DNA from: Desulfurobacteriaceae bacterium
GTDB taxonomy: Bacteria > Aquificota > Aquificia > Desulfurobacteriales > Desulfurobacteriaceae
Length of the DNA stretch: 64,000 nt
Reading direction: 5' to 3'
NCBI GenBank assembly: GCA_027068415.1
Contig: JAMOTD010000014.1
Location: forward strand, 1 to 64,000
The position numbers were made by a program, and so were the translations under genes. The notes below the pieces were generated by a model. The model saw only the letters and a program-made list of their open reading frames with translations. It was not told where the DNA came from and ran no database searches. Below are positions 1 to 64,000 of the stretch, in pieces. The number at the start of each line of letters is the position of its first letter. Position 1 is the stretch's first letter.

Positions 1-141
1 CCTGTTTAATCTCTTCTCATCTCTTTTAGAGAGATTCTGGAGTTTAAGCTGATAGACCCTCGGGACTTGACTTTTCCTACGCTGTTTGGTTGCACTTAAA
101 GTTTCTTTAATCTTTTGAGCTTTTTCTATCTTCATCTTCAT
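1..141 (-). CDS. Partial N-terminus of a probable TnpB/IS605 OrfB-family protein, running off the left edge
   Basis: Open minus frame from ATG at 141: MKMKIEKAQKIKETLSATKQRRKSQVPRVYQLKLQNLSKRDEKRLNR; the K/R-rich start followed by 'VYxLKL..LSKxxxxxLNR' resembles TnpB N-termini. Confidence 0.45.
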   Translation of the reverse strand, partial: MKMKIEKAQKIKETLSATKQRRKSQVPRVYQLKLQNLSKRDEKRLNR

Positions 142-177
142 TCTCTATTATAACCCCCCCCACCTCCCCTAATTCAT

Positions 178-197
178 CCCTGCTTTAAAAAGCAGGG
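178..197. repeat. Perfect 9-bp inverted repeat (CCCTGCTTT-AA-AAAGCAGGG), possible IS end hairpin or terminator
   Basis: Direct reading of sequence; lies just upstream of the partial TnpB-like ORF. Confidence 0.6.
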
Positions 198-277
198 CTT
201 TCTTAGCAACGTTTCGGTAAACCTGTCGTTGAAAGAGCCGATTCCGGGCGTTCCGGGGCTTACCACCGGGTAGGCCT

Positions 278-934
278 TCACTTTAAACTTCTAAGGAGTT
301 CCTCAATCCCCACTAAAGCCCTGCCGTCGGGGAGGATAAAGGTGGGGGTTGCGGTTATTCCGTATTTTTTGAGGACGTCCTGGGAGCTCCACACCCTTAA
401 CTTTCCCCAGTCGCACACCTTAAGGGGCTTTTCTGCTTTAAAAAACTCCTCTGCGCTCTTCTTCCGGCAGTAGGCGTCAACCGCCGCCTCAAACTCCTCC
501 CCCTCAAAGCCTACCGGGACGAAAATGAGGGTAAACCTCTCTGAGAGCTCCTCTATCTTCTCCCTGTTCTCGCTACACGCCCTACACAGGGGATTTGTCA
601 AAACTATCAGGGGCTCTCCCTTTCCCACCTTAAAGAGGGCCCTTTTGATTAGCTTTTCCCTATCCTTTTCCTCTATTACGACCTGAGGAACTTTCAGGAG
701 AATTCCTTCAATAACCAACTTTCTGTCTGCCGAGATGAAGAAGGTATCTCCGCTTTCGGTTTTAACTTTACATGCGTTAAACTGGGGAAGGGGCTTAACT
801 TCAACTGCCGCAACAACAGTCCCGGTAAGGCGGCTTAGGATTACTGAGGCCTCCTGAGGCGAGGGGCAACTTCCGTAGGCTCTTGAAAGGAGTGTTAAGG
901 AGAGTATTATTCCCGTTAAACTTTTTCTTCCCAT
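278..934 (-). CDS. Periplasmic thiol:disulfide interchange (DsbC/thioredoxin-fold) protein
   Basis: Signal peptide from MGRKSLTG; 'LTNPLCRACSENREKIEEL' CxxC motif; 'ITATPTFILPDGR' cis-Pro motif. Confidence 0.75.
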   Translation of the reverse strand: MGRKSLTGIILSLTLLSRAYGSCPSPQEASVILSRLTGTVVAAVEVKPLPQFNACKVKTESGDTFFISADRKLVIEGILLKVPQVVIEEKDREKLIKRALFKVGKGEPLIVLTNPLCRACSENREKIEELSERFTLIFVPVGFEGEEFEAAVDAYCRKKSAEEFFKAEKPLKVCDWGKLRVWSSQDVLKKYGITATPTFILPDGRALVGIEELLRSLK

Positions 935-962
935 AACCCCAATTTTACCCCAGGGAGGCTCT

Positions 963-1445
963 TTGGACAGGGATGAGCTTAAGAGGATAGAGAGGGAGCT
1001 CCACGCCATAGAGGAGACCGTAAGTCAGATAAGCGAGAGGCTGAAAGAGAGGAAAGAGTCATTCAAGTTCAGCGATTTTGTTCAAGAGGTTGCCGGAGCA
1101 GTTCTCCTTGCCTTTCCCTTTGCGGCCAACGCCGACATATGGGAGCTTGCAAAGGAAATCTCACTCTCCCACGCTCTCTTTATCCTCTTCCTCGTTGCGG
1201 TTGCCCTCTTCTTCGTTATTGAGTACTCAAACCTTGCCAACTTTAAAGTTCAGCACGTTGCGGGCTTCCTACCCCTGCGGCTCTTTACAATCCTAACAAT
1301 CTCCCTCACTGTCTCCGCCCTTGCCCTCGTTATCCTCGGGGTTTACCCCTCAATAATAAAAGAGGGGGAGTGGTTCTTTAAGGCGACAGTTCTGATTACC
1401 CTCTTTTCGGTTATAGGGAGCTTTGGCCTTGACGCCGCAAGGTGA
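963..1445 (+). CDS. Multi-pass membrane protein (TIGR02587/DUF2391-like)
   Basis: ORF with TTG start, coiled N-terminus and four hydrophobic segments. Confidence 0.6.
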   Translation: MDRDELKRIERELHAIEETVSQISERLKERKESFKFSDFVQEVAGAVLLAFPFAANADIWELAKEISLSHALFILFLVAVALFFVIEYSNLANFKVQHVAGFLPLRLFTILTISLTVSALALVILGVYPSIIKEGEWFFKATVLITLFSVIGSFGLDAAR

Positions 1446-1477
1446 TAAACTTTTTCAAAAAGGAAGGAGGTCTTTTG

Positions 1478-2206
1478 ATGTTTGAGGAGCTCAAAGGGGC
1501 TGTTGTCCTGATAACCGGAGGAACGAGGGGAATAGGAAGGGCAATCGCCGAGAGGTTCAAGGAGGTGGAGGCTACCGTTTACATAACCGGAACAAATCAG
1601 GAGAGAACCCTTAAGGCTGCCTCCGAAATAGGTGTAAACGGCGTTAAGATGGACGTCTCAGACAGGGAAGAGGTTAAGAGGGTAATTTCGGAGATAGTTG
1701 AAAAGGAAGGGAAAATAGACGTTTTGGTAAACAACGCCGGAATAACGAGGGATGCTCTCTTTATCAGGATGAAGGACGAGGACTGGGACGCCGTTATCAA
1801 CACAAACCTAAACGGAGTTTACAACGTTACCAGGGCGGTAGTCCCCTACATGGTTAAAAAGAGGAAGGGGGTGGTTATTAACATCTCCTCAGTCGTCGGT
1901 TTTACAGGGAACGTGGGGCAGGTTAACTACTCTGCCACCAAGTCTGCCCTAATCGGCTTTACCAAGTCCCTTGCAAAGGAGCTGGGAGGAAGGGGAATAA
2001 GGGTTAACGCGGTAGCTCCCGGCTACATAACTACCGATATGACAAAGGCAATTCCCGAGAAAATTAAAGCCGAGCTCTTAAAGTCAATACCTTTAAGGCG
2101 TGAGGGGGAGCCGAGGGAGGTTGCCGACGCCGTTCTCTTTTTGGCATCGGATATGGCTTCTTACGTTACCGGAACTACCCTTCACGTTAACGGTGGACTT
2201 TTTTAA
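1478..2206 (+). CDS. fabG: 3-oxoacyl-[ACP] reductase
   Basis: TGGTRGIGRAIA, NNAGITRD, YSATKSALIGFTKSLAKE; RBS aggaggt before ATG at 1478. Confidence 0.95.
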   Translation: MFEELKGAVVLITGGTRGIGRAIAERFKEVEATVYITGTNQERTLKAASEIGVNGVKMDVSDREEVKRVISEIVEKEGKIDVLVNNAGITRDALFIRMKDEDWDAVINTNLNGVYNVTRAVVPYMVKKRKGVVINISSVVGFTGNVGQVNYSATKSALIGFTKSLAKELGGRGIRVNAVAPGYITTDMTKAIPEKIKAELLKSIPLRREGEPREVADAVLFLASDMASYVTGTTLHVNGGLF

Positions 2207-2247
2207 CTCTTTTCTTATAATTCCAGACTGATAAATCACCAGGGAGG

Positions 2248-2487
2248 TTGACCATGGAAAACATTGAGCAGAAGGTAAAAGAGATTGTAGCAGATAGACT
2301 CGGCGTTGACCCCGATGAGGTTACTCCTGAGGCTTCATTTATTGAAGACCTTGGAGCCGACTCTCTTGATACCGTTGAGCTTGTTATGGCCCTTGAAGAG
2401 GAGTTCGGGATTGAGATTCCCGACGAGGATGCAGAGAAAATCCAGACTGTAGGCGACGCAATAGAGTACATTCAGAAGCACCTTTAA
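2248..2487 (+). CDS. acpP: Acyl carrier protein
   Basis: [38 protein letters not shown]. Confidence 0.98.
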
Positions 2488-2514
2488 GCCTTTAATTACC
2501 TTTGATTTTCCATA

Positions 2515-2545
2515 CGCCCCCTTTAAAGGGGGCTTTTTTATTTGA
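2515..2545 (+). terminator. Rho-independent terminator after acpP
   Basis: GCCCCCTTTAAAGGGGGC followed by TTTTTTATTT. Confidence 0.85.
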
Positions 2546-2611
2546 CCTTCCTCATTTTTTCTTTCCATTCCCTCTCTTAACTTTAGTTCAAACCCCCCTT
2601 TAGGAGGAGAA

Positions 2612-3034
2612 ATGGCGCTGATAGAAAAGAGGGAGCTCCCCTTAGTCGGCTATCAGGGAATGAACCTCGTTCACGAGAGGGAGCTTGACTATTTAAATTC
2701 CCTCTACGATGCCGTTGTTGAGGGCAGGAGCGATGAGGAGATTGACAGGCTCTTTGAAGAGTTCTTAAGGGACGTGAGGGAGCACTTCGCCTACGAGGAA
2801 GACCTTATGAGGAAGAGCCACTTCTTTGCCTACGAGTGCCACTCGGGAGAGCACAGTAGAGTTCTTGAGGAGCTTGAGGCCGTTAAGAAGAGGTGGCAGA
2901 ATGAGAGAGACAGGGAGTTTTTAAAAAGGTATTTTAAGGAGACCTTCAAGCCTTGGATTACCGAGCACATCCTGACGATGGATACCGTTACCGCCCAGTG
3001 GTTAAATAGGGTTATGGCCGGGTTTACCTACTAA
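2612..3034 (+). CDS. Hemerythrin-like metal-binding protein
   Basis: H..E pattern 'VREHFAYEEDLM', 'CHSGEHSRVLEEL', 'WITEHILTMD'. Confidence 0.85.
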   Translation: MALIEKRELPLVGYQGMNLVHERELDYLNSLYDAVVEGRSDEEIDRLFEEFLRDVREHFAYEEDLMRKSHFFAYECHSGEHSRVLEELEAVKKRWQNERDREFLKRYFKETFKPWITEHILTMDTVTAQWLNRVMAGFTY

Positions 3035-3373
3035 GTTGACAACCGCCACGGCGTAATCCCTCTCGTGGGAGATTGAGAAGAGGACTTCCACCCCGCTCCC
3101 CCCTTCAACCTCAACTCTCATCTCCCTTCCCCCGCCTATAACCCTTATCTTTGAAAGGTTGAGCTCCACCCCTATCCGGCCGAAAGCCTTGATAACCGCC
3201 TCTTTGAGGGCAAACCGGGCGGCGAGGCACCCGGGGAGCTCCCCCTTCCTCTTCCTAAAGCAGTAGTCAACCCCCTCGGGGAAGAGCCTCTTTATCAGCT
3301 TCTCGCCGTAGCGGTTGTGGAGCTCCCCGAACCTCTTAACCGAGACTACGTCAACCCCGACGGCCAGCAGCAC
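3002..3373 (-). CDS. acpS: Holo-[acyl-carrier-protein] synthase
   Basis: VGVDVVSVKRF, ARFALKEAVIKAFG, SISHERDYAVAVV. Confidence 0.92.
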   Translation of the reverse strand: MLLAVGVDVVSVKRFGELHNRYGEKLIKRLFPEGVDYCFRKRKGELPGCLAARFALKEAVIKAFGRIGVELNLSKIRVIGGGREMRVEVEGGSGVEVLFSISHERDYAVAVVNLVGKPGHNPI

Positions 3374-3377
3374 TTTC

Positions 3378-4109
3378 CTACCCGTTTATCAGCTTAATCA
3401 TCTTCTCCACCGCCTCTTTCATTCCCAAAAGGATTGCGTTTGCAACTATTGAGTGGCCGATGTTCAGCTCCTCAATTTCGGGGATTTCCGCAACCCTCTT
3501 GACGTTCTTGTAGGTTAAACCGTGGCCGGCGTAAACTTTGAGACCTACCTCCTTTGCAGCCTTTGCTGCCCTCTTTAACCTCTCAAGCTCCTTTTCAACA
3601 TCCTCCTCGTCGTTCCTTGCAAAGGCCTCTGCGTAAGCTCCGGTGTGGAGTTCCACCGCATCTGCCCCTACCTCGGCTGCCGCCTTTATCTGCTCCTCAT
3701 CGGGGTCTATGAAGACGTTTACCGTAATTCCTGCCCCCTTTAACTCCTTAACTGCCCTCTCAACCTTCTCCCTGTTACCGATAACGTCAAGCCCCCCTTC
3801 TGTCGTAACCTCCTCCCTCTTTTCGGGAACCAGGGTTACCTGATGGGGCTTAACCTCCTTCGCAATTCCTATCATCTCGTCAGTAACTGCCATCTCAAGG
3901 TTTACCCTGCTGTGGATTAGCTCTTTAATCAGCTTTAAGTCCCTCTCGTTTACGTGTCTTCTGTCCTCCCTCACGTGGAGGGTTATCTGGTCGGCCCCTG
4001 CAAGGTCTGCAATTACTGCCGCGTGGACGGGGTCGGGCTCAAAGGTCCTCCTTGCGTTCCTTACTGTTGCAACGTGGTCTATGTTCACACCGAGCCTTAT
4101 TCTCCTCAT
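3378..4109 (-). CDS. pdxJ: Pyridoxine 5'-phosphate synthase
   Basis: [48 protein letters not shown]. Confidence 0.97.
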
Positions 4110-4146
4110 CTTATCCTCCTTAAGGTTCCTGATATAAAATTATCCC

Positions 4147-4476
4147 ATGCTCCGCTCAGGATTTACCCTTATTGAGGTTCTCGTTGCAGTTGCCGTTATA
4201 GGCTTTGCCTTCGGCGCCTTTTTAATCCTTGCCGGAAGGACGGCCCAGTCAACAGACGAGCTTTTGAAGACCACCCTCTCAACTGTTGCCGCCCACAACG
4301 CCCTCAACGAGGCGGTTTACGGGGGCAAAACCTTTACCGGTAAGGAGGTTAACCTCTTTAACTACGCAATTAAGGTCAATCAGGACTTTGAGGAGCTTAT
4401 GGGTTATAGGGTCGTTAAAGTAGGGGCTGGAACGCCCGATAAGGGGGTTCTTGTTGAGCTTTACGAGGTTAGATAG
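4147..4476 (+). CDS. Type II secretion/type IV pilus pseudopilin (GspI-like)
   Basis: Prepilin peptidase motif SGFTLIEVLVAVAVIGFAFGA. Confidence 0.75.
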   Translation: MLRSGFTLIEVLVAVAVIGFAFGAFLILAGRTAQSTDELLKTTLSTVAAHNALNEAVYGGKTFTGKEVNLFNYAIKVNQDFEELMGYRVVKVGAGTPDKGVLVELYEVR

Positions 4477-5008
4477 GGGATTTACCCTTATAGAGCTCCT
4501 AATTGCCGTTGCCCTCTCGGCCTTCGTTTTGGTAGTCTCCTACCAGTTCTTTAACGTTATTGAGCGCTCCGGCAGGTTTGCCGTTGAGAGCTCGGAGCTC
4601 CAGAGCTCCGTTCCTCCGCTCTTTTACTCTCTCTTAAAGGACTTTGAGTCTATAAATCAGAGGTACGGGGGCTTTACGGTTGAGAGGGACCTTGACGGCA
4701 AGCTGAAGTCTATTGAGTTCTTTACCGAGGACTGCTGCTACTTTAAGGGAATTTGCCGAGTAAAGTACTGGTTCTACGAGAGCCCCTCGGGGAAGAGGTT
4801 TTTAATAAGGAGCGAAATGAGGATAAACTCAACCTCCCCCTACGGGATTGAGGTTCCAGTCTCGTTTAAGGTTAAGTCCTTTGAGGTTTATAGGCTCTCA
4901 GGAGGTGACTGGGTTAAGATGGGCTCGGGAAGGGGCGATTTAATAAAGCTGGTGATTGGGTTTAAAGGGGGAGGGGAGCTCCCCCTCGTCTTTAAAATCA
5001 GAACCTGA
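4451..5008 (+). CDS. Pseudopilin (GspJ-like)
   Basis: Prepilin motif DRGFTLIELLIAVALSAFVLVVSY. Confidence 0.75.
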   Translation: MLSFTRLDRGFTLIELLIAVALSAFVLVVSYQFFNVIERSGRFAVESSELQSSVPPLFYSLLKDFESINQRYGGFTVERDLDGKLKSIEFFTEDCCYFKGICRVKYWFYESPSGKRFLIRSEMRINSTSPYGIEVPVSFKVKSFEVYRLSGGDWVKMGSGRGDLIKLVIGFKGGGELPLVFKIRT

Positions 5009-5948
5009 ACATCTGGCTGATTGACTCTCCGTAGTGAATTCTCCTGATTGCCTCCGAGAGCATTCCCGCAACGGTCAGAACTTTAACTCCCTCAAATTCC
5101 TCCTGAAGGGGAATCGTGTCGGTTATAACAACCTCCTTGATGTAGCCCTCCTTAACGGCTCCCCTTAACCTCTCTATCGCCGGGCCGGAGAAGACGGGGT
5201 GGGTGCAGGCGGCGTAAACTTCGGTGGCTCCCCTTTCCTTAATGGCCTTTGCGGCATTGACGATTGTTCCGGCGGTGTCAATTATGTCGTCAATTATTAC
5301 CGCCCTCTTACCCTCTACCTCTCCGATTATGTTCATTACCTCGCTGACGTTGGGCCTCGGTCTCCTCTTGTCAATTATCGCTATCGGGGAGTTCAGGACT
5401 TTTGCAAAGTTCCTCGCCCTTGCAACCCCTCCTATGTCTGGGGAGACGACGACGGTATCCTCCCCGCCCATTCCCAGCGACAGGAAGTAGTCGGTTAGAA
5501 CGGGGCGGGCCTCAAGGTGGTCAACGGGGATGTCAAAGAAGCCCTCAACCTGCTTTGCATGAAGGTCAATTACTACAACGTGATTTACTCCCGAAGCCAT
5601 TATGATGTCGGCAAGGAGCTTTGCGCTAATCGGGTCTCTTGGGTTTACTTTCCTGTCCTGCCTTCCGTAGGCGTAGTAGGGAATTACGGCGGTAATCCTG
5701 CCGGCCGAAGCCCTTTTGAGGGCGTCTGCAATGAGAAGGAGCTCCATTATGTTGTCGTTTGCAGGCCTGCACAGGGACTGAATAATAAAGACATCACAGT
5801 CCCTCACGCTTTCGTTTATTACTACCTGAATTTCGCCGTCGCTGAACCTTCCCACCGTTACGTCTGCAAGGGGAATTCCGAGGTTTGCCGAGACCTTCCT
5901 GGCAAGCTCGGGGTTTGCAGTTCCCGTTATGAGCTTTACCTGTTTCAT
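4998..5948 (-). CDS. prs: Ribose-phosphate pyrophosphokinase
   Basis: VGRFSDGEIQVVINESVRDCDVFIIQS; PYYAYGRQDRK; AVIIDDIIDTAGT. Confidence 0.98.
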   Translation of the reverse strand: MKQVKLITGTANPELARKVSANLGIPLADVTVGRFSDGEIQVVINESVRDCDVFIIQSLCRPANDNIMELLLIADALKRASAGRITAVIPYYAYGRQDRKVNPRDPISAKLLADIIMASGVNHVVVIDLHAKQVEGFFDIPVDHLEARPVLTDYFLSLGMGGEDTVVVSPDIGGVARARNFAKVLNSPIAIIDKRRPRPNVSEVMNIIGEVEGKRAVIIDDIIDTAGTIVNAAKAIKERGATEVYAACTHPVFSGPAIERLRGAVKEGYIKEVVITDTIPLQEEFEGVKVLTVAGMLSEAIRRIHYGESISQMFRF

Positions 5949-5960
5949 CTTTCCTCTCCC

Positions 5961-6623
5961 CTATTCAAACTGGTTTAGTTTCTTTAAAAACTCCTTAACG
6001 TTCTTTTCCGGCTCTCCCTTAAAGATTGCCGAGCCCGCAACAATTGCCCTTGCACCCGCCTTTAAAACCCTCTCAACGTTATCTACCTTAATCCCTCCGT
6101 CAACCTCAATTATCAGCTCCGGATTTAGTTCAAGGGAGAGCTCCTTCAGCTTCTCAATCTTCCTTACAGAGCTCTCAATGAACTTCTGACCCCCGAAGCC
6201 CGGGTTAACCGACATTACCAGAACGAAGTCAAGGTAAGGGAGAATCTCCTCTAAGAGAGAAACTGGAGTTGAGGGATTTATTGCTATTCCCGCCTTTGCT
6301 CCCAGCTCCTTAATCTGTGTTGCAATACGGTGGTGGTGGACTGCCGCCTCAAAGTGGAAAGAGACCCAGTCTGCCCCCGCCTTTATGAAGTCGGGGATGT
6401 ACTTTTCCGGCTCAACAATCATCAGGTGGACGTCAAGGGGGAGTTCCGTACACCTCTTTAGGGCCTCAACGACCGGAATTCCGACGGTTATGTTGGGGAC
6501 GAACCGGCCGTCCATAACGTCAACGTGGAGGAGGTGAGCTCCGGCCTTCTCAACTTTCCTAACTTCCGATTTAAGGTTTCCGAAGTCTGCAGAGAGAATG
6601 GAGGGGGCAAGGAGAGGTTTCAT
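5961..6623 (-). CDS. rpe: Ribulose-phosphate 3-epimerase
   Basis: [42 protein letters not shown]. Confidence 0.98.
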
Positions 6624-6670
6624 CTGAACTCCTCCAAAGTGGCTTGGCCAATTGTAGCAGAGGGAAGGGA

Positions 6671-6703
6671 ATAAAAAAAGGAGGGGGGAGAGCTCCCCCT
6701 CCT
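6671..6703 (-). terminator. Rho-independent terminator for the cytochrome gene
   Basis: Minus strand GGAGGGGGAGCTCTCCCCCCTCC followed by TTTTTTTATT. Confidence 0.75.
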
Positions 6704-6725
6704 ATCGGGGTTAGGGGTTGAGGAA

Positions 6726-9209
6726 TTAGGCCTTCCTTTTTCTTCTCAGGAGGAAGAGGGAAGAGACGGTAATGAGGAACGAGAGAATTCCTGATGTTCC
6801 TCCCGCAGTTGCCATTGAACAGCCGCCTCCTCCGCCGCCGCTTGAAGTCTCTTCCTCTTGGGCGGTTGTTGTCTCCTCCTGCTCGGTAGTTGTTGGGGTT
6901 GTCTCCCCTTCGGGGGCGGGATAGCCGGCCTTTACCATTTCTTCTTGAACGAAGTCGGCAAACTCAGCTTCGGTGGGAACTCTGTCAACTTTTTTATCAA
7001 AGTAAGAGGAGCTCTCAACCTCCGGGTCGTAGGCGAAGTAGAGGGGGGTCTTCTGGGTAAAGAGGGGGCCGGTTAAGACTGAGTCGCTCCTGTTGGCGTG
7101 ACAGTCGGCACAGTCAAGGGCTTCGCCTGCGTACTTGATGTTGTGGCTCATTCCGAAGGCGTCGGCGGTAGTTACCAGCTTGATTTCAATACCGCTCTTA
7201 CCGGTTGCACCCTCAATAATCTTCTTGAGGGTAGCTATTGCGGCGTCAACCTCTTTCTTTGTGTTGATTTCGGGGTCACCGTCCTTATCAAGGGTTCCGT
7301 CGCCGTCTTTATCGTAGAGTCCCGTATCGTCTGTAATCTGAACGTCAACACCCTCGTCGTAAGCGCCGTTGAGGTTTACGTCAATGTAGTTGGGAGTTGC
7401 TCTCCACAGTGCCCAGTTTCCGCTGTTAAGGTCTTCGTCTTCCGCAATTACAGAGTTCTTCTTAACCTTCATAGAAAGAACCTTTATGGGTTGGCCCGTT
7501 TCAGGGTCAACTGCTCCGTCAACCCTTTTCGGTTTTCCGGTTTCCGGGTCAAGCTCAACAATTATGTACTTTGTAGGTAGGTTCTTATCAAGTTTAAAGG
7601 CCTTCGCAAGGTAGCGGGCAAATACCGGCTTAAACTCCCCTGAGGAGTTATCCTCAAAGAGGAGAACTCCCATCGCGTTTGCGGGCTTATACTTCCAGAT
7701 TACCTTGCCGGTGTTGAAGTCCCTTTCAGGGAAGAGGGCGATATCCTCCCACTTACCGTTAACCGGGTCGCCGTAGAGGTAGCCGTGCTTATCAAGGCCG
7801 ACTACTGCACTGCTGGTGCCGGCAGCTCCGTTAAATGCCAGCATCGGTAGTGTCCAATCCACCAGTTTAACCCTAAAGAAGTACTTCTTTCCTATGTGGC
7901 ACGTTGTACAGGCAATTTTTTCAAGGTGTTTGTCGGTATAGCTGGGAGGTCCGAATATTCCGTCATGGATAGTCTTTGCGTCGTGACAGTTTGTACAGCT
8001 GGCACTTCCTGAAAGCTGACTCCACATAACACCGAAGGCCGGACCCGCGTTGCCTTTTGCAAAATCGTGAGAGGGAACCAGAACCGAAGAGGATGGGTAG
8101 TAACCGGTTCCGACGTACTCGTGTTTTACCGGAGCGTGGCAGTCTGTACATCCTTTACCGTTCTCTTTGTGAACGTCGTAGTTCTTGCTCCCCTCACCAA
8201 ACTGCCACACAAGGGCTTCTTTCATACCGTCGGGGTGTTTAAACTTGGGGTCCTTTGCTGCTAATAAGAAGTCTAAGCCGTTAATTTTTCCATCGTTATT
8301 AAAGTCCTCAAACTGGAAGACTCCGTGGCAGTGGCCGCAGGAGAAGTCGCTCTTCCCTATGATGTTATCGCCGATAAGGTCGTTTCCGCTAAAGAGGCTT
8401 GAATCGTAGTTTATTTCGCCCGTATCCTTATTAACAGTTCCTAAAAGTCCACCGAGAGTGTCTGAGGCTGCAAAGTAGTGTTTACCGGTTAACTTGCCTA
8501 AGAGAGAGAGCCTGAACGTGAGAGTTCCCTTTGCTGCCTGGTCAATTCCGCTCTCAAGGGCCTTCTTTGAGTGGCAGTAGAAGCAGGCCGGCGCCATTGT
8601 GTTGTTAATCTTCTGGCCGTTTACGTCAACTTTCCACTCAAAAGGGACGAACTTCTTCTCTGTCTTACTCCAGGTTGCGTAGTCGCCGGGAACTTTTCCT
8701 GCGTCAAACTCGGCCTGAATGTCCGAAAGGCTCTTTTGGTAAAGGAAATTGTCCTGCCTGTCCTTCTCCATGGGGCCGCCGCCGGGGTGGCACATTCCGC
8801 ATTTACCGGCGTAGTCGGGGGTTGTAAGGTCTACAAGACCGGGGTTGTCTCCCTCTTCAGGCGCCAACTGGCGGTAGGCGGGGGGTCAGAGCTTACCGTA
8901 CATACCCTTGTCAAGGTCTGTCAGCTTCTCGGGAAGGCCGTGGGTGAACTCCTTGTCCCCGTACTTCTCGTAGTACTTCTTGTAGACGTCGGCAGAGAGG
9001 ATTGCCAGCCTTCCCTGCTGGAAGTGGTAGGCCGTTGCGATGAAGTCAACGTCGTGGCAGCCGCTACAGCTCTGCCTTACGTCCACCGGCAGTTTACTCT
9101 CAACTACCGGGTTTCCGAATTGGTCTTTGAGGGTTACATCTGTGTGGCCGAAAGCATTTAGAGATGACAGTAGTATGAAGCCGAGGGCCACTTTCAGGCG
9201 GGTTCTCAT
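6726..9209 (-). CDS. Octaheme c-type cytochrome interrupted by one in-frame TGA (8886-8888); candidate selenoprotein with C-terminal sorting signal
   Basis: ORFs 8886..9209 and 6726..8867 are in the same frame. Eight CxxCH motifs: CSGCH upstream of TGA; CGMCH, CFYCH, CGHCH, CTDCH, CTNCH, CTTCH, CADCH downstream. Signal peptide only on the upstream part; C-terminus GGGGGGCS-TM-RRKRKA. Confidence 0.8.
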
Positions 9210-9344
9210 CTTCCCCTCCTAATACTTTTGGTTTCTAACAATAATTTAGCACAATTTTAGATATTTCGCAATAAATTTAATTAGAGAATTCTGAAGAATA
9301 TTTATTAAATAACGATAATTTTATTTGTAGAATCTGATAAAATT

Positions 9345-9893
9345 ATGAACTACGGAAACTTTCCGGGGAGGTTTAAGGTGCTTAAGGACTTTGGAGATTT
9401 AAGGCCAAAGATAGGCGAAAGGGTCTTTATAGCCGAGAATGCAACGGTTATAGGGGATGTTGAGATAGGAGACGACAGCTCAATCTGGTTCGGGACGATT
9501 TTGAGGGGAGACGTTAACTATATAAAGGTAGGAAGGTGCACCTCTATTCAGGACGGAAGCGTCGTTCACGTTACGAGGAAGACTCACCCTACGGTGATAG
9601 GCTCATACGTTACGGTGGGCCATGCAGTAAAGCTCCACGGCTGCACAATCGGGGATAACTGCCTTATAGGAATCGGGGCGATAATCCTTGACGGTGCCGT
9701 TATAGGGGAGAACTCAATAGTTGCTGCCGGAACTCTTGTTCCTCCGGGAAAAGAGTTTCCTCCGGGGAGTTTGATTATGGGCTTTCCCGCTAAAGTAAAG
9801 AGGGAGCTCACCCCCGAGGAGATAGAGGGCTTGAGGGAGCACGCTTTAAGGTACGTGAAGTACAAGGACGAGTACCTATCCCTCGGTTTTTAA
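9345..9893 (+). CDS. Gamma-carbonic anhydrase family (left-handed beta-helix) protein
   Basis: Hexapeptide repeats; IWFGTILRGDVNYIKVG; VGHAVKLHGCTIGDNCLIGIGA. Confidence 0.9.
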   Translation: MNYGNFPGRFKVLKDFGDLRPKIGERVFIAENATVIGDVEIGDDSSIWFGTILRGDVNYIKVGRCTSIQDGSVVHVTRKTHPTVIGSYVTVGHAVKLHGCTIGDNCLIGIGAIILDGAVIGENSIVAAGTLVPPGKEFPPGSLIMGFPAKVKRELTPEEIEGLREHALRYVKYKDEYLSLGF

Positions 9894-9935
9894 GCTCTAT
9901 ATTTAGTTTTCGGAAAACCGTTTTTATAAGCAGTA

Positions 9936-10970
9936 ATGGGAGAGATTTTGAAGGATAAGTTGACGGAGAGAGAAAGGAACATTCTCTTAAAGATTACCGA
10001 GCTTTATATAAAGGAGGGAGAGCCGGTAGGTTCAAGGACTCTCCAGAAGACCTATGGCCTCCCTTTTAGCCCCGCAACCATAAGGAACGTTATGGCAGAC
10101 CTTGAGGATAAAGGCTACCTCTACCAGCCCCACACCTCTGCCGGAAGAATTCCCACAGACGAGGGGCTGAAGGTTTACATAAACAGCCTCTTTCTGGCTC
10201 TCGGTAATAGAGACGAGACTTTGGTGGGGAGGCTCATTGACTACTTAAAGAGCGAAGGGGTGAGCGACAGGGACGAAATCCTTGCAAGGGTTCTTGACTT
10301 CCTCCAGTCTCTAACCGGGTACGTGGGATTCGGGATTAACCTCGTTGAGAACCTTACCGTTGAGTCTATTACTCTCGTTAAAGTGGCTTCCGACAAGGTT
10401 TTGATGGTGATTAACTTTAGGCCCGACTACGTCCTCCACAGGGTTATAAGGGCTTCAATTCCCGAGGGGGAGCTCCAGCGTCTGAGCCGCACCCTTACCC
10501 AGAAGTTTAGAGGAAAGAGCCTGAAGGAGGTTAAGAGGGAGCTCGTTGAAGAGATTGACGGTTTGAGGAGGGAGATTTCGGAGCTCTCCTTCCGCCTGAA
10601 CGCTCAGATTTTAAAGAGTCTAAACGAGGTTAATCACCTTGAAATTCACGGAACTGCAAACCTCGTTAACATAGTTTCCGACGACATAAGGAGAATGAAA
10701 GAAATTCTTGAAATCCTTGAGGAGAAGAACCTCTTCCTTGAGATTCTGAGGAAGTTCCTCGGCGAGAAGAGGGAGGTCTCAGTAATTTTGGGCTCCGAGA
10801 CAAACATTGAGCCCTTCTCCTCATTCAGCTTCGTTTTAGGTAAGTACAGGGTCGGCTTTAAAAACAGCGGAGTTATAGGGGTTATAGGTCCCAAGAGAAT
10901 GGACTATTCTCAGGTTATCCCCGTTGTTGAGAACGTGGCGAGGGCCCTTTCAATAATCCTTGAGAAATAG
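9936..10970 (+). CDS. hrcA: Heat-inducible transcription repressor HrcA
   Basis: LTERERNILLKITELYIKEGEPVGSRTL; SPATIRNVMADLEDKGYLYQPHTSAGRIPTD. Confidence 0.96.
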   Translation: MGEILKDKLTERERNILLKITELYIKEGEPVGSRTLQKTYGLPFSPATIRNVMADLEDKGYLYQPHTSAGRIPTDEGLKVYINSLFLALGNRDETLVGRLIDYLKSEGVSDRDEILARVLDFLQSLTGYVGFGINLVENLTVESITLVKVASDKVLMVINFRPDYVLHRVIRASIPEGELQRLSRTLTQKFRGKSLKEVKRELVEEIDGLRREISELSFRLNAQILKSLNEVNHLEIHGTANLVNIVSDDIRRMKEILEILEEKNLFLEILRKFLGEKREVSVILGSETNIEPFSSFSFVLGKYRVGFKNSGVIGVIGPKRMDYSQVIPVVENVARALSIILEK

Positions 10971-10974
10971 TAAA

Positions 10975-11067
10975 GCCGGAGCCTTACTGCACACGCCCTT
11001 CAGGCTTACCGTTGCTCCCTTCCGGGCCTGGCGGGGTTCACCCTCCGGGCGTTGCAGAGACCCCGGC
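10975..11067 (-). ncRNA. ffs: Bacterial small-type signal recognition particle RNA (4.5S)
   Basis: Minus strand GGTGAACCCCGCCAGGCCCGGAAGGGAGCAACGGTAAG with GGAA tetraloop; ends GCCGGGG/CTCCGGC pair. Confidence 0.93.
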
Positions 11068-11108
11068 GTATATAAATTTACGCTTCCTTTTCCTGTGTGC
11101 AAGCGCGG

Positions 11109-11675
11109 TTATTGAAGGCTTACCTTTTCCCGGCTCTTTAAGGCCTTGAGGAGCTCCTCCTTTAACCTGTCAACGTTGACCCCGTAGAGCGTGCCGGAGT
11201 ATCCTTCAAGGAGCTCTAAGGCATTTTGAAGTAAAAGCTCAAAGCCTCTGGTATTAAAGTTTTCAAGGTGGTAGTAGGCAACGCCAATCTGGATTAGGGC
11301 CTGTAAGAAGTCCCTGTCTTTACCGAACTCGCCCATCCAGACTTCTTCTAAAATCTCGTGAACTTCAAAGTAGAGTCCCTTTTCAAAGAGGAGTTTTGCC
11401 AGCTCAACGGTTTTTCCAATCTCCTCTCCGGCCGGCTCAAAATCTTGCGGGAGGGTTTCAAGAAATTTTCTGTAGGAGAGGGCTTTCTCTTTAACGTACT
11501 CCTTTGTGTAGGGGTCTTCTTCCTTGATGTTTATGTTAAGGTGGGGGATCAGGGAGGAGCCGGAGAGGACGGCCTCTATGACCTCCTCCAGCTCCCTCAA
11601 AGCCCTTTTATTTTTCTCCCTCAGGTAATCGCAGAGGTTGTGGGCAAACCAGTTCCTTATCTCAAACAAATCCAT
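11109..11675 (-). CDS. DUF309-like protein
   Basis: LFEKGLYFEVHEILEEVWMGEFGKDRDFLQALIQIGVAYYHLENFNTRG. Confidence 0.75.
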   Translation of the reverse strand: MDLFEIRNWFAHNLCDYLREKNKRALRELEEVIEAVLSGSSLIPHLNINIKEEDPYTKEYVKEKALSYRKFLETLPQDFEPAGEEIGKTVELAKLLFEKGLYFEVHEILEEVWMGEFGKDRDFLQALIQIGVAYYHLENFNTRGFELLLQNALELLEGYSGTLYGVNVDRLKEELLKALKSREKVSLQ

Positions 11676-12949
11676 CAGTTTTCTTCTCCGACAACCTCGT
11701 CGGGGTGGGCAATCCTTCCCATTACTGCCGAAGCCGCCGCAACTGCCGGTGAAGCGAGGTAAACTTCACTTTCGGGGTGTCCCATTCTTCCTACAAAGTT
11801 CCTGTTTGTTGTTGCAACGGCCCTTTCGCCCTTGGCGAGGATTCCCATGTGTCCGCCCAGGCACGGCCCGCAGGTGGGGGTTGAGACGACGCACTCGGCA
11901 TCAAGGAAGATGTCAATTAAGCCTTCTTTAAGGGCCTGTTTGTAAATCTCCTGCGTTGCGGGGATTACTATGCACCTGACGTTGGGGTTGACTTTCTTCC
12001 CTTTGAGGATTTGTGCCGCAATCCTCAGGTCGCTGATTCTTCCGTTTGTGCACGAGCCTATTACAACCTGGTCAATGGTGACGTGTGTAGCCTCTGTTAC
12101 GGGCCTTGTGTTTGAAGGGAGGTAGGGAAATGCAACCTGAGGCTCAATCTTTGAAACGTCTATCTCGTAAACTTCAGAGTATTCGGCGTCGGGGTCGGAC
12201 TTGTAGAGCTTGTAGGGTCTTTTAGCTCTTCCCTTAACGTATGCGATGGTCTTTTCGTCGGGCTCAATTATTCCGTTCTTCGCTCCTGCTTCAATTGCCA
12301 TGTTGCAGATTGTGAAGCGGTCGTCCATGGGGAGCTCCCTTATTGCCTCTCCCGTGTGCTCCATCGTTTTGTAGAGAGCTCCGTCAACTCCAATCATTCC
12401 TATAACGTAGAGGATTATGTCCTTTCCGCCTACCCACCTCTGGCGCTTTCCGTAGTAGATGAATTTCATCTGCTCGGGAACCTTAAACCAGACCTCTCCG
12501 GTTAGCCACGCGTAGGCCATATCCGTTGAGCCGACGCCCGTTGAGAAGGCTCCGAGGGCCCCGTAAGTGCAGGTGTGGGAGTCGGCGCCGATTACGACGT
12601 CTCCGGGAACGACTACCCCCTGCTCGGGTAGGAGTGCGTGCTCAATTCCCATCCTTCCTTCCGGCCAGAAGTGCTTGATTTTAAACTCTTTAGCAAAGTC
12701 TCTCATCATCTTAACCTGCTGAGCGGCCTTAATGTCCTTGGCCGGAACGAAGTGGTCGGGAACGAGGGCTATCCTCTCCCTGTCCCAGACCTCTTTAACT
12801 CCGAGCTCCTTAACCCTCCTAATTGCAATCGGGGCGGTAACGTCGTTTGCAAGGGCGATGTCAACCTTGCACATTATCAGCTCGCCCGGGTAAACTTCGT
12901 TTTTTCCTGCGTGCTCTGCCAGTATCTTCTGGGTTATTGTCATTCCCAT
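11675..12949 (-). CDS. leuC: 3-isopropylmalate dehydratase large subunit (aconitase family)
   Basis: [46 protein letters not shown]; start chosen at internal MGMT. Confidence 0.9.
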
Positions 12950-13041
12950 CTTTAAACTCCTTAACCTTCGGGTTTTAGGGCTGAAATTATAGCAACGGGG
13001 AGCTCTTTTCAATTAAAATTGAGGCGGCAAGGAGGGAAAGG

Positions 13042-13674
13042 TTGAGAGCTCTCTTCGGGGGAAGTTTCAATCCGGTTCACTTTGGCCACCTGATTTTGGC
13101 AAGGGACGTCTTAGAGGACTTTAACCTTGATGAGGTCATCTTCGTTCCGGCCAACCTGCAGCCGTTAAAGGGGGAGCTCTCAATTCCCCCGGAGGTTCGC
13201 CTTGAAGTTTTAAGAGTTGCGGTTTCTTTAGAGCCCCGCTTTAGGGTCTGGGATTACGAAATTAAAAAGGGAGGAGTTTCCTACACTTATCAAACTCTTG
13301 AGGAGTTTATTAAGCTCTACAAAGAGGAGCCCCTATTCATAATGGGAGCAGATTCCTTCAACACCCTTCCCCTATGGAAAGAACCCCTGAGAATTCTTCA
13401 GATTGCCCGCCTTATAGTCCTCTCCCGCCCCGGGTTTGAGCCCGAAGTTGAGAGGGTAAAGAAGGAGCTTGGAGTTGACTTTACGGTTGGGTATTTTGAG
13501 AGGGGGAAGGTTGAGGCCGGGATGGAGCTCCCCAAAGTTTCCGTTTACAGGGGAAGGCTCATTGAAATCAGTGCAACCGAAATCAGGGAGAGGTTAAAAT
13601 CGGGCAGACCGATTTCCTACATGCTCCCCGAAAGGGCCGAAGAAATCCTGAGGAGGTGGAAAGATGCCGTTTAG
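13042..13674 (+). CDS. nadD: Nicotinate-nucleotide adenylyltransferase
   Basis: [43 protein letters not shown]. Confidence 0.95.
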
Positions 13675-14884
13675 AAAGATGTTTAACAAGATGACCCTCA
13701 GGGATGTTCCTCCCGAGGAGTTAAAGGGCAAGAAGCTCTTTGTAAGGGTTGACTTTAACGTTCCCATTGAGAACGGCGTAATCCTCAACGACAAGAGAAT
13801 CAGGGAGGCCCTGCCCACAATCAATTACCTCATGGACCACGGAGCAAAAGTTATCCTCTGCTCCCACCTTGACAGGCCGAAGGGCTGGGACCCTAAACTG
13901 ACCCTAAAGCCCGTTGCCGAGAGGCTCTCCCGACTCCTTGAGAGGGATGTTAAGTTCATTCCCGACTGCGTCGGGGAAGAGGTTGAGTGGGAGGTTAACA
14001 ACCTTAAAGAGGGTGAAGTTGCTCTCCTTGAGAACGTAAGGTTCTACCCTGAGGAGACAAAGAACGACCCTGAATTCGCAAAGAAACTTGCAAAGCTTGC
14101 CGACATCTACGTTAACGACGCCTTCGGAACTGCCCACAGGAAGCACGCCTCAACCTACGGAATTGCCCAGTTCGTTCCCCTTGCCGTTGCCGGCTTTCTC
14201 CTTGAGAAGGAGATTAAGTACCTCCAGAAGGCCCTTGATAATCCCGAAAGGCCCCTCGTTCTGATAATCGGCGGCTCAAAGGTTTCGGGTAAGCTTGAGG
14301 TTATTGAGAACCTCTTAAAAATTGTTGACAAGATGTTAATAGGCGGGGGAATGGCCTACACCTTCTTAAAGGCAATGGGGCACAGCGTAGGTAAGTCGCT
14401 GGTTGAGGAGGAGCTCCTTGAGACCGCCAAGAGGATAATGGAGGAGGCCGACTCTAACGGCGTCAAGTTCTACGTTCCCGTTGACAGCAACAACGCCGAC
14501 GAGTTCTCCCCAACCGCCCATACGAAGCTGACAACCTACAAGGAAATCCCCGACGACATGATGGGGCTTGATATAGGCCCTGCAACTGTGGAGCTCTTCA
14601 AGGAGGCCGTAGCCGATGCCAAAACTATCCTCTGGAACGGCCCCATGGGGGTTTACGAGTTTGAGAAGTTTAGAGTCGGAACCCTTGAGGTTGCAAAAGC
14701 AATTGCAGAGAAGAGGGACGCTCTAAGGATTGTCGGCGGCGGAGACAGCGTTGCCGCAATTGAGGAGCTCGGCCTTGAGCACAAGTTTGACCACGTCTCA
14801 ACTGGAGGAGGAGCTTTCCTTCAGTTCCTTGCAGGTAAAGAGCTCCCCGGCGTAATGGCCTTAACCGACAAGCCCTCCTCTTAG
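13664..14884 (+). CDS. pgk: Phosphoglycerate kinase
   Basis: [69 protein letters not shown]. Confidence 0.98.
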
Positions 14885-14896
14885 GGGGGGCTTCCC

Positions 14897-16099
14897 CTAA
14901 TAGACTATTACGTTGACGCCCCTTGAGGTTAGGTAGGAAAGCTCTGCGGGCTTATCAACCGAGTCTATCAGGAACCAGTCTGCCTTCTTGGTTGAGACCA
15001 GAAGACCCCTTATCGTGAACTTTGAGCGCTCCCCTTTAGAAAGGGGCGGTTCGTAGAGGACGAGGTCAACCAGCTTGTTGGCAAGGGGGACGAGGGCGAG
15101 AATGTTCTCAATGTCGTAGAGGAAGTTTCCCGTTAGGACGACGACCTTATTCCCTTGGAGCTCCAGCTTAACCTTGTCTTCCGGGTCTACAAAGTCGTAA
15201 ACCACGTAGAGCTTCAGCTTGGGGAAGAAGAGCCCTTTATCCTTTATAACTCCGCTGCTACCTGTTAAAATCTCTATAACCGAGTTAATCTTCGTTAAAC
15301 CGCCCCCCCCTACAATCCTCAGCTTTCCCTTTCCCTCCTTCGTGTCCAACTTCCTGTAGGGGGGCTGAATTACCGCTATTCCGTAGGAGTTGAGGAGTTT
15401 TACCAGCGACGGAGGTGTATCGGGTTTCCTGTTTATTACGGTTCTCTGGCCGGTAAACTTGTTGTACCCCATGTAGTCGTACTTGTAGACCAGAACGTCT
15501 TTCTCTCCCAGAATTAACTTTCCGTTCTTCTGAATAGAGGCGAAGTTCTCCGAGAGGACTTCGTCTATGAGGTTTTCAAACTCCTTGCTTCCTATAACGG
15601 TAAAGCCCGCAGACTCAAGGGCTTTCCTCATTCTTTTCCTGATTTGACCGGATAGGTCAACTATGAACCTCTTTCCTCCCGCTTCAACTATCGGGTTTCT
15701 CTTTAAGTTCAGCTTTCCCGCGTCAGTGAAAAGGAAGCCCTCGTCCTTTACCTTTACACCTACGGTTTTTAGGAACTTAAAGTCCCTCTCGGAGAACCTT
15801 CCCTTTTTTACTCTTTCCCTTTTATCACTTTCGCCTACCGGCAGTCTTATTACCTGACCTGCGTAGATTAGGTTGGGGTCTCTAATTTTGTTAATCTTTG
15901 CAACTTGGTAGAGGAGATTTTTAGGAATTTTAAACCTGTTCATAATTTTTAGGAGGGTGTCGCCCCTTTTAACTTTGTAGACAACGAACCTCGGTTTTTC
16001 ACTCCTGTAGCTCCTCTCCTTGACTATGTCTATCTGGTAAACGGCGGCCGGCGAGGGGCTTGAGAGGAGGAGCAGGGCTATGAGAGCTCTTTTAACCAT
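14897..16099 (-). CDS. LysM-domain exported protein
   Basis: Signal peptide; '[48 protein letters not shown]' is LysM; remainder unrecognised. Confidence 0.75.
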
Positions 16100-17388
16100 C
16101 TTTCCATGTCCCTTAAAGCTCTTTCGGCGAGGTACTTTCTCCTGTTAAGTTTACCCTTAATTCTCCTATCCGGAGGAGGTAGAAGGCCGAAGTTTGCGTT
16201 CATCGGCTGGAAGTGTTTAGGGTCGGCCGTTGTAATGTACTTAAGAAGGGCACCCACCATCGTGGTCTCCGGCGGGTAGACCGGCTCCCTTCCTTCGGCC
16301 AGCCTTGAGGCGTTCAGCCCTGCAATTATACCCGTTGCCGCAGACTCTGGATAACCCTCAACCCCCGTTATCTGTCCCGCAAAGAGGACCCTGGGGTTTT
16401 TCTTGAGCTGTAGGGTTCTTAATAGGAGCTTAGGTGAGTTTATGAAGGTATTCCTGTGGATGCTTCCGTACCTTGCAAACTCTGCCTTCTCAAGGCCGGG
16501 AATCAGCCTGAAGACCCTCTTTTGCTCGGGGTACTTGAGCTTCGTCTGAAAACCTACAAGGTTAAGGAGGGTTCCCTCCCTGTTTTCCTTCCTCAGCTGA
16601 ACCACGGCGTAGGGCTGTTTCCCGGTTCTCGGGTCAATTAGTCCCACCGGCCTTAAAGGGCCGAAGAGGAGGGTCTCTTTACCCCTCTCCGCCATCTCCT
16701 CAATCGGCATGCAGCCCTCAAAGTAACAGGCCTTTTCAAAGTCCTTTAAGGGAACCTTCTCCGCCTCCATTAAGGCCTTGTAGAACCTTTCGTACTCCTC
16801 CTTTGTCATGGGGCAGTTGAGGTAGTCGTCACCGCCCTTACCCCACCTTGAGCCCCAGAAACACTTTGAGTAGTCTATGGTGTCGGCGTAAACTATCGGC
16901 GAGATTGCGTCGTAAAAAGAGAGTTCCTCCTCTCCCAAGTACTCCCTCAGGTACTCAGAAAAGGCATCCGAGGTCAGGGGGCCCGTTGCAACTACGGTTA
17001 TTCCCTCTTCGGGAATCTCTTTAACCTCTTCCCTGATAACCTCAATGTTCGGGTGCTTTTCAATCTTTTCGGTGATGTAGTCGGCAAACTTTTCCCTATC
17101 TACGGCCAGGGCTCCCCCGGCGGGAACGCTCGTCCTCTTTGCCGCCTCAATAACGAGGGAGTCAAGGAGCTTCATCTCCTTCTTTAAAAGCCCCCGCGGG
17201 GTCGTTATCTCAATTCCGCCGAGCGTATTTGAGCAGACGAGCTCTGCAAGCTTATCGCTCTTGTGGGCGGGGGTGCTCTTCTTGGGCCTCATCTCAAAGA
17301 GCCTTACCTTTTTACCCTCTTTGGCAGCCCTGTAGGCCGCCTCCACTCCCGCAAGGCCTCCTCCTATTACGTTTATAACCTCTGCCAT
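16078..17388 (-). CDS. trmFO: Methylenetetrahydrofolate-tRNA-(uracil-5-)-methyltransferase TrmFO
   Basis: [68 protein letters not shown]. Confidence 0.97.
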
Positions 17389-17441
17389 CTTCCTCTCCGT
17401 TAAATAAATTCTCTCTCAAAGATAGTCTGAAGGAGGGAAAG

Positions 17442-17936
17442 TTGCCCGCAATTTTGAGGGATTTGGAGGAGCTGAAGAGGGTTGTGGGGGAGCTCCGCTC
17501 TAATGGAAAGAGAATCGTCTTTACAAACGGTTGCTTTGACATTCTCCACGCAGGCCACGCCGACTACCTTGAAAGGGCCAAGGGCTTTGGAGACTTCCTG
17601 ATAGTCGGAATGAACAGCGACGGCTCTATCAGGAAGATTAAGGGGGAAAAGAGGCCGATAGTTCCCGAAGAGATGAGGGCAAAGCTCCTGTCCTCCTTAA
17701 AGCCCGTTGACCTGGTCTTTATCTTTGAGGAGGAGACCCCTCTAAAGGTGATAGAAACCGTTAGGCCGGACGTTTTGGTTAAGGGGGCAGACTGGCCCCT
17801 TGAGAAGATTGTGGGAAGGGAGTTTGCCGGCAGGGTTGAGAGGATTCCTTTCAGGTACGGAATCTCAACTACGAGGATTATTGAAAGGGTCGTAGAGCTC
17901 TACTGCTCTAAAACCTCCGGCGGAACTACTGCGTAG
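17442..17936 (+). CDS. rfaE2: D-glycero-beta-D-manno-heptose 1-phosphate adenylyltransferase
   Basis: VFTNGCFDILHAGHADYLERAKGFGDFLIVGMNSDGS; RYGISTTRIIERV. Confidence 0.9.
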   Translation: MPAILRDLEELKRVVGELRSNGKRIVFTNGCFDILHAGHADYLERAKGFGDFLIVGMNSDGSIRKIKGEKRPIVPEEMRAKLLSSLKPVDLVFIFEEETPLKVIETVRPDVLVKGADWPLEKIVGREFAGRVERIPFRYGISTTRIIERVVELYCSKTSGGTTA

Positions 17937-19096
17937 GTCTTTGAGACCTTCCTTGAAAGGGCCTTTACCGCATCGGTGGGAGCAACGGAGGAGAGTTCCT
18001 CAACCCTGTCTCCCACCTTTACCTTTATCACGTCTTTCTCGTCTGGGGAGTAGTAGGAATAGGCGACTTTAGAGGGCTCAACCACCTCAAAGTAGTACTC
18101 GGGGTTAAGCCCCATCTTCTCAACCCTCTCCCTTAGCTCAAGAAGGAGTGAGGGGCTTACCTCAACCGTCCTAAAGAGCTCCCTCCTGACGAACCTTCCG
18201 CACAGCTCCCTCAGAACGGGCTCCTTCCACTCCTTAAGCTCGTAGATTGCGCAAATCAGGTGGCCGTCTGTCAGGTTGAAGAAAGCCTCCCTGTCTCCGT
18301 CTTTCAGTGCCCTCTTCAGGTTTCCGTTTATCGGCAGGTTTTCGCCGCTCAGCAGGAGTTCCTTTATCCTCTTAACGATTTTCTGAAGGAGAACCTGGGC
18401 CGAGAGGTTCCCCCTGTGGAAGTAGACCGCCCAGTACATTTGGTACCTTGACATTATGTAGGCCTCAAGAGCGTTGAAACCCTTAAAGCTCCAAACGAGC
18501 TCCCCGTCTTCAAGGAGAGCCGAAATTAAAATCCTGTTGTAGTCAATTCTTCCGAATGCGACTCCGGTGTAGAAACTGTCCCTCCTTAAGTAGTCAAGCC
18601 TGTCGCAGTCAAGCTGGCTTGAAACGAGCTGATAGGTAAAGGGAAGGGGATGCTCTTTTTTAAGGATTTTCTCAACCTCTTTTAGGAGCTCCCTCTCTAT
18701 CCCTGCCTCCTCCTCAAGGAGCCCGAGAGCGTAAACCGTCAGCTCCTCGTGCCCCTGAGGGAGGATAAACCTCTCAAGGGCGTGGGAAAAGGGGGAGTGG
18801 CCTATGTCGTGAATCAGCGCTGCAAGTTTTACGGCCTCCTTTACGAAGGGCTCAACTTTAAAACCGTTAAACTCAAGGTAAGAGAGGGCTTTTTCGGTCA
18901 GCCACGAAACTCCGAGGGAGTGCTGAAACCTCGTATGCTCGGCTCCCGGGTAGACGAGGTAGCAGGGGCCGAGCTGTCTTACGTACCTTAACCTCTGAAG
19001 GAGCCTGCTTGAGATTGCCCGGTAGAGGGGAGAGTCCTTCTCAACTGCGACGAACTCCTCGTAAACCGGGTCCATAAAGAGTTTATGTCTCTTCAC
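17900..19096 (-). CDS. HD-domain phosphohydrolase
   Basis: HTRFQHSLGVSWL; LAALIHDIGHSPFSHALERF; SSQLDCDRLDYLRRDSFYTGV. Confidence 0.9.
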   Translation of the reverse strand: MKRHKLFMDPVYEEFVAVEKDSPLYRAISSRLLQRLRYVRQLGPCYLVYPGAEHTRFQHSLGVSWLTEKALSYLEFNGFKVEPFVKEAVKLAALIHDIGHSPFSHALERFILPQGHEELTVYALGLLEEEAGIERELLKEVEKILKKEHPLPFTYQLVSSQLDCDRLDYLRRDSFYTGVAFGRIDYNRILISALLEDGELVWSFKGFNALEAYIMSRYQMYWAVYFHRGNLSAQVLLQKIVKRIKELLLSGENLPINGNLKRALKDGDREAFFNLTDGHLICAIYELKEWKEPVLRELCGRFVRRELFRTVEVSPSLLLELRERVEKMGLNPEYYFEVVEPSKVAYSYYSPDEKDVIKVKVGDRVEELSSVAPTDAVKALSRKVSKTYAVVPPEVLEQ

Positions 19097-19508
19097 CCTT
19101 ACACTCTCTACAGATTCCGTAGCACATCAGTGTACAGCTTACGGGCTCGCCCAACTCCTCTATTTTACTCCTGTCAACTTCGGGAATCAGGTCAAGGTCA
19201 ACGATTTTACCGCACTTTATACAGACGAAGTGGCTGTGGGGCTCAACCCTTGCGTCGTACCTGACCTTATCTTTCAGGGTGGGAACCCTCTGAACGAGTC
19301 CGGCCTTCTCAAGGCTTGCAAGGGTTCTGTAAACGGTTGTAAGGGAAATACCTTCAATTTTATCCTTTAGCCTCTCGTAGAGCTCCTCTGCACTCGGGTG
19401 GTCCTGCCTTGAGGCAATTTCCTTGTAAACTGCAAGCCTCTGGGGAGTGATTTTGAGCCCCGAGGCCTTTACCCTTCTCTTAAACTCCTCAACTCTATCC
19501 TTAAGCAT
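19083..19508 (-). CDS. Fur/PerR-family metalloregulator
   Basis: ITPQRLAVYKEI; SLTTVYRTLASLEKAGLV; PHSHFVCIKCGKIVDLD. Confidence 0.93.
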   Translation of the reverse strand: MLKDRVEEFKRRVKASGLKITPQRLAVYKEIASRQDHPSAEELYERLKDKIEGISLTTVYRTLASLEKAGLVQRVPTLKDKVRYDARVEPHSHFVCIKCGKIVDLDLIPEVDRSKIEELGEPVSCTLMCYGICRECKGEET

Positions 19509-19560
19509 TTCTCTTCTCCTTCGGAAAACAATTTGCACCTTTAAATATAAAGCTCTTCTC

Positions 19561-20493
19561 TTACCCAAACCTGTCGCCAGCTCTAACTCTGTAGCCCCTT
19601 ATAAACTCGTCTCCTGAGATTTCCTTCCTACCCTCAGGCTTAATCCTTAGGATTTCTAAAGCCCCTTTCCCCGTTGCAACGATGAGTCTTTTTCCCGCTT
19701 CTATTACCTCCCCCGGCTCTCCCTTCCCCTCTGCCGGTTTTACCTTTGTAAGCTTCACCATCTTTCCCTTGTAGTAGGTGAAGGCTCCCGGCCACGGCGT
19801 AAAGGCCCTTACCATGTTGAAGATTTCTTCAGCGCTCCTTTCCCAGTTAATTCTTCCCATCTCCTTGGTTATTTTCGGGCAGTAGGTTGCCTTATCGTGG
19901 TTCTGGGGCTTTGGCTCAATCTCTCCTTTGGTGAACTTGGGAATCGTCTCGGTTAAGAGCTCCGCCCCTACCTGAGCCAGCCTGTCGTGGAGGGTTTGGG
20001 CGTTGTCCTCCTTTTTAATCTCAACTTCCCTCTGCGAGATGACGTCTCCGGCGTCAAGCTCAGGGATTACCTTCATTATCGTTATTCCCGTCTTCCTCTC
20101 GCCGTTTAGCAGGGCCGCCTGAATCGGTGAGGCTCCCCTATACTTGGGCAGGAGTGAGGCGTGGACGTTTATTACACCGTACTTGGGCAGTTTTAAGAGC
20201 CAGTCGGGTAGGATTTTCCCGTAGGCGGCAACGACAATCAGATCGGGGGAGATTTCCTCAAGGATTTTCTTCAGCTCCTCGTTATCCTTAATTCTTTCAG
20301 GCTGGTAGACCTTCAGGCCGAGCCTTTCGGCCTCAACCTTTACCGGCGGGGGCTTTAACCTTTTCCCCCTTCCGGCGGGTTTATCGGGCTGGGTTATTAC
20401 CAAGGGAATTTCATATCCGGCCTCTTTTAACGCTTTGAGTGAGGGAACTGCAAAGTCGGGCGTTCCCATGAAAACAACCTTTAACCTATTCAC
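19561..20493 (-). CDS. fmt: Methionyl-tRNA formyltransferase
   Basis: VVFMGTPDFAVPSLKAL; INVHASLLPKYRGASPIQAALLNGE. Confidence 0.97.
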   Translation of the reverse strand: MNRLKVVFMGTPDFAVPSLKALKEAGYEIPLVITQPDKPAGRGKRLKPPPVKVEAERLGLKVYQPERIKDNEELKKILEEISPDLIVVAAYGKILPDWLLKLPKYGVINVHASLLPKYRGASPIQAALLNGERKTGITIMKVIPELDAGDVISQREVEIKKEDNAQTLHDRLAQVGAELLTETIPKFTKGEIEPKPQNHDKATYCPKITKEMGRINWERSAEEIFNMVRAFTPWPGAFTYYKGKMVKLTKVKPAEGKGEPGEVIEAGKRLIVATGKGALEILRIKPEGRKEISGDEFIRGYRVRAGDRFG

Positions 20494-21094
20494 CGAGAAC
20501 CTCCATAACTCTCCGGGTCGGTATTGCACCTTCCCTTAAGACTTCAACCTTCCCCTTTAAGAGGGAGACGAGGGTTGAGGGCTTGCCGATTACCTCTCCC
20601 TCTACACAGAGGGGTATCAAACTCCCGAAGTACTCCTCACACTCCTTACAGCAGGTAGCGGGCTTTAAGCCCGACGGGTTTGCGCTGGGGGCGAAGAGGG
20701 GAGTTGAGAGCTCTATAACCTTTAAAAGAAAGGGGTCGTCCGGAATTCTGATTGCAAGGTTATCCCTTTTAAAGATTTCCCTAAAGGGGGAGCTCCCTTT
20801 TAGCGGCAGGATAACCGTAAGGGGTGCCGGAAAGATTTCCCTTAGCCTCTCTCCGAACTTCTCGGGAATTAGAACTCCCAGCTCTTGGGCCTCCTCAAGG
20901 CTCCCAAAGAGGACTATCAGGGGCTTACTCCTCTCCCTTCCCTTTACCCTGTAAACCTTTTCAACGGCCTCGGGGCTCAGGGCGCTTCCCAAAATCCCGT
21001 AGAGGGTGTCTGTCGGGGAGCAGACCAGCTCTCCTTTCTTTATGAACTTTGCAACTACGGGAGCACTCCCGGGGCTCTTCTTAACTACCTTCAT
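20486..21094 (-). CDS. Sua5/YciO/YrdC-type L-threonylcarbamoyladenylate synthase
   Basis: KGELVCSPTDTLYGILG; KGRERSKPLIVL; APSANPSGLKPA. Confidence 0.9.
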   Translation of the reverse strand: MKVVKKSPGSAPVVAKFIKKGELVCSPTDTLYGILGSALSPEAVEKVYRVKGRERSKPLIVLFGSLEEAQELGVLIPEKFGERLREIFPAPLTVILPLKGSSPFREIFKRDNLAIRIPDDPFLLKVIELSTPLFAPSANPSGLKPATCCKECEEYFGSLIPLCVEGEVIGKPSTLVSLLKGKVEVLREGAIPTRRVMEVLGE

Positions 21095-30950: not shown

Positions 30951-31370
30951 ATGACCAACTACCGCTACACAGTAGAGTACACCCTTACCGCCCCCGACGG
31001 CAGCGTAATTGACACGACCGAGGGGAGGGAGCCCTTCACATTTACAACCGGTCAGAACGAGGTTATTCCCGGCTTTGAGAGGGAAGTTCTCCGGATGGAG
31101 GAGGGAGAGGAGAAGACCTTTACCCTTCAGCCGTCGGAGGCCTACGGCGAGAGGAGAGAGGAGCTCGTTGAGAGGGTTCCGAGGCAGGCCCTTCAGGGTA
31201 TAGAGCTCCACGAAGGTCAGGTTCTTCAGGGAACAACCCCCGACGGAAGGACTTTCCTCGTAAGAGTTCTCTCCTTTGACGATAGTGAAGTCGTCCTTGA
31301 CCACAACCACCCCCTTGCGGGCGTTCCCCTTACCTTTAAGGTTAAGGTTTTAAAGAAGGAGGAGGTTTAG
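30951..31370 (+). CDS. FKBP-type peptidyl-prolyl isomerase (SlyD-like)
   Basis: YTLTAPDGSVIDTTEGREPFTFTTGQNEVIPGFEREVLRMEEGEEKTF; DHNHPLAGVPLTFKV. Confidence 0.93.
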   Translation: MTNYRYTVEYTLTAPDGSVIDTTEGREPFTFTTGQNEVIPGFEREVLRMEEGEEKTFTLQPSEAYGERREELVERVPRQALQGIELHEGQVLQGTTPDGRTFLVRVLSFDDSEVVLDHNHPLAGVPLTFKVKVLKKEEV

Positions 31371-31371
31371 G

Positions 31372-31956
31372 TTGAGGTCTGCTCGCCTTGAAGAGCTCCC
31401 TCAGCAAACGGTAAGCAAGCTCATATTTAACCTCGTCGTTCCCAGACCTATTGCCTGGATTACGACAGTTTCGGGAGAGGGGGTAGTAAACCTCGCCCCC
31501 TTCTCCTTCTACAATGCAATAACCACAAAGCCGCCCCTCTTAATGGTCTCAATCGGGAAGAGGAAGGACGGGAGTTTAAAGGACACTTCAAGGAATATTA
31601 GGGAGACCGGCGAGTTTGTCGTTAATTTGGTGAGTGAGGAGCTCCTTGAGAAGATGCACTTAACCGGAAAAGACTTCCCTCCCGATGTCAGTGAGGCTCA
31701 GGAGCTCGGGATAGAGCTTGAGCCCTCTTTGGCAGTAGAGCCCCCGAGGGTTAAGGATTCTCCCGCCTCCTTAGAGTGTACCGTAAAAGAGATTATTCCC
31801 CTGGGCTCAACCCCGATGGACGTTGTAATAGGTGAGGTTGTTGCCGTTAAGTGGGATGAGGAGCTCCTTGAGACCTCAAAAGGCCTCGTCGGAAGGCTCG
31901 GCGGTAAAAGCTACTGCGTTGTAGGTGAGGAGATAGACCTTTCACACTTAAAGTAG
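31372..31956 (+). CDS. Flavin reductase-like (FMN-binding) protein
   Basis: VPRPIAWITTVSGEGVVNLAPFSFYNAITTKPPLLMVSIG. Confidence 0.9.
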   Translation: MRSARLEELPQQTVSKLIFNLVVPRPIAWITTVSGEGVVNLAPFSFYNAITTKPPLLMVSIGKRKDGSLKDTSRNIRETGEFVVNLVSEELLEKMHLTGKDFPPDVSEAQELGIELEPSLAVEPPRVKDSPASLECTVKEIIPLGSTPMDVVIGEVVAVKWDEELLETSKGLVGRLGGKSYCVVGEEIDLSHLK

Positions 31957-32051
31957 TTTAAAGGGGGCGGGCATCTGCCCGCCTCTAAAAAATGAGAGCA
32001 GGTATTGTTGTTATTGCCAGTTTCAATAATTATTAACCTATAGTTTAAATG

Positions 32052-33578
32052 TCAACCTTTAAATCCCCAGCTCCAGGGGTCGGGTTTCCTTATGGGGCTC
32101 GGTATTCCCAGCTTATCCCAGATTTCGTCAACTTTTCTCTTAACCCTCTCGTCCATCTCAATATCCGGCGGCCAGTCCCTCGTAAAGCCCTCGCTCTTCC
32201 ACTTCCTCGTTGCGTCAACCCCCATCTTGCTCCCGTAGAAGGGTAGCGGTGAGGTGTGGTCCAGGGCGTCAACGGGCCCTTCGCTGAAAAAGACGTCCCT
32301 CTTGGGGTCAACGTTATTTCCCCACCTCCAGATAACCTCTCCGATGTCGTGAACGTTTACGTCCTTATCAAAAATCACGATGTTCTTCGTAAAGCTCATC
32401 TGCCCCAAGCCCCACAGTGCCGAGACAACCTTCCTTGCGTGCCCCGGGTAGCGCTTGTCAATTGAGATAAAGGCAAAGTTGTGGAAGACCCCTTCAATCG
32501 GCAGGTTCATGTCAACAATTTCCGGTAGCTGGGTCTTAAGCAGGGGGAGGAAAATCCTCTCCGTTGCCTTCCCGAGGTAGCAGTCTTCCATCGGAGGTTT
32601 CCCCACAATCGTTGCCGGGTAGATGGGGTTTCTCCTTCTGGTTATCTTGGTTATGTGGAAGACTGGGTAGAAGTCCGGGAGGGAGTAGTACCCCGTGTGG
32701 TCTCCGAAAGGCCCCTCAAACCTGAACTCTTCAGTGTCAACGTACCCTTCTAAGACTATCTCGGCGTTTGCCGGAACTTCAAGGTCAACGGTTTCACACT
32801 TAACCATCTCAACGGGCTTGCCCCTTAGAAAGCCCGCAAAGACCATCTCATCAACGTCTTCGGGCAGGGGAGCCGTTGCCGAGTAGATTACAGCCGGGTC
32901 GCCCCCTATTGCGACGGCAACGGGGAACCTCTTAATCCCCATCTTCTTTGCCTTCCAGAAGTGCTTAGCCCCGACTTTGTGCCAGTGCCAGTGCATTCCG
33001 GTTGTATTCTTACTGTAAACGTGAAGGCGGTACATACCGCAGTTTCTCTCGCCGGTTTCGGGGTCTTTTGTGAATACCAGCGGTAGGGTTATGAACCTTC
33101 CTCCGTCCTTTGGCCAGCAGAAGAGAATCGGGAACTTTGAGAGGTCGGGCTCTTCAATTACCTCCTTGCAGGGAGCTTTACTCTTTGAAACCTCTTTCGG
33201 AAATATGTCGGCGATTTTTTTGAGCTCTACCAGTTTTTTCAGTTTATCTATGAAGCCTGAAGGCTTTTCCGGTTTAAGGAGCTTTGCGGCTCTCCTTCCT
33301 ATATTGTCGGGGTCGTCCTCAAGGGCCATCTTGAGCCTCTTGTAGCTTGCAAAGAGGTTTATTGCAACGGGAATGTTCCTACCGTCAACGTTTTTAAAGA
33401 GAAGGGCCGGAGCTCCCGCCTTTACCGCCCTATCGGCTATTTCCGTTATCTCAAGGTAGGAGCTTACCGGGTGCTCAATTTCAAGGAGCTCTCCCTCTTC
33501 TTTAAGTTTTCTAATAAAGTCCCTTAAATCTTTGTAAGCCATAGTTTCTCCCGGCGAATTTTTGTAGAATTCTACCAC
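32052..33578 (-). CDS. ubiD: UbiD-family decarboxylase
   Basis: YKDLRDFIRKLKEEGELLEIEHPVS; EGPFGDHTGYYS; VIWRWGNNVDPKRDV. Confidence 0.93.
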   Translation of the reverse strand: MVEFYKNSPGETMAYKDLRDFIRKLKEEGELLEIEHPVSSYLEITEIADRAVKAGAPALLFKNVDGRNIPVAINLFASYKRLKMALEDDPDNIGRRAAKLLKPEKPSGFIDKLKKLVELKKIADIFPKEVSKSKAPCKEVIEEPDLSKFPILFCWPKDGGRFITLPLVFTKDPETGERNCGMYRLHVYSKNTTGMHWHWHKVGAKHFWKAKKMGIKRFPVAVAIGGDPAVIYSATAPLPEDVDEMVFAGFLRGKPVEMVKCETVDLEVPANAEIVLEGYVDTEEFRFEGPFGDHTGYYSLPDFYPVFHITKITRRRNPIYPATIVGKPPMEDCYLGKATERIFLPLLKTQLPEIVDMNLPIEGVFHNFAFISIDKRYPGHARKVVSALWGLGQMSFTKNIVIFDKDVNVHDIGEVIWRWGNNVDPKRDVFFSEGPVDALDHTSPLPFYGSKMGVDATRKWKSEGFTRDWPPDIEMDERVKRKVDEIWDKLGIPSPIRKPDPWSWGFKG

Positions 33579-33594
33579 TTGACGGAGGGCAGAG

Positions 33595-34371
33595 ATGGTT
33601 AAGCTAAAGGAGATAAAAGATTTCCTTGAGTCGCTGATTCCCCTCTCCCTGCAGGACGGCTGGGATAACTCCGGTCTTCAAGTAGGTTGGGAGGAGGCCG
33701 AGGTAAGTAATGTCGGCTTTGCTCTTACGGTATCAAGGGCGGTTATAGAGGAGGCCGCACGAAAGGGCGTTCAGCTGATAATTACCCACCACCCCATAAC
33801 AATTTCCGGCGTTAAGGCCTTGATTCCGAATAGCTATCCGGCTCTTCTCTACCTTGAGCTCGTAAAGAGGGGAATCTCCGTTTACGCCCTCCACACAAAC
33901 CTTGACGTTTCTCCCTACGGCCCCACAAAGTTGATAGCCGACGAAATTGGCCTTGAGGGTGAGCCGATTGTTGAGAAGCCCCCCTACGGGCTGGTGGGAA
34001 GTTTAAAAGAGCCCGTGAGCCAGAGGGAGCTCTTAGGTAAACTCCTCTCCTTTCTGCCCTTTGACGCCTTTAGAACTGTAAACTACAGATCCGATGAGCC
34101 TGTTGAAAGGGTTGCCGTCTGCTCGGGAAGCGGAGCATCCTTTATAGACCTTGTTCACGGCAGGGCTCAGGTTTACATAACGGGAGACGTTAAGTACCAC
34201 GACGCGATGAAAGCTTTTGACTTGGGTCTTACGGTTTTTGATATGGGCCACTTTGGTACCGAGAGGCTCTTTTTCCTTCCGCTGAAAAAGCTCTTGTCTG
34301 AGGCCTTCCCTTCGCTTAACTATTTAGTCTTTGAAGAAAAATCCCCCTTTGAGGTGGTAAGAGATGCTTAA
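33595..34371 (+). CDS. Nif3-like dinuclear metal centre hexameric protein
   Basis: SLQDGWDNSGLQVG; ITHHPITISGVKAL; ALHTNLDVSPYG; CSGSGASFID. Confidence 0.93.
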   Translation: MVKLKEIKDFLESLIPLSLQDGWDNSGLQVGWEEAEVSNVGFALTVSRAVIEEAARKGVQLIITHHPITISGVKALIPNSYPALLYLELVKRGISVYALHTNLDVSPYGPTKLIADEIGLEGEPIVEKPPYGLVGSLKEPVSQRELLGKLLSFLPFDAFRTVNYRSDEPVERVAVCSGSGASFIDLVHGRAQVYITGDVKYHDAMKAFDLGLTVFDMGHFGTERLFFLPLKKLLSEAFPSLNYLVFEEKSPFEVVRDA

Positions 34372-35068
34372 CGAGAAACTTCTTGAAGTTCAAAACCTTG
34401 AGATAGAGGCCATAAGGCTTGATACCAAGATTAAAGACATTGAGAAGAGGAAGAGGGAGCTCTTGAGGGAGCTCTCGGAGATTGAGAGGAAGGTTGAGTC
34501 TGCTAAGGAGAAGTTAAGGGAGAAGGAGAGGGAGCTCTCGGAGCTCAAAAACTTCGTTGAGTACAAGAAGCTGAGAATAGAAGAGCTCAACAGACAGAAG
34601 GAGAGCGCAAAGAGCAGAGAAGAGTTTAAAAAGATTTTGAGGGCAATAGCAAAGAACGAAGACGAGATAATAAAGACGAAGCAGAAAATTACTATGGTTG
34701 AAACAGAAGTTGAGACTCTTAAAGAGGCCTACGAGAAGGTTAAGAAGCAGTTTTCTCCCCAGATTGAGAGGCTGAAAGAGGAGATTGAGGAGCTCTCTTC
34801 AGAAGCTGAGCTTTTAAAGAGGAAAAGAGATAAAGTCCTTAAAGAAATTGAAGAGATAAAGGCTCAGCTTGACCCCTCAGAGATAGAGAGGTTTGAGCAG
34901 CTAAAGAGCAAGTTTAACGGCTTGGTCTTTGCCGACATCTCCACCGGAGCCTGTGAAGGGTGCGGTATGACCTATTCCCCTGCCGAGTATAGGGAGCTCA
35001 TTAAAAACCTCACTCCCGGTAAGAGTAAGTGCCCCTACTGCGGAAGATTTGTTTACCTTAAGAGGTAG
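34364..35068 (+). CDS. Coiled-coil C4-type zinc ribbon protein
   Basis: Long coiled coil; FADISTGACEGCGMTYSPAEYRELIKN...CPYCGRFVYL. Confidence 0.9.
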   Translation: MLNEKLLEVQNLEIEAIRLDTKIKDIEKRKRELLRELSEIERKVESAKEKLREKERELSELKNFVEYKKLRIEELNRQKESAKSREEFKKILRAIAKNEDEIIKTKQKITMVETEVETLKEAYEKVKKQFSPQIERLKEEIEELSSEAELLKRKRDKVLKEIEEIKAQLDPSEIERFEQLKSKFNGLVFADISTGACEGCGMTYSPAEYRELIKNLTPGKSKCPYCGRFVYLKR

Positions 35069-35091
35069 GGGGGCTCCCCCTACCTAAACAT
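35065..35091. terminator. Hairpin between convergent genes (possible bidirectional terminator)
   Basis: AGGTAGGGGG-gctc-CCCCTACCT-type inverted repeat in the gap between 35068 and 35084. Confidence 0.5.
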
Positions 35092-36568
35092 CAGTTTCCT
35101 TATAGAGTTTAACTTGCTCTTTTATCCTTCTAAAGACTTCTTCTCCGAGGTTCTCCTTTATCACTTTGGCTGAGGATCGGCTTATCTTCTTTATAGCTCC
35201 TCTCTCAATTAGGTATTCAAGGACAGACTTTCCAGTTGAGTCCTTTTTAAATATGTGTTCAGGGTTTATTCCAAAAAAGCCAATTTGACTTAACTTGTAA
35301 CCCCTTTCCTTCATTAAGTTTTCATAGTTTTTAACCAATTCCTTTACTAAAGCGTCCCTTAGCTTTTCTTTTAAGTTGGTATTTACGTCCTCAATTGGCT
35401 TTGAGATTGTTTTGGTTAAAAGCTCTTTGGAAAGTTTAAAGGAAACAGCCCACCTAACAAACTTATCGTTAACGGTTATTGGAAGTGCGTTAATGTCCTT
35501 TAACTCAACCTTAAGTACCCTATTTACTTGGGATACGATCTCCTTTAACCTCCTTGCCCCTAAGTACTCCTTGTTGTTTAGTTCTTCACAGACCCTTGCA
35601 ATCTCAACTAAAGCACTCTCTTTTACATCAACAAGGATACCTTCAATAACCTCGGGTATCTCAAATCTCTGCCTCTTTAATATTTCTAAATAGTCCCTAA
35701 AGCCGAGTTTCCTAACTTTTGCCTTTACATCAAGTCTACCCTTTAGTTCAGGGATTAGCTCATCGGGGGAACTCTGGGAGAAGGAGCCTGACAAGATAAA
35801 GGTAAGGAACGTTGTGTCTATCTTCCCTTCCTCATGGGTTACAACTGTTCCCTCAACCATCGCTAAGATAAAGTTTTGAAGGGGACGGTAAAATGACTCA
35901 CTGTCCCCATCCCTTTCATCGATTAAGATCTTGTCTATCTCATCTATAAATACAATCCCAAAGGGTCTATTGTAGATACTTTTTTGGTTAAATTTAACAA
36001 AATCCCCCTCTATTACATACGAGATAAGCCACTTTAGGTTCTTAACAGTTTCCTCTACCCACTTTTCTTTCCCAAATTTGTTAAATAGCTCTTCAATAAC
36101 CTCGTCTTCGCTTAAGAAGACTGTTGCTGCACAGAACTCAAGGCCTACTAAGAATTCTAAGGGAGAAGGTTTTGCCTTTTTCAATATCTCAATAGCCTTT
36201 TTCTTTACTAAGACATCGCGTGCCATTTGGCTTAGCTTAAGTAGGTTTTCAGGGGTTAAAGCCTTTTTAAAGTCTACTGCAACAATTTCTTGAACGTCCC
36301 TTCCTTTGTAGCCGGTTAAGGTATAGTCCGATATACAGGTCTGGACAAAAGGAACGTCAAGGACTTTACTAATACTCCTTGAGATTTGGGTCTTACCGCT
36401 CCCTGTAGGACCCATTAATAGTATGTTGTGGGGTTTTATATCTTTTTGAAGGGCAAAAGCTTCAAAGTTTTCACATACTGCAGAAGCAATGTCCTCTACT
36501 GCACTCTCCTGGCCCACTATAAACTCGTTTAGCTTTTTTGATATGTATGAACTTGCATAGGTTAACAT
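35084..36568 (-). CDS. HslU-like AAA+ ATPase with divergent C-terminal extension
   Basis: FIVGQESAVEDIASAV; NILLMGPTGSGKTQISRSI; YKGRDVQEIV; GIVFIDEIDKILID; ELIPELKGRLDVK; LGARRLKEIV. Confidence 0.85.
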   Translation of the reverse strand: MLTYASSYISKKLNEFIVGQESAVEDIASAVCENFEAFALQKDIKPHNILLMGPTGSGKTQISRSISKVLDVPFVQTCISDYTLTGYKGRDVQEIVAVDFKKALTPENLLKLSQMARDVLVKKKAIEILKKAKPSPLEFLVGLEFCAATVFLSEDEVIEELFNKFGKEKWVEETVKNLKWLISYVIEGDFVKFNQKSIYNRPFGIVFIDEIDKILIDERDGDSESFYRPLQNFILAMVEGTVVTHEEGKIDTTFLTFILSGSFSQSSPDELIPELKGRLDVKAKVRKLGFRDYLEILKRQRFEIPEVIEGILVDVKESALVEIARVCEELNNKEYLGARRLKEIVSQVNRVLKVELKDINALPITVNDKFVRWAVSFKLSKELLTKTISKPIEDVNTNLKEKLRDALVKELVKNYENLMKERGYKLSQIGFFGINPEHIFKKDSTGKSVLEYLIERGAIKKISRSSAKVIKENLGEEVFRRIKEQVKLYKETDV

Positions 36569-36577
36569 GGCTCCCTC

Positions 36578-37861
36578 CTAAAACTCAATGTCTTTCTCGT
36601 TAAAATCCCCATAGAGATAAAATTCAATCTCTATTTTTCTATTTTTAGTTAGGTACTTTGTTAGTTTCTCTTTTATTACTTCCCTGCCAGCCTTTAGGAC
36701 TATTTCAAAATCTTTGTCCTTTAGAATGTCCACAAGGACGTCTTCGGAGAAGAACTCGTAAGTTATTTTTCTTAGGAGCTGTACGTTTAGTATCCTATCC
36801 CCTGAAAAGTTTCTCAGTTCAGCCATAAGGATTGTTGCAAAGTTCTTTGACTCGTTGAAAGTGAACACGTCAGGGTCAAGGCGGATAATTGCAATATCCC
36901 CCTTTGGTATAAAGATTTCAGAGTGGAAGTTAAGCTGTGTTGGGAGCTCCTCACATATTAAGGCTACATTTGAGTTCCCTAATCTTTTAATAGGAACGAG
37001 TATGTCTCCCTTCCTTAAGACTGGGGATTTAAAGTCATTTTCCTTCTCAATTGAACTTAGGATTAGCTTAATTTCATCTTCACTTTCGACTTTCTGGCTC
37101 TGTTCTAAGTCCTTTTTGAAGATAAAAATAGGCCTAAGCTCTCTCATTCCAACTTTTTTAATTCCCTTTGAGTGTTCAAAAGTTGAGGGGAGCTCTATCA
37201 TTGGAGGTGTTTGTTTTGAAAGGGGAGAGTAAATTACTTCAACGGGAATTTGTTTAAAACTGAAGGTTTTTTTATGTCCGGTTAACTTACTAACCAGTTG
37301 AACTATAAAGTCGTCTGGAGTTAAGTTTTCCTTTTGTGTAAGAATTATTAAAACTTTATTATCGTCAATAGGAAAGGTTTTATGGTTGTAAAAACCCTTT
37401 AGCCAACCAAGATTGTACTTTGCCATGAATTCCGTACAAATATAGATTCCATATGGGAATCCTTTGTTGAGTAGTTTTATAAGACCAAGTAATGGTTCAA
37501 GCTCAAGTAAGTAGGATGTTGTACTATCAACTTCTGGGAGATTCTCAGCCACTATTCCAGGGGTAGCTATTGGAACAACCTTCTCCTTGCCTGGTTTAAT
37601 TTCAAGGTCAAAACCATACTCATTGTTGAGTAAGTGTTTTAGAATACTAAAGTCGATTGAGAGTGTAGATTTAAGGTTCAACATCCCTTTAAAGAGTTCT
37701 GGTAAAATAACTAAGGGAGCTCTATGGTGTTTCTTTGATAGCTCCAAGACTTCTTTCAAAACTTGAATGTCGAAAGTTTCGACTGGCTTTTCCTCTATTA
37801 GGCTAAGAATCCATTTTAAATCTTGTGAAGAAAGAGATACTTTCTCCATTTTAACCTCCAA
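36578..37861 (-). CDS. Uncharacterised 427-aa protein, cotranscribed with the AAA+ gene
   Basis: Uninterrupted ORF 9 nt upstream of the AAA+ gene; no confident family. Confidence 0.65.
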   Translation of the reverse strand: MEVKMEKVSLSSQDLKWILSLIEEKPVETFDIQVLKEVLELSKKHHRAPLVILPELFKGMLNLKSTLSIDFSILKHLLNNEYGFDLEIKPGKEKVVPIATPGIVAENLPEVDSTTSYLLELEPLLGLIKLLNKGFPYGIYICTEFMAKYNLGWLKGFYNHKTFPIDDNKVLIILTQKENLTPDDFIVQLVSKLTGHKKTFSFKQIPVEVIYSPLSKQTPPMIELPSTFEHSKGIKKVGMRELRPIFIFKKDLEQSQKVESEDEIKLILSSIEKENDFKSPVLRKGDILVPIKRLGNSNVALICEELPTQLNFHSEIFIPKGDIAIIRLDPDVFTFNESKNFATILMAELRNFSGDRILNVQLLRKITYEFFSEDVLVDILKDKDFEIVLKAGREVIKEKLTKYLTKNRKIEIEFYLYGDFNEKDIEF

Positions 37862-37944
37862 ACTTGGTTTCTTAATTCAATCTTAATTCCCGTACTAAAA
37901 GAGAGAAACTGTTAAAATTTCAACCCTTTTTAAAAGAATAGTCC

Positions 37945-37967
37945 TTTGCTAAGTTGAACTTAGCAAA
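37945..37967. promoter_or_regulatory. Perfect 10-bp inverted repeat in divergent intergenic region (candidate operator)
   Basis: TTTGCTAAGT-TGA-ACTTAGCAAA between divergent starts at 37861(-) and 38015(+). Confidence 0.6.
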
Positions 37968-38014
37968 AATTGTAAAATAACTCTTTGGAAATTTCCTATC
38001 AGGAGGGTGAGATA

Positions 38015-38860
38015 ATGGTCTATCGTTTTCTCTCCCTGACAGCAGCTCTTTTAATAGTTGGAGGTTGCAAAACCCTTAATGAGGTTACCCCTGTAGTAGT
38101 AAGTTCAATAGAAAAGGGCAAAGTAAGGCCTGAGGAAAAGAGGAAGATTGCCTCTATTGTCGTAAAGGATGTTTTAGAGAACATAGATAAGGTGGAAAGG
38201 AAGGCGGGAGAGAACAGAGCCCCAAAGGCAAAAGAGGTAGTGTCTCAAAAACCCAGGGAGGAAGAAAGGCCTTCAAGAATAAAAGAGAGTAAATTTATGT
38301 CCTTTGATTGTGGTCCAATTGTAGCTCCTTACGTTGTTGTTTCTGCTTTTGGTCAGTGTTTGGTTTTCCTTGAGGGAGAGGTTCCACTTAAAAAAGCTAA
38401 GAGATTTTATCAACTTAAAGACCTTACTCCTGGGGAGCTTACGTATGTAATAAAGTATATGGTTATAAAGCGAAAGGACCCTGAAGCTAATGACAAACTT
38501 CTATACTACTTAGGAAGATATGACAGGTACCTCTTTTTAGGGGTTAAGAGGGATCTCCTTAGTAGCGGCATTGTGCCTATTCTACCTGAAAAGAATGTGC
38601 TTTTGCTTCCTAATGATGCCGATTTTTATCAACCCTATTCAGAGTATAGAAAGCTCTTAGCAAGGATGTTGTATAAGAATTCTTCCGGTAGGATATTACC
38701 TATTTCTGTTAAGGTTGTGAAAAATAAAGAAGAAAAAGCCGAAGCTGATTCAAAGGTAGAGAGTTTCCCTGTTGATAGTAGCGATATTCACTATAATCCA
38801 AAAGAGGAGAAAAGGTGGCCCTATAAAAGAACTGTTAACTTAGAAAAGGTAAAACCATGA
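38015..38860 (+). CDS. Putative lipoprotein
   Basis: MVYRFLSLTAALLIVGGCKT lipobox; RBS aggagggtgag before ATG. Confidence 0.7.
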   Translation: MVYRFLSLTAALLIVGGCKTLNEVTPVVVSSIEKGKVRPEEKRKIASIVVKDVLENIDKVERKAGENRAPKAKEVVSQKPREEERPSRIKESKFMSFDCGPIVAPYVVVSAFGQCLVFLEGEVPLKKAKRFYQLKDLTPGELTYVIKYMVIKRKDPEANDKLLYYLGRYDRYLFLGVKRDLLSSGIVPILPEKNVLLLPNDADFYQPYSEYRKLLARMLYKNSSGRILPISVKVVKNKEEKAEADSKVESFPVDSSDIHYNPKEEKRWPYKRTVNLEKVKP

Positions 38861-40728
38861 GAAAGGCTCTTAGTTACATATTTTCCTTTACTTTCTTTAT
38901 TCTTGTTCTAAAGATCCTTTACTTAATTGCTGAATTTATATATAATTCAACAGTTCTTGATATTCTTTCTTCTCCCTCTGTTGATAAAAATGTCGTGGAG
39001 AACCTTGAAAACTTTGCCCATATTATCTCTGCTTTAGGAACGACTCTTCTTATTATAGGCTTTGTTTACCAGAAATTTCTTTTTAACTTTAGAATGCCTC
39101 TAAGGGTTGCTGGTGGATTTATTGCTTTTACTCTTCTTTTCTCTTCTTTCTATAAGTTCTACGATGAGCTCTTTGCTTACATTTTTGAATCTCTAAAAAA
39201 GAACGAGCAGGTCTACGTAGGGAGTTTTTATGTAAACCTTTTGAGAACTGGGATTATCAACGGTAACTTTGAGTATCCTTCAATCATTCCAGTTAAAGCT
39301 TCAGATACCTTTTCCCTGGAAGATAGAGTTATGCTTGCCAATACTTATCTCGTTCTCCTTTACGATAGTAAGATAGTTGAGAAGTTTCACAGTTCAGAGG
39401 TTGTTGCAAGTCTTGCAACACTCTTTTCTGAAAGTCTTGGTATCGACCTTGATGCAAAGTGGAACTCATATAAAAGAACAATGAAACAGATCGAGGAGTT
39501 TTGGAAACTTTACAAAGAGAAGGTTCAGGAGCTTAATGTCAAATTAAAGAGAGAGCTTTTACGTAAGGAGGATGTTTATAGAGAACTTCTAAAAGTTCTT
39601 CAGACAAAGTACTGGAAAGAGTATCAAGAGAGGAGGGTAGAGTTTTATAGAAGACTTAATAGGGAACTATCTGATGAGAATGTAGATAGGATAGATAAAG
39701 AGCTTAAGAGGTTTTTCAGGTATAAGTTCCTTAAAAAGGCTCAACGGCGTTATAGAGCAGAAATGTACAAGAACTTCCACCACTACATTCCTCCCCGTGA
39801 ATGGTGCCTTTACAACGGTAATAGGAAGCAGTGTCCCTCAAAAGAGAGGATTAGGAAGGTTCTTTTGAGGGAGGCAAAGAGGGAGTTTAAAGAGAAGTTT
39901 TATATCTCCCCAGATATATATAGCTTTTCTGATTTCATAAAAGCTATCGAAAACATTTCCTACTACCGAGAAAAGATTAGGGCTGAACTCTTTAATAAGG
40001 GTCTAATAGTACCACATACTGTTGAGTTAAGAATTTCTTCTCCTGAAGGCTTTTATAGGACTTATGGACCATCGGTCAGGTACACTTTAGAGGCAAAGTT
40101 TGGCTCATTAATGGAAAAGTACCTTAAAAGGAAGGGGCTTCCTCCATTTTCGATCCCTCCCGGTCTTTCAAGAAGTGAATTTTTAAAAAAGGTTAAAGAA
40201 TCGCTCTCTAAGTACTATGGGAACGTACCTTTATTTTTGAGTCAGAAAGGCTTTTACAGGTTTTATGTTAAGAACCTTCTTCCAAACTCTGTCGAGGAAA
40301 TAGAGGAGAATAGGGCTATTGAGGAGTTTGCTGACCTTTCACTAAAGCTGGTAGTCATTCCTCCGATTGCCCTTATGCTCTCTTCTGTTATTGGATTTTT
40401 AAACCTTATTACTCTTCTCCTCATGCCGCTAAATTTCTTAGTCAAAAAACTATTTAAAGGGAAAAGGCTCACTATATGGATCGCTGGTGCTCTTATCATT
40501 TCTATTCTCATTATTTATCCTTTAAAAGCTCAGGAAAGACCTGGGAAAGTATATCAGGTTTTTCTTAAACTTGAGAATAGGGAGCTCTCCCTAAAAGAAA
40601 GGGTTCTTGTTGAGGGAGCAAGGTGGTTGCTTTATGTTGAACCTTACGCTTACAAGATTGGTAGTTTCCTAAGGGAGCATCTGCCTTCTAAATTGAAGAG
40701 GGAGTATAAGCAGGTTTTCAAGCTTTGA
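38857..40728 (+). CDS. Large membrane protein of unknown function
   Basis: 623-aa ORF; hydrophobic segments at both ends, long charged central region; overlaps the lipoprotein stop by 4 nt. Confidence 0.7.
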   Translation: MRKALSYIFSFTFFILVLKILYLIAEFIYNSTVLDILSSPSVDKNVVENLENFAHIISALGTTLLIIGFVYQKFLFNFRMPLRVAGGFIAFTLLFSSFYKFYDELFAYIFESLKKNEQVYVGSFYVNLLRTGIINGNFEYPSIIPVKASDTFSLEDRVMLANTYLVLLYDSKIVEKFHSSEVVASLATLFSESLGIDLDAKWNSYKRTMKQIEEFWKLYKEKVQELNVKLKRELLRKEDVYRELLKVLQTKYWKEYQERRVEFYRRLNRELSDENVDRIDKELKRFFRYKFLKKAQRRYRAEMYKNFHHYIPPREWCLYNGNRKQCPSKERIRKVLLREAKREFKEKFYISPDIYSFSDFIKAIENISYYREKIRAELFNKGLIVPHTVELRISSPEGFYRTYGPSVRYTLEAKFGSLMEKYLKRKGLPPFSIPPGLSRSEFLKKVKESLSKYYGNVPLFLSQKGFYRFYVKNLLPNSVEEIEENRAIEEFADLSLKLVVIPPIALMLSSVIGFLNLITLLLMPLNFLVKKLFKGKRLTIWIAGALIISILIIYPLKAQERPGKVYQVFLKLENRELSLKERVLVEGARWLLYVEPYAYKIGSFLREHLPSKLKREYKQVFKL

Positions 40729-40750
40729 ATTCATTGAGGGAAAATAAAAA

Positions 40751-40828
40751 TGGCTCCCCGGGCCGGGCTCGAACCAGCGACCTGGTGGTTAACAGCCACC
40801 CGCTCTACCAGCTGAGCTACCGGGGAGC
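40751..40828 (-). tRNA. tRNA-Asn (anticodon GTT)
   Basis: Minus strand GCTCCCCGGTAGCTCAGCTGGTAGAGCGGGTGGCTGTTAACCACC...GGTTCGAGCCCGGCCCGGGGAGCCA. Confidence 0.93.
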
Positions 40829-40970
40829 TTTGCTATTCAAAAATATAGGAATCCCGGTTTCGGGTGTCAAGGTTTTGCGAGCAGTTTTGAGGTATAAAAA
40901 TCGGCTAACTAAAGTTTAAGCTGCAGTGTTTTACAGAACCCTATTCGGCTTTTCATAGAACCTTTTAAAG

Positions 40971-41065
40971 TGGCGGAGGGGGCGGGATTCGAACCCGCGG
41001 TACCCCTTGTGGGGGTACACACGATTTCCAATCGTGCCCCTTCAGCCAGGCTCGGGCACCCCTCC
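40971..41065 (-). tRNA. tRNA-Ser (anticodon GGA)
   Basis: Minus strand GGAGGGGTGCCCGAG...CGATTGGAAATCG...long variable arm...GGTTCGAATCCCGCCCCCTCCGCCA. Confidence 0.93.
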
Positions 41066-41187
41066 GTGCAGAGGAAAATATAGTGAATTTTAAGGCAGTT
41101 GACAAGAGAAGGTTCCTTTAGTAAATTTCCGCCTGCCCGCTACATTTTCGGCGTTTTTACCAAAACGCCACTATCGGAGGAAGTGAA

Positions 41188-41616
41188 ATGAGAACCTTCA
41201 TGCAGAGGAAGGAGGACGTCCAGAGGGACTGGTACCTGGTTGACGCTACGGGGAAGACCCTTGGTAGGCTTGCCTCTGAAATTGCCAAAATCCTTATGGG
41301 TAAGCACAAGCCTACTTACACTCCCCATGTTGACGGCGGAGACTTTGTGGTTGTAGTTAACGCCGAGAAGATTCACGTAACCGGTAAGAAGCTTGACAAG
41401 AAAATCTACTACAAGCACACGCTCTACCCCGGCGGTCTTAAAGAGACTCCCCTCAGGAAGATGCTTCAGGAGAAGCCCGAAGAGGTTATCAGACTTGCTG
41501 TTAGGGGTATGCTTCCCAAGAACAAGCTAAGGGATAGAAGAATGAAAAGGCTTAAGGTTTATGTAGGTCCAGAGCATCCCCACAAAGCCCAGAACCCTAA
41601 ACCTATTGAGCTTTAA
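41188..41616 (+). CDS. rplM: 50S ribosomal protein L13
   Basis: [48 protein letters not shown]. Confidence 0.98.
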
Positions 41617-41628
41617 CGGAGGAGTGTA

Positions 41629-42039
41629 ATGGCTGAGATTAGATATTACGGAACCGGAAAGAGGAAGACTGCCGTAGCAAGGGTCTGGCTTATTCCCAAC
41701 GGTGAAGGAAAAATTGTTGTAAGGCTTACGAAGAAGAAGGAAGTTCCTGCCGAGGAGTACTTCGGAAGGCTTACTCTCTTAAAGATTATGCAGCAGCCTT
41801 TTGACGTTACCGGCACTAACGGAAGGTTTGACGTTCTCTGTACGGTTAAGGGAGGAGGAAAGTCTGCTCAAGCCGATGCCGTTAAGTACGGTATAGCTAA
41901 AGCTCTCCTTGCCTTTAACCCCGAGCTTAGGCCTACTCTCAAGAAGGCCGGCTTCCTGACAAGAGATGCAAGGATTAAGGAGAGGAAGAAGTACGGCCAG
42001 AGGGGAGCCCGTGCAAGGTACCAGTGGTCAAAGCGTTAA
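41629..42039 (+). CDS. rpsI: 30S ribosomal protein S9
   Basis: [33 protein letters not shown]. Confidence 0.98.
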
Positions 42040-43060
42040 GGTTGGAGTTGTCGGAGGTTCTGGATATACGGGGGCGGAGCTTCTCCGCCTCCTTCTCTAC
42101 CACCCTTACGTTGAAGTTGTCTCGGTTACTTCTCGCCGGTATGAGGGGAAGGGAATTACAGAAGTTTTCCCTCACTTTTTAAAAAGTCCCTACGAAAGCC
42201 TTTCCTTTGAGGCTTATAGTCCTGAGAAACTTTCTTCTGAGTGCGATGTCGTCTTCTGCTGTCTTCCTCATAAGGCTTCATTTCCCGTTGTAAAGGAGCT
42301 CCTCTCCCTAAACCCCGACATCAAAGTTATAGACTTCAGCGCCGACTTTAGATTTAAAAGCCCCGAAACCTACGAGAAGGTTTACGGAGTAGAGCACACG
42401 GCAAAGGAGCTCTTTAAAAAAGCCGTCTACGGCCTTCCCGAGCTTTTTAGGGAAGAAATTAAAGGGAAGAGGCTTGTTGCCAATCCCGGTTGCTACCCTA
42501 CCAGCGTAATCCTTGCCCTTCATCCGGCCGTTAAGGAAGGGGTTGTTGATTTTTCCGTTCCCGTAATTGCCGACAGTAAGTCGGGGGTTTCCGGAGCGGG
42601 AAGGAAGGCAACGGTTGACTTTACTTTCTGTGAGGTAAACGAGAGCTTTAAGGCTTACGCCCTTGAAGGTCATAGACACGGCCCCGAAATTGCAGAGAAG
42701 CTCTCAATACCTTCTTTAAGGTTTACCCCCCACCTCGTTCCGATGAACAGGGGGATACTCTCAACCGTTTACTTTAAATCTAAGGTAGGCCTTCCTGAGC
42801 TTAAGGAAATTTACGAGAAGGCCTACGGAAATGAGTACTTCATCAGGTTAAGGAGTACCCCTCCCAAGACGAGTGAGGTTGCCGGGACAAACTTCTGCGA
42901 CATCTACATAACCGAGGATAAGTTTTCGGGCTTAACAGTTATCGTCTCGGCCATAGATAACATGGGCAAAGGGGCCTCTTCTCAGGCGGTTCAAAACATG
43001 AACCTTCTCTTCGGCTTCCCCGAGGAGACGGGTTTAAGGCTCTTCAGCCAGTGGATTTAA
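42011..43060 (+). CDS. argC: N-acetyl-gamma-glutamyl-phosphate reductase
   Basis: [44 protein letters not shown] at 42011 proposed as start. Confidence 0.93.
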
Positions 43061-43123
43061 TTTTTCTATTCTGAACCTATTGACACTTCTCAAATAGTAG
43101 CCTATATTTTCCAGCGTCAGGTT

Positions 43124-43199
43124 GGGCGGATAGCTCAGCTGGGAGAGCGCCAGCCTTACAAGCTGGAGGTCACAGGTTCGATCCCTGTTCCGCCCACCA
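43124..43199 (+). tRNA. tRNA-Val (anticodon TAC)
   Basis: GGGCGGATAGCTCAGCTGGGAGAGCGCCAGCCTTACAAGCTGGAGGTCACAGGTTCGATCCCTGTTCCGCCCACCA. Confidence 0.95.
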
Positions 43200-43205
43200 C
43201 TTAGC

Positions 43206-43284
43206 GGGGACGTAGTTCAGTTCTGGTTAGAACGCCGGCCTGTCACGCCGGAGGTCGCGGGTTCGAGTCCCGTCGTCCCCGCCA
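43206..43284 (+). tRNA. tRNA-Asp (anticodon GTC)
   Basis: GGGGACGTAGTTCAGTTCTGGTTAGAACGCCGGCCTGTCACGCCGGAGGTCGCGGGTTCGAGTCCCGTCGTCCCCGCCA. Confidence 0.94.
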
Positions 43285-43352
43285 CTTCAAAAATCCCTTC
43301 CTTCCAAAAACCTGCTAAAATACCATCCAGACTCCACCGTCAGAGGTTTCAG

Positions 43353-43445
43353 TTGGACGCAAAACTCCTTGAGCTGATAGCAGTCTTCTTAGTCGGCTTC
43401 ACCGGTTCAATGGTTTTCCTCTACTTTGTCTTAAAGAAACTCTAA
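43353..43445 (+). CDS. Putative 30-aa single-span membrane protein
   Basis: TTG-started frame M(L)DAKLLELIAVFLVGFTGSMVFLYFVLKKL*; upstream agaggt RBS-like; not in ORF track. Confidence 0.35.
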   Translation: MDAKLLELIAVFLVGFTGSMVFLYFVLKKL

Positions 43446-46400
43446 GCGGAGCTCCTTCTGGAGCTTTACCGTCTCCTCCAGAGAGCGAACGATTTTTCTT
43501 AGAGTTTCTATCTCATCAAGGGAGAGCTCCCTTCCTTTTCTATCCTTCAGCCACTTTCTAAGAACCTGATAGCCCCCAATCCTGTAGCTAAAAACCTCTC
43601 CGCTAACGGGCTCAAAGTAGGAATTCTCGTTTATGTAGAGTCTGCCGTTTTTGAAGTTCACCCTTTCAACCTTAAAGTTGTCTCCAACAAACTTTACTCC
43701 TTTCAGTGAGACCCCTTTTAAGAGGTGGAGCTCCGCAAGCCTTTTACCCTTCTCAGCCAACTCTTTAAGCTCCTCAACCTTTTCAGGAAAGGGAATTCTG
43801 GGAAATTCGTATTTAAGGAGTTCTTTAAACTTTTCTCTGTAATCCGGTGAGTAGAGGAGAGCGTAGGTGTAGTAAAAGAGCTCTTCAGGAGAAACTAAAG
43901 AGGTCTCTTCCCCGTAGAGCTCCTTTAAAACCTTAGAAACTTCGGAAGTGTAGTTTGGAGCTCTGCTTCCGTCGTTAGAATAGAGGTATAGAGGAAAAAG
44001 TACTCCACCACCCCTGCGGAATATGTTGTAATCATTAATGTTATCTGAGATGAAAGTAATATCGTAAGTCTGAGAACCTATTACATGCCACTGTTTACCT
44101 AAAATTAAAGCCAGATTTTCCGTTGAAATCATGTGTTTCATAACGTCGTATCTGTCTCTGAAAACTACCGTAGGATGGTAGAAAATAAACCTTTTGTCAA
44201 AAGGCCTATAAAGAATAGGCTTAATGAAGCTTTTAAGGTCTTTCCCTTTAAGCTCTCTTCTTAGAGTTTCCCTTGCCTCTGAAAGTTTCCACGCGTAGTT
44301 GTCGTTAACTTTAAAGAGCTCCCTTATCTCTTTGTCTGGAACTTGAAGGTCAAGGAAGAGCCTTATCTTCTCCTCAACCTCTTCGGGAGTAAAACCTACA
44401 ACCAGTCCGTCTCTGGCCGTGACTATTCCCGAAACAAACTCCTTGAAAATTCTGCTTACCGGAATGAAGCTCTCCCACCCCTTCCTGCTTTCGGCAGGCA
44501 CGAAGAAGTAGTAGGGAGGCTTAGGCTTAACCCTTCTCCACTTAAGGGTGCTAAGGGAGTTTTCCCTTAGGAAGTCCAACTTCTCCTCTCTCTTTAAAAG
44601 GCCCTCGTCTTCTAAAGTTGAGTAGTAGAAGAGCTCGGCAAACTCTCCCCTTTTACTCCCGTCCTTAACGAATATGCCGACGGCAACTCCCTGCATGATG
44701 TCAAAAACGTTCTCGTCTGGCTCTTTCTTCCTCTTATTCCCGTGAAGGTTAAGGATGTAAATCTTGTCAAAGCTCCTTAAGAGGGACTCCCTCATTCCGG
44801 CAAAGGTAGGGTTGTCAAGGTAGGAGTGGTTGGTTATGTAGCCTACGATTCCCTTTCCTCCTGAGCACACTTTCCACTGGGCGAACCTTATAAACTTAAC
44901 ATAGTCGTCCTGAAGCCAGACCTTTACCTTTTTAGAGCCTGAAGTTTCTCTTATAAAGGTTTGCAGGTCTTTACCGTTGACCCTGTAATAGCTCTGGCAA
45001 ACCTCTTCCCCGTCCTCTCTCTTTACTGCTATGTCCTTCCTGAGGAACTCCCTTATTGACTTTAAGTTGTTGGCCGATATACCGCTGTAGGGAGGATTTC
45101 CCACAATTACCATTATCTCCTTTTCTCTCTTCACCTCGTCGGCCCTTTTCGTCTCCTCAGCCCAGGCGTTTGAGAAGAGGTATCCGGGATGCTCGTGGTG
45201 AAACTCAAGGGTATTGGTTAGGTAAAGCTGAAACCTCTTATCCTCAATTCCAAGCTCCTTTAAGAACTGGGAAATCCTTAAATGGCCTATAACGTAGGGA
45301 GCAGGTAGAAGCTCAAAGGCATAGTAGTTTGAAAGGACAATTTCGTCAAAGAACTTCCTCAGTACTCCGCTACCTTCTTCAGAGAGTTCCTCTTTTAACT
45401 TTTCAAAGGCGTCAAGAACGAAAGTTAAAGTTCCTGCGGCTGGGTCTAAAAAGGTTAACTCCCTGTCTTTAAAGCCTTCCTTACCAAAGCTCTCCCTTAA
45501 AACCTCCTCAACTGAGGCGTTAATAAAGGAGACTACCTCTTTAGGAGTGTAGTAAACACCTCTTACCTCTCTAAGCTCAGGATTGTAGGCCTTGAGAAAG
45601 GGCTCGTAAAAGTGGGTGGTAAGCTCGTCGGGAGAAAGTTTTACTTTCCTCTCGTCAAAGAGGTTCAGGACCTGTTCTATTTCTTCAAGGGCCCACTCAA
45701 GCTCTCCTCCCCTTACCTTTAACACCTCAATAAAGATTTCCCTTATTACTGCGAGGCTTCTTGGAAAGTCGTAGATAATCTCCTCTTTCCGAACCTCTCC
45801 CTTCCTGAGCTTTAGAATTAAAAGTCCGTAGGCGAGGCTCTGGGCTATGGTATCTGCAAACTCCTCTTCAGAAAGGCTCTCAATTATGAATTCTTTAATG
45901 GAGTTATAAAGCGCTTTTATTACGCTGTTTTCCTTAACTTCCCTTAAGAGCTCCTCCTTTAAAATCCTTACCCTCCACGAAAGCCTTTCTGCAAGTTCAG
46001 AAAGGGTGGTTATTGGCTTTTCAGAATAGCTGAGGAACTCTTTCAGAAATTCAAAAAGTTCTTTCTCCTTGGCAAGGGGCTTGAGTTTTCCTCTTTCAAA
46101 GTCTTTAAAGTTAAGGAGTTTCAACTCTTCTAATAGAATTCCTCCTCCGTAAAGCTTGAAATCTAAGAAGTTAGTTAAAAGGAAGTTTTTAAACTGGCCT
46201 TTATACCTTTTAACCTGCTCGCTCCTTTCCACTTCAGGTAGGCTAACTCCCGGCCTTTTACACTCTATGTAGCCAACTATGTGGCCGTTAGAAGTAATAA
46301 CCTTAAGGTCTGGAAAACCTCCAGCCGTTCTTTTGGGAAGGATAATTACTTTAAAGCCTTTAAAGTTTTCCTCAATCAGGCGGGCAAGGACTCTGTAATA

Positions 46401-46469
46401 GCTTCCCTCAGTTGCAGAACCGGAAGAGTAAAGGGAGTGGAGTTCTTTAAGGTATTCCTTTAACTTCAA
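43431..46469 (-). CDS. Single-chain restriction-modification enzyme (N6-adenine methyltransferase + nuclease; type ISP/IIG-like)
   Basis: N-term GFPDLKVI...GYIECKRPG (PD-ExK); TFLDPAAGTLTFVLDAF (motif I); IVGNPPYSG (motif IV); RPFDKRFIFYHP. Confidence 0.85.
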   Translation of the reverse strand: MKLKEYLKELHSLYSSGSATEGSYYRVLARLIEENFKGFKVIILPKRTAGGFPDLKVITSNGHIVGYIECKRPGVSLPEVERSEQVKRYKGQFKNFLLTNFLDFKLYGGGILLEELKLLNFKDFERGKLKPLAKEKELFEFLKEFLSYSEKPITTLSELAERLSWRVRILKEELLREVKENSVIKALYNSIKEFIIESLSEEEFADTIAQSLAYGLLILKLRKGEVRKEEIIYDFPRSLAVIREIFIEVLKVRGGELEWALEEIEQVLNLFDERKVKLSPDELTTHFYEPFLKAYNPELREVRGVYYTPKEVVSFINASVEEVLRESFGKEGFKDRELTFLDPAAGTLTFVLDAFEKLKEELSEEGSGVLRKFFDEIVLSNYYAFELLPAPYVIGHLRISQFLKELGIEDKRFQLYLTNTLEFHHEHPGYLFSNAWAEETKRADEVKREKEIMVIVGNPPYSGISANNLKSIREFLRKDIAVKREDGEEVCQSYYRVNGKDLQTFIRETSGSKKVKVWLQDDYVKFIRFAQWKVCSGGKGIVGYITNHSYLDNPTFAGMRESLLRSFDKIYILNLHGNKRKKEPDENVFDIMQGVAVGIFVKDGSKRGEFAELFYYSTLEDEGLLKREEKLDFLRENSLSTLKWRRVKPKPPYYFFVPAESRKGWESFIPVSRIFKEFVSGIVTARDGLVVGFTPEEVEEKIRLFLDLQVPDKEIRELFKVNDNYAWKLSEARETLRRELKGKDLKSFIKPILYRPFDKRFIFYHPTVVFRDRYDVMKHMISTENLALILGKQWHVIGSQTYDITFISDNINDYNIFRRGGGVLFPLYLYSNDGSRAPNYTSEVSKVLKELYGEETSLVSPEELFYYTYALLYSPDYREKFKELLKYEFPRIPFPEKVEELKELAEKGKRLAELHLLKGVSLKGVKFVGDNFKVERVNFKNGRLYINENSYFEPVSGEVFSYRIGGYQVLRKWLKDRKGRELSLDEIETLRKIVRSLEETVKLQKELRLEFL

Positions 46470-46508
46470 CTTCTCCTCCCCTAAAGGGCTTCTGCTATTA
46501 TATCTGGT

Positions 46509-46700
46509 ATGGACATCCTTCAGAGCCTCTGGAACGCACTTGTAAGTTTCGTTGAGGGAGTTTTATTCTTTCTCTTGGGACTTTTTCTAATCTTTTTCTT
46601 TATTGGACTTCTAACTGCAACAACTCCCAGCGCTCTAATCATCTACTTTGGCGGGAGTTTCTTAGAAAAATACAGACGGAAGAAGAGAAAGGAAAAGTAG
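46509..46700 (+). CDS. Small membrane protein
   Basis: 63-aa ORF with two hydrophobic spans and basic C-terminus. Confidence 0.5.
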   Translation: MDILQSLWNALVSFVEGVLFFLLGLFLIFFFIGLLTATTPSALIIYFGGSFLEKYRRKKRKEK

Positions 46701-46760
46701 AGCTCCCCCTATTCCTTTTAATACAATTTACCAGACCAAAACCGCAAATTCGGAGAGGCT

Positions 46761-48317
46761 ATGGCCGTAAAGGACATTCACGAGAGTAAGATTTTAATCT
46801 TAGACTTTGGCTCCCAGTACACCCAGCTTATTGCAAGAAGGTTAAGGGAGAAGCACATTTACTGTGAGATTCACCCCTACAACACTCCAATTGAGAAGAT
46901 TAAGGAGTTTAAGCCGAAGGGAATAATTCTTTCCGGGGGCCCTGCAAGCGTTTACGCTCCCGGCTCCCCTAAGGTTAGTAAGGAAATCTTTGAGCTCGGA
47001 GTTCCGGTTCTCGGCATCTGTTACGGAATGCAGCTGATTACCTACCTCTTCGGCGGGGAGGTTGTAAGGGCGGAGAGGCACGAGTACGGAAGGGCGGAGC
47101 TCGTTGTCTTAGACCACTCAGACCTATTTAAAGGCCTTCCCGACAGGTTTACCGTCTGGATGAGCCACGGAGACAGGGTTTTAAGGATTCCGGAGGGCTT
47201 TGAGCCGATTGCAAAAACCGAAAACGCCCCCTACGCCGCAATAAGGAACAGGGAGAAGAGAATTTACGGAGTTCAGTTCCACCCCGAGGTAAAGCACACC
47301 CAGTACGGCGACAAAATCCTTGAGAACTTTGCGATTGAAATATGCGGCTGTGAGCCCACCTGGACTATGGAAAACTTCATTGAGTACGAAGTCCAGAAAA
47401 TCAGGGAAACTGTCGGGGATAAGAACGTTATCTGTGCCCTTTCCGGAGGAGTTGACTCCTCGGTAGTTGCGGCACTTCTCCACAGGGCAATAGGCGACCA
47501 GCTCTACCCGATTTTCGTTGACACGGGGCTACTCAGGAAGGGCGAGAGGGAGAGCGTTGAGAGGACTTTTAAAGAGAAGTTCCACATGAAGAACTTTAGG
47601 GTTATAGATGCTTCCGACCTCTTCCTTGAGAGGCTAAAAGGGGTAGTTGACCCTGAAGAAAAGAGGAAGATTATCGGACACACATTTATTGAGGTTTTTG
47701 AGAAGGCCGCTAAGGAGATACCCAATGCCGAGTTCCTCGCTCAAGGAACCCTCTATCCCGACGTTATTGAGAGCGTTTCCGTTAAAGGGCCTTCTGCCAC
47801 TATAAAGTCTCACCACAACGTTGGGGGGCTTCCAGAGAGGCTCAACTTTAAGCTGATTGAACCCCTGAGGGAGCTCTTTAAGGACGAAGTAAGGGAGCTC
47901 GGAAGGGAGCTTGGGCTACCTGAAGAGATTATAAAGCGCCAGCCATTCCCCGGCCCCGGCCTTGCAATAAGGATTATCGGAGAGGTTAAGCCCGAGTACC
48001 TTAAGATTTTGAGGGAGGCCGACGCAATAGTCCTTGAGGAGATTAAGAAGGCAGGCCTCTACGACAAAATCTGGCAGTCCTTTGCGGTTTTCCTTCCTAT
48101 TCAGACTGTCGGCGTTATGGGAGACGTTAGGACTTACGACTACGTTATAGCCATAAGGGCCGTTGAGAGCACCGACGGAATGACTGCCGACTGGGTTAAG
48201 CTCCCCTACGAGCTCCTTGAGAGGCTCTCAAACAGGATTATTAATGAGGTTGAGGGGGTTAACAGGGTCGTTTACGACGTCACCTCAAAGCCCCCCGGCA
48301 CGATTGAATGGGAGTAG
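46761..48317 (+). CDS. guaA: GMP synthase (glutamine-hydrolysing)
   Basis: [57 protein letters not shown]. Confidence 0.99.
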
Positions 48318-48320
48318 GCT

Positions 48321-49232
48321 ATGAACAGGAAGGAATTTACCGAAAGAGTTTTGGAACTTAAAGAGAAGAAAAACGCCGTAATCCTTGCCCACTACTACGT
48401 TGACGGCCTAATTCAGGATGTTGCCGACTTTGTCGGGGACTCTCTTGAGCTTGCGAGGAAGGCGAAAGAGGCCGAGGGAGAGATAATAGTCTTCTGCGGC
48501 GTCTACTTTATGGCCGAAACTGCCAAGATTTTGAACCCCGACAGGAAAGTTTTGATTCCCTACTACAAGGCCGGCTGCCTGATGGCCGATATGGCGATAG
48601 CCGAAGAGCTAAAAGAGTTTAGGGAGAAGAACCCCGATTATGCCGTAGTTACTTACGTAAACAGCTCTGCAGACGTTAAGGCCCTCTCTGATATCTGCTG
48701 CACCTCGGCAAACGCAGTAAAGATTATTGAAGGTTTGGAGGCGGAGAAGATTCTCTTCGTTCCCGATAGAAACCTCGGCTCCTTTGTTGCTGAGAAGGTT
48801 AAGGGGAAAAAAGTAGAGCTCTGGAGCGGCTACTGTCCCGTCCATGAAAAGTTAAACCCTGAGCAGGCAAGGAGAGTTAAAGAAGAGAACCCCGATGCCG
48901 TTTTTGTGGTTCACCCCGAGTGCAGGAAAGAGGTTAGGGATATGGCCGATTTTATCGGAAGCACCTCTCAGATTGTAAGGTTCGTTAAGGAGACAAGTGC
49001 CAAAAAGGTTATAGTCGGAACCGAGAGGGGAACGATTCACCAGCTCCGGAAACTCCGCCCCGACGTTGAGTTTATTCCCGCCTACCCGGAGTTTACCTGC
49101 GACCAGATGAAGATGATTACTCCCGAAAGGCTGATTAAAGCCCTTGAGAGAGAGCAGTTTGAAGTTTTCGTTCCTGAAGAGGTTGCCGCCGGAGCCCGGA
49201 AGGCCATTGAGAGAATGCTTGAGAGGAGCTGA
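48321..49232 (+). CDS. nadA: Quinolinate synthase
   Basis: AVILAHYYVDGLIQDVADFVGDSLELARKA; FCGVYFMAETAKIL; HPEC; CDQMKMIT. Confidence 0.97.
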   Translation: MNRKEFTERVLELKEKKNAVILAHYYVDGLIQDVADFVGDSLELARKAKEAEGEIIVFCGVYFMAETAKILNPDRKVLIPYYKAGCLMADMAIAEELKEFREKNPDYAVVTYVNSSADVKALSDICCTSANAVKIIEGLEAEKILFVPDRNLGSFVAEKVKGKKVELWSGYCPVHEKLNPEQARRVKEENPDAVFVVHPECRKEVRDMADFIGSTSQIVRFVKETSAKKVIVGTERGTIHQLRKLRPDVEFIPAYPEFTCDQMKMITPERLIKALEREQFEVFVPEEVAAGARKAIERMLERS

Positions 49233-49234
49233 TA

Positions 49235-49687
49235 ATGAAGGAGTTTAGGGTTAAGCAGGATTTGATGTTCGTTGTTGTCCCTCTGGTTTTTGACCTTCTT
49301 CTCTTTGCGGGAGCTCTCGTCTTTACCTCAGGCCTCTGGAGAGTTCTCTTAATCCTTCTCTCCCTCGGCTTTGCCGGCCTCGTTCTGTGGCAGGCCCGCC
49401 CCATCCTCAAGGGCTTTGAGCTCATCGTAAACCCGAAAGAGGTTATCGTAAAGGACTTTAGGGGCAATACCGTAAGGCGGATAGAGTGGAAGAGAATTGA
49501 GGCGGCCGTTGCAGGCTATAAGAAGACTTGGCTCCTCTACACCTACAGCTTCTACTTCAGGGTTAAAGGAGACGAAGACCTTCTCTTTGCCCTCATTTCA
49601 AGGACTCCCGGTTTAACCGGCAAGTTCCAGCAGTTTGTAAGGGTCTTTGTGAGGAAAAAAGTTCCCGTTCAGGTCGTAAAGGCTTAA
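49235..49687 (+). CDS. Membrane protein with PH-like domain
   Basis: Two TM segments then 'FELIVNPKEVIVKDFRGNTVRRIEWKRIEAA'. Confidence 0.55.
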   Translation: MKEFRVKQDLMFVVVPLVFDLLLFAGALVFTSGLWRVLLILLSLGFAGLVLWQARPILKGFELIVNPKEVIVKDFRGNTVRRIEWKRIEAAVAGYKKTWLLYTYSFYFRVKGDEDLLFALISRTPGLTGKFQQFVRVFVRKKVPVQVVKA

Positions 49688-49723
49688 TTTTAAGAGGCAT
49701 TCCTATTTGTAAGGAGACGGGAA

Positions 49724-50140
49724 TTGAAGGAAACCTCTACGAGGCTGGTTCTCCACTTTCCAAAAGAGACCTGGGATAAGCCGGTTATCTACAAGCTGGT
49801 TAAGGATTACGACTTGATTGTCAACATTCTCAGGGCCGAGATTCTGCCCAAGATGGAGGGCTCGGCCGTTGTAGAGCTCCGCGGCGACAGGAAAAAAATC
49901 GGCGAGGCCGTTAAGTTCCTCAGGAGCTTAAAGATAAAGATTAAGCCCTTAGAGCTTGACATTTTCAGGGAAGATGAGAAGTGCGTCCACTGCGGAGCCT
50001 GTATAGCCCCCTGTCCCACAAATGCCTTCTACCTTGATAAGGAGACCTTCAGAGTTGAGTTTGATAAGGATAAGTGTGTAGGGTGCGGCCACTGTATTCC
50101 CGCCTGCCCCCTTAGAATTATTTATTCCGCTGAGTTCTAA
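49724..50140 (+). CDS. NIL-domain 4Fe-4S ferredoxin
   Basis: CVHCGACIAPCPTNAFY; CVGCGHCIPACPLRII; NIL-like N-terminus. Confidence 0.88.
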   Translation: MKETSTRLVLHFPKETWDKPVIYKLVKDYDLIVNILRAEILPKMEGSAVVELRGDRKKIGEAVKFLRSLKIKIKPLELDIFREDEKCVHCGACIAPCPTNAFYLDKETFRVEFDKDKCVGCGHCIPACPLRIIYSAEF

Positions 50141-50161
50141 AGGGGCCGGAGGCCCCCAGGT
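50141..50161. terminator. Hairpin between convergent genes
   Basis: GGGGCC-gga-GGCCCC inverted repeat in gap. Confidence 0.5.
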
Positions 50162-51451
50162 TTAGAACGAAAACTCAGCCCTTACCATTCCGGCAAAGAC
50201 GTTGTCGTTATCGGAGTCTCCGTGAGGGTTAGCTACAAATTGGAAATCGGGAGTAATTGCGAAGTTTTCGGAAATCTGGAACCTGTAGTAGCCCTCAAAG
50301 TGGTATTCAACATCGTCGTTCTCTAACTTATCGTTTGGAACAACTGCAGCTACTCCAAACCCTAAAGTATCTTTCGGCCTTGAGTTGAAAAGGCCTGTAA
50401 TACTGATTCCTGCCGAGTAGAACTGCTCAATTTCGTAAACGTCGTCATTAGCCCAGGAAGCCCTTGCAAATACTCCTACGTTCTCTGTGACCATCTGGTC
50501 AATTGAAATTCCAACTCCCCAGCCGTCATCTGTTGAAGGTTTCTTAGTTGGGTTATCTGTAGGCTGGCCGATTTTTATGTGGTCTGCCGAGTCATCCCAG
50601 AAGTAAAGCCTGTAGTTTCCGGGTAGTCCGTTAAACTCGGCCGAGTACTTAAGCTGAACAGCGTAGAAGGGGTTATCAAATACGTCGTCGTAAACGCTCT
50701 TTTCCTTTGCTACCCACTCTCCTCCGTCCCACGTGATTGTGGTTGACTGGTTGCTCTGTACGAGGGCTGATATCTCAAAGTTCTCGGCAGGAGAGAAAGT
50801 TAAGGCAACTATTGGGGCATACTCATCTTCACTGTCAATTATAGGGTTGTTTACGAAGGGCTTTCCTACAAACTGTGCGGCCTCATCGTTTGCAAACTCG
50901 TTATCGTCAACAAAGGCAAGGGGTTCTGTTTTACCGATTGTTAAAGAGAGCTTTCCGTTAAAGAGCTCGTGGGTGTAGTATGCCTCAAGGAGGTTAAAGG
51001 TGTTGTCCTCCGGGTTGTCGTCTGCAATTGTGTTGAGGTTTGCAAATAGCATCTCTCCGAGCTTCTCGTCTGCTCCCGTTCCCTCTCCTGCGTGAAGCCT
51101 CATGTAAAACTCTCCGTCCTCGTGGGGCTTAAATGAGAGCTCAAGGTCTGCAACGTAGCCTGTTCCTGAAGGATTTGAGAGCTCCTCTCCGTCTACTTTG
51201 TCGGCGTTTGCTCCCTGATAGTAAACTACGGCTCCTCCGTGGATTTCAAGGCTTCCGAGCTTCTCCTTTAATTCTTTTACTTCCTCTGCAATCTCTTTCT
51301 CGCTTTCAGACTTTTCCCTTAACTTCCTCTCAAGGAGCTCTACTCTCTGCTTTAGAGCTTCAAGCTCCTCTAAGAGTTTCTGGTCTGAGGGGAAAGCAGG
51401 AGCTGAGAGGGTGATTAACGAGAGGGTTGCTAAGGTTAGTAGTTTCTTCAT
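50162..51451 (-). CDS. Outer-membrane porin-like protein with N-terminal coiled coil
   Basis: Signal peptide, coiled coil LEELEALKQRVELLERKL, alternating beta-strand pattern, C-terminal F (MVRAEFSF). Confidence 0.75.
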   Translation of the reverse strand: MKKLLTLATLSLITLSAPAFPSDQKLLEELEALKQRVELLERKLREKSESEKEIAEEVKELKEKLGSLEIHGGAVVYYQGANADKVDGEELSNPSGTGYVADLELSFKPHEDGEFYMRLHAGEGTGADEKLGEMLFANLNTIADDNPEDNTFNLLEAYYTHELFNGKLSLTIGKTEPLAFVDDNEFANDEAAQFVGKPFVNNPIIDSEDEYAPIVALTFSPAENFEISALVQSNQSTTITWDGGEWVAKEKSVYDDVFDNPFYAVQLKYSAEFNGLPGNYRLYFWDDSADHIKIGQPTDNPTKKPSTDDGWGVGISIDQMVTENVGVFARASWANDDVYEIEQFYSAGISITGLFNSRPKDTLGFGVAAVVPNDKLENDDVEYHFEGYYRFQISENFAITPDFQFVANPHGDSDNDNVFAGMVRAEFSF

Positions 51452-51464
51452 GCTGCTTACCTCC

Positions 51465-51668
51465 TTAGAGTATTTTTATATTCAATAATTTCTTAAAGGT
51501 AAGCGGAAACCGACCGGTTTCCGCAGAAGAAGAGTATGAAGGGGAAGTGGGGATGTGCCCGATGTTCTTACACGCTGAGCAGCCGCTGCACGGGCGATTT
51601 GACTTTACAAGCTTCAATATAGCGATTGCGGATATTGTTCCTACAGCTATGATGAACAGGGTTTCCAT
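51465..51668 (-). CDS. FeoB-associated Cys-rich membrane protein
   Basis: N-terminal TM then 'RPCSGCSACK'; directly downstream of feoB. Confidence 0.7.
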   Translation of the reverse strand: METLFIIAVGTISAIAILKLVKSNRPCSGCSACKNIGHIPTSPSYSSSAETGRFPLTFKKLLNIKIL

Positions 51669-51680
51669 AACCTAACTCCT

Positions 51681-53792
51681 TTAGTTAATTCCGATTAGCC
51701 TTCCACCTACGTATACGAGTGTTGAAACTACGTAGGGGACAATTGTCGTAAGGGTTATTGAGGCTAAAGTTAGCCTTGTGCCAAACTCCTGGTAGATTGC
51801 TCCCAGCGTAACGATGCAGGGTATCCACAGGAGACACAGTACCATGTAGGAGAAGGCCGATAGGGGAGTAAAAGCTTTTGATATGGCTTTTGAAACCGGC
51901 CCTTCCTCACTCTCAACTTCAAAGACTCCGGTTTTGAAACTGCCGAACATTGCTACAAAAGAGTCTTTTACCGCCTGACCAAAGCCTACTACTTGTTCTT
52001 TAAGGTCTTGGGTGAAGGATGACTTCTCCTCTCCCTCCTCTTCATCCTCTCCAACCCCGTAGAGCTGCCCAAGGGCGCCTACTACAACTTCTTTTGCTAT
52101 GGTTCCGGGAATAAGGGCTGCAACAGGCTCCCAGCTTTTAATTCCTGTTGGGTAGAAAAGGGGAGCAATTGCTGAGGCTGTTTTGCCCAAAATCGTATCC
52201 TTTGGGGGAGCCCCATATGGAACGTTTATCAGTGCCCAGAGGAGGACCATTGTGGCTGTAATTACCGTTCCTGCCTTCTTTAAGAAAGCTCCAAGTTTTA
52301 CAGATATTGACGTCCACAGCATCTTTAAGGTTGGGATTCTGTAGGGTGGGAGCTCCATAACAAAGGCTTCAGCACTGCCCTTAAAGAAGAACTTCTTAAG
52401 GAGAACTCCAACAGTAGCGGCAACAACTATCCCAATTACGTACATTGAGAAGACGACTTCAGCTTGATGCTCTTTAAAGAAGACTGCAGTAAAGAGTGCA
52501 TATATAGGTAGCCTTGCTCCACATGACATAAAAGGAACAAGGAGAGCCGTTAACTTTCTATCTCTTTCACTTTCAAGGGTTCTCGTTGCGTAGATTGCCG
52601 GGACGTTACACCCAAAGCCTATTATCATGGGAACGAAGGATTTACCGGGGAGTCCTATCACCCTCATTAACCTGTCCATTACAAATGCTGCCCTTGCCAT
52701 GTAGCCACTTTCCTCTAAGAGGGCAAGGAAGAAGTATAGGAAGAGCAGTAGTGGAACAAATGTCAGTACTGTTCCAACCCCTCCGATTATTCCGTCAACT
52801 ATCAGTGATTGGAGCCACTCCGGAAGCCCTGAAATTGCAGCAGAAACCCACTTTGCAACAAAGTCATTTATAAATCCGTCGGTCCAGTCAATTAAAGGTC
52901 CGCTACCGTCAAATGTTAGCTTAAAGACGAGATATATAATCAGAAGAAAGGTAGGGATTCCTAACAAACGGTTTAAAAAAATAGCGTCCAGAACGTCAGT
53001 TAAAGTCCTCTTCTTCCCAACAGGCTCCCTTAGAGTCTGTTTTAAAACTCCCCTTATAAAGCCGTACCTCTCCTCTGCTACTACAGAGTTCCCGCTCTCC
53101 CCGAAGAAACTCTCAAGCTCTCTTAAAATCCCCTTTACAGCCTGTGCCGATTTATCGCTGAGCTCTTTAAGGATTAGCTCATCTTCTTCAAGTATTTTTA
53201 AGCTTGTCCACCTCTTTGGCATACCTTTTGGAACGTAGGGCTCAACTTTTTTAATAAAGTACTCAAGGTCTTGGCTGTAGGTTGGAGGTTTGGGAATAGG
53301 AATTTCCTCTTCAGTGATTAACCTAAGGAGCTCCTTTACCCCCTCTCCTTTTGTAGCAACTGTTGGTACCGCTTTAACTCCAAGGAGTTCCTCAAACTTA
53401 TCCAAGTTTAGGCTATAACCGAGCGACCTAAACTCATCCCAGACGTTTAAAGCAATAACTGTGGGAATTCCGAGCTCTAAAATCTGGGTTGTTAAGTATA
53501 AGTTCCTTTCTAAGTTTGTAGAGTCAACCACGTTAACTATTACGTCAGGCCTTTCTTTAAGGAGGAAATCCCTCGTTATCCTCTCTTCTATGGTAAAGGG
53601 GCTTAAGCTGTAAACTCCGGGAAGGTCAACGAGGTAGAGTTCCTTTCCGTCTACCTTAACTGTTGCCTCCTTCTTCTCAACTGTAACTCCCGGCCAGTTC
53701 CCTACCTTTAACTTCGTTCCAGCAATTGCGTTTATAAGTGCCGTTTTTCCGACGTTAGGGTTCCCTACAAAGGCAACCTTTAACTTGCCCAT
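51681..53792 (-). CDS. feoB: Ferrous iron transport protein B
   Basis: KVAFVGNPNVGKTALINAIAGTKLKVGNWPGVTVEKKE; LVDLPGVYSLSPFTIEE; GFGCNVPAIYATR. Confidence 0.98.
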   Translation of the reverse strand: MGKLKVAFVGNPNVGKTALINAIAGTKLKVGNWPGVTVEKKEATVKVDGKELYLVDLPGVYSLSPFTIEERITRDFLLKERPDVIVNVVDSTNLERNLYLTTQILELGIPTVIALNVWDEFRSLGYSLNLDKFEELLGVKAVPTVATKGEGVKELLRLITEEEIPIPKPPTYSQDLEYFIKKVEPYVPKGMPKRWTSLKILEEDELILKELSDKSAQAVKGILRELESFFGESGNSVVAEERYGFIRGVLKQTLREPVGKKRTLTDVLDAIFLNRLLGIPTFLLIIYLVFKLTFDGSGPLIDWTDGFINDFVAKWVSAAISGLPEWLQSLIVDGIIGGVGTVLTFVPLLLFLYFFLALLEESGYMARAAFVMDRLMRVIGLPGKSFVPMIIGFGCNVPAIYATRTLESERDRKLTALLVPFMSCGARLPIYALFTAVFFKEHQAEVVFSMYVIGIVVAATVGVLLKKFFFKGSAEAFVMELPPYRIPTLKMLWTSISVKLGAFLKKAGTVITATMVLLWALINVPYGAPPKDTILGKTASAIAPLFYPTGIKSWEPVAALIPGTIAKEVVVGALGQLYGVGEDEEEGEEKSSFTQDLKEQVVGFGQAVKDSFVAMFGSFKTGVFEVESEEGPVSKAISKAFTPLSAFSYMVLCLLWIPCIVTLGAIYQEFGTRLTLASITLTTIVPYVVSTLVYVGGRLIGIN

Positions 53793-53793
53793 C

Positions 53794-54018
53794 TCAAATT
53801 ACCTCCACCTCTACGTTTTCAGCTTCTTTCTTCCTCAATGAGAGTTTCGTGCCCTTTACCCTTATCTCTATGGGGTCTCCAAGAGGGGCTACCTTTTCAA
53901 CAGTTATTACCTCTCCCTTAATCAGCCCCATGGCTCTTAGTTTTCTTGAGAGCTCCGGGTTTGACTTAACCCTGACAACTTTTGCCCTCTGACCCACTTT
54001 CAGCTCGGATAGTTTCAT
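53794..54018 (-). CDS. feoA: FeoA domain protein
   Basis: SELKVGQRAKVVRVKSNPELSRKLRAMGLIKGEVITVEKVAPLGDPIEIRVKGTKLSLRKKEAENVEV. Confidence 0.95.
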   Translation of the reverse strand: MKLSELKVGQRAKVVRVKSNPELSRKLRAMGLIKGEVITVEKVAPLGDPIEIRVKGTKLSLRKKEAENVEVEVI

Positions 54019-54239
54019 CTCTCCTCCTCCACAAAAACTTTGCTTGCTATTCCAAATCCAAGGCCTATCCTTGACTCTCCCACCTTTACTAAGACAGGCC
54101 CTCCTTTGGTGTTTAAAACCTCTAACTTCGCCCCGGGGTAAATTCCAAGGGAGCTCAACCTTTCAAGAGCTCTCTTTCCTCCCTTTATTTCTCTTACCCT
54201 TACTTCTTTACCCTCACCGCAAAACGGAAGCGAAACCAT
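54015..54239 (-). CDS. Second FeoA domain protein
   Basis: GKRALERLSSLGIYPGAKLEVLNTKGGPVLVKVGESRIGLGFGIASKV. Confidence 0.88.
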   Translation of the reverse strand: MVSLPFCGEGKEVRVREIKGGKRALERLSSLGIYPGAKLEVLNTKGGPVLVKVGESRIGLGFGIASKVFVEEER

Positions 54240-54253
54240 AATTTTCTCCTTTG

Positions 54254-54274
54254 TTAGGATATACTAACTTTAGT
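54254..54274. promoter_or_regulatory. Overlapping inverted repeats upstream of feoA (candidate metalloregulator operator)
   Basis: TTAG-GATATA-CTAA and ACTAA-CT-TTAGT share one arm. Confidence 0.4.
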
Positions 54275-54493
54275 AGATGTTGTGAATTTTATTCGTAGGA
54301 GATTACTGCGTCAAGTGGAGTAGGGAGGGTGTTTGAAAATTGCCAACTCCATAAAAAAGCCTGTCCTTTCTGGTATAAAAGCGAAAACTACCTGTACCGG
54401 AAAAGACGGGCTCTAATGCGTTGAAAGGCGCAATGAGCGGAATTGTAGCGCGGTATTCTTCCTGACGGGCTGAAAGGTTTAAGAAGGCTTAGA

Positions 54494-55192
54494 TTACTCG
54501 CGGAGCTCCCCCAAAATCATCTCTGCGGCCTTTTTCGGCTCTTCTGCCCTTGTTATCGGCCTTCCTACAACTATAAAGTCCGTTCCCAGCTCCTTTGCCA
54601 TTTTCGGCGTTACTACTCTCTTCTGGTCGTCCTTTGCCGCCCACAGAGGGCGAATTCCGGGGGTTACGGTTATGAAGTCCTCTCCTAAGTTTTCCTTAAT
54701 TAACCTTACCTCTTTTGCCGAGCAGACTACTCCGTCAAGGCCTGCCCTCTTTGAAAGCTCCGCAAGTCTTAAAACCTCTTCGTTCAGGGGCTTTTCTATC
54801 CCGACTTCCCTTAAATCATCTTCCTTCATGCTGGTTAAAACCGTTACGGCAATTAGAAGGGGCCTTTCTACTCCGAGCTTTTCTGCGTACTCTCTGTTAA
54901 ACTCGGCCACTTCCCTCATAAGCTCAAAGCCCCCGAGGGCGTGTAGGTTGTACATAAATACTCCGGCCTCAACGGCAACTTTGGCGGCAGACTTTACCGT
55001 GTTGGGAATGTCGTGGTACTTAAGGTCAAGGAAGACCTTTTTACCCCTCTCTGAGAGCTCCCTTACTACGCCGATTCCGGCTCTTGAGAAGAGCTCCAAA
55101 CCAACCTTGTAGTACTTAACTAAACTTCCAAGCTCTTCAACGAGCTTTAAGGCCTTCCCTTTAGAGTCAAAGTCAAGGGCTACTATAAGCAT
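54494..55192 (-). CDS. pyrF: Orotidine 5'-phosphate decarboxylase
   Basis: LIVALDFDSKGKALKLVEELG; VFLDLKYHDIPNTVKSA; ITVTPGIRP; start chosen at MLIVALDF. Confidence 0.95.
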   Translation of the reverse strand: MLIVALDFDSKGKALKLVEELGSLVKYYKVGLELFSRAGIGVVRELSERGKKVFLDLKYHDIPNTVKSAAKVAVEAGVFMYNLHALGGFELMREVAEFNREYAEKLGVERPLLIAVTVLTSMKEDDLREVGIEKPLNEEVLRLAELSKRAGLDGVVCSAKEVRLIKENLGEDFITVTPGIRPLWAAKDDQKRVVTPKMAKELGTDFIVVGRPITRAEEPKKAAEMILGELRE

Positions 55193-55209
55193 AGCTATAA
55201 TCCCGTATA

Positions 55210-55239
55210 TTGACTTTATCGATTTTTGTATTGTACAAT
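55210..55239 (+). promoter_or_regulatory. Sigma70-like promoter for the two-gene SIR2 cassette
   Basis: TTGACT - 18 nt - TACAAT. Confidence 0.55.
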
Positions 55240-55269
55240 TTAAAGGTAAACAATTAAAGGGAGGGGACA

Positions 55270-55587
55270 ATGAGAATAGAGGGAACTCTAAAAAAGATAA
55301 TATTCAACGTCAGCAGTAAAGACAAAGAGCTTCTCCTGGCAAATGTCCATATTAGGGATTCTGAGGATTTTACTTTAAAGATTAGCGGCAACAACAGCAA
55401 CAATAGTAGTATTAAGTTAAATCTGAACAATGCTCATTTAGAAAGCATAACTATAGGAGGTGAGATAGCTAAGGAAATTTTTAAAAAGGCTGATTTAGGG
55501 GATAAAATCTGTTTGAATCTGCAATTAGGGCAAGGTATTAAGATTAACGCCATACTTAAATCTATAGAAATAGAATCTGAGGACTAA
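55270..55587 (+). CDS. Uncharacterised 105-aa protein, gene 1 of the SIR2 cassette
   Basis: ORF with RBS aaagggagggga before ATG; beta-rich; no recognised family. Confidence 0.65.
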   Translation: MRIEGTLKKIIFNVSSKDKELLLANVHIRDSEDFTLKISGNNSNNSSIKLNLNNAHLESITIGGEIAKEIFKKADLGDKICLNLQLGQGIKINAILKSIEIESED

Positions 55588-55608
55588 ATTCTCTAAGGCG
55601 TTGAAATT

Positions 55609-57240
55609 ATGAAAACACTCGTTTTCTTTGGAGCTGGTGCAACTAAAAGATTAAATATGCCAATTTCTATAGATATAGAAAAATTCTTTAAGGAATTATC
55701 ACAAAACAGCTCAATAAAGGAGCGACTTGAAAAGTTTTTGTCTGATACGAGACTATTTAGTAAAGAAGTCGAAGAACAGTTTATTGCAGACATAGAACAA
55801 ACACTAAGCCTATTATACGATGGTAATGGTGCAACCAACCAGAAAGAAGCTAAATATATAAAAGAAAAAACTTTTAAAGGATACATAAAAACTTTAGCTC
55901 AGAAGTCTGAACTTAAAGCTCTTTATGAGCACTTTTTTGGCACTTATGTTTTTCCCTACTATGATTGGCTTGCTCTTAAAAGCCTAATTCAGGACATATT
56001 AGAAATAGGAGAAAGAGACAACATCTCTTTACAGGATATACTTACCATAATTTCTAAGGCCTTATTTTCTAATATCTCTATACCGACAAAAGAACTTTTT
56101 CCTAAAGAGGAAAAGTTTACTTTTCCTAATAGAATTTACCTTAATTATCCTCAACGGCTTCAGGGGGCTGTAAGAGTTTATAATTTGTTAGTTTTTAAGC
56201 TATTCAAATATGCTTTGGAAGAGCTCAACGAAGAAAAACTTTCAAAATACAGGAAATTTGTAAATGCAGTAGTAGAAGAATGCACTTCGGATATCTCTAA
56301 GGGCAAATCCGATGAGGAAATACTCGTAAACACTAACTTAGCAACGCTTAACTGGGAGCCTGTAATCCCTTTTCTTTTTATACGCAGAGTTAGGGATAAA
56401 AACCAAGAACTCAAATACAAAGGTTTATTGCTTTACTTGAGTTATAGTGCTCCCTTTAATGTTTTTAACATTAAAAGACGAAAGGAAAAAACTTATATAG
56501 TTGACGAAGACGGCGCTTTCTTCGTTAATGAACTAACAAAACAAAAGAAGTTGTGTAAAGTAAATGTTAAACTTATTAAGTTCTTTGTACCTCATGGTCT
56601 ATTTAATATGAGGGTGTGTCCAAGATGTCAGAACATCTTCCTAATTTTCCCTGATGAAGTAGGTAAGATAGAACCTAAAAGGCTAAGAGAGCTTTTCTAT
56701 TTCGATATTATTCCTACAAAAGAAGATTTAGAATATTTGAGAAAAGTTTTTAACAAAGAAGAAATTCTTCCAAGTGAAATAGTATGTCCACACTGTGGAA
56801 ACCCTACATTTTTTACTGATACCTTTTTACAGATTCAAACAGTCTTTAAACCTCAAGAGCCTCCGCTTATACTTAAAAGTTATTACGATTACGCTGTAAG
56901 CGCAGCTGAAGCAGACCATTTAGTATTTATTGGATATTCTTTTCCTAAAGATGACATCCCACATTTGATAACTCTTCTATCCTTAGGTTTCAATCCATCA
57001 AAACACAAAAGAGATAGAAAAATGACTTTAATCCTCTACGATACAAGCTTAACTTTGAGAGAAAAAATTTGGTTTAAGTACGACGAAGCAATTAAGAAGA
57101 CAAATTCTTACAATCAAGAGACTTTAAGGAACGCTTCTAAGCTAATAAAGAAGAAAAACATAAGGGTTACCTTTTTCGGATTTCCAGATATCTTAGACCG
57201 GGTTTCTCCTAAAGAAATATTGAAATGGAGAGGAGCTTAG
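55609..57240 (+). CDS. SIR2-like domain protein with two CxxC zinc-ribbon pairs
   Basis: MKTLVFFGAGATKRLNMPIS; CPRCQNIFL...CPHCGNPTF; AEADHLVFIGYSFPKDD. Confidence 0.78.
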   Translation: MKTLVFFGAGATKRLNMPISIDIEKFFKELSQNSSIKERLEKFLSDTRLFSKEVEEQFIADIEQTLSLLYDGNGATNQKEAKYIKEKTFKGYIKTLAQKSELKALYEHFFGTYVFPYYDWLALKSLIQDILEIGERDNISLQDILTIISKALFSNISIPTKELFPKEEKFTFPNRIYLNYPQRLQGAVRVYNLLVFKLFKYALEELNEEKLSKYRKFVNAVVEECTSDISKGKSDEEILVNTNLATLNWEPVIPFLFIRRVRDKNQELKYKGLLLYLSYSAPFNVFNIKRRKEKTYIVDEDGAFFVNELTKQKKLCKVNVKLIKFFVPHGLFNMRVCPRCQNIFLIFPDEVGKIEPKRLRELFYFDIIPTKEDLEYLRKVFNKEEILPSEIVCPHCGNPTFFTDTFLQIQTVFKPQEPPLILKSYYDYAVSAAEADHLVFIGYSFPKDDIPHLITLLSLGFNPSKHKRDRKMTLILYDTSLTLREKIWFKYDEAIKKTNSYNQETLRNASKLIKKKNIRVTFFGFPDILDRVSPKEILKWRGA

Positions 57241-58520
57241 AGCTCCTCTATCATGCAGACGAATGTAGGTTTTAGGATTACGTCAAGCTGGTCTATCTCT
57301 TTAACGGCAAGGTCTATCTCCCTTTTCCTTGCGGGGTGGGTTGTCATTACTACGGGAACTCCGCCGTTAAAGTCTATGCTCTTCTGAAGGGCCATTTTTA
57401 TGCTTATTTGGTACTTTCCGAGTATGTGGGCGATTTTTGCCAGAACTCCCGGCTTATCAACGGCAGTGAACCTCAGGTAAAAGCTGGAGACGAAGCGGTC
57501 GGGCTCTTTTATGGGGAGTTTATCTCCGTTAAAGAGGCATTCGGGTACGCAGAACTCATTTCCCACCGCCACGTCAACTATGTCGCTCACTACGGCGCTT
57601 GCAGTGGGTTTCTGTCCTGCTCCTTTGCCGTAGTAGAGGGTTTCGCCGACAAAGTCCCCTTCAATTAAACAGGCGTTGAAAACTCCGTTAACGCTTGAGA
57701 GAATGTGCTCCTCCGGTATCATCGTAGGGTGAACTCTCACTTCAAGGGCACCGTCGGTCTCCTTTGCTATTGCAAGGAGTTTAACGCTGTAGCCGAACTC
57801 CTCTCGGGCTATTTCAATGTCAAGGGGGGTGAGCTCCCTGATTCCGCTAACAAAGACGTTTTCCGTCTTAACCCAGCGGCAGAAGGCAAGGCTTGAAAGA
57901 ATTGCAATTTTGTGGGCTGCGTCAAAGCCCTCAACGTCTAAGGTCGGGTCGGCTTCCGCGTAACCCTTCTCCTGAGCCAGCTTCAGGGCCTCTTCAAAGG
58001 AGAGCCCCTTCTGGCTCATCTGTGTAAGGATAAAGTTTGCAGTTCCGTTGATTATTCCGTAAATCCTCTCTATTCTGTTGCCTACCAGCCCTTCCCTTAA
58101 GGCCTTTATTACGGGGATTCCTCCCCCTACGCTGGCCTCAAACTTTAAGGAGACTCCGTTCTCCTTTGCTAAGGTAAAGAGCTCCCTCCCGTAGTCGGCA
58201 AGGAGCGCCTTATTTGCTGTTATAACGTGCTTTTTTCTCTTTAAGGCCTCCTCAATTACCCTTTTTGCGACGCCCGTTCCCCCTATGAGCTCAACTACGG
58301 CATCGCACTCAACCTCCTCTATTGCCTTAAAGGCGTCGGTGTAAACCTTTTCCTTGGGAACTCCGAGGGAGACAACCTTTTCAGGCTCAAGGTCTGAAAC
58401 AAAAGCTATTTCAACCCTTTTTCCTATTCTCCTTTCAATAAGCTTCCCGTTTTCGGTTAAGAGCTTTACGACGCCGCTTCCTACCGTTCCGCAGCCGACT
58501 ATTCCGACCCTAAAACTCAC
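57237..58520 (-). CDS. hom: Homoserine dehydrogenase
   Basis: VGIVGCGTVGSGVVKLL; VITANKALLADYG; FEASVGGGIPVIKAL; YGIINGTANFILTQM. Confidence 0.97.
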   Translation of the reverse strand: MSFRVGIVGCGTVGSGVVKLLTENGKLIERRIGKRVEIAFVSDLEPEKVVSLGVPKEKVYTDAFKAIEEVECDAVVELIGGTGVAKRVIEEALKRKKHVITANKALLADYGRELFTLAKENGVSLKFEASVGGGIPVIKALREGLVGNRIERIYGIINGTANFILTQMSQKGLSFEEALKLAQEKGYAEADPTLDVEGFDAAHKIAILSSLAFCRWVKTENVFVSGIRELTPLDIEIAREEFGYSVKLLAIAKETDGALEVRVHPTMIPEEHILSSVNGVFNACLIEGDFVGETLYYGKGAGQKPTASAVVSDIVDVAVGNEFCVPECLFNGDKLPIKEPDRFVSSFYLRFTAVDKPGVLAKIAHILGKYQISIKMALQKSIDFNGGVPVVMTTHPARKREIDLAVKEIDQLDVILKPTFVCMIEEL

Positions 58521-58531
58521 CCTTCCTCCTG

Positions 58532-64000: not shown

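Follow-up and report, generated by a model that had tools for sequence, protein, structure and literature searches.

On the reverse strand of the window, which is the whole stretch of 64,000 nucleotides analysed here from a Desulfurobacteriaceae genome of 1.6 Mb, a gene for an HslU-type AAA+ ATPase (35084..36568, 494 aa, ATG start; assigned from the open reading frame list, profiles and fold) lies just downstream of a gene for a 427-residue protein. We propose, with a probability of roughly 40%, that the two make up a lineage-restricted, horizontally moving module in which an HslU-derived ATPase would work with a co-transcribed, DNA-recognition-like partner by the mechanism set out below.

The ATPase and its relation to canonical HslU

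The Walker A (GPTGSGKT), pore loop (GYKG) and Walker B (FIDEIDK) motifs of the ATPase all align with canonical HslU, as do the sensor-1 strand, the arginine-finger segment (ELKGRLDVK) and sensor 2 (GARRL). The AAA+ motor motifs with their GYxG pore loop and the I-domain insertion are all present, the latter in shortened form, and in the alignment the catalytic motifs are retained in every clade member compared. HslU (ClpY) of the HslUV protease is the closest known protein by sequence, curated profile and fold, and shares the motor motifs, the pore loop and the position of the I-domain. The top curated profile is NCBIfam HslU (TIGR00390, E 4.5e-49), although the score of 167.6 bits is below the family cut-off of 362.45, and the closest solved structures are HslU both by sequence and by predicted fold. 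A preliminary description had recognised HslU from the motifs, and profile, sequence neighbours and fold neighbours all agree with it.

In the AlphaFold model (mean pLDDT 72) the AAA+ large domain comprises residues of about 8-98 and 200-290, the shortened I-domain lies at about 92-200, the small domain extends to about residue 378, and an extra, mostly helical C-terminal domain occupies about 399-489. From pore loop to Walker B the I-domain measures 115 residues compared with 158-173 in canonical HslU, and 115-137 across the clade. Conversely, 154 residues follow sensor 2 compared with 49 in canonical HslU (154-195 across the clade); the tail extension reported previously is therefore real, with an actual count of 154 in place of "about 140". 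This C-terminal surplus of about 105 residues finishes in KLYKETDV, and alignment of the C-termini found no HslV-docking tail of the EDLxxxIL type at this end, as had been noted. The window ATPase also differs from HslU in its neighbours, having no hslV next to it and a different partner. It presumably forms a hexamer.

A canonical hslV-hslU pair, with HslU following HslV directly, is present on another contig of the same genome (locus L053), and its HslV matches Pfam Proteasome (E 1.8e-28). Because of this pair, the ATPase that had been called an orphan is an extra HslU copy. Eight of the 22 genomes in the family carry such a copy, and all eight retain an ordinary HslU. A profile scan of 136 genomes of the phylum found no clade member beyond these eight; full-length members scored 640-903 bits with the clade profile, and canonical HslU in the fetched loci at most 199 bits. 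In a scan of genome contigs reaching beyond the phylum, the HslU-like matches listed were about 31% identical or less.

Phylogenetic trees place the extra copies in one clade (support 100/100), separate from canonical HslU and on a very long stem branch. With all columns the clade attaches outside canonical HslU at 95/89, whereas core columns alone leave its placement ambiguous; a sister grouping with the HslU of the same genome is mildly rejected (AU p 0.025). The trees do not place the clade inside canonical HslU, and hslV adjoins the ATPase neither in the window, as the preliminary description had stated, nor at any of the other clade loci (0/8). The C-terminal ends of six of the eight members are acidic-hydrophobic and comprise four distinct tails, namely EDMLFEI (L046), ELEELEF (L047-L049), DDIDF (L050) and DDRLMLL (L052). 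These loosely resemble the HslV-docking tail, unlike the end of the window protein.

The best single profile match of the ATPase is phrog_4339 (183 bits), which represents giant-phage HslU-like proteins of the Erwinia phage RAY gp116 type. These are likewise divergent HslU-type ATPases, but those checked have I-domain insertions of 284-417 residues and no C-terminal extension, unlike the window ATPase, and the trees give no support to a common clade. Furthermore, a viral origin of the module was considered and rejected, as searches of phage and viral collections found no relative of the partner or of a neighbouring 623-residue protein (described below), and viral contigs contained no member of the clade.

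The partner protein

The partner gene (36578..37861, reverse strand, 427 aa) ends 9 bp upstream of the ATPase; its start is listed as TTG, with an ATG five codons further in. The same family stands immediately upstream of the ATPase in six of the eight genomes, with gaps of 9-30 bp, and was not found in the remaining two, Thermovibrio ammonificans and G006. Its frame is split in G021. Among close members dN/dS is 0.15-0.31 for the partner and 0.15-0.20 for the ATPase, and the operon is under purifying selection.

The partner had been described as unknown, and indeed we found no sequence relatives in Pfam, NCBIfam, PHROGs, PADLOC or PDB. Methylase_S and related profiles gave no match, and S-subunit domains taken from related genomes showed no similarity to it in either HMM or HH comparison. 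A weak match in one related genome (G064) sits in a frame that we read as PriA-like and was taken as chance.

The AlphaFold model of the partner has a mean pLDDT of 48, which divides into a C-terminal half that is for the most part usable, with many blocks at 70-86, and an unreliable N-terminal half at about 20-35. When this model was compared with PDB using Foldseek, the best 40 matches were all of restriction-modification type (E 3.3e-4 to 1.8), and the first unrelated fold appeared at E 2.0. The matches include Esub1, which we take to be a target-recognition-type protein, BsaXI, CamA, PacII, the S subunit 1yf2, BpuSI, EcoKI and PglX; a search of a viral structure library returned nothing significant. 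The C-terminal half (about residues 230-405) is thus predicted to have a restriction-type target recognition fold, resembling that of target recognition domains in restriction-modification systems, Type I S subunits among them. The partner differs from those proteins in being a single copy, and it has no detectable sequence similarity to them. The pI of the predicted DNA-binding half is 9.3-9.9 in four of five partners and 5.5 in the window partner.

A degenerate N6-methyltransferase in the N-terminal half, an idea formed by eye, received no profile support and was set aside. No nuclease domain was found in the ATPase-partner module, and no methyltransferase or nuclease partner was recognised there.

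Neighbourhood and mobility of the loci

Divergent from the ATPase-partner pair lie two AT-rich genes on the forward strand, one for a 291-residue protein whose N-terminus is lipobox-like (37985-38860) and one for a membrane-type protein of 623 residues that has hydrophobic segments at each terminus (38857-40728). Conservation of the neighbourhood 35084-40728, raised in the preliminary description, holds in part: the partner gene is kept with the ATPase, while the 291- and 623-aa genes are missing from related loci, so that a conserved four-gene cassette was rejected. The 623-aa protein found a single weak match in 100 other related genomes. The divergent pair (37985-40728) is probably separate cargo in the same AT-rich block, which at 35.1-40.7 kb has a GC content of 0.34-0.42 compared with about 0.50 around it. 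A second AT-rich block lies at 55270-57240 of the window (GC 0.33-0.35) and contains a 543-aa open reading frame without a Pfam match.

The ATPase loci are mobile. In genus g6 the ATPase-partner pair adjoins serA in four genomes and is missing there in two others. Between G013 and G021 the ATPases are 92% identical and some host genes a few kb away only 54-64%, a disparity which suggests lateral transfer. Integration at a tRNA-Asn was considered for the window block and rejected, there being no repeat of the tRNA end at the other edge; Rfam detected no RNA besides the two tRNAs. Neither the clade nor the partner was found in plasmid and viral collections, and the genes next to the pair in the window include no recognised initiator or integrase. 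The g6 loci by serA (L046-L049) also carry, after the ATPase, a gene for a 107-109-residue protein without a Pfam match, with about 43% identity between G018 and the others.

The eight loci represent five independent contexts, and defence genes, counted at these contexts alone, occur within 10 kb in three of them. The window has a type IIG restriction enzyme-methyltransferase (43431..46469, reverse strand; PADLOC REase_MTase_IIG, E 1e-216) about 7 kb away, which belongs to the surroundings and is outside the ATPase-partner module. The serA context has AbiE together with R.PabI-type and PLD-type restriction genes nearby, and G006 combines a PIWI protein with a type III restriction enzyme and a UvrD-type helicase. 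At the T. ammonificans locus an adjacent, divergently oriented gene encodes a RepA-like initiator, and G004 has neither a defence gene nor a RepA-like initiator. For the ATPase, PADLOC matches were confined to weak P-loop hits; the partner had no match, and no known defence model fits the pair. The PIWI/Argonaute-type protein of G006 (L051, 11428-13491; Pfam Piwi E 4e-16, PADLOC PprPIWI) is encoded upstream of the ATPase, where the partner usually stands.

A model for the two-gene module and its alternatives

The conservation of the partner supports a dedicated ATPase-partner complex, and to this extent the earlier suggestion of an HslU-type unfoldase repurposed for a non-proteasomal complex is upheld; the acidic-hydrophobic tails of six clade members leave room for HslV docking. 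In our model the HslU-derived ring would have shed the HslV-docking tail and acquired its C-terminal domain. The partner would bind DNA at particular sequences or modification states and recruit the ring via the C-terminal domain or I-domain of the latter. Using the conserved pore loop and ATP hydrolysis, the ring could then unfold or strip a protein-DNA complex, with the outcome that invading DNA is blocked or a restriction activity is regulated. We infer complex formation, DNA binding by the partner, action of the ring on protein-DNA complexes and a role in defence or its control, which is the most likely role of the module. Weighing against this model, sequence profiles do not bear out the predicted fold and half of the partner model is of low reliability; two of the eight members are without the partner, no nuclease domain was found, the window partner does not share the basic pI of the other four, and known defence models do not match. 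The stronger claim of an undescribed defence system, in which a restriction-type DNA-recognition protein would direct a peptidase-free unfoldase descended from HslU at the protein-DNA complexes of invaders, we put forward tentatively and consider somewhat doubtful.

McrBC is a two-gene system in which an AAA+ ring is coupled to a DNA-recognition module, and the proposed module would follow the same logic. The comparison concerns the manner of working only: here the motor is of HslU and not McrB type, the recognition module sits in the partner, and no nuclease is recognised. Links of the kind we propose do exist elsewhere: the restriction subunit HsdR is a target of ClpXP (PMC4231737), and the phage nucleus, filled with DNA, is where an HslU-like protein of a phage localises (PMC10299810).

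The ClpXP precedent (PMC4231737) also fits an ATPase whose unfolding targets are its partner or the restriction or modification proteins bound to DNA, so that the host chromosome is shielded; the partner would then be a substrate or adaptor instead of a sensor. Restriction genes near three of the five contexts and the target-recognition-like fold predicted for the partner point the same way, but the neighbouring restriction systems differ in type and are not kept with the pair across the loci, and two contexts have no recognised restriction system; we regard this as unlikely. The T. ammonificans locus bears on another possibility, namely that the ATPase maintains a mobile element by remodelling a DNA-bound initiator or partition protein, much as ClpA and ClpX remodel RepA, TrfA and MuA. 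The adjacent RepA-like gene and the mobility of the loci favour such a role, which we nevertheless consider rather improbable in view of the window pair having no recognised initiator or integrase beside it, the block having no flanking repeat of the tRNA-Asn end, and the plasmid and viral collections having neither clade member nor partner.

The retained canonical HslU in every clade genome, the HslV of the window genome and the acidic-hydrophobic tails could also be accommodated if the extra copy were an HslU of alternative specificity, docking by its C-terminal end on the host HslV and supplying it with special substrates, for which the partner would act as adaptor. Eukaryotes with two HslUs for one HslV offer a parallel (PMC4106860). 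However, the window protein ends in KLYKETDV, the tails vary among members, hslV is never adjacent, and a long extra domain separates the motor from the C-terminal end. Docking to HslV in trans is unlikely, and we give this explanation little weight overall. Least credible, to the point of being very improbable, is the idea that the ATPase is an HslU paralogue in decay, with no selected function: the very long stem branch and the split partner frame in G021 speak for it, yet it is disfavoured by the selection test and the retained catalytic motifs, and the operon order is conserved as well.

HslU is familiar as the motor of a single protease. A peptidase-free clade with a domain and a partner of its own would show how such a ring can be redirected, here apparently to DNA recognition, and the ATPase and partner of these hot-vent bacteria make a small two-protein system, probably heat-stable, that lends itself to study. 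If the module does serve in defence, HslU would join the motors used in immunity.
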